NCBI RefSeq assembly: GCF_964204865.1
Contig: NC_135257.1
Location: forward strand, 3,906,001 to 3,970,000
Reading direction: 5' to 3'
DNA: 64,000 nucleotides
Source of the DNA: Styela clava
Lineage: Eukaryota > Chordata > Ascidiacea > Stolidobranchia > Styelidae
The notes under the pieces were generated by a model. It saw only the letters and a program-made list of their open reading frames with translations, ran no database searches and was not told where the DNA came from. This document shows positions 1 to 64,000 of this stretch, one piece after another (position 1 is the first letter of the stretch; each line of letters opens with the position of its first letter). Both the position numbers and the translations under genes were made by a program.

Positions 1-189
1 TCTCTGCAGGATGCCGATAGCTACAATAAAGATAGGCAAATTGAAGAAACAACATTTTTCTGTAATTTTATTGAACAGAATAATTTTATTTTATGGAATC
101 TCACCAAAATATTCACAATTAAAGCTGGAAGTTGTAATAAATGCTAACTAATAGATGTCATCAGCTATAAATTGACGTTTTACTAGTTT

Positions 190-1200
190 TCTGAAATGGG
201 AGGCCCCGGCATCATCGTGCTTGATAGACCAGCAGTTGTCTGCAAGCATGGTGGCATCACAACGACCTTGATAGCAAACTTCCATGCCGCTTATATCTTG
301 ATGGAAGGGCTTCCTTTGCCCCATCATTCACATCAGACCTGGAAATTTCCTGCAAATATATTTAAAACAGTCGCCATCTTTATCAAAAGCATTCACAAAC
401 TGCCAAGCTTTATGTGGAGGAAACATAATTTTCAGTGTTGGCTCCAGTGTTGGACACCAAGCTGCCGCAGCAAGCCGACAACGTCGTTGCGATATACTAT
501 GTCATTTTCCTGAGTGAAATACGACAAGAATTCAATAAGGCGTTTTCCATAGAAGGTTATGAGAGTCTTGGAGCTAGAAATTCAGGAGATTCTTTGGAAA
601 AGTTGAAATCTCTAGTCAGTTCATTAAGTTATCCATGAGAAAAAGACTATGGCAGTGAAGAAGAAGAAGAAAAACCGACATCTGAAACAGCGCATTCACT
701 ACTATCAGTGGACGAAACGGAGGTTTGGTCTTCTTCAGAGCCAAGCAATTCCGATTCGGGCAAGCTTTCAAACACTGGAAAAGGAATTTCATTTCATTGT
801 GGAATTGGCCTAATTGCAGACTCGGAGTTTGGATAATTGCAGACTCAAAGTTTGGATAAACTAACGATCTCCCGTTCTTCCTATTGATTCCCTTTGTGTT
901 TACTGCACAGAAGTAGCAGTCATCAAAATAAATTTTCGAGACCATTGGAATACCAAAGTGGAGTGACTTTCTATCCTTTTTTGTCCACTGTGGAAGATGC
1001 TCAACACATTGCTTGCATACAATATGGGGTGCCCATACCTTATCTTGATCACCCAGCATTATATTGAAGTAGGCAAGATAAGCACACTTCACAAATTTAC
1101 CGATCCCTTTTCTGTTGGATTGCAATGTATATTCACCGCAAATATAGCAAAATAAATTTAAATTGTTTAAACAATGTCGCCTAAGAGAAGATGTAGTCAT
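190..1200 (-). pseudogene. Decayed cysteine-rich repeat-family protein (probably mobile-element derived)
   Basis: The minus strand opens with a 194-codon frame starting at 1200. It holds paired cysteines (CYICGE near residues 18-23, then CKQC near 61-64, then DDCYFC near 93-98) and the motif GDQDKVWAPHIVCKQCVEHL. This resembles an uncharacterised family that is repeated many times in some arthropod and cnidarian genomes; I recall the family by pattern only. After about residue 118 the frame degrades. A near-duplicate of about 22 bp at 813-857 and a frame change move the expected Ser/Glu-rich continuation into another frame, and stops interrupt the rest toward 190, where MLADNCWSIKHDD-type residues are still readable. 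The broken frame and high-copy look suggest a dead copy, perhaps from a transposon. It lies 0.7 kb past the 3' end of copy E and has no visible link to it. Confidence 0.45.
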
Positions 1201-1913
1201 GCAGCTTGTTTATTTTTTTATGTCTAACTTAAGGAATTATAAGACGCAGAAATTATGTTATATAGTTAAGCTTAGTAAAGTGGATTTATGAGTATTACTT
1301 TCCCCCATAAACTATAATTTTCTGATTACTGCATTCTGTCGATGATGTCTTGACATTGTTCGAGAAACAGTGAAATAAAAATTCCCCGAAACCAGTTTGC
1401 TTGTTTGCTCGAAGCTATTTTAAAATTTTAACGCATAGCAGTAAAAAATTGTAATTTTATTGTTGCTGAAATTATATTAGTCAAAATTGCTAATTCTTAA
1501 CTCTACATTTTTCAATACGGTGGTCTGAAGTTTTTAAGGCTGTGAATTTTAATGTATTCATTTCCCATTGCAAGCAGTTATTATATATAATGGTGTTTCG
1601 CGAGTAAGGTGATTTAGGTACGTCGAATTTGTTGTGAGACGACGATTCGCATCATTCGGGAAGTGATCCACGATCGTTTGAACTGAAAACTAAAATTTGC
1701 TAAGACCTTTTTGCTTCTTTCTTTCGTGCTACTTCAAAAATGAAACGAGCTTAAAAAGGATGCTCATTAAATTAAAAGATGGAGAAACGGCTGAACATTT
1801 GTAATGTCTATTCCTGAGATATTTTTATTATAAAGCCACATGCTCTTAAAGTCTCGAGTTCGCAAACATTTGTTTAGATTTGAAGATATTGATTAGGTGG
1901 TTTCAAAGTTTAA
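1201..1913. other. AT-rich intergenic stretch
   Basis: This lies between the decayed repeat-family frame and the stop codon of copy E. I see no open frame, RNA gene or clear repeat end. It should contain the 3' UTR of copy E, on the minus strand just below 1914. Confidence 0.5.
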
Positions 1914-4900
1914 TTAACTGAACGTTAGATTTTTCAGTGCAGCAGTAATTCTAGGATATTTAAGAATTGGGTCGTTTTTCTTAAAACCGGCCATTTTTTT
2001 TAGTTCATTGCGTTGAATCTTCCCCGTTGATGATTTTGGGATCTTCTCAACAAATTCAATTCCACCTCTCAGTTGTTTGTGATCAACAAGTTCATCTGGT
2101 AGTAAAATATCGATATTAGTCAATTAAATCGTGTACTAAAAGCATTATCTACTGATCACATATCCACTGAGTCCTATTACTCATCGATTTTTATCGGTAA
2201 GTATGTTAATAGGTATTTGTCTGTCTGTTTGTTTGTCTGTCTGTTTGTTTTTCTGTTAGATGCACGCGATATCTCACGAAGGCAAGATTGGATCTGCTCC
2301 AGATTTTGCATGTGCATTCATCATATGTCGTACCAGAAGCCTATTGGTTTTTGGATAAATTATGTAGTATGATTAGCGAGTTATTAATTAATTAGTGATG
2401 GGACACAAGGTGTCACTATGGAGTAAGAGCGCTGTTTTGGGGATCCCCTAACTTCCGATCGATAAGTCTTCGGTCCCTGACCGATATTCTCGTATTAATA
2501 TTGATAATGATAAATGGCTGGAAATGTTGTTACGCTCTGGAATTTGATAACTAGAGTAGTTTTTTTGTAGGCGTGGTCAAACAATATACATATATATATA
2601 TATATCAAAATTTTGAGAACAAAAGAGAATTCTCATTTCGACAATAACCCTGTTTTAGTCGATTTCGTTTAAACGAAATGCTAAATAGTATGCAAATGTT
2701 TGGCATACTTCACATCCTCTTATAATCAATTTTCACGTGAACGGGACTTTCGCTGATTTCCCAAATAAATCATATTTTGCAAAACGTTTACTTGTATGCC
2801 ATTAAGATTTCATTTGACATACTTGACGTCCATATTTATTCAGTGTTTAGACATCATCTATGGCATTCTTAAGTTACCTTTTACGAAAGCGTCTACTTCG
2901 TCTGCGGTTAAATCATCCACCTTCTTCACGACAAATGCTTTTGGAAGTTCACCCGCATGAGAATCAGGAATTCCAATAACTCCAACATCAGCTACCTTCG
3001 GGTGTTTTAATATAACACTTTCCAATTCCGCTGGTGACACCTATATTGAACAAAAAGTTGTCATTGCTAATTATATTGTGACAGCCCAAATCACTTCAGT
3101 TTGATATAGAGCTGGATACTTGCTTATGAACTTCAAGTTCGTTCTAGACGCCTATCACCGTACTGCGTATATACAATAAATGTATATTTCTAATTGTGAA
3201 CTACGTAGAATTCCTATTATTTACAGATGGTTGCAATGTGATTGGCGCTATTCAGAAAAAAATAACGGAGAACAAGTTCGATGTTTATTGCGCCAGACTC
3301 GTAGGTAGGATACATTGCCTCCCGGAAAATTACTACTTTTTAAATTTTTGCTTGGTTACACTATTGCATTAATTATTATTCTTACTTGAACGCCTTCGTA
3401 TTTGATGATTTCCTTTAGGCGATCAATTATATACAATATTTCATCGTTATCGAAATATCCGATATCACCCGTGTGAATCCATCCGTCTTTTGTAATAGTC
3501 TGTGCTGTAGCAACCGGGTTTCCCATGTATCCTTTCATGACCTTCAAAGAGTTATATGTCATATATTGTGAATTGTGTTGCAGTTTAGGACTACATGTCA
3601 AAGGATTCATGATTTTGAGATGTACAAGCTACTGTTTTTTAAATAATCACTTCTTAGTATATTATTACATAATACTCAGGTACATACATATTGTAGCCTA
3701 CTTAAATTATACAAGGATACTTAATAGTACCGCAGGTCCCTTGACTATAATTTCCCCAGTCTGATATTTCTGAAGTTCTTTGCCAGACTGCAAATCTATT
3801 ATCTGGGAGGAAAATAAAATTAGTAATTGAGTATGACTGTCAACTGATTACATTTCTTCTTCTTCTTGGATTTTAGTCAAAATTTATAAATCTCTAAATC
3901 ATCAACTGCAATCCAATTTTGACGTTATTTACTGATAAAAATTTGTTCATTTGTATAAATCCACGGTCTTTATTCAAAACTCGATGTTATTGTATTTCCG
4001 CTTAGATTGAATTAATTTTTTCTGATGCCAACATCAATTCCCCCAACCCCCCAAGCATGCCCTATTTGATTTTGAGTTCCATATAAACCGATTCCTGTCC
4101 CATCATCGTTTTTGTTATATATAAAAGACTATCGAAAGACAACTTTTTTGGGATGTAATCAGATACGTCAATGATACAACCTTTGCAATAAAGGTTTTTG
4201 AACAAGGGTATAACTGGAGTCTTCTCTTTTATTAGTGCATCACAGAGAGGCTTAACATAATTTTAATCTTCATTCTTGGTGGTTGATTTATTGCAACTAA
4301 GCTTCGCATGAAAATGCAAAAGTGTGGTTATGCTGAAAATATGGAATGGTGATTTATGCACTGTTTATGAATACTATTGTTAAATTAATTGAAACCAACC
4401 TTGACTTCTGTGTTGCGGCAAACTTTTCCAACGCCTTCAAATAAACTCTCTTTGCCACGGTGAATTGCGATTACGAGACATTCTGTCATGGCATAAGCTT
4501 CAAAATGGAATATTAAAGTAGGTTTTTGCTGTTTAAGGCTAGGAAATCTGTCTACGCCAGTTGAGGTCGTACGTTTAATAAGTTTTTACTTATGAGCTTG
4601 TAGTTTTATCCGGGGTCTACTTTACAAATGTCAAGTGAATGCTTTACAGGTTAATCGTATATAGCTCACCTATATCACCAGGTTTTAATTACAACTGAAG
4701 AGTGATCATTTACCTGGTCTAATGAAAGCCCCAAATCCTTTCTCTATTTTTCGCAATATATCTGGGGCAAGAGGTGTTCCACTGCACGCTACTTCTTTAA
4801 CAGAAGAACAATCATAATTTTCAACTCTTTTATCGTTAGCTAGGAAAATCAAGTCAGGCGGAACAGTCAGAATATGGGTTATCTGTAAGTATATTTATAT

Positions 4901-7900
4901 ATGGGTAAAATTCATAAATAGAAATCAACTTCGGGATGGAATGATGGCCGATAATCCTTAAATAAAACTGGCTCATTGATTCAAAGTAATGATAAATATC
5001 TTATATATATATATATATCCATTTTTGGACATTGCATTGAAATGATTCAATCGGATAAAAGATTGCATTTGATTGTATTTGAAACTTGCATTAGGCTTTT
5101 TTAAATATCGGATGAAATTCTAATGATAGATGAATTAATTAATAGAGGCATCAATGTATTAGCATTACCTTATATTTTTCTATTGATTTTAACATAGTTT
5201 CAACTGCGAACTCTTTCTCTAAGATAAGCTTGTTTCCGCCAAACAAAGTTAATATAAAACAGCTGAATCCACCCGCGTGATACATCGGACGATCCGTGTA
5301 CATACAGTCAGTCGTTTCAGGCATGATGCACGTACTAGAAAAAAAAAATGATTAGAACTAATGACATCATTTTAAAAATAAATTTATTTGAAACATTCTG
5401 TGTCAATAAATTGGTCATCAATTTATCCCGTATGGCATACGCAATTAATTAAACCTATTTAACGATTCACTGAGTGCCACAAATTAAATGTTTTCTTCGC
5501 TCCAAAAACGAAGCCATTCCGACCGTGTGATAATACGAAAAAAATTGAGGACTCCAAATTTTTCAAAATTTCACCTATTTAATGCTGCTGTTCAGTCAGA
5601 CTAGTACTTTGAAATTTGACGTGATTTTGCTATTTCTGTCTTTTGATACTTTATATGCCATACAAGTTGATAAGATGCTAGAACAAATCTCGTAAAATTT
5701 TGATTCAACGACATTATGTATTATGTTTATGCTCAAATTCAAACTACGTATATTATTCCTCTAAATATCAAACAATAAAAGTTTGTGACAGATACAGGAG
5801 TTTGTGTGTTGCTGAAAAAGAAGGTGATGTAGTTTCTCAAGGAGATATTTTTAGTGTTTTGCTATCTTGGTCACGCCTTTATTTACGTAAAGATAAAGAA
5901 TGAATACATGCTCACCCAAATATCATTGCCACGAATATTAGGTTTCTGTGTGTTGTCATAACACTTTTTGGCAGTCCAGTTGTTCCACTAGAATATGGCA
6001 ATAATGCTAGGTCTTCGACACCATTGATGGCAATGTTATCAGGGAAATCTAAAGCATGAATGAAACAAAAAGCTTAAACCACAGATCGATGTAATATTGT
6101 GGAATATTGGGACTATAGCAACTTCGTTACAGGACAACTGATGCTTGAAACTAGGCATCAGTAATAATCTTCACCAGGTTTTTATAAACAAATAGTTGTA
6201 TACATATAATACTCTTTCTTCGCTACCATATATAATAATCCTGGGTACCGATCACCACGAAGATTTCAAAATCAGGTACGGCATTGATGCATCTACTTGC
6301 GATAGTAAATTGTTAAACTAACCTTTATTGTTTTTGTCATCAATCATCTCCATTAAGGTAGTGAATTCATCGCTTTTACCAATGACAAATATTTTCTGGA
6401 AAATGTTTGATTTGTGAATTATGGAATATTGTTACTTTATTCAGGTTAGACATAATTTTTTTTGGAACAGAATTTTTTGAAAAATAAGGTTTGTTACCAG
6501 GTTACAGGTTCAGAGGTTACGGACACCTCACCTGTAAGCAAAGTCGCGGGTGACTACTGAAATTCTAAAATCTACTGATACTCTACAGAGTCTACACTCT
6601 ACAGCAGTGGTTCCCAATCTTTCCACCTCGGCAGACCGGCAGCAATTTTGATATGAATGAAACAGAAAGTAATAGACTGTGTTTGGGTAAGTACATTGTT
6701 GCATTGCGCGCACTTTCATTCCGTATGACGAGATATTTGAAGTAAATACAATCAGAGAAACAGAGTGGAAATAAATTCCAAATGGTTAAAGGTATTGGAA
6801 AAAAAGTTTGACATAAGTGCCATCGAACAAATTTCGTAGATAAAATTATGTTAAACATCAGAAGAAAATGTTACCTTCAAAGACTCTGTTTGTTGCTGAA
6901 CTTTCTTCATCGTATCTATGCATTCCTCGTGTACTATAACCATCTTGGGTTTTAAAATTTGAAATTGTTGCAATATTTCCCCTGTAAAAAATATTCTTGT
7001 GATGAACGTCGATAGCAAAACCTTTTTTTTGCAACTTTAATTAATCTTTGAAACAAATTTGATAATCATCATGTGCATGGGAGTGCATTGCTAAAAGTTC
7101 AGATTTGTTTCTATAGTTCTTGTTTCCATATTAAAGGTGATGATATTTTCAATGTATTCTCATTATTCATAGTCGCGAATACTTACCAACTCTATATGCT
7201 GGAATGCAAGGTGCAACAACTCCACCAGCAGCAATTATCCCTAACATTGCCACTGGGAATTCAAGGCACGTAGAAGAACAAAGACCGACCACGTCTCCCT
7301 TTCCAAGTCCCGTTTTGTATAAATACCCAGCACAATTTCTTGATTGGTCATAGACTTGCTTGAATGTCAGTGACTTCCCACCGATTGAATTATCAACCTA
7401 AAGTTAAAGTATTGGTATGTTTTGAATTATGTGGCTACCAGTGTCTGCACACCGTATATATATATATATATATTGATAATCGAGATAAGTCTATAGTAGT
7501 TGAAGATTAGTAGGAATAGTGGAGGTTTGGAATGACCTACGAACACATTTCGTGTTTATGCGGTCAAACGAGGGTATTTGCGCTGTGCAAGAGTTACAGT
7601 GGAGATCAACATGGTTGTTACAACAATTTGTATGTATGTATATTTGTATCGGAAATTCAACAGCATTTGTAGAATAATTAAACAGTATAAGAGAGAAGGG
7701 ATATATGTACAAGACGAAACGCAATCGTGCGACATGTACCCTTTTCAAGTATGACATCATGTGAGAGAGATGGCCAACGCATTTTTACATTTTCATATTG
7801 AGTCACTTCATGAAGTATTCCTGACCATCGACTATTATAACTGATAAAGCTGTTTGCTCCTAAATACATATGTCTATCACATATCTATAAATTATGCTTT

Positions 7901-8105
7901 TAGCCACTGTATTTTCATTAGGGACGAAGTACGATTAACCTAATGCACTGGCGCCATAAAAGGCGTTCAGATCAGCCTTTTCACCAGAAATATATTCACT
8001 CACTAATGCAATCTTCTCTCCATGCTGCTTCATAGCGTCAAACATAACGTCCGAAAATGATTTGTCTGGTAATTGAATATCGGGAAAAAGACTTCTGAAC
8101 GGCAT
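1914..8105 (-). CDS. 4-coumarate:CoA ligase/luciferase-like acyl-CoA synthetase, copy E (12 exons)
   Basis: Predicted ANL-family enzyme that activates a carboxylic acid with ATP to an acyl-adenylate and transfers it to CoA; the acid is unknown. Exons, in order on the minus strand: 8105-8004, 7397-7187, 6981-6875, 6395-6323, 6048-5916, 5334-5169, 4882-4714, 4497-4400, 3802-3731, 3541-3386, 3040-2878, 2095-1914. All joins keep frame and use GT-AG sites, giving 543 aa. Visible motifs: the AMP-binding loop [12 protein letters not shown] (about residues 183-194), AYAMTE (about 321-326), IHTGDIGY with the ribose-binding Asp (about 399-406), the hinge IDRLKEIIK, and the C-terminal catalytic lysine in [10 protein letters not shown]. 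It is the most diverged copy. The last exon is longer and adds about 21 residues ending in LTFS, so there is no peroxisomal SKL signal. YAMTE replaces the usual YGxTE, a change shared with copy C. It is transcribed away from the other genes. Introns hold AT microsatellites (2584-2605, 5001-5018, 7455-7473) and a hAT-like single end at 6604. Confidence 0.85.
2216..2256. repeat. TGTC/TGTT microsatellite
   Basis: Short tandem array of CTGT and TTGT units in intron 11 of copy E. It is simple-sequence DNA with no coding signal. Confidence 0.7.
6604..6870. mobile_element. Possible hAT single end in intron 3 of copy E
   Basis: The sequence CAGTGGTTCCCAATC at 6604 matches the left-end style of hAT elements (CAGTGGTTCTCAACC type). 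The octamer CTCTACAG occurs directly before it and again about 15 bp upstream. I could not find a matching right end before exon 3, so this may be a truncated copy. Confidence 0.3.
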
Positions 8106-8564
8106 ATCCACTACACTTGTTAGGGCTATGAGAATTCATGCAACTAGTTCAAAAATTTAAAATAGAATATTCAAGTTTAATATATTGAATAATATCAAAT
8201 AAAACTCAGTTACTTAACTTAGTTACTCAATTAAGAAATTGTAGACGGACATTTTATTTCTATGCAATTTATATAGAACTTTCGAAAGAATCAGTTCGAA
8301 ATGTACATATCTTGTGAATAGGGATGGGAATTTCAGGGAAACACTTTAACCGTTAACCGGTTAACCGCGGCTTGACATTTTACGTAGCTAATAATATGTA
8401 ATTTTAGCTTGTTACGTCCACCCGAAATCGAGCAAGCTTTTTCTCTCGTTTTCTCGTCACAACGATCACGATAGGAGAGAGATCGCCGGCGTAAGCGAGT
8501 TTGTTATCGGCGGCGCAGATGCCATTTCGGGCGATCGTAATTATACTTTAGCAAGCCCTATGAC
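8106..8564. other. Upstream region of copy E with GTTAACCGGTTAAC palindrome
   Basis: This is the 5' flank of copy E. It holds the perfect palindrome GTTAACCGGTTAAC near 8353-8366 and a more GC-rich stretch (about 8400-8550) with GATCGCCGGCG-type sequence, unlike the AT-rich surroundings. The GC-rich part may be a repeat fragment. I see no TATA box and no other gene. Confidence 0.35.
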
Positions 8565-9005
8565 TAGGGTTACCATATTTTTGTGACTTCAAATCGGGAC
8601 GCCTCTAAAGACAACGACCCCTTAGCTGTGATTTTGTAACTTCACATTTTCCTATTTTACTACATAGGCCTACATTCCTACATTTAAAGCTGTCTCGGCT
8701 GTCTTTATTGACCATATTGTTATCGAAATTTCATGCGCATATTCTCTGTCCAAATATCGGGTTCAGTTCGAAAAATAGGAAGAAATTGACGTTAACGATA
8801 CCGGTACAAATAATTCGAATTTAGAATAATTAGTATTGGTTTTACATGCGAAACGCCTGTCACCAATGGGAAACGAACGCATTCACCTTCATTAAGTTAG
8901 GCTAGCGCTGCGCTAAACAGAAACAACAACAGTAACAGGGACTTTTGGCTGACTTATCGGGACGGCGGGACAAAACGCTGAAAAGCGGGACGTATGGTGA
9001 GCCTA
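8565..9005. mobile_element. Non-autonomous hAT-type element (MITE), 441 bp
   Basis: The ends are TAGGGTTACCATA (left) and, on the reverse strand, TAGGCTCACCATA (right), matching at 11 of 13 positions. Both sides carry the 8-bp direct repeat CCTATGAC (8557-8564 and 9006-9013), the size expected for hAT insertion. It contains no coding frame of note and lies between copy E and the inverted-repeat arm. Confidence 0.7.
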
Positions 9006-9579
9006 CCTATGACGTAATGGTGACGTCGTAGTGACGTAATTTATGGATGGCATAGTCAGGTGGGGGTGAAAATCTGCAAATACGGATAAGCGACTGGATA
9101 GATTTAAAAGAAGTGCGAAGGAACAATATGGGTATATATACTTTACTTTCTAATGATTATTCGTTTGCCTTCTCGAGGAATCTTATCACAAAATCAAGCC
9201 AATATACCAGGCCAGACAAGCTCATAGAATCCTAACGTCTAACGACGAGAACTTATTTTTGAACGTTTCTGCAGGTGATTTTTGCGAATATGACAAATTT
9301 TCGTATCATAGCGGTTGTCGCTGAAAATGTGAAAAGTCCAACCAAACGTGGTGTGCCCGATTGCTTTTTTTTCAAACGACTATGTTGATTCGTGTTTTCG
9401 CCGGCGGATAAATGTTTATCCGGCTTTCAATGTGCACATCTACGAGCGTCTGCTGTCACTTTGCTGGAAACTAGCCATACATCATCTATCTATTTTATAA
9501 TATTACGTCAATTTTGATTTCTCTGGGCTAAATTTTTTCTAACGTGTTGCTGAATAATACATTGTCCGGATTATGGAAC

Positions 9580-9846
9580 TAACAGTCTCAAAAATAGACA
9601 GTGCGTCTATTAGCCAGTGCGCCGAATGTATGGATAAGGTAGTGCCTTATGCTATATTGCCTTACCTCAAAACCAGTACCGGTACTATTGTGTCATAAAC
9701 CAACCGCCGTATTCAACTTCTTACAAAATCGATGCTTCTTATTGCCTGATGTATGCGTGCGCCTTATGTATGAACAAAAACTCTATCAAAGCTATTATTG
9801 ACAGCGCAACATATAATCCAATGCGCCTTATCGTCCGTAAAATACG
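9580..9846 (-). mobile_element. Pogo/Tc1-like MITE with GGCGCA subterminal repeats, inverted copy
   Basis: The right end CGTAAAATACG|TA is the reverse of the end CGTATTTTACGGACC seen at 53949. Internal blocks such as TGCGCCTTAT match other copies (29933, 40805, 53949). The left end is degraded. It is shared with the other duplicated intervals. Confidence 0.55.
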
Positions 9847-10204
9847 TATTTGGATCCATATACAGATTATACGAAAATAAATCTCACACCGATCTGCTGT
9901 TTAAGTGACAACATTCTTGTCGGATTTTTGGATCGCTGTAAGGATTGATTTGCCACGTCGAGGATTGTTTCAAATGTGCACACGTTGTATCTTGTAATGT
10001 ATACAAGCGGGTGCCCACAACTTCAAGGATTATCACGCTATATTATCTCACGAATCACCGTTTTCAAAATCAATTAAATTCGAATGCCATAGCCATGAGT
10101 TTTATTAAATTATTTTGGAAACTATGAACAGATTCAATTTTCATTATCCTAATTTCATTAAATAAAAATTATCAAAAAACTTTAACAATTCCACGTTTAT
10201 TTCA

Positions 10205-10644
10205 TTAAATTCCGGCAATCGTTTTCAATTCAATACGTTGAATCTTCCCTGTGGCTGATTCTGGAATCTTCTTAACAAACTCAATTCCACCTCTTAGTCG
10301 TTTGTAATCAACCAGTTCAACTGAATGATGGTGAATAGTTCTTTATAATTATGAAAAATTTGTAATGTTCCCATATGTCATATGTCCGTGACTCCTGTAG
10401 AATAGTTTGAAAATGTCTCATAATAATTTTACTCAGCTAAACCTCAGCGAACTCAAGGCATCCTTATTTTTTTTTCTCATCTTCCACGTCGTTTCTGTTA
10501 GAATCTAACAGTTAGATCATCAACCTGCTTGGCGACAAATGCTTTTGAAAGTTCACCTGTATAAGTATCACGAATTTCAATAACTCCTAGATCCTCGACT
10601 TTGGGATGTTTTGATATAACGCTCTCTAGCTCTGCAGGTGACAC
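10205..10644 (-). pseudogene. Acyl-CoA synthetase pseudogene P1 (exons 11-12 only)
   Basis: Exon 11 starts at 10644 with [10 protein letters not shown] and runs to about 10485. It carries a 15-bp net insertion at 10496-10517 and has lost its normal 3' end and splice donor. Exon 12 (10320-10205) keeps GELVDYK-like sequence and SATGKIQR, with PES in place of PKS before it, and stops one codon early. No exons 1-10 are present on this strand nearby. It sits in the inverted-repeat arm, so it arose by inverted duplication of the 3' part of a paralogue rather than by retroposition: intron 11 is retained. Confidence 0.8.
10496..10517 (-). other. hAT excision footprint in exon 11 of P1
   Basis: On the minus strand the site reads ATCTAAC, then TGTTAGAT, then TCTAACA. 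The middle block is the exact reverse complement of ATCTAACA, the 8-bp target duplication that flanks the hAT element at the matching position of P2. Each outer copy has lost one base. This is the pattern left when hAT excision forms hairpins on flanking DNA that are opened off-centre. Confidence 0.8.
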
Positions 10645-10824
10645 CTGAATCAAACGAAACATAAAATTTAAAACTCATTTGCTCCTTTGAGATACGATGT
10701 GAGTGATCTCACTGTGACATATCAATCACCTTTTGGTATGAAAAATGGTTTAAAACAAGATAACCAACTCTAGCTTAAGTTATATTAAAAATTAATTGTA
10801 TTGGGAAATGTCAATTCAAAATTC

Positions 10825-12471
10825 GGACCTCCTGAGGTATGCGCACCAAGATGGCGCACAACCTGAACTCAGGCTGGAGTCAGGCTTAACAGGCGTTTGG
10901 CGTATCACGACCATTTGCATGATTATGTGTAGATATTTATCAAATGAAGTGTTTCCTACGTGTATAATGAAGCTATGGGAATTTTGCGCAAACATCACGA
11001 AAAGAAGAATATTATATATGTGTAGCGTGTCTATGAAATAATTATCCAAGATCAGAATATCTTCCAATACGATCTGACGTCAAGTTTCTTCTCAATATTC
11101 ACCTCAAGTTATGCTATTTTATTCTATGTATTAATTATCAATCTGAACAGCTTAATACAACCAACTACTCCAATGAAAATCAACAAAGCAGAAAGGGTAC
11201 AACGAAAATAACAAAGATACACAACACTTGAACAGCACTGACGATAACCAATTCCGTAGTACAACCTATAGCAAAATAACTGCAATTGCACTACACTTAA
11301 ACAATAAAATCATCCCATTGACCAATATTAGAATATTCAAACCCTTCATAAATCATAAAATCAAAAATAAACACCCTGGGTACCCTTCTCAAGAACTAAC
11401 AATAATTTAACAAACACAAGAAGAACCTAAAACACTGAAAATCCAACTAAAACAACCACAACTGCACTGCTGCAAACCACAGCACAGGCTGACAGGACAC
11501 CAAAGGACAGATCTACAGTGTCATAGCGCCCTCAGTGTTCAAAATACAAAATATAGCAATAATATCACATGACATCATTTAAAAGACAAGAGAGCTATAC
11601 GCACAAATATATGGACACGTTAGACCAGAGCGAATCAGTCTTTACCGGTACCTTTGACGCTACCGGTACCCTCAAAAAAGTTCTGAATTTCCAGTAGCAA
11701 GAATTTTGCAGAATCAAAACGTACAGCCAGTCATGACACTGACTAAAATCCGTGTTCCCATGGATAAAAAATAATACAGCAAAATTTTAGACGAAATATC
11801 AAATTTCATAGAATTCACGCAAAATTTTGAAATAAATAAAAGTAATAGCCTTCTAGCGAAGAAATTAATCTTTAACCACCACTTTCAAAGCAATTGGTCC
11901 AGTATTCGAAGAGAAAAGCGATTTTTTAAAAACGTGTCAAAGAACAAGAACAACAACAACAACAACAACATAATATTGAAACGATCGTTATGGCCACTAA
12001 ACGTGTCCAATAAAACAAGGGTCGTCACATATGCAAGACACAGGCTGGCTACACGGGTTCAGTTGAGCTGTGAAACAATCTCCCAATTCGCCCAATCGCA
12101 ACCTATTGATCTGTTCCAATATCATTTTGTGGTTTTAGAATAGATCACCGGTCTTATAACGGTACAACCAATCTTAATCCGACTAGTTAACGATGACACA
12201 ACCGTAAATAAAGATTTTACCTTACGATGTTACCAGTCTTAAACTAATAACATGCGCAGGGGCAGCCCTTTCTCATGACAAATTAAGAAAAATAGAACAA
12301 AAGTTCGATGTTTTCATGAGACCAGGTAAATGTTAGATATTACACAAAGTGTATTTTTAAACTAATTGTACGCACAAAACGCACCAAGATGACGCATAAC
12401 CTGAACCTAACCTGGTACACAACCTGAGTTCAGGTTGTGCGCCATTTTGGTGCGCATACTTCAGGAGGTCC
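10825..12471. mobile_element. Inverted-terminal-repeat element or pair of ends, enclosing an exon 7 copy
   Basis: The left end GGACCTCCTGAGGTATGCGC and the reverse complement of the right end GGACCTCCTGAAGTATGCGC match at 19 of 20 positions, and the similarity continues inward through GCACCAA, a TGGCGCACAACCTGAAC block and CTCAGG. The right end itself folds back on a related block at 12372-12400. The interior (about 10880-12100) is AT-rich with a CAA microsatellite (11946-11967) and no recognised gene. The exon 7 remnant of P2 lies just inside the right end. I see no clear target duplication, so two separate fragments are also possible. Confidence 0.45.
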
Positions 12472-14463
12472 CATTTTTTGTGTGAGAATAATTAAAATTT
12501 GCGCATTTTGTGGCGATTCCGACTTCGCTGCGATCTGTTGGTCAGTCGAAGTCTGGAAGAATACGACACCGGTACTGCATAAAGATTAGATACCATTACT
12601 ACTTCATTTTGGCTTTCTTGGCCATATATTCGAGCATTGCTCTCTTGTGTATAAATCTGAAGTCAGTCTTTCTTGGAAATTGACTTTTTTGTTTTTAAAT
12701 ACAGTAATTGAATCGAAACTTTCCGGCTCAACAGACGCAATACATAGCATACTCTTGTTCAAGATAACATCACTACTATATAAAGTAACCTTCACAAAAT
12801 CTGTATAAAGATAATATGTCCTTGTCAGCGTAAAATTAATTCTTAGTTGAAATGTTCAATTTTTCACAATAAAGATAATTGATCTGCTAACGGGAGAGGA
12901 ACTTTCTGAAAATAAGACTGGAGAAATTTTTGCATAAGGACCTCAGGTTCAATATAATAAGTTTGTATGTTACTTGTTTCAAGTACCAAAGCGAAGATGT
13001 GGAATAATGCGTTTATATTTATTTTGAGTTGCCAATTTTATAATAGTCACTTGACATAGAAGTTTTTTTCATTATCACAATCATCATTCAAAATGGTTTT
13101 ATAAAAGGCTTGCCCAGTACAGCTCCTAAAATTTCGTATATTCATATTAGGTCAAGTTTGATTGTGGCTTAGAAAAAGGGTAAAATTTAACAGCAACCTA
13201 ATGCTGATACTTGTTATTGCTGAGAATAACCCTCGATTGTCAAAGAAAAGGCTTTTTTTTATTCTGAGATTTTTATTTAATGATAAATACCACCAGGTCA
13301 CGATAGAATCTAATTTTCCCGATTAGTCACGATTAAATTAAGTGTGAATTAGAGGCCATATATATAAAAAAAAAACTTTTGCAAAACCAGTTCCTAATTG
13401 TCACTTTTTGGACGCGCCTTGAACATATATATCAGCACATAAACTACTACATAAACTACCTTCTGAATTTATGTTTCTGCCTACCGGCCTGCAAGCTAAG
13501 AATTGAAAATTAAAATGGGCTGCCCTTTGCAGGTCATGTAAGGATACATGGGAAACCCAGATGCAACAGCACGGACTATTACAAAAGACGGATGGATTCC
13601 CACAGATGATATCGGATATGTTAATAATGATGGGATATTGTATATAATTGATCGCCTTAAAGAAGTCATCAAGTACAAAAAGCCTTCAGGTATTCTAAAT
13701 TGTGAAAAAAACTGTCAATTCCCTAGCTACAAGAATGAAAAGGCAATTCAGCGAATGCGCTGATGCTTATTCCAAGACTGAACTGATTTTGTTAAAAAAA
13801 ATTGCCTGTGTTAAATAGTTTAAGTTAAATTGAGAATTTACCGATTTCTAGTGCGTGAGATTTCGGGATTCTACTTGTCTTGAACAATAAATGTATGTCG
13901 TTATGAAAGATTGTCTTAACTTGTCGTATTTTGAAGTTCCAAAATCGACGTTTTTTCTAATTTGTCAAGCAATTACTAAACTTAGTTTCGCAACTACTAC
14001 TAACATGGCTTCAATTTCCATAATTCCACATAAATTTTCCAGCAACTGTTTCTCGTCTGTTTTTGAAAACAGCAGAGAGCTTTCATCTCACCATTTATCA
14101 AAATATTGGTTAAATTCAATATTACAGCAAATTGCAGAACTCTTGAGTTATAAGGTTTCGCCTGACTGTCTTGATCGTAATACGCCAACCGCCTCTGAAG
14201 CCTAACTTAACAAGAACAAATGAATTTTGAATTGACATTTCCTAATACAATTAATTTTTAATATGACTTAAGCTAGGGTTGGTTATCTTGTTCTAAACCA
14301 TTTTTCATACCAATGGGTGATTGTCACAGTGAGATTATAAGATATTGGGAAATTTTGCTGCTTTTGGGTAATAAGTTACTTGTTTAAACTTAAAGTCATT
14401 CTAATCTCAAAATTAGAAGCAATCTCTTAGCCATAAAATACGGAACAATGAGACGTCCTATAG

Positions 14464-14918
14464 CAGGGGTCGGCAACCTTTTGTCTCTCGCGGGCCAAAA
14501 TATGGGTTGCAATTCATTGGCGGGCGGCAAATATTTTCAGAAAGTTGAAAAACGAAAGGATAATACTTTTTATACTAAAAATGAAGCGATGATACATCTC
14601 TCGAAAAGAATATATATTTATTTTCTTATTGTATTGCATTTTTGGCGCCTTTGAACCCTTTGCACTTAGCATCAGCATTTCTGCGTTTTGTTGCCATTTG
14701 TCTAATTATAATTAAATTATGGGCTCATTAAACGAGTAATTGTAAATTTTATACACGTTAGATTATATTATAATTTAGTCTAAACGCGTCTCTCAATGAA
14801 TTGTGATTGTGTAACATGAAAAATATAATTGTCAAAACAGCTGTTTTGTTACTATAGTTCTGTGAAGCGTCGCGGGCCGGATTATGTTACTCCGCGGGCC
14901 GTAGGTTGCCCAACCCTG
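14464..14918. mobile_element. Non-autonomous hAT element, 455 bp
   Basis: The left end is CAGGGGTCGGCAACC and the right end GGTTGCCCAACCCTG, near-perfect inverted repeats. The 8-bp target duplication TCCTATAG flanks it (14456-14463 and 14919-14926). Subterminal GCGGGCC blocks are typical of this class. The paralogous position in the P3 block (about 27085) has no element. Confidence 0.85.
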
Positions 14919-15438
14919 TCCTATAGGTTACATGACGATATCGCGTCATGCCCTGAAGATACCAAAACCAGCTTGAAACGACCATTCGTGATCTTATATT
15001 GTAAATAGGCATGCCCGGAAATGTCCTAATCAAGTGTGTAACAAAGATGAAATATATTAAAACTGATTCGTCATGATTCGATATATATGGCTTGGGGCTG
15101 TTTAACTTAATTATGTCCAGTGAAAAACAAGTTTTATAATTCTTTATAAGTCTTAACGAACTAGTTTTACTTCCGTGGACATTAATATAAAAAACAACAG
15201 TAAATCTTACTAAAATAACAAGATTATCCATATATATAATTATCACTCACATCGTATCTCAAAGGAGCAAATGAGTTTTAAATTTTATGTTTCGTTTGCT
15301 TCAGGTGTCACCTGCAGAGCTAGAGAGCGTTATATTGAAACATCCCAAAGTCGAGGATGTAGGAGGTATTGAAATTCCTGATAATTATACAGGTGAACTT
15401 CCAAAAGCATTTGTCTCAAGCAGGTTGATGATCTAACA

Positions 15439-17067
15439 CATGGATCACCAAACTATGGCCCGCGCCTTATTTTATCCGGCCCGCAATAACACGCAAAAAT
15501 GGCTAAATTTTTTTCCAATGAAGATTTTCCCAAGCATCATCTCCCATGTTTTTTTCATAACATTGGCCAATCAGCAAGATGCAAAAACGTGACGTAATAA
15601 AAGGCCTTTTCGCACCCGCTTATACACTTTTGTCACCCTGACAGATTTTCACTCGTGGTTGTAAACAATAATTCGTTTTTGCGACTTTGAATGCTATTTG
15701 TTAGTTTTTGGTTGTGTTTCGGAAATTTAAGTATATACCAATCGAATAAGTCAATCATCATTTGCCTCCTCAGGAGTTGTAGTTGTAATAGTAGTAATGA
15801 AAAATTAGTCTAGAAATAGCTGTGACAAAATAGGCTAAAATTCTCTACCGGTACGCAACGTTTTCTGCGAAAGATGCGCTTGTACACTCGTGGCGCGTGC
15901 TTCAAACGAAACTGTTTACGTTTTTGTGCTAAAATAAACGTCGAATGTGCATTTTTCGCTAGCAGTACTGTGATCCCTTGCGTATTGCTCCAATTTCACA
16001 AGTCACACTAACTTTCGTACTGCTTAAATGCGGATATTCATGTAGGTTATTATATATTCATAAAGTTCATCCGATTCAAATAATAACTGCGCCAGTGGAT
16101 AGATCGGAGTGAAAATAGAAAACAATACCAAGTTTATAAAAAAAACGGTCAAAAAATAACGGAGATATCGGAATTTTAGTACCGCTCGACAGGCTAATTT
16201 TTTTCATAAGGATTGTATTACTGTTTTGATATGAACTGTAATAAATATGAAAAAAGAACACATATCAATCACTATTCTTTCGATGTGCGTCACATCTATG
16301 GAATATTGAGACTATTTCAGGATTCTATTCTGGCAACCGTCATTGGCACGACACCGCCGAAAGATCGTCGCAAATAAACGCTAGAATTGTGCATGATAGT
16401 TTGACAGGTGTTCATTGTGGGTAATATTTAACGATGTTCTGATCGTACAAACTTCATAGAAATTGGTAAGTATTAAGTTAGGAAAGAAATACACACCACA
16501 CGTCCATATAAATAAAATTGGTGTCCATAGACAATATCATCAATTTGCACTACGTATGCCTAAAGCGTAATTTTTAAAAGCGTCGAATGTTGGGAAATTT
16601 ATGCGCTAATGAAAAAAATCAAATACCAAATAATAGTTGTATATTTTATCTAAATTATGTCAAAATTTCATGGAATTCCAAGCTACAGCAAGCAGTCCGT
16701 AGTCGTTTTTATGAGCGGTATTCCAACACTTAGCAGACGTGATCCGTACATTTTTTGGCGCGAAAAAGCGGATTTGTAACATTCCTAATTCATGACAGCA
16801 ACGTTTTGTTAACAGCTAAACTCAGGTTAGTTGTCTAGATATAGAGATCTTGTATATTTGTTTTCCTAGGATGTTCTCAATCTATCTTCTGCGATATAGA
16901 TAGAATTTAATATTCAAGTCTTCAGAAATGTAGAATATATATTGTTGAATGGATTTCCCAACTTTTGTGAATTTATTGTATTGCATTGACAAAAATAATC
17001 ATCCGGCCCGTTTAAGCATAGTTTGAGCCATACTCGGCCCGCGGTCAAAAAAGTTTGGTGACCCCTG
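15439..17067. mobile_element. Non-autonomous hAT element inside exon 11 of P2, 1,629 bp
   Basis: The left end CATGGATCACCAAACT and the reverse complement of the right end CAGGGGTCACCAAACT match well, with subterminal GGCCCGCG blocks. The exact 8-bp duplication ATCTAACA flanks it (15431-15438 and 17068-17075). No transposase motif is visible inside. Short frames at 16076-16261 (minus) and near 16661 (plus) recur in the P3 copy, but both copies descend from one insertion, so this is not evidence of coding. Confidence 0.85.
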
Positions 17068-17382
17068 ATCTAACAGAAGATGACGTGGATGCTTTTGTGA
17101 AAGGTGAGTAAAAAAATTATGGATGCCGTGAGTTCGCTGAGGTTTAGCTGAGTAAAATTACTATGAGAGATTTTCAAACCATTCTACAGGAGTCATATAA
17201 TTTGACATGTGAATACATTACAAATTTTTCGTAATTATAAAGAACTTTTCACCAGCATTCAGGCGAACTGGTTGATTACAAACAACTAAAAGGTTGAATT
17301 GAGTTAGTTAGGAAGATTACAAAATCAGCCACTGGGAAGATTCAACGTATTTAATTTGAAAGCGATGGCCAGAATTGAATAA

Positions 17383-18491
17383 AATGAACGTGAAATTGTT
17401 GAAGTTTTTAGATAATTTTTATTTAAAATTACGATAATAAAAATTGAATCGGTTCATAGTTTTCAAAATGATTTAATAAAACTCATGGCTATGGCATTCG
17501 AATTTAATTGATTTTGAAAACGGATATTCGTGAAATAATATAGCGTGATAATCGATTAAGTTGTGAGCGCCCACTTGTTTACATTACAAGATATAACGTG
17601 TGCAAATTTAATACAATCCTCGACGTGGCAAATCAATCTTTACAGCGCTACCTGATCCATACATTCGGCGCACTATCGATTTTTGAGAAAAATAAAAATT
17701 CGCCTTATGGTTCGAAAACTACGGTACATGTAAGTTGCATAGTGCGGACAATTTATTATTGAACAACATGCTAGGAAAAATGTAGTTTAGAGATATCAAA
17801 ATTGACATTAATATCATAAAATAGATGATGTATGGCTAGTTTCCAGCAAAGTGACGGCAGACGCTCGTAGATGTGCACATTGAAAGCCGGATAAACATTT
17901 ATCCGCCGGCGAAACACGAATCAACATGGACGTTTGAACAAAAATCAATCGGGCACACGTTTGGTTGGACTTTTCACATTTTCTGCGACAACCCCTATGA
18001 TACGAAAATTTATTATATTTGCAAAAATTATCAGCAGAAACTTTCAAAAATAAGTTCTCGTCGTTAGACGTTAAGATTCTATGAGCTTGTCTGATCTGGT
18101 GTATTGGCTTGATTTTGTGATAAGATTCCTCGAGAAGGCAAGCTAATAATCATTAGAAAGTAAAGTATATTCATGTTATTCTCTCGCATTCTTTTAAATC
18201 TATTTAGTCGCTTATCCATATTTGCAGATTTTCGTCATCACATAAGCCTATTAAACTATAATTTAATTGTCCATTTTCTCAAACTACATTTCTCTAATCC
18301 TGGATAATTTCGTGGAAACAAAGGAGATATCCTATTGTACGTGTACGTCCTCGTTTTTGGGTTTTATCGCGTTTCGTAAGACTTTCTTTCCGAATAACTA
18401 TCACCATTTATGTAACACCAGATTTTGTCACGAAATTGTGGATTGAAACTCAAAAGGTAATAATGAAGAATATTTTGTGTTTGTAGAATTG
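17383..18491. other. Interval between P2 and copy A
   Basis: This holds a fragment of the pogo-like MITE (about 17640-17715, ending ACTACGGTACATG) and the block shared with the left inverted-repeat arm. The frames at 17814-18067 are repeat sequence that recurs at about 9400, 30300 and 54350, not genes. Confidence 0.5.
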
Positions 18492-18613
18492 AAGTTAATC
18501 AAGGCTAAAAGAACCTTCCGATCTCGGCGACCACAGGGTTAGAACGAACATTCAAGGGTACTTTTCACAAGTTATTCGCTTGATTCGTAGTAGAACTGTA
18601 AATTAGCTTCATT
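18492..18613 (+). promoter_or_regulatory. Conserved 5' flank of copy A (core promoter/5' UTR)
   Basis: About 120 bp before the ATG is closely similar in copies A, B, C and D. Shared strings include GGGTACTTTTCAC and GAACTGTAAATTAG just before CATTATG. No TATA box stands out. Conservation here, while more distal DNA is scrambled by repeats, suggests a promoter or 5' UTR; that role is inferred. Confidence 0.4.
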
Positions 18614-21600
18614 ATGTCGTTCAGTAGTCAATTACCAGATGTGCAACTTTCAGAAAATTCGTTATCAGAATTTATTTTTCACCGAATAAAAGATCTCGGA
18701 GATAAAATTGCGTTGGTAAGTGAATCTATTGAGGAAATATTAAAATTGCAATATAATTCGCATAACGGAATATAATATAGAATTTAGCATTCGTACACAT
18801 CACTCTAAAATCACAATGAGCATTTGTATAACTTATTTAAGCTGTTTTCAGATCATTCAGCGACTTTGATTAAACGATAATTGCTTTACAAAAGTATCAG
18901 GGCAAATTGTCTGCATCCACTCGCAGAGGTCTATCTAGGTCCTTCAAGTGACGCATGTTTTTGCGTATTTATGTAATTTTACATTTCGCCACCTGGAAAA
19001 AGGCCAATATAAATGTTATCTAATTATTAATGTGGGATCCGCATTTGTATAATAATATTGGAATGGTATGAGAACGTGTGTATAAGTATCGTGTTGTTTT
19101 TTGCATTATAATAATAACGTGAGTCATTTACACCAGTGTTTCTCAACCTATAAGTCGCGACTCAAAACTTGGTCGCCTGAAAATTTATTTGGGTCGATGA
19201 TTTTATTCAATAAAAACCTCAAAGCTACTAATTTTATAGCAAATTTGATTGTTTATTTTATATTTGGCATTGAAGTGTTGCCTTAATAGTGATTGTATGT
19301 GTGGGTAGTACCGGTATCACTGCGTAAAAACTTCGCAGAATTCATTTTGTTCAAGTAAAGACACGCATCAATTTAAAAATTTGCTGATGGCAAAATCGCG
19401 CAGTTTTCTCATTTTAAAATAATTTCTGGGGAAATAAATGTTATATCAAATTGATTGTTTTATATTATTCATTTAATTTTGGCCATGAAAGTACCACATG
19501 TTTAGTCATTGAGAATATTATATCACCAAACATCGAATAAAATTTTATTCAGGTTGACAATTCAATCGATGGAAAGTCGCTAACATTCAAGCAAGTCTAT
19601 GACCAATCAAGGAACTGTGCTGGGTATTTACACAAAGCAGGACTTGGCAAAGGAGATGTGGTTGGCCTTTGTTCTCCCTCTTCACTCGAATTCCCAGTTG
19701 CAATGTTAGGTGTTCTTGCCTGTGGCGGTGTTGTCACCCCTTGTAACCCTGCGTATAGCGTGGGTAAGTATACTCCAAAATTGACCAGATCTGAGATTCA
19801 TTTCTTATTATTGATTTATATACGATACCAACCAGTACGTAGGCCTACTGGCATCCCGCCTTTTAAGAATCTTAAAGGAAAATGTCAAACTGCCACTTTT
19901 AAAGCTCACGCTCACCGTCGTTCACTTTGTGGGTAGCTTTCAAACAAGCAAACTATGATTCATAAGCCAAGCAAACTGATTTTTGGTCTTCAAAAAAGTC
20001 GGTGTCCCAATTTTCGTCGAAATGAAGTAATGAATATGAGATCATATAACACCTCCAGCCTAAGAATTGTATCTATTCTAACATAACCTATTGCATAAAT
20101 TCACTTCATATGTTTATTTTACCAATTGCACCACAATATATATCTAACACAATTAATGGTTTTCATTAGTTTCAATAGTTTCTATCGCATTATAAATATA
20201 TATCTACCCTATAACTCAGAACAGTGAAACAGGTGTAGCAAAGTGAAACAAATGAAACCTGACATTGAGAAACACCTGTTTAAAATTAAAACAATCCTTT
20301 ACCACATTAAAACACAATTAATTATTTTTCAAGTTTTAATTTTAAAAATAACCTACCCACAAATCTTCAACTCAGTATGATTGCACAAAAGTTTTTTTTC
20401 TGCCAAATAAGAAAAATTCAGATTATTCTAAAAACGAAATAAATGAAGCTTGCTAAACTGTTATTATAAAGGTTCCTGTTTTGAATATTCACAAAATATA
20501 TTTACAGGAGAAATATTACAACAATTCCAAATTTCAAAACCAAAGATGGTGTTTGTACACGAAGACTGCTTGAATACAATGAAGGAAGTCCAGAGAAAAA
20601 TTGATTCTTTGGAGGTAGCATTCATCAGATAGAAACGTATCTTTGCTCATTCCACTGTTTTATACACAATATATATATTTTTTCAGACCCATTTAATTTC
20701 TCATAAATGTTTATAATACGTATTATATTATATATTTCAGAAAATGTTTATTATTGGAGAAAGCAGCGAATTCGTTACAATGTGCGAGATGATTGGTGAC
20801 GAATATAGTGAAGGTTTGTTTGTATACAAAACATTTTATATATAAATTCCAACACTTTAACCCATTCGTATGACACTTTCAATCATGATACTATCCATAT
20901 GTGATATTTCTTCCTTCCAGATTTCCCAAAGTACATTGCTATCAACGCTGACGAAGATTTAGCTATATTGCCGTATTCTAGCGGAACTACAGGACTACCA
21001 AAAAGTGTTATGCTAAGTCACAAGAATTTGACGTCCTCCTTTTTGATTTTTCGGTGAGCATTTTCTCATAAGCAGATAGCAAGGTGTAGACCGAGTATTA
21101 ATTTTACTGTAATATTCGTTTATTAAAAAAAAATCGCGTTGATGTAGAACGAATTTTTAAGGAGTTAGGTTCTTGAAACCAATGTGGACTCCAATATAAC
21201 CTCAAAAATATTATTTCAGTGACTTTGTGCCACATGAAACTACAGATATTTTGTACTCGGACCGTCCAATGTATCATTCGGGTGGATTCTGGGGGTTAAT
21301 TGTCTCACTATCAAGTGGACGAAAGTTGGTTTTGGAGAAAGAGTTTGATACGAAGACCATGCTACGTGCGATCGAAAAATATAAGGTAATTCAGCGATAG
21401 AAATATAGGGTATTAATATATATGTATATTTGCGTCTTAATAGAAATCTCACCTACACCAAAATTTGTACTTTGTTGTTGTAGATTAAGAGTTAGGGGTG
21501 GGCACTAACATAACATACAAATTATTTGTTTTTAGGAGTACGACAGTGGTTTAATTGAGTCTATCCAGTCCACGTAGGCTACAATATGAGTTCTCGAAAT

Positions 21601-24495
21601 TAGATTAAGTAGGCTACATTCGATACCCACTTATTCACTTATTGAATCTGTTCTAATATCAATTCGTGGTTATAGATCACTTACATTATGACGGTACCAC
21701 CCATATTAATCGAACTAGTTAACGATGACAACACCGCAAATTACGATGTTTCCAGTCTTAAACAAGTAGCATGTGGAGGGGCAGCACTTTCTCCGGATAT
21801 ATCAAGAAAAATAGCACAAAAGTTTGATGTTGTCATGAGACCAGGTAAATGTTAGATTATACAGAATTTGTATTTTTGACCTAATTATGCGCAAAGTTTT
21901 GAATACCCACTACGGTGTTATACGAAGACAAAAGATAAAAAGAGGTTGGTCTGTGCCAGAGCCAAATGGCCACTATATTGCTACACTAATTTGGTGTAAT
22001 ACATATATGCGTTGAACTTATTTGATACAAAGTCTCACATCTAGGTAGCAACCACAATAGAATGAAAACTTTTATTGTAAAAGTCTAACGGGATACTTAC
22101 TAGCTACGAATTAATCTTGCAAAAGTTACTATAAACGAGATATCAGAAAATATTACTTCTATTTATCAAGAGTACGGACTGACAGAATTTTTCATTATTG
22201 CCTGTCATTTTGGAGAAGAAAGTTTATTTGACGGCGTGGGAAAAATTGTCCCAAATACAAAAGTCAAGGTGAGTATAATTCCCAAATATTCATATTTGGC
22301 CTAATAGGTGATAGATCTGACTGTAAAATTTTATAAAGCATCAGATGAGCTAGAACTTGTCATTCACTTATTGAACACAAAGCGGACCTATGGATCGTTT
22401 TGTTATTGTCGGTATTCTTTTTCATGTTGCCGTGAAAAAATCGCCTCTTTTTATTAACAACTGGACCAAGTGCTTTGCAATTTTTAATCGTTGAAGATTG
22501 TGTTTGTTGCTAGAATGCTTTTGTTTAATAAATTCTGTAGGCTCTATGGCATTCATTTTTGCGTGATGACGTCATAAAAATTAGAACTTGCACCTCGTGC
22601 CGGTTTCGCGTTCGCTGCAACCTGTTAGTCAGTCGAGGTCTGGAAGAATACGGCACCGGTACTGCAGAAGATTAGATACCATTACTGCTTCATTTTGGCT
22701 TTCTTGTCCATATATTCGAGCATTGCTCCCTTATGTATAAATCTGAAGTCAGTCTTTCTTGGGAATTGACTTTTTTGTTTTCAATTATAGTAATTGAATC
22801 GAAACTTTCTGGTTCAACAGACGCAATACGAATCATTCTCTAGTCAGTCTAGTCACTAGTCTAGTCACTAGTCACTAGACTCTAGTGCAACCTAACATCA
22901 CCATTATATAAAGTAACCTTTGAAAGAAAGATCAATCCTTCACAAAAAGTAATATAAAGATAATATGGCCCTGTTCATATGTATATATGTTATACATTTA
23001 TAAACAGCGTAAAATTAATTCTCTGTTAAAATATTCAATTTTTCACATCAAAGATAATTGATCTGCTAACGGGAAGGGAACTTTCTGAAAATAAGACTGG
23101 AGAAATTCTCGCACAAGGGCCTCAGGTATAATATGATAGGATTGTAGGTTATTTGTTTTCAGTATCAAAGCTAAGTTATTTTTAAATATCAAAATCATCA
23201 TTCAGCATGGTTAAAAGGGGCTTGCACATTACATCTTCTAAAATTCCTTATTGTCATATTACAATAAGTTTGATTGTAACTTATAAAAAAGTGAACTTTC
23301 ACAGCAACCTAATGACCATACTTGTTATTGCTGAGAATAACCCTGGATTATCCCAGGAAAGTCTCTTTTCCTTTATTGTAAGATTTTTTTTAAAGATAAA
23401 TACCACCAAGTTACGATAGAATCCAATTTTCCAACATCACAATTAAAGTGACTGTGGATTAGAATTTATTTAAAAAAAAAAAAAAAATTTGCAGTTTTAT
23501 TCTAAATTGTCGCTTTTTGGGAGCGCCTTTAACATATTTATATATACATAACCTACTTTCATAAAAGAATGATAAATTGGCAATGAACCCGAGTAACCTT
23601 CTGAATTTATGTTTTGCATAGAAAAAACTGTACATATACAGACTGTAAGTTTAGAACTAAATAATAAAGAGTGCTTCCATTTGCAGGTCATGAAAGGATA
23701 CATGGGAAACCCAGATGCAACAGCACGAACTATTACGAAAGATGGTTGGATGCACACAGGTGATATCGGATATGTTGATCACGATGGAATATTGTATATA
23801 ATTGATCGCCTCAAAGAAGTCATCAAGTACAAAAGCTTTCAGGTATAGGTATATTGTGAGTACGGCTGTCTATTTTCTAGTTACAGTTTTGCCAAAGATG
23901 AAAAAACAATTTGATTAAAGCACTAATGCTTATGCCACGACTGAAGTGATCTTTTTTATGGAAGAAATTTTCTACTGTTCGATAAGTTTAAATAAGTATT
24001 TACCGCTTTCCACTGCATGCGTTTTTGCGGTTCTACAGTCTAAAAAAATATGTATGTCGGTATGCAAGATTGTCTTAATTTGTCGTGTTTTGATTTTCAA
24101 AAGTGAACGAGTTTTGATTTCTATGTTCCGTTTGATTCAGGTGTCACCTGCAGAGCTAGAGAGGGTTATATTGAAACATCCCAAAGTCGAGGATGTAGGA
24201 GTTATTGGAATTCCTGATACTTATGCAGGTGAACTTCCAAAAGCATTTGTCGTGAAGAAGGTTGATAATCTAACCAAAGACGACGTGGATTCTTTTGTGA
24301 AAGGTAGGAGTCACATAATTTGACATATGGAAGCAGTACAAATTTTTCGTAATATAAAGAACGTTTCATCATTCAGGCGAACTGGTTGATTACAAACAAC
24401 TGAGAGGTGGAATTGAGTTTGTAAAGAAGATTCCAAAATCAGCCACAGGGAAGATTCAACGTATTGAATTAAAAAAAATGGCCGGAATTGAATAA
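18614..24495 (+). CDS. 4-coumarate:CoA ligase/luciferase-like acyl-CoA synthetase, copy A (12 exons)
   Basis: Predicted ATP- and CoA-dependent acid ligase of the ANL family; substrate unknown. Exons: 18614-18715, 19553-19763, 20508-20614, 20741-20813, 20921-21053, 21220-21385, 21676-21844, 22171-22268, 23054-23125, 23687-23842, 24141-24303, 24377-24495. All introns are GT-AG and the joined frame is open for 522 aa, close to the usual 530-560 aa of the family. Motifs: AMP-binding loop [11 protein letters not shown] (183-193), EYGLTE (321-326), [13 protein letters not shown] with Asp403, hinge IDRLKEVIK (416-424), VSPAELE (430-436), and catalytic Lys509 in [10 protein letters not shown]. There is no signal peptide, no membrane helix and no C-terminal SKL. 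AATAAA overlaps the stop. The 5' ATG is fixed by the match of exon 1 across four paralogues. It is almost identical in layout to copy B and is the undamaged member of that pair. Confidence 0.9.
19134..19540. mobile_element. hAT-like insertion in intron 1 of copy A
   Basis: CAGTGTTTCTCAACC starts at 19134, and the same end (CAGTGGTTCTCAACC) occurs at the matching site in copy B (31472). Copies C and D lack it. I could not place the right end exactly. Confidence 0.4.
22838..22887 (+). other. Probable hAT excision footprint with palindromic filler, intron 8 of copy A
   Basis: The stretch starts with CTCTAGT and ends with CTCTAGTG, the 8-bp duplication that flanks the hAT element at the same position in copy B. 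Between them are about 35 bp made of repeated CACTAGT and CTAGT units, that is, fragments of the target site and its reverse complement. The flanks on both sides match copy B. Confidence 0.7.
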
Positions 24496-24704
24496 AAAAA
24501 ACTTGCAATTGTCAAAGTTGTAAGATAATTTTTATTCAATGAAAATAGGATGATGAAAATATAACCTGTTCATAGTTTCCAGAATGATTTAAACTCATGG
24601 CTATGGCATTCGAATTCAATTGATTTTGAAACGGAGATTCGTTGCGAACACTTGGCCTCAATTGCTGATAATATGTTTTCGATATTTTCAACAAATGACG
24701 TTGC

Positions 24705-24710
24705 AATAAA
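24705..24710 (+). promoter_or_regulatory. Candidate poly(A) signal, copy A
   Basis: AATAAA about 210 bp after the stop, in the string TTGCAATAAATAC, which is also kept downstream of copies B and C. A second AATAAA overlaps the stop codon at 24491. Confidence 0.4.
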
Positions 24711-26032
24711 TACATATAAAAACATGAAGCTGGATTCCATTATTTTAGACACGTGCGAATTCTTCGTTCTATTTTAAATAATCCGCGGATACAATGCATG
24801 ACCTATCTCTACCGAAACGGACTTCATCGCCTAAAAATCACTTTTGCCCAAACCACCAAGTGGAAATTTACAACAGATTACGAAGAATCAAATAAAATGC
24901 CCTGAAATGCATTGTTACAGACAGAAGCAGTAAATCAGCGCCCCAAATATTTTCTATTAGAGAATATGCTCACACTGGATTATCGTTAGCTTAGAGAAAT
25001 ACCAAATATGTCGGATACTCAGGCCGATTGATAGGGAGCGATCGAAAAATGGGATATTTGTTTCAAGCCCTCATTCTGATTTATAACTTTTAACAATATG
25101 TTTTTTAGAAGTACCGGTAAAGAATTTTAGCCTAGTCTATCACAGCTATATTTATCTACACTAATTTTTGATTACTGCAATCAAACTGAAACTCCTAAGA
25201 AGACAAAGTGATCATTGAAATATTTTATATATATTTACATGTCCGAAACACAACTGAAAACTAACGAAAAGAATTCAAAAACGCGAAAACGAAATAATGT
25301 TTACTACCACGCCTTAAAATCTGTCTGAGCGAGAAAAGTGTCTGAGAGTCACTTGTTGCATCTTGCTGATTGACCAATGTCACGAAGTAATCAAGGAAGT
25401 CGATGCTCGGGAAAACAACCTTTGTAATTGTACACACATCAAACAAATTTCAATAATAATACATAATAACGAATATCTATTCATTGAAACAATTTAATGT
25501 CTTAAAACTGATGATTTTGATATAAAAATGATATTTTAATGTATATCATAAATATTTTTTTTTTACAAAATCGTGATCCATACATTCGGCGCACCGGCTT
25601 ATAAGGTACACGATCAATTTTCGAGAAAAACAAAAATTAAAGTGCGCCTTATGGTCCTCAAAATACGGTACATGCCCATCGATAGTTGCATGGTTTGGAC
25701 AATTTATTATTGAAATCAGAATTGACATAAATATTATAAAAAGGATGATGTATGGCTAGTTTCCAGCAAAGTGACAGCAGACGCTCGCGGATTTCTTTTA
25801 AATCCATATAGTTGCCATATAGTTGCAAATGAGATATCTTATTGTATGTGTATATCCTAATTAGGTAATACATATAATTAATCAAATAATACAAGTTATC
25901 GTTTACTCACTATACAAATTTACCAGACACCAAGCTTTAATAATTCACGTATAGCTACCCAAAGCAAATAAAGATGAATGTAGGACACGGCTCAAGCAAA
26001 CAGGTAACCGGGTCACGCCACCGTTCTATTAT
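24711..26032. other. Interval downstream of copy A
   Basis: The first part (to about 25020) is conserved after copies B and C. At 25320-25440 it contains DNA related to the hAT element of P2, including the reverse complement of CCAATCAGCAAGATGCAA. A pogo-like MITE fragment ends at about 25673 (CCTCAAAATACGGTAC). I see no gene. Confidence 0.45.
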
Positions 26033-26278
26033 GGCAAACGAGCAATTTCATCTTCAATAAACTTTAGATCATCGGAACTGTGATTTCTGGACCTGACAGT
26101 AATGAGCAATGGAGACGCGTAATTATACGCGTAACAGTTAAAACGAAATAAAATGATAAAAATAAAATAAAACTATAAAGCAAAGTAAAAAACGAAAAAG
26201 AGACATAATAAACCGAAAAGAATGTAATTTTGAATTTCATGTGCGTGTTTTTTTTTGTACATTACGTTCTCTCTTAAA
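26033..26278 (-). mobile_element. Deleted Ty3/Gypsy remnant
   Basis: The first 75 bp matches 60982-61055 (end of the protease/start of the reverse transcriptase region) and the rest matches 62376-62540, upstream of the coding region in minus-strand sense. So the remnant shares sequence with the element in copy D, with about 1.3 kb deleted between. It ends with TACATTACGTTCTCT and then joins exon 10 sequence of P3 directly. Confidence 0.65.
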
Positions 26279-27394
26279 AAAGTCATCAAGTACAAAAGCC
26301 TTCAGATATTCTGAATTGTGAAAACAACTGTCAATTCCCTAGTTACAAAAATGAAAAGCAATTCGAGGAAAGCGCTGATGCTTATGCCAAGACTGAACGG
26401 ATCACATTTGTAAAAAAAAAATTGCCTCTGTTAGATAGTTTAAGTTCAAGTAAGAATTCACCGGTTTCTAGTGCGTGAGATTTCGGGATTCTACTTGTCT
26501 TGAACAATATGTATGTCGTTATGAAAGATTGTCTCAATTTGTCGTATTTTGAATTTCCAGAGTCGATGTTATTTCTAATTTGTCAAGCAATTACTAAACT
26601 TAGTTTCGCAACTATTACTAACATGACTTCGATTTCCACAATTCCACATAAAGTTTCCAGCAACTGTTTCTCGTCTGTTTTTGAAAACAGTAGAGAGCTT
26701 TCAGCTCACCATTTATCAAAATATTAGTTGAATCCAATATTACAGCAAATTGCAGAACTCTTGAGTTATAAGGTTTTCGCCTGACTGTCTTGATCGTGAT
26801 ACGCCAACCGCCTCTTAAGCCTAACTTAACAAGAACAAATGAATTTTGAATTGACATTTCCTAATACAATTAATTTTTAATATGATTTAAGCTAGAGTTG
26901 GTTAACTTGTTCTAAACCATTTTTCATACCAATAAAAATGACATGACATGATTGATATGTCACAGTGATATTATAGAATATTGGGTAATTTTGCTGCTTC
27001 TGGTTAACAGGTGATGTTTAAACTTAAAGTCATTCTAATCTTAAAATTAGAAGCAATCTCTTAGCCTTAAAATACGTAACAATTAGTGATACCATTTGTG
27101 ATCTTATATAGTGAATGAACATGCCCGGAAATGTCTTAATAAAGTGTGTAACAAAGATGAATTATGTTAAAACTGATTCGTCATTGTGATATGGCTTGGG
27201 GCTGTTTAACTTAATTATGTCCAGTGAAAAACAAGTTTTATAACTCTATCAAGTCTTAACAAACTAGTTTTACTTCCTTTAACATTATTAATTTAAAAAA
27301 CAACAGTAAATCTTACTAAAATAACAAGATTATTCATATAAGATCACTCACATCGTATCTCAAAGGAGCAAATAAGTTTTCAATTTTATTTTTA

Positions 27395-29486
27395 ATTTTT
27401 TTCCCGAGCATCGTCTTCCTTGTTTATTTCGTAACATTGGCCAATCAGCAAGATGCAAAAAAGTGACGTAATAAAAGGCCTTTTCGCACCCGCTCAAACA
27501 CTTTTGTCATCCTGACAGATTTTCAGTCGTGGTTGTAAACAATACTTCGTTTTGCGACTTTGAATGCTATTTGTTAGTTTTTGGTTGTGTTTCGGAAATT
27601 TAGGTATATATACGAATCAAATAAGTCAATCATCATTTGCTTCCTCCGGAGTTGTAGTTTTAATAGTAGTAATGAAAATTAGTCTAGGAATAGCTGTGAC
27701 AAAATAGGCTAAAATTCACTACCGGTACGCAACGTTTTCTGCGAAATATGCACTTGTACACTCGTGACGCGTGCTTTCAACGAAACTGTTTACGTTTCTT
27801 GTGCTAAAATAAACGTTGAATTTGCATTTTGCGCTAACAGTACTGCTCCAATTTCACAAGTCACACTAACTTCTGTACTGCTTAAATGCGGATATTCATG
27901 TATAGGTAATGTTACAAAAAAATTAAAGTTCATCCGATTCAAATAAAAACTGCACCAGTGGATAGATCTGAGTGAAAATAGAAAACAGTGCCAAGTTTAT
28001 AAAAAAAACTGTCAAAAAATAACGGAGATATCGGAATTTTAGTACCGCCCGGCAGGTCAATTTTTTCCATAAGGATTGTATTACTTTTTTGATATGAACT
28101 GTAAAAAATTTGAAAAAAGAACACATATCAATCACTAGTCTTTCGATGTGCGTCACATTTAGGGAATATTGAGACTATTTCAGGATTTGTTCTGGCAACG
28201 GTCATTGGCACGATACCGCCGAAAGATCGTCGCAAATAAACGCTAGAATTGTGCATGATAGTTTGACAGGGGTTCATTGTGGGTAATATTCAACGATGTT
28301 CTGATCGTACAAACTTCATAAAAATTGGTAAGTATTAAGTTAGGAAAGAAATACACACGTCCATATAAATATTATTGATGTCCATAGACAATATCTTTAA
28401 TTTTCACTACGTATACCGAGAGCGTAATTTTTAAAACCCCCGAATGTTGGGAAATTTATGCGCTAATGAAAAAAATCAAATATCAGATAATAGTTGTATA
28501 TTTTATCTAAATTTTTTTTTTTTTTTTCTTTTTTTTTACAGATCAGAATACGATTTATCTCGGATCAGTATCTTCTTGATACGTCATGCCCGATTCATAA
28601 CGTTATGACGCTTTATAAGCATGTTGCTTCAAAAGCAATCATACATATTAGGGGCTGCTACGTACATAACAGTTAACACCCCTCAAGCTTCAGTATCTTC
28701 ATTTCCGCTGGGTCGTTTGATCGTATTACTTTCGTTCATGCTACCATTTATGGTGAGCGTGATGGGGTAGTATAAAAAACGATGGATTTAATGTCAGTTT
28801 GGGCATAGTGGCTTTTTATTTTACAGTCGTGTTCAAGTCTCGTTATTGTTTATTTTGAGCCACTCTTCAATTCTTTCTATCTTCCTAATATCACTTTGGG
28901 TCCCTTTCACATTTTTAATTCTCCATATCACCTTATTGATTATTTTTCTGGTCAATTCACTTTCTATATTATGCCTTTCATTTAATTGGAGTTGTTCCTG
29001 AGTTTTGTATAGTTTAATCTTGAGATTGTATAGAGATTGCATATTTTATCTAAATTATGTCGAAATTTCATGGAATTCCAAGCTACAGCAAGCAGTCCGT
29101 AATAATCATTATGAGCGGTATTCCAACACGGCGTAACGGTGGGCTACTTAGCAGACGTGATGCGTACATTTTTTGGCGCGAAAAAGCTGATTTTGTAACA
29201 TTCCTAATTCATGACAGCAACGTTTTGATAACAGCTAAACTCAGGATAGTTATCTAAATATAAAAATCTTATATATTTGTTTTCCTAGGATGTTCTCGAT
29301 CTATCTTCTGCAATATAATTAAAATTTAATATTCAAGTCTTCAGAAATGTAGAATATATATTGTTGAAAGGATTTCCCAACTTTTGTGAATTTATTATAT
29401 TGCATTGAAAAATATATTCATCCGGCCCGTTTCAGCACAGTTTGAGTCATACTCGGCCAGCGATCAAAAAAGTTTAATGATCCCTG
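27395..29486. mobile_element. Right part of hAT element in P3
   Basis: Matches the interior and right end of the element at 15439-17067 and ends in TGATCCCTG, followed by ACCTAACA, a one-base variant of the target duplication. The left end is deleted. A poly(A) retroposon (28514-29040) is nested inside it. Confidence 0.75.
28514..29040 (-). mobile_element. Poly(A)-tailed retroposon or processed pseudogene, minus strand
   Basis: An insertion of 527 bp flanked by an exact 16-bp target duplication, ATATTTTATCTAAATT (28498-28513 and 29041-29056). Its plus-strand left side is a T-rich run of about 26 bases, so the element ends in poly(A) on the minus strand. It holds a 69-codon charged frame (29042-28833) rich in Lys, Glu and Asn with no family I recognise, then about 300 bp of untranslated-looking sequence with GATAAA shortly before the tail. 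It is absent from the matching place in P2. A 5'-truncated LINE or a processed pseudogene both fit. Confidence 0.75.
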
Positions 29487-29932
29487 ACCTAACAGAAGAC
29501 GACGTGGATGCTTTTGTGAAAGGTGAGTAAAACAATTATGAATGCCGTGAGTTCCCGGAATTTAATGAAATAAACGTGAAAATTGTTAAAGTTTTTAGAT
29601 AATTTTTATTTAATTAAATTAGGATAATGAAAATTGAATCTGTTAATAGTTTGCAAAATAATTTAATAAAACTCATGGCTATGGCATTCGAATTTAATTG
29701 ATTTTGAAAAGCGTGATAATCCTTGAGGCAGTGAGCACTTCCGCTTGTATACCGCTTCCGCTTGTATACCGCTTGTATACATTACAAGATACAACGTGTG
29801 CACATTTAATACAATCCTCGACGTGGCAAATCAATCATTACAGCGATCCAAAAATCTGACAACAATGTTGTCACTTAAATAGCAGATCGGTATGAGATTT
29901 ATTTTTGTATGATCTGTATAAGGATCCAAATA

Positions 29933-30193
29933 CGTATTTTACGGACCATAAGGCGCATTGGATTATATGTTGCGCTGTCAATAATAGCTTTGATAGAGTT
30001 TTTGTTCATACATAAGGCGCACGCATACATCAGGCAATAAGAAGCATCGATTTTGTAAGAAGTTGAATACGGCGGTTGGTTTATGACACAATAGTACCGG
30101 TACTGGTTTTGAGGTAAGGCAATATAGCATAAGGCACTACCTTATCCATATATTCGGCGCACTGGCTAATAGGCGCACTGTCGATTTTTGAGA
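29933..30193. mobile_element. Pogo/Tc1-like MITE, right end deleted
   Basis: Begins TA|CGTATTTTACGGACC, as at 53949, with AAGGCGCA subterminal blocks. The right end is lost where the sequence passes into the interval shared with the left inverted-repeat arm. Confidence 0.55.
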
Positions 30194-30827
30194 CTGTTAG
30201 TTTCATAATCCGGACAATTTATTATTAAGCAACATGTTAGAAAAAATTTAGTTTAGAGAAATCAAAATTGACGTTAATATTATAAAATAGATGATGTATG
30301 GCTAGTTTCCAGCAAAGTGACAGCAGACGCTCGTAGATGTGCACATTGAAAGCCGGATTAACATTTATCAACATAGACGTTTGAACAAAAATCAATCGGG
30401 CACACGTTTGGTTGGACCATGAGCTTGTCTGATCTGGTGTATTGGCTTGATTTTGTGATAAGATTCCTCGAGAAGGCAAACTAATAATCATTAGAAAGTA
30501 AAGTATAATCATATTATTCTTTCGCATTCTTAAATCTATTTAGTCGCTTATCCGTATTTGCAGATTTTCGTCGCCACATAAGCCTATTAAACTATAATTT
30601 AATTGTCCATTTTCTCAAACTACATTTCTCTAATCCTGGATAATTTCATGGATACAAATGAGATATCCTATTGTATGTGTACGTCCTCGTTTTTGAGTTT
30701 TATCGCTTTTCGTAAGACTTTCTTTCCGAATAACTATCACCATTTATGTAACACCAGATTTTGTCGCGAAATTGTGGATTGAAACTCAAAAGGTAATAAT
30801 GAAGAATATTTTGTGTTTGTAGAATTG
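30194..30827. other. Interval upstream of copy B
   Basis: Duplicate of 17.74-18.49 kb with a small deletion near 30370-30415. There is no gene; the minus frame at 30237-30527 is repeat sequence. Confidence 0.5.
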
Positions 30828-30949
30828 AAGTTAATCAAGGCTAAAAGAATCTTCTGATCTCGGCGACCACAGGGTTAGAACGAACATTCAAGGGTACTTT
30901 TCACAAGTTATTCGCTTGATTCGTAGTAGAACTGTAAATTAGCTTCATT
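30828..30949 (+). promoter_or_regulatory. Conserved 5' flank of copy B
   Basis: Nearly identical to the 120 bp before the ATG of copy A, and clearly related to those of C and D. Confidence 0.4.
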
Positions 30950-33900
30950 ATGTCGTTCAGTAGTCAATTACCAGATGTGCAACTTTCAGAAAATTCGTTA
31001 TCAGAATTTATTTTTCACCGAATAAAAGATCTCGGAGATAAAATTGCGTTGGTAAGTAAATCTATTGAGGAAATATTAAAATTGCCATATAATTCGCATA
31101 ACGGAATATAATATAGAATTTAGCATTCGTACACATCACTCTAAAATCACAATGAGCATTTGTATAACTTATTTAAGCCGTTTTCAGATCATTCAGCGAC
31201 TTTGATTAAACGATAATTGCTTTACAAAAGTATCAGGGCAAATTGTCTGCATCCACTCGCAGAGGTCTATCTAGGTCCTTCAAGTGACGCATGTTTTTGC
31301 GTATTTATGTAATTTTTCATTTCGCCACCTGGAAAAAGGTCAATATAAATGTTATCTAACCTTTAATGTGGGATTCGCATTTGTACAATATTATTGGAAT
31401 GGTATGAGAATGTGTGCATGAGTATTGTGTTGTTATTTGCATTAAATAATTTTAGCGTGAGTCATTTACACCAGTGGTTCTCAACCCATGAGTCGCGACT
31501 CAAACTTGGTCGCCTGAAAATGTTCTTGGGTCGATGGCTTTTTTCCATAAAAACCTTAAAGCTACTAATTTTATAGCAAATTTTGTTGTTTATTTTATAT
31601 TTGGCATTGAAGTGTTGCCTTAATAGTGATTGTATGTGTGGGTAGTACCGGTATCACTGCGTAAAAACTTCGCAGAATTCATTCAATTTTTGGGGAAATG
31701 AATGTTATATCAAATTGATGGTTTTATATTATTCATTTAATTTTCGCCATGAAAGTACCACATGTTTAGTCATTGAGAATATTATATCACCGAACATCGA
31801 ATAAAATTTTATTCAGGTTGACATTTCAGTCGATGGAAAGTCGCTAACATTCAAGCAAGTCTATGACCAATCAAGGAACTGTGCTGGGTATTTACACAAA
31901 GCAGGACTTGGCAAAGGAGATGTGGTTGGCCTTTGTTCTCCCTCTTCACTCGAATTCCCAGTTGCAATGTTAGGTGTTCTCGCCTGTGGCGGTGTTGTCA
32001 CTCCTTGTAACCCTGCATATAGCGTGGGTAAGTATACTCCAAAATTGACCAGATCTGAGATTCATTTCTTATTATCGATTTATATACAATACAAACCAGT
32101 ACGTAGGCCTACTGGCATCCCGCCTTAAAGAATCTTAAAGGAAAATGTCAAACTGCCACTTTTAAAGCTCACGCTCACCGTCGTTCACTTTGTGGGTAGC
32201 TTTCAAACAAGCAAACTACGATTATGTACTTTATAAGCTCAGCAAACTGATTTTGGGGCTTCAAAAAAGTCGTGTCCAACTTTTCGTCGAAATGAAGTAA
32301 ATGAATATGAGATCATATAACACCTCCAGCCTAAGAATAGTATCTATCCTAACATAACCTATAGCATAAATTCACTTCATATGTTTATTTTACCAATTGC
32401 ACCACAATATATATCTAACACAATTAATGGTTTTCATTAGTTCCAATAGTTTCTAGGCATTATAAATATATATATATCTACCCTATAACTCAGAACAGTG
32501 AAACAGATGTAGTAAGTGGAACAAATGGAACCTGACATTGAGAAACACCACATTAAGACAATTCTTTACCCCATTAAACACAATTAATTATTTTTCAAGT
32601 TTTAATTTCAAAAATAACCTACCCACAAATCTTCAACTCAGTATGGTTGCACAAAAGTTTTTTTAAATTTCTGCCGGATAAGAAAAATTCAGATTATTCT
32701 AGAAACGAAATAAATGAAGCTTGCTAAACTGTTATTATGAAGGTTTCTGTTTTGAAAATCACAAAATATATTTTACAGGAGAAATATTACAACAATTTCA
32801 AATTTCAAAACCCAAGATGGTGTTTGTACACGAAGACTGCTTGAATACAATGAAGGAAGTCAAGAGAAAAATTGATTCTTTGGAGGTAGCATTCATCAGA
32901 TAGAAACGTATCTTTGCTCATTCCACTGTTTTATATACAATATATATATATTTTGTCAGACCCATTTATTTCCTCATAAATGTTTATAATACGTATTATA
33001 TTATATATTTAAGAAAATGTTTATTATTGGAGAAAGCAGCGAATTCATTACAATGAGCGAGATGATTGGTGACGAATATAGTGAAGGTTTGTTTATATAC
33101 AAAACATTTTACTTATAAATTCCAACGCTTTAACCCATTCGTATGACACTTTCAATCATGATACTATCCATATGTGATATTTCTTTTTCCAGACTTCCCA
33201 AAGCACATTGCTATCAACGCTGACGAAGATGTAGCTATATTGCCGTATTCTAGCGGAACTACAGGACTACCAAAAAGTGTTATGCTAAGTCACAAGAATT
33301 TGACATCTTCCTTTTTGATTTTTCGGTGAGCATTTTCTCATAAGCAGATAGTTCCAGCATGCTGGAAACATGAAGGTGTGGACCGAGTATTATTTTTACT
33401 GTAATATTCGTTTATTATAAAAAAAAAAGTCGCGTTGATGTAGAACGAATTTTTAAGGAGTTAGGTTCTTGAAACCAATGTGGACTCCAATATAACCTTA
33501 AAAATATTATTTCAGTGACTTTGTACCACATGAAACTACAGATATTTTGTACTCGGACCGTCCAATGTATCATTCAGGTGGATACATGGGGTTAATTGTC
33601 TCACTATCAAGTGGACAAAAGTTGGTTTTTGAGAAAGAGTGTGATACGAAGACCATGCTACGTGCGATTGAAAAATATAAGGTAATACAGCGATAGAAAT
33701 ATAGGGTATTAATATATATGTATATTTTCGTCTTAATGAAAATCTCACCTACACCAAAAATTGTACCTTGTTGTTGTAGATTAAGGGTTAGGGGTGGGCA
33801 CTAACATAACATACAAATTATTTGTTTTTAGGAGTACGATAGTGGTTCAATTGACTCTATCCAATCCACGTAGGCTACAATGCGAGTTCTTGAAATTAGA

Positions 33901-34057
33901 TTAAGTAGGCTATATTCGATACCCACTTATTCACTTATTAAATCTGTTCCAATATCATTTCGTGGTTTTAGATCACTTACATTATGACGGTACCACCAAT
34001 ATTAATCGAACTAGTTAACGATGACAACACCGCAAATTACGATGTTTCCAGTCTTAA

Positions 34058-34973
34058 CCTTCGGACAGCTCAAATCCCTGACCATTTTAGGGGTCTTTTT
34101 AAACCTATTTTTTTTGTCAACCATTAAGCCCTAAATCTTAACTCATGGCTTTTTGAAAGCGTCTGCTAGAGTTCTATTCAGCAATATATCTTTAAAACAC
34201 ACTCATCAAAAAAAAATTTTTGCAAAAAAATTTCAAAAATTTCTAAAAAAAAATTGAACTTTGAAATATTTTGTGTACAGTAGAGGGTTAATAATTAATT
34301 CCTAATTAATTAATTTTTTCTTCAACGTTTTCGTCAAGTTTTTCCTAACATAACAATACCAAAACGACTATTATAGCATAAATGGTTATTACTCTGAAAT
34401 TCACAATTGTATTTACAGTATTGTCAAGTTCAAGGTCAAATTACCGATATTGATGACGTCACAGCTCTTATTATTACTGCACAGACCACCCCCAATGCAA
34501 AAAAATTAAATTTTTTCGACGGAAATGCGCGTAGAACGACGTAAACAATCCCATACGCACATTTACGCGGTAAAATTACCATTAATTTTACGTTTTTTTT
34601 ACATACAAAAAATCTCCATACCTCTGCCAACTAAGGAGCTGTCGAAATCATATTTATCAAAACAACACAGCGCCAGGGATGGTCAGGGATGGTTAGTATG
34701 ACTGAAAATACATGCTAAAACAATAATAAGTCGTTATAAAGGAGTATTTCCTGTCTGAGCTGAGTCGACATTTTCAGACGTCTGACAGGCAATTTTGAAA
34801 TCCACGCTATATATACGATTCGCACTTTGCGTCACGGCTGGAAGGTTTTATCGCTTCTCTCATACCAGGGCATTACGTCAATAAACAGCTAAGAGCGATA
34901 GTAACAGTAGGTTACCATGAGCTAGCCTTAATAGCGCTGAAAAGCCCATATGGGCTTACCGGCTGTGGGAGGG
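34058..34973. mobile_element. piggyBac-like non-autonomous element in exon 7 of copy B
   Basis: An insertion of 916 bp bounded on both sides by TTAA (34054-34057 and 34974-34977), the piggyBac target. The ends are CCTTCGGACAGC and, on the reverse strand, CCCTCCCACAGCC, imperfect inverted repeats starting with C runs. No transposase frame is seen. It is absent from exon 7 of A, C and D. Confidence 0.75.
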
Positions 34974-36056
34974 TTAAACAAGTAGCATGTGGAGGGGCAG
35001 TTCTTGCTCCGGACATTTCAAGAAAAATAGCACAAAAGTTTGATGTTGACATGAGACCAGGTAAATGTTAGATTATACAGAATTAGTATTTTTTAACTAA
35101 TTATGGGCAAAGTTTTGAATATCCACTACGGTGTTATACGAAGACAAAAGATTAAAAGAGGTTGGTCTGTGCCAGAGCCAAATGGCCACGATATTGCTAC
35201 ACTAATTTGGTGTAATACAAATATGCGTTGAACTTATTTGATAAAAAGTCCCACATCTAGGTAGCAACCACAATAGAATGAAAACTTTTATTGTAAAAGT
35301 CTAACGGGAAACTTACTAGCTACGAATTAATCTTGCAAAAGTGACTATAAACGAGATATCAGAAAATATTACTTCCATTTATCAAGAGTACGGATTGACA
35401 GAATTTTATTTCATTGCCTATCATTTTGGAGATGAAAGTTTATTTGACGGCGTGGGAAAAATTGTCCCAAATACAAAGGTCAAGGTGAGTATAATTCCCA
35501 AATATTCATATTTGGCCCAATAGGTGATAGATCTGACTGTAAAATTTCATGAAGCATCATATGAACTAGAACTTGTCATTCACTTATTGAACACAAAGCG
35601 GACCTATGGATCGTTTTGTTATTGTCGGTATTCTTTTTTATGTTGCCGTGAAAATCGCATTTTTTATTAACAACTGGACCAAGTGCTTTGCAATTTTTAG
35701 TCGTTGAAGATTGTGTTTGTTGCTAGAACGCTTTTGTTTAATAAATTCTGTAGGCTCTATGGCATTCATTTTTGCGTGATGACGTCATAAAAATTAGAAC
35801 TTGCACCTCGTGCCGGTTTCGCGTTCGCTGCTTAACCTTTTGGTCAGTCGAAGTCTGGAAGAATACGGCACCGGTACTGCAGTAGATTAGATACCATTAC
35901 TGCTTCATTTTGGCTTTCTTATCCATACATTCGAGCATTGCTCTCTTGTGAATCTGAACTCGGTCTTTCCTGTGAATTGACTTTTTTGTTTTCAATTATA
36001 GTAATTGAATCGAAACATTCTGGTTCAACAGACGCAATACAAATCATTCTCTAGTG

Positions 36057-36939
36057 CAGGGATGGCGAACCACTGACCCGCGGGTCACAAAGTGACCCAC
36101 CGCGTTTTATTTGTGACCCGCCAAGCGAAGGCACGAATAAAATAAAATAAAATGCTAACATATCAGTGATAAAAATTGATAAAACCGGCTTTAAATTAAT
36201 CTAACAATAACTAAACTATTATAATGTACCGTCAGTTGGACAGTCAGGAAGGGCTGCGATCGTTCATGTTCAAAATGTTGATTTCGTGCCGGTATGGTAA
36301 TTTTTAAAACCCCTAATCTTGTACGCATGTATGCACCGCTGTGTACCGTTATTCAGCTATTGGGCCTGACATCGTTTATGACATAACAATGCAATTGATC
36401 ATCTGTTCATTTCTCGCAACGCCTGTCATTTTTGGAAGTGCATCTACAGACTGTTTTAGGGGTTATACGAGAACTAGATGCTACTTTGCATTTTATTAGT
36501 TTCTCGTCTACAATGCCGTTGTGAAAACAAAAACTTTCAGACTTGAAATTAAAATCTAGAAATCTGATATAACAATGGGGCAGTGTAAAAGTGGCTTAAT
36601 GTGGTTGGAAGCTGATCGAAAATTATAACACTATCAAAGCGGAATTACCTCCAAACACTAGAACCGTAAAATAATTTAACGCAACATCCTAAACGTTTTT
36701 GGTAATTCATGTGCGTGTTTTCGTACTCTAACATCATAAAACCGAGTGCCATGAAAAGTCCCTGATAGAAATGCTGCATTAGTAAAGCCCAAAACTACAC
36801 CAACACCAGCTTATAAGATTTGTTTCAGAAGTTTCTTATAGATACAAACGTGAATTAAATATCTGTGACCCACTCTCTTCTGTTCCGCGATAAAATTATA
36901 ATTTTTGACCCATTCATTGAAAAAGGTTCGCCATCCCTG
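36057..36939. mobile_element. Non-autonomous hAT element in intron 8 of copy B, 883 bp
   Basis: Perfect 15-bp inverted ends CAGGGATGGCGAACC / GGTTCGCCATCCCTG and an exact 8-bp duplication CTCTAGTG (36049-36056 and 36940-36947). Subterminal GTGACCC and CGCGGGTC blocks are present. No transposase frame is seen. Copy A has a footprint at this site. Confidence 0.9.
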
Positions 36940-38125
36940 CTCTAGTGCAACATAACATCACCATTATATAAAGTAACCTTTGAAAGAAAGATCAATTCTT
37001 CACAAAAAGTAATATAAAGATAATATGGCCCTGTTCATATGTATATATGTTATACATTTATAAACAGCGTAAAATATTCAATTTTTCACATCAAAGATAA
37101 TTGATCAGCTAACGGGAAAGGAACTTTCTGAAAATAAGACTGGAGAAATTCTCGCACAAGGGCCTCAGGTATAATATGATAGAGTTGTAGGTTACTTGTT
37201 TTCAGTACCGAAGCTAAGTTATTTTTAAATATCAAAATCATCATTCAGCATGGTTAAAAGGGGCTTGCACATTACATCTTCTAAAATTCCGTATTGTCAT
37301 ATTACAATAAGTTTGATTGTAACTTATAAAAAAGTGAACTTTCACAGCAACCTAATGACCATACTTGTTATTGCTGAAAATAACCCTGGATTGTCCCAGA
37401 AAAGTCTCTTTTCCATTATGGTAAGATATTTTTTAAAGATGAATACCACCAAGTTATGATAGAATCCATTTTTCCAACATCACAATTAAAGTGACTGTGG
37501 ATTAGAATTCATATAAGAAAAAAATTCAAAACCATTTTGCAGTTTTATTCTAAATTGTCGCTTTTTGGGTGCGCATTTAACATATGTATATATACATAAC
37601 CTACTTTCCTAAAAGGATGATAAATTGGCAATGAACCCGAGTAACCTTCTGAATTTATGTTTTATATAGAAAACGCTGTCGTATACAGACTGTAGGTTTA
37701 GAACTAAATATTAAAGAGTGCTTCCATTTGCAGGTCATGAAAGGATACATGGGAAACCCAGATGCAACAGCACGAACTATTACAAAAGACGGATGGATGC
37801 ACACGGGTGATATCGGATATATTGATAATGATGGGATATTGTATATAATTGATCGCCTGAAAGAAGTCATCAAGTACAAAAGCATTCAGGTATTCTAAAT
37901 TGTGAAAACGGCTGTCTATTTGTTAGTTACAGTTGTGCAAAAAATGAAAAGGCAATTTGACAATGCTCATGCCACGACTTCCACGATCATTTTTGTGGAA
38001 GAAATTTTCTACTGTTAGATAGTTTAAGTTCATATAGGTATTTACCGCTTTCAACTGCGTGAGATTGTGGTGTTCTACTGTCTTGAAAAATATGTCGTTA
38101 TTAAATATTGTCTTAATTTCTCGTG

Positions 38126-38426
38126 CTGATTATTTGGTTTCTGCGAGACTAACTACTTATCCTTCTTCTATGCTTTTGTGCCGGTGGATCCGTATGCATA
38201 TATTGCAAGGATGCTGTAGCAAAAGTAGAGATAACAATCCTAATATAACAGTCACGCATGTTAAATAATTCCTATAATTTTACACTGATTGTTTAAATAT
38301 GCATGTAACTGCTTTTCGTGTTGTAGTTGAACTATGTATGTCTGAAGAAGTCTGACCTCGGTCAGGCGAAACGTTACAGAAATATATTTGTGTTAGTGTG
38401 CAGCAAGACTCTTGAATCACTTAGGA
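38126..38426 (+). mobile_element. Short retroposon with hammerhead-like motif, intron 10 of copy B
   Basis: A 301-bp insertion flanked by the exact 13-bp duplication TTAATTTCTCGTG (38113-38125 and 38427-38439) and absent from copy A. Near 38341 it contains CTGAAGA, then a GTCTGACC/GGTCAGGC hairpin, then GAAAC. This has the order of a hammerhead ribozyme core (CUGANGA, stem II, GAAA). It could be a Penelope-like or SINE-like fragment; the ribozyme reading is inference because stems I and III are not clear. Confidence 0.5.
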
Positions 38427-39134
38427 TTAATTTCTCGTGTTTGGATTTTCCAGGGTGAACGTTTTTTTTTCTAATTTGTCAAGCTTCGTTTTGCACATAA
38501 AGTTTCCAGCATCTGTTCTTCGTCTGTTTTGGGAAACAGCATAGAACTTCACTCTCCCAATTATCGAATTATTAGTCGAAATTTCACACGAATGTGTCAT
38601 GCTTGATATGTCACACTGAGAACATGCGTATATCTCAACCGATCATATACCGGTATATCAGTTTTAAATTCTATATTCCCTTTGATTCAGGTGTCACCTG
38701 CAGAGCTAGAGAGTGTTATATTAAAACATCCCAAAGTCATGGATGTAGGAGTTATTGGAATTCCTGATACTTATGCAGGTGAACTTCCAAAAGCATTTGT
38801 CGTTAAGAAGGTTGATAATTTAACAAAAGACGACGTGGATTCATTTGTGAAAGGTAAGTATAAAACAAAAATGGACGACAGGAGTTTGCTGAGGTTTATC
38901 TAATTAAAATTAGTGTGAGAGATTTTCAAATCGATTCTTCAGGAGTCACATAATTTGACATATGGAAACATTACAAATTTTTCGTAATTATAAAGAACGT
39001 TTCACCATCATTCAGGCGAACTGGTTGATTACAAACAACTGAGAGGTGGAATTGAGTTTGTTCAGAAGATTCCAAAATCAGCCACGGGGAAGATTCAACG
39101 TAACAAATTGAAAAAGATGGCCGGAATTATATAA

Positions 39135-39720
39135 AATAAACGTGTAATTGTTGAAGTTTTTAGATAATTTTTATTCAAGAAAATACGATGATAAAAATAT
39201 AATCTGTTCATAGTTTCCAGACTGATTTAAGCTCATGTTTATGGCATTTGAATTCGATTGATTTTGAAAACGGAGATTCGTTGCGAACACTTGGCCTCAA
39301 ATGATGATAATATGTTTTCGATATTTCCATCAAATGACGTTGCAATAAATACATATAAAAAAGTGAAGCTGGATTTTATTACTTTAGACCCGTACGAATT
39401 CTTAGTTCTATTTTAAAATATCCGCGGATACAATGCATAACCTTCTAGCGAAGCGGACTTCATCGTCTAAAACCCAGCTTTGCCCAAATCATCAAATGCA
39501 AATTTACAACAAATTACGAAAAATCGAATAAAATGCCCTGAAATGCATTGTTACAGACAGAGGCAGTAACTGCCCCAAATATCTGCTATTAGGGAATATG
39601 CTCACGCTGGATTATGGTGAGCATAGAGAAATACCACCAAACATGTCGGTTACTCGGGCCGACTGATAGGAAGCGATCGAACCATTGGAGTTGTGAGCGC
39701 CCGCTTGTATACATTACACT
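39135..39720. other. 3' flank of copy B
   Basis: Conserved with the 3' flanks of A and C. It includes AATAAA directly after the stop (39135-39140) and a second at 39344-39349. There is no further gene. Confidence 0.45.
39344..39349 (+). promoter_or_regulatory. Candidate poly(A) signal, copy B
   Basis: AATAAA in the conserved string TTGCAATAAATAC, about 210 bp after the stop, as downstream of copy A. Confidence 0.4.
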
Positions 39721-39728
39721 GATTACAG

Positions 39729-40652
39729 CATAGCTTCTCAAAGTGCTCCGTACGGAGCCCCGGGGCTCCGCGAGAGAAACCCAGGGGATCAGCGAGCTAT
39801 TCGATTACTCTTCAAAATACTGATCTTGATCTTTTTGCGATCTTGGGATTTGTCAAACTTGATTTGTTCTTTCGCACTTGAGATTATTTTAAGCAAGATA
39901 TCGCCGTTTAAAAAATCACAATGTCTGGGCAAAATACGAACAATTGAAAAATATTTTATTGCAATCAGCTCCGTCGGTAGTTTCAGAATGAAAAAAGGTA
40001 CATCGCCGATCGCGCGCACAATTGATTGCGTGCGGCTGCGTCGGTAGTTTCGGAATGAAAAAAAAGGTACATCACGCGCACAATTCTCTGTGTTTCGATT
40101 TCGCAGTTACTGAGATGAAAACCTAACATAACATCAAATTTTGTGATTTACAATGTCTATAAAAGCGTTTTCAATCTGAAGTGAGTCTGCTGAAACCAAA
40201 CGTGTGATCTTCCATTTTAAGTTTCAATTTTAATATTTTAGAATGCCGTTTTTCAATCAATAAATTTGAGTTGTGGATTTACCTCTTTATTGATTATTAT
40301 TTTTAGCATTTCGTCGCCGATGACTATAATATGGTAACATGTTTTTCACATTGAACTCATAATTCCCCACGAGAACAAAAAAGCAATTAACGTCGTCATT
40401 GTGTAACAATACATGTATATGCCGAGGGAAATTTCTGATTTAGGGAGAACAGCTTTAGTATAAAATTTAGATTTATTTATAACTTGTGTTAACCCTATTA
40501 AAAAGGTTCAGCATTTTGAAATAGGTAAAGTACTTTTAACTTGCTCAGGAATATTAATCTGAAAGTAACAATTTTAACATTTATTTTGGGGCTCCGTGAA
40601 TAATATTCAACCTTTCAAGGGCTCCGCAACATCAAAAGTTTGAAAACCCCTG
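39729..40652. mobile_element. Non-autonomous hAT element, 924 bp
   Basis: The left end CATAGCTTCTCAAAGTG pairs loosely with the reverse of the right end TTTGAAAACCCCTG. The exact 8-bp duplication GATTACAG flanks it (39721-39728 and 40653-40660). Both ends have GGGGCTCCG subterminal repeats. It is absent after copies A and C. The overlapping frames at 39789-40047 lie on opposite strands and look non-coding. Confidence 0.8.
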
Positions 40653-40804
40653 GATTACAGGATACACCTTGTGCATATTTAATACAATCCTCGGCGTGGC
40701 AAACCAATCGTTCCATCGATCCAAAAATTTGTAACAATGATTTCACTTAAACAGCAGATTGGGATGAGATTTATTCTGGTATAATCCGTATATGGATCCA
40801 AATA

Positions 40805-40968
40805 CGTATTTTATGGACCATAAGGCGCATTGGATTGAAAAGTTGACGGCGGTTTGTTTATGAAATTATAGTACCGTACTGGTTTTGCGGTAACACAATA
40901 AAGCATAAGGCACTACCTGATCCATACATTCGGCGCACTGGCGCACAATCGATTACAATAAAAATACG
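40805..40968. mobile_element. Pogo/Tc1-like MITE, internally deleted
   Basis: Starts TA|CGTATTTTATGGACC and ends AAAATACG, with GGCGCA blocks, and is shorter than the copy at 53949. Confidence 0.6.
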
Positions 40969-42240
40969 GTACATGCCCATCGTTAGTTGCATTCTGTGAA
41001 CAATTTATTATTGAGCAACATGTTTAGAAAAAAATTAGTTTAAAAAAATATAAATTGAGGTTAATATTATAAAATAGATATGTAGAGCTTGTTACCAGCA
41101 AATGCTCGTGGGTGTGCACTTTGAAATCCGAATAAACATTTATCCGCCAGGGAAACGCGAATTAACAGAGTCGTTTGAACAAGAATCAACTGGGTTCACG
41201 TTACTTACGTTCGACCTTTCACATTTTCAGCGACAAATCCCATGATGAAAAAAAAATTATTTTATTGGCAAAAATCACCAGTAGAAGCGTTCAAAAATAA
41301 GTTCTCGTTAGACGTTAAGATTTTTTGAGCTTTTCTGGTCTGATTTTGTGATAAGATTCCTCGAAAAAACATACTTATAATCATTAGAAAGTAAAGTATA
41401 ATCCCAATATTCTTTCGCACATTTCTTAACCATTTAGTTGCTTATCCATATTTCAGATCTTCGTCGTCCCATACGCGTATCAAACAATAGTTTCTTTATT
41501 AATTTTTTCAAACTACATTTCTTTGATACTGGATAATTTGATGTTATGGTATGTGTATATCCTAATTAGCTAATACATATAATTAGTAGTATAATACAAG
41601 TTATCGCTTACTCACTATACAAATTTACCAGACACCAAGCTTTAATAATTCACGTATAGTTACATAAAGCAAATAAAGTTGAAAGTTGGACAAGGCCTAA
41701 GCAAACAAATAGAGTTTATTACCGGGTCACGCGATCTACCGTTGACAGGGTTTATGTCAAAAAAAAGTTGCTTCATCACTGGCTTGTAGTGAAACGCGAT
41801 GATGATGTGTGAGTTTTCGAAATCTCTGTAATAATGAATATCCATGAAATATTGAGGATTGCGGCTATGAAATAATAGTGTGGGTGTATTTGGCTAAATT
41901 AAGCTGCAATTCACTTTACGTTACGAATTTAATCTGCAGCATGCATTTCGCAACTATGTAAACTCTTTGAAATTTATGTAAACCAGTATATATAAGAGTA
42001 TGCCACGAATGAGGTTTTTGATGTATGGCATTAGTGACCAGTAGTTTTTTATTCAGCGAAATATTGAATACTGGCGAAGAATTGCATTGGGATAACGAGA
42101 CATACAAAAATTACAGCCTATTTCCAGCGCTGGATTATAAAATGAATGCGCCCCGATTGTATTACAATTTGGGATATTTTCCTTTTAAAGTTTGCCGTTT
42201 GTAAATGTCACTGATTTTGACTGCATTGGTTTTCAAAATT
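40969..42240. other. Interval upstream of copy C
   Basis: Diverged copy of the pre-gene repeat block also found at 9.1-9.5, 17.8-18.25, 30.2-30.6 and 54.3-54.9 kb. There is no convincing gene; the minus frames at 41660-42107 lie in this repeat. Confidence 0.5.
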
Positions 42241-42360
42241 AAAGTTAATCGAGGCTAAAGGAATTTCCTGATCTTTTTGACAGAGTTAGAACGAACATTT
42301 AAGGGTACTTTTCACTAGTTATTTGCTCGATTCGCAATAGAATTGTAAATTAGGTTCATT
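42241..42360 (+). promoter_or_regulatory. Conserved 5' flank of copy C
   Basis: Shares GGGTACTTTTCAC and ATTGTAAATTAGGTTCATT with copies A, B and D directly before the ATG. Confidence 0.4.
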
Positions 42361-45300
42361 ATGCCGTTCAGAAGTCAATTACCAGATGTACAACTTTCAG
42401 AAAAATCATTATCACAATTTATTTTTCACGAAATAAAAGATCTCGGAGATAAAATTGCATTGGTAAGTAAGATTTATTGAGGAAATATTAAAATTGCAAA
42501 ACAATTGCTAAAATTATGATGAGCATTTGTATAAGTTATTGAAGACAGTTGTTGTTGTTTAATTTACAGATGATTTAGTGACATTGATTAAACGATAATT
42601 GGTTTACAATTGTATCACGACAAATTGTCTACATCCATTCACAGAGTAATTCATTCACGTCTATCGGGATCATTAAATTTGTGGTTGATAACTCGACATG
42701 TGCGTCGGTATTAATTTTTCACGATCGATAATAAAGGAAATCGTTTCAGACAACTCTGAAAAAGCTGAATGTGCACTGGAAGCCAGATAGAGTTTAGAAT
42801 TTAATGAAGTATAAAGTACAAAATTCAACCCTTCATAAAGTCGACATCCATAACACACCAATCATAAAATTTATTCAAAATATATATGTATGGCCGCTCG
42901 TGCATAATATTCTAAAATACTTAATCTTATCGAGCATGTGATGAAGTCTTGAGATATAGAAATGTATGCACATTTCATACCTAATTTCTTGAAGGTCTAA
43001 GATTATTTCGTTAAAGTGACACATGTTTTCGCAAGTTTATGTATTTTCACATTTAGCCACCTCGAAGGAAAGGCAAGCAAAATTTCACCTGATTATTAAT
43101 GTGTGATCCGCATATGTATAATATTATGGCAATAGTATGAGCATTTACGTGTGTCGTATTGTAATAATATTAACGACATTTACAGTGAACTTGGCCGAAA
43201 AAAATCCATTTGTAAGTATTTGGCGGATATGTGAGGAGGTTGGTGTTTATGAGTGCTGTCATGTATAGTGCTCGATAATGTGAGGCACGGCACTGAACAT
43301 CAAACGCAATTTTATTCAGGTTGACAATTCAATCGATGGAAAGTCGTTAACATTCAAGCAAGTCTATGACCAATCAAGAAACTGTGCTGGGTATTTACAC
43401 AAAGCGGGACTTGGCAAAGGTGATGTTGTTGGCCTTTGCTCTCCTTCTTCACTCGAGTTCGCACTGGCAATGTTGGGTATCCTTGCATGTGGCGGTGTTG
43501 TTAGTCCCTGTAACCCTGCGTATAGTGTGGGTGAGTATTTGGTGCTCCAAAATTGACCCGATTCCAGATTTATCTCCCATCCGTTATTTATGTAGAAGAT
43601 AAACCACTGCGTACTGGCATATCCTTGTCTAAATAAAACTCAGATTTCACACTCGTTTATCATTTTCCAGGATTAGTTCTCGTGAGCCCGCGACCTCGCT
43701 CTAAAAAATCTTACATAAAAATGTCACACTGCCATATTTAGAGCACACGTTCCTACCTACACAAGCAAAATATCATTTTGTACTTTATCCTTTTAACGAA
43801 CTGAGTTCTGGGGCTCTTCAAAATTTCAATGTTCAACTACTCGTCGAAATTAATTAAATTAATATCACTTCATCTGAATATTACATCTTCCGCCTAAGAA
43901 TTATATCTATCCTAACATAACATATAGCATGAATTCACTTCATATGTGTACTTTAAATTTTGGGCCGACCCCCTTATTGAAAATTTTCCATATTTGGAAA
44001 CCGTTTGTCAAATATTCCTAAACCTTGGTCACTAATTACATATAAATCTCACTTTTATAGCCACTCGGCGACGTCTGCCGATCGCCAACCCTCGCGACGA
44101 CAAAATCTCACCAAAGTATTGAAAACGTACTCTGCTGATCCTTAAAATATAAAAAAAACGATATATTTGAAAGAATCCCAGCTCATTAAAAAATGTACCC
44201 ACTGTCCATCTTACCCTATATATTTTCGCAGCTGACAACCATGAGCATAACCCATGAAAAGTATCATGAAATATTTTCTAATTAAGCGGTAAAATGTTAT
44301 TGGCTTGCACTATTACACAAATCCCAATCATAACAACGAAAGAGCTCACGGGAATGAGTAAGGTTCATAAAATTTTATTTAGCACGTGAGAAACATATGT
44401 ATACAAAATAGCAGAGCAGTCATCACATTGTGGGGACACAATGATTCTTCAATAAGCACCGGGGGAAAATATCAGCAACTTTGGTTTTTGGTATTTCTGT
44501 CTCTACAAGAGCTGACAGACCGGCTTCAAATTTTTCACCTGGCAATACCATAACTTCTGTCTGTATGGCTTTTCGACTGTCTGGGGAGCCCTTGAAAGAG
44601 GCAAGATATCTTCGAATGATTCATCTTACAACTTATACTGTCTGGTTTTCTGCTTTAGCCCTACCTGAAAAATTTCTTGGAAAATCACTTCTCCGAAAGC
44701 TACCTGAATTCCCCAACGAAGTTTTACCAAAACTTGCCAAAGAGTACCAAGGCTCGCCTGACGCAGTTGTTACACTTCCCACCTCTGTTTTATCAACATC
44801 GTAAATCTTTCTGGGATGATCAAAACGACAGAGGTCCTTCATGACATTTTTCAACCTGTCATAATACAACTGGACGGTTGGTTTGTTAAGGTTTTCCCTC
44901 TCCATGGAATGCCTCTGAGGTTTTCTTATGTAAGGTTGCCGAGATCTGAATTCAGCCCATCAATCTTTTCCGGCCATTCTCTGTGAAATTCTCTTGAAAA
45001 ATTTGTTCTTTATGCCATTGCGAACAGCAAACGTGTATGCCACTTACTGTTAATGAAAATCCTCTCTTTTTAAACTCAAAAATAAGTTTAACAAGATTCT
45101 CCTCGGTTTTTCTTGGAAATATGGAACTAGGGTCGAGATGTTTCCATGTCATTGCCTTCTTAACAGGTCGAAACACGTGTCTGCGTTAAGTTGTTCTTGG
45201 AACGTTGTGAGTACGTGCTACACTCTTTAATTTCACCCCTTTCTGCTAGATAGATTTTATTTTGAAAACCCCATAATACACCCAAATTATAAATGAAGAC

Positions 45301-48300
45301 TTCTGGAGAGCGAGCGAAATCTTCAAAAAAAGTTTAAAACATGAGAAATATTATGTGCCCGCCCACCATCACACACACAAATGAGTTACAAAAAAAAACT
45401 AGTTAAACGAGACTTGTGGCAGAAATAAACGAAAAAACATACGTGAATGTATTGAACTTTCGGTCTGTTCTACATTTGAAGCACTCAAGCTAATACAGTA
45501 ATAATGATTTATATAATCCTGTACGGTGTATATATCTGTATAGACCAAATTTAAATGTCTTGCATTTTTTGTAATTTTCTAGTTATCTTTCATTGTAGAC
45601 GTGTGCAGTTTTAAATATAAAATATTTTTTATATACTTTTTGATATTTTTATCATGATAAACATGGTCAAGATTTTTGATAATCGTTCATTGAGTGGCAG
45701 CTTTCTGAATCGCGTTGTTTGCTTCGCTGTTAGAAGATTGTAACGCCATAAGCATAGATAATAAATTGGACTTGGACATTGCCACGCAAAGGGAACCGGA
45801 TTAAAATAAATTAAAAACTCATTTCGCTGGCTGAACATCATTCAAAGTTAGCACTTCTCCGCGGGCCGCACAATTTTCCCTTGCGAGCCGCACTTCGCAC
45901 ACCCCTGGTATAGATGAAAGACGGCCAATGTCAAACGCTTACATTACCGGTACCATAGGCCAGGGCCACTCAACTGGCGGACCGCGGTCCGAATCCGGAC
46001 CATTCGAGTATATGATTCGGACCGCACCTAATTCTTTATTTTGATCATTAGCCCCACTTTTAAAGTTTCATTTTATAAAATTACTTTTATTGTTTTGAAT
46101 ATATATGAAAAAAACTATAACACCACAATAAACAATCTTGATTAGCTGGTAATCATTAGCTGGTCGAAGAAGTGCGCGTTTACAGATGCCGAAATATAAT
46201 TTCTGGAAATACAGGACCCAAATAATTTTTAAATTTTGTATGCGGATGTTCGGTAAAAATAGTTGAGTAGCCCCGCCCTAGGCGACATTAAGGCTACAGT
46301 CAGCGCGCATATTTCACAGGTTGGCAGAATGTCATGGTCTAGGTGTAGTGACGTCAGCGGCAACACCACGCCCATTAAAAGTTTGATGTAGATAGACCAT
46401 GTTTATCGTCATAAAAACACGGAGGAATATCTAAAAATCACTCTATATATAAAACTGCCCACGTTTACAACGAAAGATAACTAGAAAATTATGAAAAAAA
46501 ATGCAAATTTCTGTTCTGGTGATCACATTCCACATAAGAACCAATGTTAAAATTGTTTTGTTTATGCCGCTTTTATTTTTGCGCGTAGGATGGGTTTTGA
46601 ATGACTAAGGTCTATAGATACACATCTGTTTGAAACAATCCTTCTTCACATTAGACACAATCGATGGTTTTTGATAATTATAACATATATAAGTTTGAAA
46701 AATAACTTTACCCACAAACCTTCGACTCAGTATGGTTGTACAAATGTTTTTGATTTTCTATCAATAGCGAAAATTTCAATTTCTTCTAAAAACTAAATGA
46801 ATGAACCATATTAAACTACCATTATAAACGTTTCTGTTTTGGAACATTACAAAAAAATACATTTTACAGGAGAAATATTACAACAGTTCCAAATAACAAA
46901 GCCCAAGATGGTGTTTGTACACGAAGACTGCTTGAATACAATGAAGGAAGTCCAGAGAAAAATTGATTCGTTAGAGGTAGCATTTATCAGATAGAAACGT
47001 AAATTTGCTCATTTCATTTTTTCATACCTGATTAATTTCTTATAAAAGTTTATATCATGTTCAATATTCTACTTTTAAGAAATTGTTTGTCATTGGAGAA
47101 AGCAGCGAGTTCGTTACAATGAGTGAGATGGTTGGTGACAAACATAGTGAAGGTTTGCTTATATACAAAAAATTTACTCATAACTTCCATCATTTTTATC
47201 TAATGTAGTAAACCATTCGTATGACATTTTCAATCATAATACTATCCATATGTGATATTTCTTGCTCCAGAATTCCCAAAGCACATTGCTATCAACGCTG
47301 ACGAAGATTTAGCTATATTGCCGTATTCCAGCGGAACGACGGGATTACCAAAGAGTGTTATGCTAAGTCACAGGAACTTGACATCCTCTATCATGATTTT
47401 TCGGTGAGCTTTTTCTCATAAGCAGGTAATTCCAGCATGATGGAAACACTTTAAGTTCATGAAACTAATTTAGACTTCGATATAATGTCAAATATATTAT
47501 TTCAGTGACCGTGTACCACATGAAACCTCAGACATTTCATACTCGGACCGTCCAATGTATCATGCGAGTGGATACGGGATGTTAATTACGTCACTAACAA
47601 CTGGACGAAAGTTGGTTTTTGAAAAAAACTTTGATACGAAGACCATGTTACGAGCGATTGAAAAATATGGGGTAACACATCGGTAGAAATATAAGGGATT
47701 CTAACTAAAGATTTTTTCCAGTCCTTTTCATTTGTATCCTGTTGTTGTTGGATAGAAAGTTATGGGTGGGCACTAATATAATAAACAAACTATTTGTTTT
47801 TAGGAGTTCGACAGTGGGTTAATTGAGTTTATCCAGCCCACGTCGTCTACAATACGAGTCCTGGAAATTATATTTAGTACATTAGATACTCACCCACTTA
47901 TTGAATCTGTTCTACCATCATTTCGTGGTTTTAGATCACCCAACTTGGGACGGTACCATCAATCTTAATCCAACTAGTTAACGATGATATCACCGCAAAT
48001 TACGATGTTACCAGTCTTAAACAAGTAGCATGTGGAGGAGCAGCTCTTTCTCAGGACATATTGGGGAAAATAGCAAAAAAGTTTGATGTTTTCATAAAAC
48101 CAGGTACATTTTAGATTATACAGAAAGTGAATTTTTAAACGCAAAGTTTCTGATATACAATGCAGTGATGTACCATAATACAATAGATTAAAATAGGCTG
48201 GTCTGTGCCAGATCCAAAAAGCCACAATTTTGCTACACTAATTTGGTGTAATACATATATATATGCGTACAGGCCGTCACCCATCCGTTTAAACATCTTT

Positions 48301-50842
48301 GAAAAAAGTTCCATAATTATCAACCCCAATAGAAGGAAAACTAGAAAAATAGAAGGAATTAATCTAAAAAGTGACTGTTAAACGAGATAAAAAAAACATG
48401 ATTTCTCACTTGTATTTATCAAGCGTATGCAATGACAGAATGTCTTATGATCGCCTATCATTTTGGAGAGGGAAGTTTATTTGACGGCGTTGGAAAAATT
48501 TGCCCAAATATGAAGGTCAAGGTAAGTTAGGGTTGCCAACCGTCCTTTATTTCAAAAGACAATTCTTTATTTAAGCTTTTCGGTCCTTGTCCTTTTTAGC
48601 ATTTAGAAAATATGCTAATTGTCTTTTATTCTTTCCAACGACGTTATAGTTATAGTAATGCGGCCCACCAGGCATTTTTTTGGGGCCCGCGTCATGATTG
48701 GGATTTTTCCACAAAAAACTAAAATAGCACGATGTCAACTTTTAGTAAGTTTTATTGTGTCATTTATCATCAAGAGTCCGGTCCGACAAAATGTAAAACG
48801 TGAAGCAAAAATTTCCCACTGTTATTCCACTTTACCACGTTCATGTTTTATTCTATTGTTACAATTCAATAATGAATACAATAATTTCATTCCGCATGTT
48901 CATTGTGACGAAATAAACGAGTTTCGGTCCGTTCATTATGCCCGAAAAAAGGTTTGCGAAGCTAATTGCACATTCACGTTGCATACCTGCGATGTTTGAC
49001 AGTTCTTATATTTGCGAGCATTTTTTTCAACTATGAAAGTTAGCCCTCCGCACACGACTAACGGACGAGCATTTGCTGTCTTAAGACTAGCAAACCAACG
49101 CAAAATGAGGCCAAACATCGAAACCAAATATAATCTAGCACTAGTAAATGAATATGTTTCATGTCTCGTTTGCTGTAAGATTCAAGTGTAATTTCAACAC
49201 AATACATTCAGATACTCATTTTTGTACCTTGGTTTGCGGCCCGCGTGGCCAATAAATTTCAAAAAGTGTCCCGCGACATTTTTGAGTTGGAGACCCCTGG
49301 ACTCTAATGTAACATAATATCACCATTAGCCTGTAGTAGCAGCCGTTGAAAGGAAAATTAATCCTTCAAAAAATAATTATAAAAATAATATATATGGCCC
49401 TGTTCAGATGTATATATATATATGTTATACATTCATAAACAGCGTAAAATCATTTCAATTCTCTGTTAAAATATTCAAATTTTCGCATCAAGATAATTGA
49501 TCTGCTAACGGGAAAGGAGCTTCCTGAAAATGAGACTGGAGAAATTCTGGCACACGGACCTCAGGTATATAGAGTAATAGGTTTGTTTGTTATTTGTTTC
49601 GAGTATCGAAGGTAAGATGTAGAACTTTTGTTGTTAGTAGCCAGTTTAATATTGGTCACTTGACATAGAAGGTTTTCTTTTTAATATTAAAATCGTCTTT
49701 CAAAATGGTTAAAAGATGTTTGCCCATTACAGCTTATAAAAATCCGTTGAGTCATATTATGACAAGTTTGATTGTAATTTAGTAAATACTTTAGTTAATT
49801 TAGTGATACTTGTTATCGCTGAAAATAACACTGAATTGTACCGGGCAAGCTTTTCCTTTTATGCTGAGAACTTTATTTAAAGATAAATGCTACCAAGTTA
49901 TGATAGCATCTAATTTTCTAACATTACAATTAAATTTATATGAATTAAAATCCACATGAAAAAAAACATTTTTATTTCAAGTTGTCGCTTATTGGAAGGA
50001 TGATAAGTTATGGTACAAATAGCAATGCAACCCAAGTAGCTTTCTGAATTTATGTTTCGCTTAGAAAAAGTTGTTCATATACAGTCTTCAAGTTTAAAAC
50101 TAAATAGTGAGGCGGTGCTCTTTGCAGGTCATGAAAGGATACATGGGGAACCCAGATGCAACAGCACAAACTATTACGAAAGATGGATGGATGCACACCG
50201 GTGATATCGGATATGTTGATCATGATGGAATATTGTATATAATTGATCGCATCAAAGAAGTCATCAAGTACAAAAGCTTTCAGGTATAGGTATATTGTGA
50301 GAACGGCTGTCTATTTTCTAGTTTCAGTTTTGCCAAAAATGAAAAGGCAATTGGATAAAAGCGCTAATGCTTATGCCAGGACTGAAGTGGTTCTACAGTC
50401 TCAAAAAATATGTATGTTTTTATGCAAGATTGTCTTAAATTGTCGTGTTTGAACAAGTTTTGATTTCTATGTTCCGTTTGATTCAGGTGTCACCTGCAGA
50501 GCTAGAGAGTGTTATATTGAAACATCCCAAAGTCGAGGATGTAGGAGTTATTGGAATTCCTGATACTTATGCAGGTGAACTTCCAAAAGCATTTGTCGTG
50601 AAGAAGGTTGATAATCTAACCAAAGACGACGTGGATTTCTTTGTGAAAGGTAGGAGTCACATAATTTGACATATGGAAACATTACAAAGTTTTCGTAATT
50701 ATAAAGAAAGTTTCATCATTCAGGCGAACTGGTTGATTACAAACAACTGAGAGGTGGAATTGAGTTTGTTAAGAAGATTCCAAAATCAGCCACAGGGAAG
50801 ATTCAACGTATTGAATTGAAAAAAATGGCCGGAACTAAATAA
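42361..50842 (+). CDS. 4-coumarate:CoA ligase/luciferase-like acyl-CoA synthetase, copy C (12 exons)
   Basis: Exons: 42361-42462, 43320-43530, 46870-46976, 47080-47152, 47271-47403, 47506-47671, 47935-48103, 48424-48521, 49493-49564, 50128-50283, 50487-50649, 50724-50842. The joined frame is open for 522 aa with GT-AG introns. It has the AMP-binding loop [24 protein letters not shown], the hinge IDRIKEVIK and the lysine motif [10 protein letters not shown]. The motif before the second nucleotide-binding segment is AYAMTE rather than YGxTE, as in copy E; this may alter the acyl pocket, which is inference. Intron 2 is 3.3 kb because of pogo-like and hAT insertions, and intron 8 also holds repeat DNA. 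Exon 10 to the stop is very close to copy A, while exons 1-8 are more diverged, suggesting gene conversion of the 3' part. Confidence 0.87.
44481..45176 (-). mobile_element. Degenerate pogo/Tigger-like transposase fragment in intron 2 of copy C
   Basis: Two broken minus-strand frames follow each other. The upstream one (45176-44952) has [20 protein letters not shown], resembling the helix-turn-helix region of pogo/Tigger transposases. The next (44905-44633) has [16 protein letters not shown] and then [12 protein letters not shown], matching the IYNVDETG motif with the first catalytic Asp; the expected ETG reads KTE. The rest of the DDE domain is unreadable. It is a dead remnant. Confidence 0.65.
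45845..45909. mobile_element. hAT-like right end, solitary
   Basis: Ends CGCACACCCCTG with GCGGGCCGC and GCGAGCCGC subterminal blocks, as in hAT elements. No partner left end was found. Confidence 0.45.
45961..46275. mobile_element. Non-autonomous hAT element, 315 bp
   Basis: The left end CAGGGCCACTCAACT and the reverse of the right end CGGGGCTACTCAACT match at 13 of 15 positions. The flanking octamers CCATAGGC and CCCTAGGC differ at one base. It contains GGACCGCGGTCC, a subterminal palindrome. It lies in intron 2 of copy C. Confidence 0.7.
48530..49299. mobile_element. hAT-like repeat DNA in intron 8 of copy C
   Basis: The right end GAGACCCCTG (to 49299) and GCGGCCCGCG subterminal blocks at about 48661-48692 and 49236-49246 are hAT-like. 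A separate GGGTTGCCAACCGTCC end starts near 48529. I could not pair the ends with a clear target duplication. Frames inside (48619-49127) overlap on both strands and look non-coding. Confidence 0.45.
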
Positions 50843-51052
50843 AATAAACGTGCAATTGTCAAAGTTGTTACATAATTTTTATTTAATTAAAATAGGATGA
50901 TGAAAATATAACCTGTTCATAGTTTCCAAAATGATTTAAACTCGTGGCTATGGCATTCGAATTCAATTGATTTTGAAAACGGAGATTCGTTGCGAACACT
51001 TGGCCTCAAATAATGATAATATGTTTTCGATATTTTCATCAAATGTTGTTGC

Positions 51053-51058
51053 AATAAA
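51053..51058 (+). promoter_or_regulatory. Candidate poly(A) signal, copy C
   Basis: AATAAA about 210 bp after the stop, in the context conserved after copies A and B. Confidence 0.4.
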
Positions 51059-51344
51059 TACATATAAAAAGATGAAGCTGGATTCCATTATTTTAAGCAC
51101 GTGCGAATTCTTCGTTCCATTTTAAATTATCCGCGGATACAATGCATGACCAACCTCTAACGAAACGGACTTCATTGCCTAAAAACCACTTTTGCCCAAA
51201 TCACCAAGTGCAAATTTACAACAGATTACGAAGAATCAAATATAATACCCTGAAATGCATTGTTACAGACAGAATCAATAAATCAGCGCCTCAAATATTT
51301 TCTATTAGGGAATATGCTTACGCTGGATTATCGTTAGCTTAAAG

Positions 51345-53694
51345 CAGGGGTCGGGAACCTATGGCTCGCGAGCCATATATGGCTCTTTTGGTGACCGCAT
51401 ATGGCTCCCAGTGAAAATCCAATATTCAAAGGTTAATCTTAGTATTGTTACCAGATTTCAGACTATTTTATGGCCAGGTATGGCAGAAAATTCGCCAACG
51501 CGCTCAGCGCATGTCTAAGTTTTGTGAGAGAATTGACAGACAAGCATTGTGACAAAACAGAGGATTCTGGAACTTTGAGACATCACGAAGTGATAGAATC
51601 GCGGAGCAAGGAAGTCTTCCGTCCGAAAAAAAAAACAGAAAGAAAGATGATGAGTATCGGGGATTTCAGCTTGAATGGACAGAGAAATTTGCCTTTGTGG
51701 AGAGAAAAGATCATTTAGTTTGTCTAATATGCAATGCTCAAATCGCGTCGATGAAACGGTCGAATGTAAAGAGACATTTTCACACATGCCACACATCCTT
51801 CGCATCTAAATATCCAGAGGGAGACATCAGGAAGGGGGCATGCTTGGAACTACTACGCCAAGTGAAAGCGAGTCAGCAGCAACTTCGAGCATGGTCTCAG
51901 AAAGGTAACTGTAATTCGGCTAGCTTTGCTGCCTCTTTAGCAATAGTGAAGAACGGAAAGCCGTTTACAGATGGCGAGTATGCCAAAATATTTATGCTTG
52001 ATGTGGCCAATGAACTTTTTGAGGACTTGTCAAAAAAAGATACAATAATAAAAAGAATTAAAGACGTGCCTCTGTCAGCACGTACTGTTCACGATCGCGC
52101 TATCATGATGGCAAATGAAGTGGAGGAAATACAATTAAAGGATATAAATAAAGCGGAATTATTTTCTCTTGCTTTTGATGAGTCTACGGACGTAAGCCAT
52201 TTATCACAGTTCAGTGTAATTGCAAGGTATGTTGTGGGTGACACACTGCGTGAAGAAAATCTTGCTGTTTTGCCACTGAAAGGAACAACACGAGGAGAAG
52301 ATTTATTTCGGTCTTTCATGGAGTTCGCAACGGAAAAAAGCTGCCGATTGATAATCTTGTTTCAGTGTGCACTGACGGAGCTCCTTGTATGATGGGGAAA
52401 AACAAAGGGTTTGTAGCGCTTCTTCCTGAACATGAAAAAAGGCCCATCCTAAGTTCCCCACTGCATTCTACATCAGGAAGCGCTTTGTGCTCAATTGTGT
52501 GGCAAGCAGTTTAGCGACGTAATGGATGTGGTCACTTCGGTGGTTAATTTTATTGTTGCCCGAGCTTTAAATGATCGCCAGTTTAAATCACTCATGGCTG
52601 AAGTTGGAAACAATTATCCCGGTTTGCTTTTGCACAGCAATGTGCGTTGGTTGTCAAGAGGGAAGGTGCTCAACCGTTTTGCAGAATGCTTAAATAAAAA
52701 CCGGACTTTTCTTAAGATGAAAAACGTTACGCATCCTGAGTTAACTAACCAATCCTGACTGGCTCCGGAAGTTTTATTATCTCGCGGACATGACTGAACA
52801 TCTCAATCAGCTCAATGTGAAAATGCAAGGAATTGGAAATACAATCCTATCCCTTCAACAAACTTTGTTTGCATTTGAAAAAAGGCTGGAGGTATTTATT
52901 GAGGATCTTGGAACGGGTCGTCTGTTACATTTCGAAAGGGTGAAAAACTTCAAAGATGTAATCACTGCAAATAATCCCACTCATGATTCCAATCTCCAGC
53001 AGCTAGTTGGCTTCACATGTATTCTCCTGCAGTCATTCAAAGCGCGATTTGCAGAATCTCGTGCGCGCATTAGTCTTTTTAAGTTCATCACTCATCCATA
53101 TGAGTGTGCTGTAAATGACGTCGACTTGAGTTACATTCCTGGTGTCTGCATCAAAAATTTTGAGTTAGAAGTTGCTGACCTAATGGTTTCAGACGTATGT
53201 GTCAACAAGTTCAAATCACTAAATGAAAATTTGGAAACACTTGAACGACAACAAGCGGAGCTCGCGATCAACCATAAATGAACAGAAATGAAAGAACTTC
53301 AACCCGCTGACCAGTTGATTGTCAAAACTTGGAACGCGCTTCCTGCCACTTACCGCACACTGAAAAGAGTGTGTATTGCTGTATTGACCATGTTTGGATC
53401 CACATATGCATGTGAGCAGTCGTTCTCACACTTGAAAAACAATAAGACAAACCAGCGATTTCGTTTAACAGATGAAAGCCTCAACGCCTGTATGAAACTT
53501 AACCTCACCAATTATCAACCAGACTTCAAGACCCTCAGTGACAACATGCAGCATCAGAAGTCACATTAAATGTATATTGGGACATTGTATGTTTTGACTT
53601 TTGAGTACAAATTCGTTTTATGGCTCGCACAGAAATAAAATTGAAAATATATTCGTTTTATGGCTCTCTTGACAATAAAGGTTCCCGACCCCTG
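51345..53694 (+). mobile_element. Decayed autonomous hAT transposon, 2,350 bp
   Basis: Perfect 15-bp inverted ends CAGGGGTCGGGAACC / GGTTCCCGACCCCTG, with an exact 8-bp duplication GCTTAAAG (51337-51344 and 53695-53702). Inside is one transposase gene on the plus strand, broken into five frames. GCGAGCC and TATGGCTC blocks repeat near both ends. It is inserted in the conserved 3' flank of copy C. Confidence 0.92.
51470..53569 (+). pseudogene. hAT transposase (ZBED5/GTF2IRD2-type), frameshifted
   Basis: In order: an N-terminal part whose frame changes near a poly-A run at 51628; a BED-like zinc finger (HLVCLICNAQ with HFHTCH, about 51713-51792); first catalytic region FDESTDVSHLSQFSVIARYV (about 52173-52232); second, CTDGAPCMMGKN, in a shifted frame near 52364; a HCILHQEALC motif near 52461 after another shift; NVRWLSRGKVL near 52638; then the hAT C-terminal dimerisation domain with ACEQSFSHLKNNKTNQRF near 53409-53462. 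Stops at about 52756 and 53279 and at least three frameshifts rule out a working enzyme. The domain order matches hAT transposases related to vertebrate ZBED5/GTF2IRD2-type genes. Confidence 0.9.
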
Positions 53695-53948
53695 GCTTAA
53701 AGAAATACCAAACATGTCGGTTACTCAGGCCCACTGATAGGGAGCGATCGAACCATTGGTTATTTATCCTTGGAGTTGTGAGCGCCCGCTTGTATACATT
53801 ACAGAATACAACTTATGCACATTTAATACAATCCTCGGCGTGGCAAACCAATCGTTACAACGATCCAAAAATTTGTAACGATGTTACCACTTAGACAGCA
53901 AATTGGGATGAGATTTATTCTGGTATAATCCGTATATGGATCCAAATA

Positions 53949-54234
53949 CGTATTTTACGGGCCATAAGGCGCATTGGATTATATGTGGCATTGTCAATAA
54001 ATTGCTTGAATAGGTTTTTTATTCATACATAAGGCGCACCGGACTATAAGAAGCCACAATTTTTTAAGAAGTTGAAGACAGCGTTTTATTTATGAAACAA
54101 TAGCACCGGTGCTGGTTTCGAGGAAAAAGTATAAGGCACTACCTGATCCATACATTCGGCGCACCGGCTTAGGTGCACGATCAATTTTCGAGAAAAATAA
54201 AACTTAAAGTGCGCTTTATGGTCCTCAAAATACG
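53949..54234. mobile_element. Pogo/Tc1-like MITE, 286 bp, near complete
   Basis: Bounded by TA on both sides (53947-53948 and 54235-54236). The left end CGTATTTTACGGGCCATAAG mirrors the right end CTTTATGGTCCTCAAAATACG with few differences. Internal GGCGCA/TGCGCC repeats are present. This is the best-preserved of at least six copies in the window. Confidence 0.7.
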
Positions 54235-54236
54235 TA

Positions 54237-55320
54237 CATGCCCATCGATAGTTGCATGGTGTGGACAATTTATTATTGAGAAAAATGTTCAGAAAAAAAT
54301 AGTTTAATGAAATCAAAATTGACGTTAATATTAGAAAATAGATGATGTATGGCTAGTTTCCAACAAAGTGACAGCAGATGCTCGCGGATGTGGCCTTTGC
54401 GGAAAACGCGAGTCAACATAGTCGTTTGAACAAGAATCAACACGTTTGGTTCGACTTTTCACATCTTCAGCGTCAACCCCTATGATACGAAATTTCATTT
54501 TATTTGCAAAAATCACCAGCAGAAACTTTCAAAAATAAGTTTTCGTTAAGATTATGTCTAATGTGATATATTGGCCCGATTTTGTGATTAAATTTGTTGA
54601 GATAGCATGCTGATGATCATTAGAAAGTTGCTTATCCATGTTTGCAGATTTTCGTCGTCACATATGGATATTAAACTATAGTTACTTTGTCGATTTTTTC
54701 AAACTTCATTTATTTGTTCCTGGATAATTTGATAGACACAAATGAGATATCTTATTGTATGTGTATATCCTAATCAGGTTATACATATAATTAATCAAAT
54801 AATACAAGCTATCACTCACTATACAAATTTGCCGGACACAAAACTTTCAGAATTCAAGTTTATTTACTTAAAGCAAACAAAGATGAATGTAGGACACGGC
54901 TTGAGCAAACAGGTAACCGGATCACGCGATCTATCATTGACAGAGTTTTTGTTGAAAAAAATTGCTACATCACTGCTGGCATATAAAAAAACGCGATGAT
55001 GATGCAGATATCGTTAAAATAGTATGGATTTTGAAATCTCGCATTTTCTGTTTATTTCTGTATTAATCAATACCCATGAATTATTGTGCAAGTTTTTGAA
55101 GTTTGCATTACAGGCCAGTAGTTTTTTATTCAGTGAAATATTCAATACTGGCGAAGAATTGCTTTAGGATAATGGGACATACAGGAATTGTAGTATTATA
55201 CTTTCAAGGCTGGATTATGAAAATAATGCGCCCCGATTGTACTAGAATTTAGGATATTTTCCTTTTGAAATTTTCCGTTTGCAAATGTCACTGAACTTGA
55301 CTGCGTTAATTGTAAAGTTA
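54237..55320. other. Interval upstream of copy D
   Basis: Repeat block related to the regions before A, B and C. There is no gene; the frames at 54331-54999 are repeat sequence. Confidence 0.5.
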
Positions 55321-55450
55321 AAAGTAATAAAGGCTGAAGGAATCTCCAGACTAGGCGAACACCAATTTGACAGGGTTAAAACGAACATTTAAGGGTACTT
55401 TTCACTACTTATTTGCCTAATTCGTAATAGAACTGTAAATTAGGTTCATT
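55321..55450 (+). promoter_or_regulatory. Conserved 5' flank of copy D
   Basis: Shares AACGAACATTTAAGGGTACT and GAACTGTAAATTAGGTTCATT-type sequence with copy C just before the ATG. Confidence 0.4.
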
Positions 55451-55626
55451 ATGCCGTTCAGAAGTCATTTACCAGATGTACAACTTTCAGAAAAATCATT
55501 ATCAGAATTTGTTTTTCACCAAATAAAAGATCTTGGAGATAAAATTGCTTTGGTAAGTAAGTCTTATTGAGGAAATATCAAAATTGCAATATAACTTGCC
55601 CAACGGAATATAATATAGATATTAAC

Positions 55627-55657
<31 letters not shown>

Positions 55658-58600
55658 ACATATAATATAGATTGTTGTTCAATTTTCAGATGATTTAGTG
55701 AATTTAATTAAACGATAATTGGTTTACAATAGTATCACGATGAATATTCTACATCCACTCACAGAGTGATTCATTTAGGTCTATCGAGGCCATGTGGTCG
55801 GTAACTCGGCATGCACGGTCAATATTGACTTTTTTTACTTAAGAAGTTGGGGACCTAGGCCTACAATTTTCATTTGGTGTGTGAATTAGGTAACACTTCA
55901 CGATCGGTAATAAAGGGAAAGCGTTTCAGACGACACCGAAAAAGCAAAATGAGCGCAGGAAGCGCAATAGAGTGTAGAATAGAAAGTATAAATTGCAAAA
56001 TTCCCAGCCATTCTTAAAGTCTACGTCCATGGCATTCCAGTCATGAAATTTATTCAACATATGTATGGCCGCTCGTGTTATAACATTCAAAAATACTAAA
56101 TTTGCATCTGATTATGCATGTGAAGCCTCGCAATATGTTAAGCAAGTCAGGAATATATGCACATTTCATACTTGATTTATTATACAATAATTCCACTCAA
56201 GTAACAAATATGTTTCCGCAGATTAATGTATTTTCATATTCGGCCACCTAGAAGAAGAGGCAAGCAAACTTTTACCTGATTAGTAATGTGTGATCCGCAT
56301 TTGTATAATATTATTGAAATAATATAAGCATTTATGTGTATCGTATTGTTATTTACATTATAATATTATTTATTACCGTGTGTCATTTACACAGTGAACT
56401 TAGTCGAAAAGAGATCTTTTTGTATGTACTAGAAACTAGACAGACATGCGAGTAGATTGGTGTCATTTATAGCGCTTGATCATGTGAAGCACAACAAACC
56501 ATTGCGCACCAAGAGTTAACTGCTTAAGTATTCTCGCTATTGTTTAGTAACGCAGAGAATATTATATCACTGAACATAGAATACATTTTATTCAGGTTGA
56601 CAATTCAATCGGTGGAAAGTCGTTAACATTCAAGCAAGTCTATGACCAATCAAGAAACTGTGCTGGGTATTTACACAAAGCGGGACTTGGCAAAGGTGAT
56701 GTTGTTGGCCTTTGCTCTCTTTCTTCACTCAAGTTCCCAGTGGCAATGTTGGGTATCCTTGCCTGTGGCGGTGTTGTCACTCCTTGTAACCCTGCGTATA
56801 GCGAAGGTAAGTATTTGGTGCTTCAAAATTGACCTGATCCGAGATTTATTTCACATTATTGATTTATGTACAATACAAACCAGTACTTACTGGCATCTCC
56901 GCGTAAAAAATAAATATAATATCTTACATTCATATATCATTTTCCTGGATTAGGCTTTGCGAACACATTGCGTATAGCTTTCAAACACGCAAACTATGAT
57001 TTTGTACTTCGTCCGTTAAGCAATCTGATTTTTGGTGCGCTTCAGCTTTCGTCGAAAATTAAAGAATGAATATCAATTCATATGAATATTATATCATCTA
57101 CCAAAGAATTATATCTATCCTAACATAACATATGACATGAATTTACTCCCTATGTTCACTTTAGCATTTACACCACAATATATATCTACACTAACTCAAA
57201 ACAGTGCGACAAGTGTAGCAAAGTGGGACAAATAGGGCATGACATTTTGAAGACACATAGGATACAAACATAATTAATGATTTCCATTGCTCTCACTAGT
57301 TTCTACCGCAATATAACTCAGAACAGTGGGACATGTGTAGCAAAGTGGGAAAATTGAGTCATGAAATTAAGACACATCTGTTTGAAACAATCCTTCTCCA
57401 CATTAGACAAATTAATGATTTTTGATGGCTTTAACAGGACAAATTTCAAAAATAACTTTACCCACAAACCTTCAACTCAGCATGGTTGTATTTGTAGGCC
57501 TACAAATGTTTATTATTCTCTGCCAAAAGAAAAAATAAATCAATTTATTCTAAAAACGAAATAAATAAAGCATATTAAACTGCTATTATGAACGTTTCTG
57601 TTTGAGAAAATCACCAAAAAAATATATTTACAGGAGAAATATTACAACAATTTCAAATTTCAAAACCAAAGATGGTATTTGTACACGAAGACTGCTTGAA
57701 TGCAATGAAGGAAGTCCAGAGAAAAACTGATTCTTTAGAGGTAGCATCATTCATCAGATAGAAACGTATCTTTGCTCATTACAACAGGCTCCCTTATTAT
57801 TTGTAGTAAGCCGCCCCCACTTTTATTCCATGTGACGTCAATTCGCATACGTTATGCAAGAAATACTAGTGCATTATAGCCACACCAATGACATCTTTTT
57901 GAAATTTTCAGACGTTTTTATATACAATGTATATATCTGTTTGTATATTTATTTAATTTCTCATAGATGTTTATAATATTTTATATATTATAAATTCTAG
58001 AAAATGTTTATCATTGGAGAAAGCAATGAATTCACAACAATGAGCGAGATGATTGGTGACGAATATAGTGAAGGTTTGTTTATATAGAAAACATTTTACT
58101 TATAAATTTCATCACTATATTCCAATGTAGTATCACTATCCATTCATATCACTATCCATATGTGATATTTCTTTTTCCCAGATTTCCCAAAGCACATTGC
58201 TATCAACGCTGACAAAGATGTAGCTATATTGCCGTATTCTAGCGGAACGACGGGTCTCCCAAAAAGCGTTATGCTAAGTCACAGGAATTTAACATCCTCC
58301 TTCTTGATATTTCGGTGAGCTTTTTCTGATAAGCAGGTAGTTCTAGCATGCTGGAAACATAATTGCATGAATCGAATATTAATTTCACTGTAATATTTGT
58401 TTAATAAAAAAGGCGTTTTTGCAGAACGATTGAAACCAATGTATAGACTCCGATATAATGTCGAATCTAATATTTCAGTGACAGAGTACAACACGAAACC
58501 TCAGATATTTCATACTCGGACCGTCCAATGTATCATGCGGGTGGATTCTGGGAGTTAATTAGATCACTATCTATGGGACAAAAGCTTGTTTTGGAGAAAG

Positions 58601-61600
58601 AGTTTGATACGAAGACTATGCTACGAGCGATTGAAAAATATAAGGTAATACAGCGATAGAAATATAAGGAAATATATTTGTGTGTGTGTATCTTTAAAAA
58701 GGTCTACCCTACAGTCTCTTTCCAAAATTTGTGCCTTGTTGTTGTTAGATAAAAAGTTATGGGTGGGCACTAACATAATGTGATGAACCTAATATAGAAA
58801 TAAACAAGCTCGTAAACTAGGCTTTTATCAGCTCAAGCGTCAACTAAGAGTCGCAAAGCAGCACAAACCAAAGGACGAACAGTATAAGTCAGCAGGCTCA
58901 CCAATCACCACATTTTCACCAACTGATAAAAGTATAATATTAACTCAATACTGAAACATTAATCTGAAATGAAGGAATTCAAAAAATTTTCAATGACCAG
59001 GCCCAGTCTCCATAACGATCAGACGACTCGACCGACGAATAGGCATCCCTTCCTTCTTCATTGAAGAAGAAGTTCCGTGTGCTACTTCAACTAAGTAAAC
59101 AGAAGGAATTGTGTCAACGTTCTTCGAATTAGAATTTTCAAAACTGGATGGCGCATCCTGATGAGATGAATCCGATACGGGTTTAGACTTTTCAATTTCC
59201 AATTGCTTGCCATCCGATTGTACAGTTTTAGGTCGCGCCAGATCTCTTGTTGAAACGGAGGATTCTCGACCATCAAGATAAAGGATTAACAAGTACTTGA
59301 TGTTAGCTTCAAGAAGTTCAACTTCTTCACAAATCGGATCACTTTTCGCTCGTACGAACTTGTGTAGAAGTACTTTACCGCCATTTCAAAACCGGTCTGG
59401 TATGAAGTTTACAAGCATTAACCGCCTTTTAGAATTGAACAAGCGATTATGTGGCGTAGTAGCAGTGGAGGTGCAGAGAAGTGATCTTGTCGCATGAAGA
59501 TCGTCTCGTAAAACTTCCTCCCAAGCACTCTAAGGCAGATTTCTTGATAACAGCATTAGTTTGATAGTTTTCCATATGGTCTGGTTCGCTCTTTCGCATT
59601 GGGAATTCCTTTTCGGGTGATAAAGTATTGTTCTCTCCCAAGGCCGAGTAGCTTTTAACCAAGTGATGGCCCTCATTAAATATATTGAAATTGGATTTTA
59701 TATGGGCACATTGTCGACAATTAACACATTTCATCTTTGCGGTATCAACTGAAAAGGGCAAAGAATTATTAGAGCGTATAAAATGAAGTAATCGACGAAC
59801 CAGGATGACCCAATCGAGCATGAACTTAGTGACAAATGGTGCAACAAGTGTTGCTAGCACAAATGTTTAACAATGCGTCTAATGTCACATTTTCTTCACC
59901 CGGGCGATGGACAATTTCTTAGCCAAACACAGAAAGTTCTAGTTTCCACAATTGTAATTTTGATTTTACTTTTATGATTTTTCCAAAAAATGTTGGCCAG
60001 AGCTTTTTGATTTGTTATCAATTTAACTTCTTTCCATGCAAAAGATATTCCATTTTTCTTACATCTTCAACAATCACACCAGGATGCCTTAATTCCGATT
60101 TACTGAGTGTTCGATGGTTACAGACGACCGGCCATCCTCTTTGACTCAAAATGGCTGCAAGGACAAAGTCGGACCCATTACACTCAATAACAAACGGTTC
60201 ATCTCATATACTATTCCCAATCACGCTTTTAACAAATCAGCTTTCGACTGATTAAAAGAAGATGATGCTTCGTCTCTGTATGGAAACCGTGTATTAGTTG
60301 AATATAGCTTCAATTTTTCGGAAAATTTAGATATCCATTTCGAATAGTTGGCAAATATTCTCATGCAACGTTTCAAAATATTTCCATTTTAAAGTGGTTT
60401 AAGATTAATATGAGGCTGCTTATGATCAGTATCTGGTCGAATTTTGCCATGTGATACCAAACTCCCAAGAAGTTGCAGCTCAGTCACTGAAAATACAAAT
60501 TTATTTATTTAATGTCAAACTTGCCGCTCCGCAGCATTTATAAAGGCTTCCAATCGTTTGTCATGTTCCAGTTGATCATCCCCGTAAATTTTGACGTTAT
60601 CTAACTAATCAAGGGTGCCTTCAAGATTTTCACGCTGGATGAAGAAGTCCATATATCTCTAAAATACAGCCACTCTGAAGGGAACCCAGCAAAATTGATA
60701 TAAAGAGTCAGCAGCTTCGAACCCAGTATAAGGTCTGTCAACGTCAGAAATAGGAATTTGGAGATAGGCCAAACGTGAATCATTAGTACTGTAGATCTTT
60801 CCTTCAGCAACCTCGTTAAATATATTGTTTATGTGAGGTAAGTGATATGCGACAAAACCAGTGTATCTATTTATTGTTTGTGAATAGTCAATAACAAGAT
60901 GTTTTTACGTCTTTGGTCCAACGTGACCAATACTTGAGCGCTCCACGGCGACTCTGACCGTTCTATAATGCCTTCCCGCAACAAACGTGCAATTTCATCT
61001 TCAATAAACTTTAGATCATCAAGGCTATAATTTCTAGGCCTGACAGCAATGAGCATACAGTTATCGTCAATAAATCGAAAAATACATAAAGGTTCACTTA
61101 CTTTGACGCTAGCCAAATTGCAGCCCTTTTTACGAACGGACAAGGAGTCGCAGTCTCCGTTGAATTTGAAGACAACTCGATGATTGCTCAGAAAATCTTG
61201 GCCCAGTATGATGTCCGCACACTGATTTTTCACAACACCAAACTTTATAGCACGACACACTTTCGTTCCAACCTCCAGAGGTGCATCAACGAACCCAATT
61301 GTCTGCGCAACTGCTTCGTTCGAAGCATGTCCAATTACAGTGTTTGAACCATAGAGGATAAGGCCAAGATTTTTAGCCACGGATACCTTCATGCAAATCT
61401 GTGAAGCTCCGGAGTCTAGTAGAGCCATCAGAGGATTTTCCGCATTATTAGCTGTAATAGTCGATCGTGATAATGGAATAGAAACAACGTTCATAATTAA
61501 AGTAAGGTACACATAATATATAAACTACACTCACTGCAGTATCGTTTTTCGTGTTTATAAGAATACTGAATACGGCGCACAAATCCTAGCATTCCATTTT

Positions 61601-63642
61601 TTTTTTTCATTTTTATCGTAATCAAATGCAGACTTGTGAGGCACGTCAATAAGTTACAGCCGACATGAAGGGATTTCAATTAGCATCGACTTGATGTGTT
61701 TACATTTTGATTGATTACATTTTGATTGAAAATAATATAAAAATTATTATCGTATACGGTAATTTAATTTAGTCGAGATAGTTCGTGCGGCCTCGGCAAT
61801 AAATCTTAAAGGAAATTTTGTCGTAATTAATTGTTTTCATCCTCATTTTCGATAGTGACCGAACATGACAGAAATTTATTCATTTATTGCAATCTAGAGC
61901 GTATATAGTAGTTCCTAATTAAATAATATTTAGTTTCAATCACGGATTTTATCGTTATCGTTCGTATCGTTATCGAGTCGTTGATGACAATATCGTTCAG
62001 TTTAATTTAAGGGTATTAATTTATAATCAAAAATAAAATCATAACAGCCGACATGAAATATTTAAATCAGCGCCGACTCGAAAAATAAAACACGATTTTC
62101 AGTATTAATTCCCCATTATTGGCTGATGGAAATTTGGGAATCGGGTTCACTCATTTGATTATGACGATGGTCGCGCAATAACATTTGCGTTTTGCTGAAC
62201 CAACGAATGGTCCAGTGTGAACCAACGATTGGTTCAGTGATCAAAATAAAAATGAAACCTGTGGTAGTTGCCCTGAAGATCACCCAGCAACTAGGTGCCA
62301 CCGCATTGGCCAGTTTGTTTCCCGCGGGTACGTGCAATTTGCCTCACTAAGTTTCAGTTGCTAACAAAATTCAGTGATGAGACGATTATAGCGTAACAGT
62401 GGAAACAAAATAAAACGATGAAAAAAAATAAAACTAGAATAGCAAAATAATAAAAAGGAAAGCAAAAATATAAAAGAATAAATTATAATTTTCATGTGAG
62501 GGTGCTTATTTTCGTACATTACGTTCTCTTTCAACTGTCAACTTTTAACGCTTTCTCTCACCTCCCCCGACCGCTGTTTTCTCATTCACCGCGGTCTTCG
62601 CTTAGCCTAGACGGCCAACGACAAAGGTAAACAAAAATACCGTTCGTGGTTTTTAATTCGTTATTTCTCTGATCTTTCTTCTTTCCCTGTGTACCCTGTC
62701 TTATTTATTATGCAGTAATCGAATAATGACATGTATTTGCTACGGGTTTTAATCATTATTTTAATTTATGCGGATATTATGTCCTAGTTTTGAGAGAGCT
62801 TGGAACGGATTAGGGCATTTACAAGTAAAATTTGTCCCCACATACGGAATATCTACTTATGAAGAGGCTTCCGGAACGAATTAATTTCGTAGGTAGAGTT
62901 TCTACTGTATTTGTTTTTAGGAGTACGACAGTGGTTTAATTGACTCTATTCAGCCCACGTCGTCTACTACAGTACGAGTCCTTGAAATTAAATTAAGTAC
63001 ATTATATACTCATCAACCTATTGAAATTGTTCTAATATCATTTTGTGGTTTTAGATCACCGGTCTTATGACGGTACCATCAATCCTAATCCAACTAGTTA
63101 ACGATGACACCATCGCAAATTACGATGTAACCAGTCTTAAACTAGTAGCATGCGGAGGGGCAGCACTTTCTCAGGACATATTAAAGAAAATAGCACAAAA
63201 GTTCGATGTCATCATAAGACCAGGTAAATGTTAGATAATACAGAAAGTGTATTTTCAAACTAATTATACTCACAAAGTTTCGGATATACACTACGGTGTT
63301 ATACTAATATAATAGAGATTAAAAAAGGTTGGTCTGTGCAAGAGCCAAATGGCCACCATCGTCCTACACTAATTTGGTGTAATACATATATGCGTACAAG
63401 CTGCCACCCAGACGTTTGAACCTATTTGAAGAAAAGTGCCACATCTAGGTAGCAACTACAACAAAATGAAATTCGAATTAATCCTAAAAAATGATTATTA
63501 AACGAGATAACAGAAAACAGGATTACTCACTTGTATTTATCAAGCGTATGGAATGACAGAATGTCCTTGTATCGCCTTCCATTTCGGAGAAGATAGTTTA
63601 TTTGACGGCGTTAGAAACATTTGCCCAAATACGAAGGTCAAG
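55451..63642 (+). CDS. 4-coumarate:CoA ligase/luciferase-like acyl-CoA synthetase, copy D (exons 1-8, runs off the window)
   Basis: Exons: 55451-55552, 56596-56806, 57634-57740, 58001-58073, 58182-58314, 58479-58644, 63055-63223, 63545-63642. All eight are open, in phase and the same length as in A-C; the remaining four would lie past 64000. Motifs seen: [11 protein letters not shown] (about 183-193), and AYGMTECP (about 321-328) with the canonical Gly that C and E lack. Exon 2 ends YSEG in place of YSVG and reads CSLSSLKFP in place of CSPSSLEFP. Intron 6 is 4.4 kb because a Ty3/Gypsy element has inserted on the opposite strand. Whether the gene still works depends on splicing over this intron and on the unseen exons. 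Confidence 0.82.
55627..55653. repeat. AT dinucleotide microsatellite
   Basis: Run of AT units in intron 1 of copy D. It is flanked by a short direct repeat of TAACATAT sequence. Confidence 0.8.
58990..59860 (-). pseudogene. Gypsy integrase remnants and pol C-terminus
   Basis: The frame 59860-59447 keeps the integrase zinc-binding end: [15 protein letters not shown] followed by [11 protein letters not shown]. The catalytic core is deleted. A shifted frame near 59560-59620 then gives a late-integrase stretch with [10 protein letters not shown]. The frame 59292-58990 starts with [15 protein letters not shown], typical of the pol C-terminus, and ends in a low-complexity Ser-rich tail. It is a dead element. 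Confidence 0.7.
60600..61512 (-). pseudogene. Gypsy protease and start of reverse transcriptase
   Basis: The first frame (61512-60871) has the retropepsin motif [12 protein letters not shown], then [13 protein letters not shown], typical of the second half of the protease fold. It then has the RT lead-in [20 protein letters not shown]. The reading goes on after a frame change with [11 protein letters not shown] and [18 protein letters not shown], matching RT palm motifs of Ty3/Gypsy elements. A stop interrupts near 60602. The YxDD box is not intact; only [12 protein letters not shown]-like residues remain nearby. Confidence 0.75.
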
Positions 63643-63729
63643 GTGAGTAGGATCAAGTATATTTCACAATCATTCATAATATGATAGGTGGTTAATGGTG
63701 ATAATAAACTTAACTGTGAAGTTATAGAG

Positions 63730-64000
63730 CAGTGGTTCTCAACCGGGGCCTGTGGCCCCCTAAGAGGGCCACGTAGTAGTTCGAAAGGGGCCACGACACA
63801 AGACTAATAATCGATCATAAAGCGACTTTGTTTGCATATTTTTATTTCAAAATGAAATTCTCCGTTCAGGACTTCGCCGCAGTTTCCTTACCTGAACAGG
63901 TTATTTGCCTGCAGACGGACTATTCACTAGACTGCGAGTAACCTTCAGTATCGTATTATGGACGCAAAAACCCATATATATGTACATTCCTAATGCCCAA
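63730..64000. mobile_element. hAT-like element, left end, runs off the window
   Basis: Begins CAGTGGTTCTCAACCGGGG followed by GCCTGTGGCCCCCTAAGAGG, a standard hAT left end with subterminal GGCC blocks. It lies in intron 8 of copy D; the right end would be beyond 64000. Confidence 0.65.

Follow-up and report, generated by a model that had tools for sequence, protein, structure and literature searches.

In the sections of PMC5873905 used here, the footprints of the Ac/Ds elements are described as inverted repeats centred on the complement of the base which bordered the element, and they are explained by the formation of hairpins on the flanks, the opening of these hairpins and the joining of the ends, with microhomology being common. 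Their inverted arms reach up to 20 nt in yeast (S. cerevisiae), and for Ds in C. albicans the maximum is 3 nt. The footprints made in human cells by TcBuster, a hAT transposon of a beetle, hold added bases that are complementary to the flank according to the consulted part of PMC3499496, and the formation of hairpins on the flank by hAT enzymes is likewise described in parts of PMC6900584 and PMC4763223, section 4 of the latter giving cut positions for Kat1 only. The Mar MITEs of Drosophila, which are short non-coding hAT elements, have 8-bp targets of the form nnnTAnnn, a form shared with the five hAT targets recognized in the window (viz. the whole stretch of 64,000 bases analysed here); this form is the reported consensus of Buster elements, and the examined portion of the text on Mar contains no mention of excision, of a footprint or of an empty site (PMC3517528). 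Further, a search of the open-access literature found no paper joining a hAT MITE, an excision footprint, an empty site and a paralogue, which should not be interpreted as showing its absence from print.

The scar described here lies in a partial gene copy, P1, and it follows the same centring rule as the footprints of Ac/Ds in plants, S. cerevisiae and C. albicans in the excerpted text of PMC5873905. It differs from these in being natural and known from sequence alone, and in that its inverted block is the whole 8-bp target, a length of 8 nt that is above the 3-nt maximum of Ds in C. albicans and within the yeast arms of up to 20 nt. With TcBuster it shares both the hAT family and the addition of bases complementary to the flank; however, in the part of PMC3499496 consulted, the additions are commonly of a few nucleotides and come from plasmids in transfected cells, whereas the P1 block is of 8 nt. 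The P1 scar is supported as a probable new natural case of a known type of event, viz. the excision of a hAT element through flank hairpins.

The exon 11 site in a cluster of luciferase-like genes

The paralogues in the window belong to a cluster which extends past it on contig C9 (genome 376.6 Mb), and whose products are luciferase-like acyl-CoA synthetases. The concatenated peptides of gene A match PF00501 (E=2.4e-68) and PF13193 (E=1.5e-16), and their best matches in the PDB are luciferases and 4-coumarate-CoA ligases. The coordinates of the features discussed are listed in Table 1.

Table 1. Positions of gene copies, elements, target duplications and putative scars in the window
Feature	Position	Strand	Description
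P1	9068..10913 (about)	minus	inverted partial copy of luciferase-like acyl-CoA synthetase gene: last two exons and 3' flank; pseudogene fragment
Putative excision scar in P1	10496..10517	minus	ATCTAAC / TGTTAGAT / TCTAACA; 22-base palindromic
hAT MITE in P2	14456-14926		element 14464-14918 with TCCTATAG on both sides; within intron stretch common to P3
Left 8-bp target duplication in P2	15431..15438	plus	ATCTAACA
hAT element E1 filling the P2 site	15439..17067	plus	1,629 bp; imperfect 16-nt terminal inverted repeats
Right target duplication in P2	17068..17075	plus	ATCTAACA
Second putative scar, paralogue A	22838..22887	plus	50 nt replacing 8, at the base which E3 fills in B
E1 insertion in P3, common with P2	27399..29486	plus	E1 without its first 86 bases; adjoining left-hand part of exon 11 also deleted
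TTAA-flanked insertion	34058-34973		splits exon 7 of paralogue B
Second filled site, paralogue B	36049..36947	plus	CTCTAGTG + hAT element E3 (36057-36939, 883 bp) + CTCTAGTG
E5	39721-40660		hAT element (39729-40652) in target GATTACAG
hAT-like element in paralogue C	48530-49310		ends in CCCTG; different from E3
E4	51345-53694		hAT element, 2,350 bp, target GCTTAAAG

The sequence-only reading had placed a palindromic footprint of hAT excision in exon 11 of P1. The exon labelled 11 is indeed present in this copy; however, P1 is a two-exon fragment, as tblastn with the peptides of ten exons yielded matches for the final two alone (labelled 11 and 12). When exon 11 is compared base by base in 11 copies (Y, Z, P1, P2, P3, A, B, C, D, E and F), the site is filled in P2, filled but damaged in P3 and scarred in P1, and the 8 other copies have a single clean target.

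The filled counterpart in P2 is confirmed. The plus strand reads GATG, ATCTAACA, E1 (15439-17067), ATCTAACA, GAAG, i.e. the 8-bp target duplication is exact and flanks both ends of the hAT element at the same base as the P1 scar. The 16-nt ends of E1 in P2 (CATGGATCACCAAACT and AGTTTGGTGACCCCTG) are 88% complementary, and as its longest open stretch is of 62 aa and no hAT transposase is encoded, this copy is non-autonomous. E1 is multi-copy in the genome (40 of 2577 candidates scored); at the 6 other loci examined, the target duplication is exact in one (L003, whose target TATTGGAC is an exception to nnnTAnnn) and nearly exact by eye in another (L004), the ends seen of the remaining 4 being not judgeable. 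P3 provides a second filled copy of the site. Its E1 has 523 additional bases between 28513 and 29037, and its right target copy (29487-29494) is ACCTAACA. In comparison to P2, deletions are found in P3 on both sides of E1, one at 27393-27399 which took the left end of E1 with the adjoining exon part, and one at 29554-29555 which removed 233 bp of intron. The hAT MITE in the intron of P2 is absent from P3, and P3 is also without some of the sequence surrounding it.

In P1, the minus strand from 10517 to 10496 is ATCTAACTGTTAGATTCTAACA, and the string claimed earlier (ATCTAAC, TGTTAGAT, TCTAACA) is present there letter for letter, its middle block being the exact reverse complement of the P2 target duplication ATCTAACA. 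The layout is thus that of the target minus its element-side base, followed by the whole inverted target and again by the target minus its element-side base. In its strict form, T[1-7] + revcomp(T) + T[2-8] where T is an 8-mer, this arrangement occurs once in the 64,000 bases, at 10496-10517, compared with 0.0007 expected per window by a simple base-composition estimate and none in 40 simulated Markov-1 windows. Relaxed matches to the triple block (<=3 mismatches) are not rare, there being 18 in the window, inclusive of P1, versus 330 over all 40 simulated windows (8.25 per window on average). The 14 additional bases of P1 are missing from all 8 element-free paralogues examined (A, B, C, D, E, F, Y and Z), and a tandem-repeat origin of the block is rejected, as TRF finds no tandem repeat over 10400-10620. 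The P1 scar is real and far beyond chance; it throws the reading frame into a stop (DDLTVRF*), and small deletions in P1 lie directly beside it.

Flank hairpins and the origin of the scar

For a test of the mechanism, the joins of two flank hairpins were enumerated with the tips placed 0-3 bases outside the element. With an offset of 1, the exact P1 sequence is obtained from 55 joins; these vary in the opening points, the overlap of the ends and deletion, 54 of them involving two 3' overhangs and the remaining one a 2-base left deletion. Due to the fit of 55 such splits of opening and overlap, the opening points are not readable from the P1 sequence. The offsets of 0, 2 and 3 gave no solution for P1 in this enumeration. 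Fully opened double hairpins were also scanned, with target lengths from 4 to 12 bases and offsets from 0 to 3 in every register of a 31-base stretch, and among these P1 results only from ATCTAACA with an offset of 1. This 1-nt offset should be informative, because the trimming of ends cannot remove the base at the centre of a palindrome. Both palindromes in P1 are centred on T, the complement of the A which borders the element. A nick offset of one base is that of Hermes, and the centring rule of Ac/Ds, as given in the excerpted text of PMC5873905, is equivalent to it.

The best explanation for the P1 scar is the excision of an E1 insertion via flank hairpins, for which we estimate a probability of about 0.92. 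According to this explanation, a non-autonomous E1 would have inserted in exon 11 of a common ancestor of P1, P2 and P3, duplicating ATCTAACA, and in the P1 lineage it would have been excised by a hAT transposase, presumably encoded elsewhere, which nicked one base outside each end of E1 and sealed the flanks as hairpins (left ATCTAAC-TGTTAGAT, right TGTTAGA-ATCTAACA). Host enzymes would then have opened the hairpins away from the tip. Since the direct repetition of the target makes the two 3' overhangs complementary, their annealing and filling in could give ATCTAAC-TGTTAGAT-TCTAACA. The further suggestion that the direct-repeat target itself guides the repair, with both hairpins nicked near the far target edge and perfectly complementary 3' overhangs annealing, such that a distinct class of hAT scars is formed, is tentative and in our view somewhat doubtful. 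The earlier interpretation of the P1 insertion as a hairpin-derived footprint of hAT excision gains support from the position of the scar at the base filled in P2, from the exact match at an offset of 1 and from a second pair of filled and scarred sites in the cluster, in which similar words recur.

Template switching during replication can also yield a local inverted plus direct duplication. If a fork copied the opposite strand and then returned, the inverted and direct copies of ATCTAAC in P1 would have arisen with no transposon, and both the form of the P1 product and the small deletions adjoining the scar would be in line with such an event. However, the switch points must then fall exactly at the two borders of the 8-bp target that E1 occupies in P2 while dropping the element-side base twice, one fit only exists among the lengths and registers modelled, and another scar-like insertion is present at the second filled site (A/B); this explanation is thus judged to be highly improbable.

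One E1 insertion and the branching of P1

Over 1,450 positions, the E1 copies of P2 and P3 deviate in the same way from the consensus of 17 others at 48 positions. Of these common changes, 16 are confined to P2 and P3, 3 recur in one or two of the others and 29 in three or more (subfamily changes). The private changes number 45 in the P2 copy and 52 in the P3 copy, and the divergence between them within E1 is 7.31%. As the 16 common changes are absent from the 17 other copies, the E1 copies of P2 and P3 go back to a single insertion.

The flanks, compared over 795 columns, differ by 8.18% (6.29-10.19) between P1 and P2, by 5.53% (95% interval 3.90-7.17) between P1 and P3, and by 6.67% (5.03-8.55) between P2 and P3, and these intervals overlap. 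The tree and its topology tests use only segments located downstream of the site, and the two upstream ones were considered separately. In the best tree, P1 groups with the filled P3 (AU 0.856). The topology in which P2 and P3 group together and P1 lies outside is not rejected (AU 0.205), and that grouping P1 with P2 is rejected by the AU test (0.0198) but not by the KH (0.093) or SH (0.095) tests. The upstream segments, in turn, favour P1 with P2, as the sites at which two copies are alike are divided among P1P2, P1P3 and P2P3 in the ratios 5:2:4 and 3:0:0, and the copy closest to P1 upstream of the site is P2 (51/51 bases). Since the downstream tree gives one grouping and the upstream segments the other, the history of these copies looks mosaic. 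Judged from these alignments, P1 is nested within the filled group under either of the two groupings. That the footprint lies beside a filled relative holds in so far as both P2 and P3 are filled and the best tree joins P1 with P3; however, the tree with P1 outside P2 and P3 is not rejected.

An intron stretch of about 370 bp is common to P2 and P3 but absent from P1, which resembles B there. Either P1 would have lost this stretch or P1 would have branched first, and an occupied ancestor of P1 is compatible with both. If P1 had split off before E1 reached the ancestor of P2 and P3, then its 14 additional bases would stem from a hAT element that independently entered the same target and was excised again, and the 370-bp insertion in the intron of P2 and P3 together with the unrejected P2+P3 tree would agree with such a split. 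However, two insertions at one base are then required, P1, P2 and P3 are the only ones affected among the 11 paralogues, and P1 is close to P3 by the flank distance of 5.53%. We consider such an early split to be marginally less probable even than template switching, and excision of E1 from an occupied P1 ancestor remains the explanation that we favour.

A probable second filled and scarred pair, and the meaning of such scars

A scar-like insertion is also present in paralogue A, at the base which is filled by E3 in paralogue B, the site being clean in P2, D, E and F. E3 has short terminal inverted repeats beginning with CA(G/T), as has E1; both of its ends are CAGGGATGGCGAACC, its longest open stretch is of 62 aa, and as it encodes no hAT transposase it is a non-autonomous copy. 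The E3 family is young, with matches of 92-97% identity save for the window's own copy and a 111-base piece (99%), 40 of 901 candidates having been scored. Among the 12 best of 41 matches, the target duplication is exact in 10 loci inclusive of its own, is recognized by eye with a 2-base shift in the 11th, and is not seen in L026.

Several other elements were observed in the same cluster. The one in paralogue C lies about where E3 sits in B, and the 8 bases adjoining its right end were not found a second time in the window. The form nnnTAnnn is shown by each of the five hAT targets recognized in the window (that of E5 by eye, none being found for the element in C) and by 10 of the 10 exact E3 targets, the target ATAGTAGG of a 169-bp element beyond the window being an exception. 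The terminal bases of E4 match at 12/12 positions, and its ORFs match zf-C2H2_12 and Dimer_Tnp_hAT (PF05699, E=2e-08). The sequence CACTGATTACAG, to the left of E5, recurs beyond the window on its downstream side, in two copies that lack the element. The TTAA-flanked insertion in B, which we take to be piggyBac-like, has no counterpart in six other paralogues.

The lead to the A scar came from the list of near-matches to the triple block, one of which lies in A at 22859-22887. The scar consists of CTCTAGT, a filler of words of the target and inverted target, CACTAGA and CTCTAGTG, and it was examined by word parsing alone. Its 50 nt are made up of 6 words of the offset-1 hairpin strands, compared with 10 words for an offset of 0 or 2, and 3,000 shuffles of its inner 35 bases needed at least 11 words, a control which does not extend to slippage. 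It does not appear to be a simple two-hairpin product. At the left joint, CTCTAGT is followed by only the CA of the predicted CACTAGAG, the right joint is centred on the target base C and not on its complement G, and the complement-centring rule is observed on one side at best.

The E3 copy in B carries 12 private changes in 879 bases versus 20.8 expected at the age of the A/B split (P=0.027), a dating from which A 23480-24087, the stretch with the largest A/B difference, is left out, or about 27 expected if all 2,707 compared A/B bases (6.10%) are used. This deficit, the calling of an array by TRF (periods 5, 7, 12, 19 or 21) and the origin of the lead in near-matches, which are not rare by themselves, would all be in accordance with the A scar being a short tandem array grown by slippage and unrelated to E3. 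However, the scar is bounded by a target copy without the element-side base and by a full target copy, at the very base filled in B and clean in P2, D, E and F, and its 6 hairpin words stand against the higher counts in all the shuffles. Due to this, an origin by slippage independent of E3 is regarded as unlikely, and later slippage may instead have lengthened a scar left by E3.

That the E3 copy of B appears to be younger than the split suggests sequence exchange between the two paralogues, and the A/B pair appears to need such a later event. To the right of the site, the first 433 bases, a tract picked after the profile was seen, differ between A and B by 2.3%, compared with 5.1% to the left (78/1531), and in the block that follows on this side the two are once more less alike (92.0%). 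The low divergence right of the site would fit an exchange from B into A after the arrival of E3.

If the A/B pair also represents a scar, then at least two excisions would have occurred within one gene cluster. The P1 scar would be a natural instance of a reaction known mainly from the laboratory, in which excision of a hAT element through flank hairpins may be read to the base from filled, scarred and element-free copies of one site lying side by side. The strict pattern of target minus one base, inverted target and target minus one base is specific enough for searches, by which past hAT excisions could be counted where the element is gone. Further, if annealing guided by the target does form a class of its own, then any genome could be screened for this same pattern, even one in which no filled copy exists.
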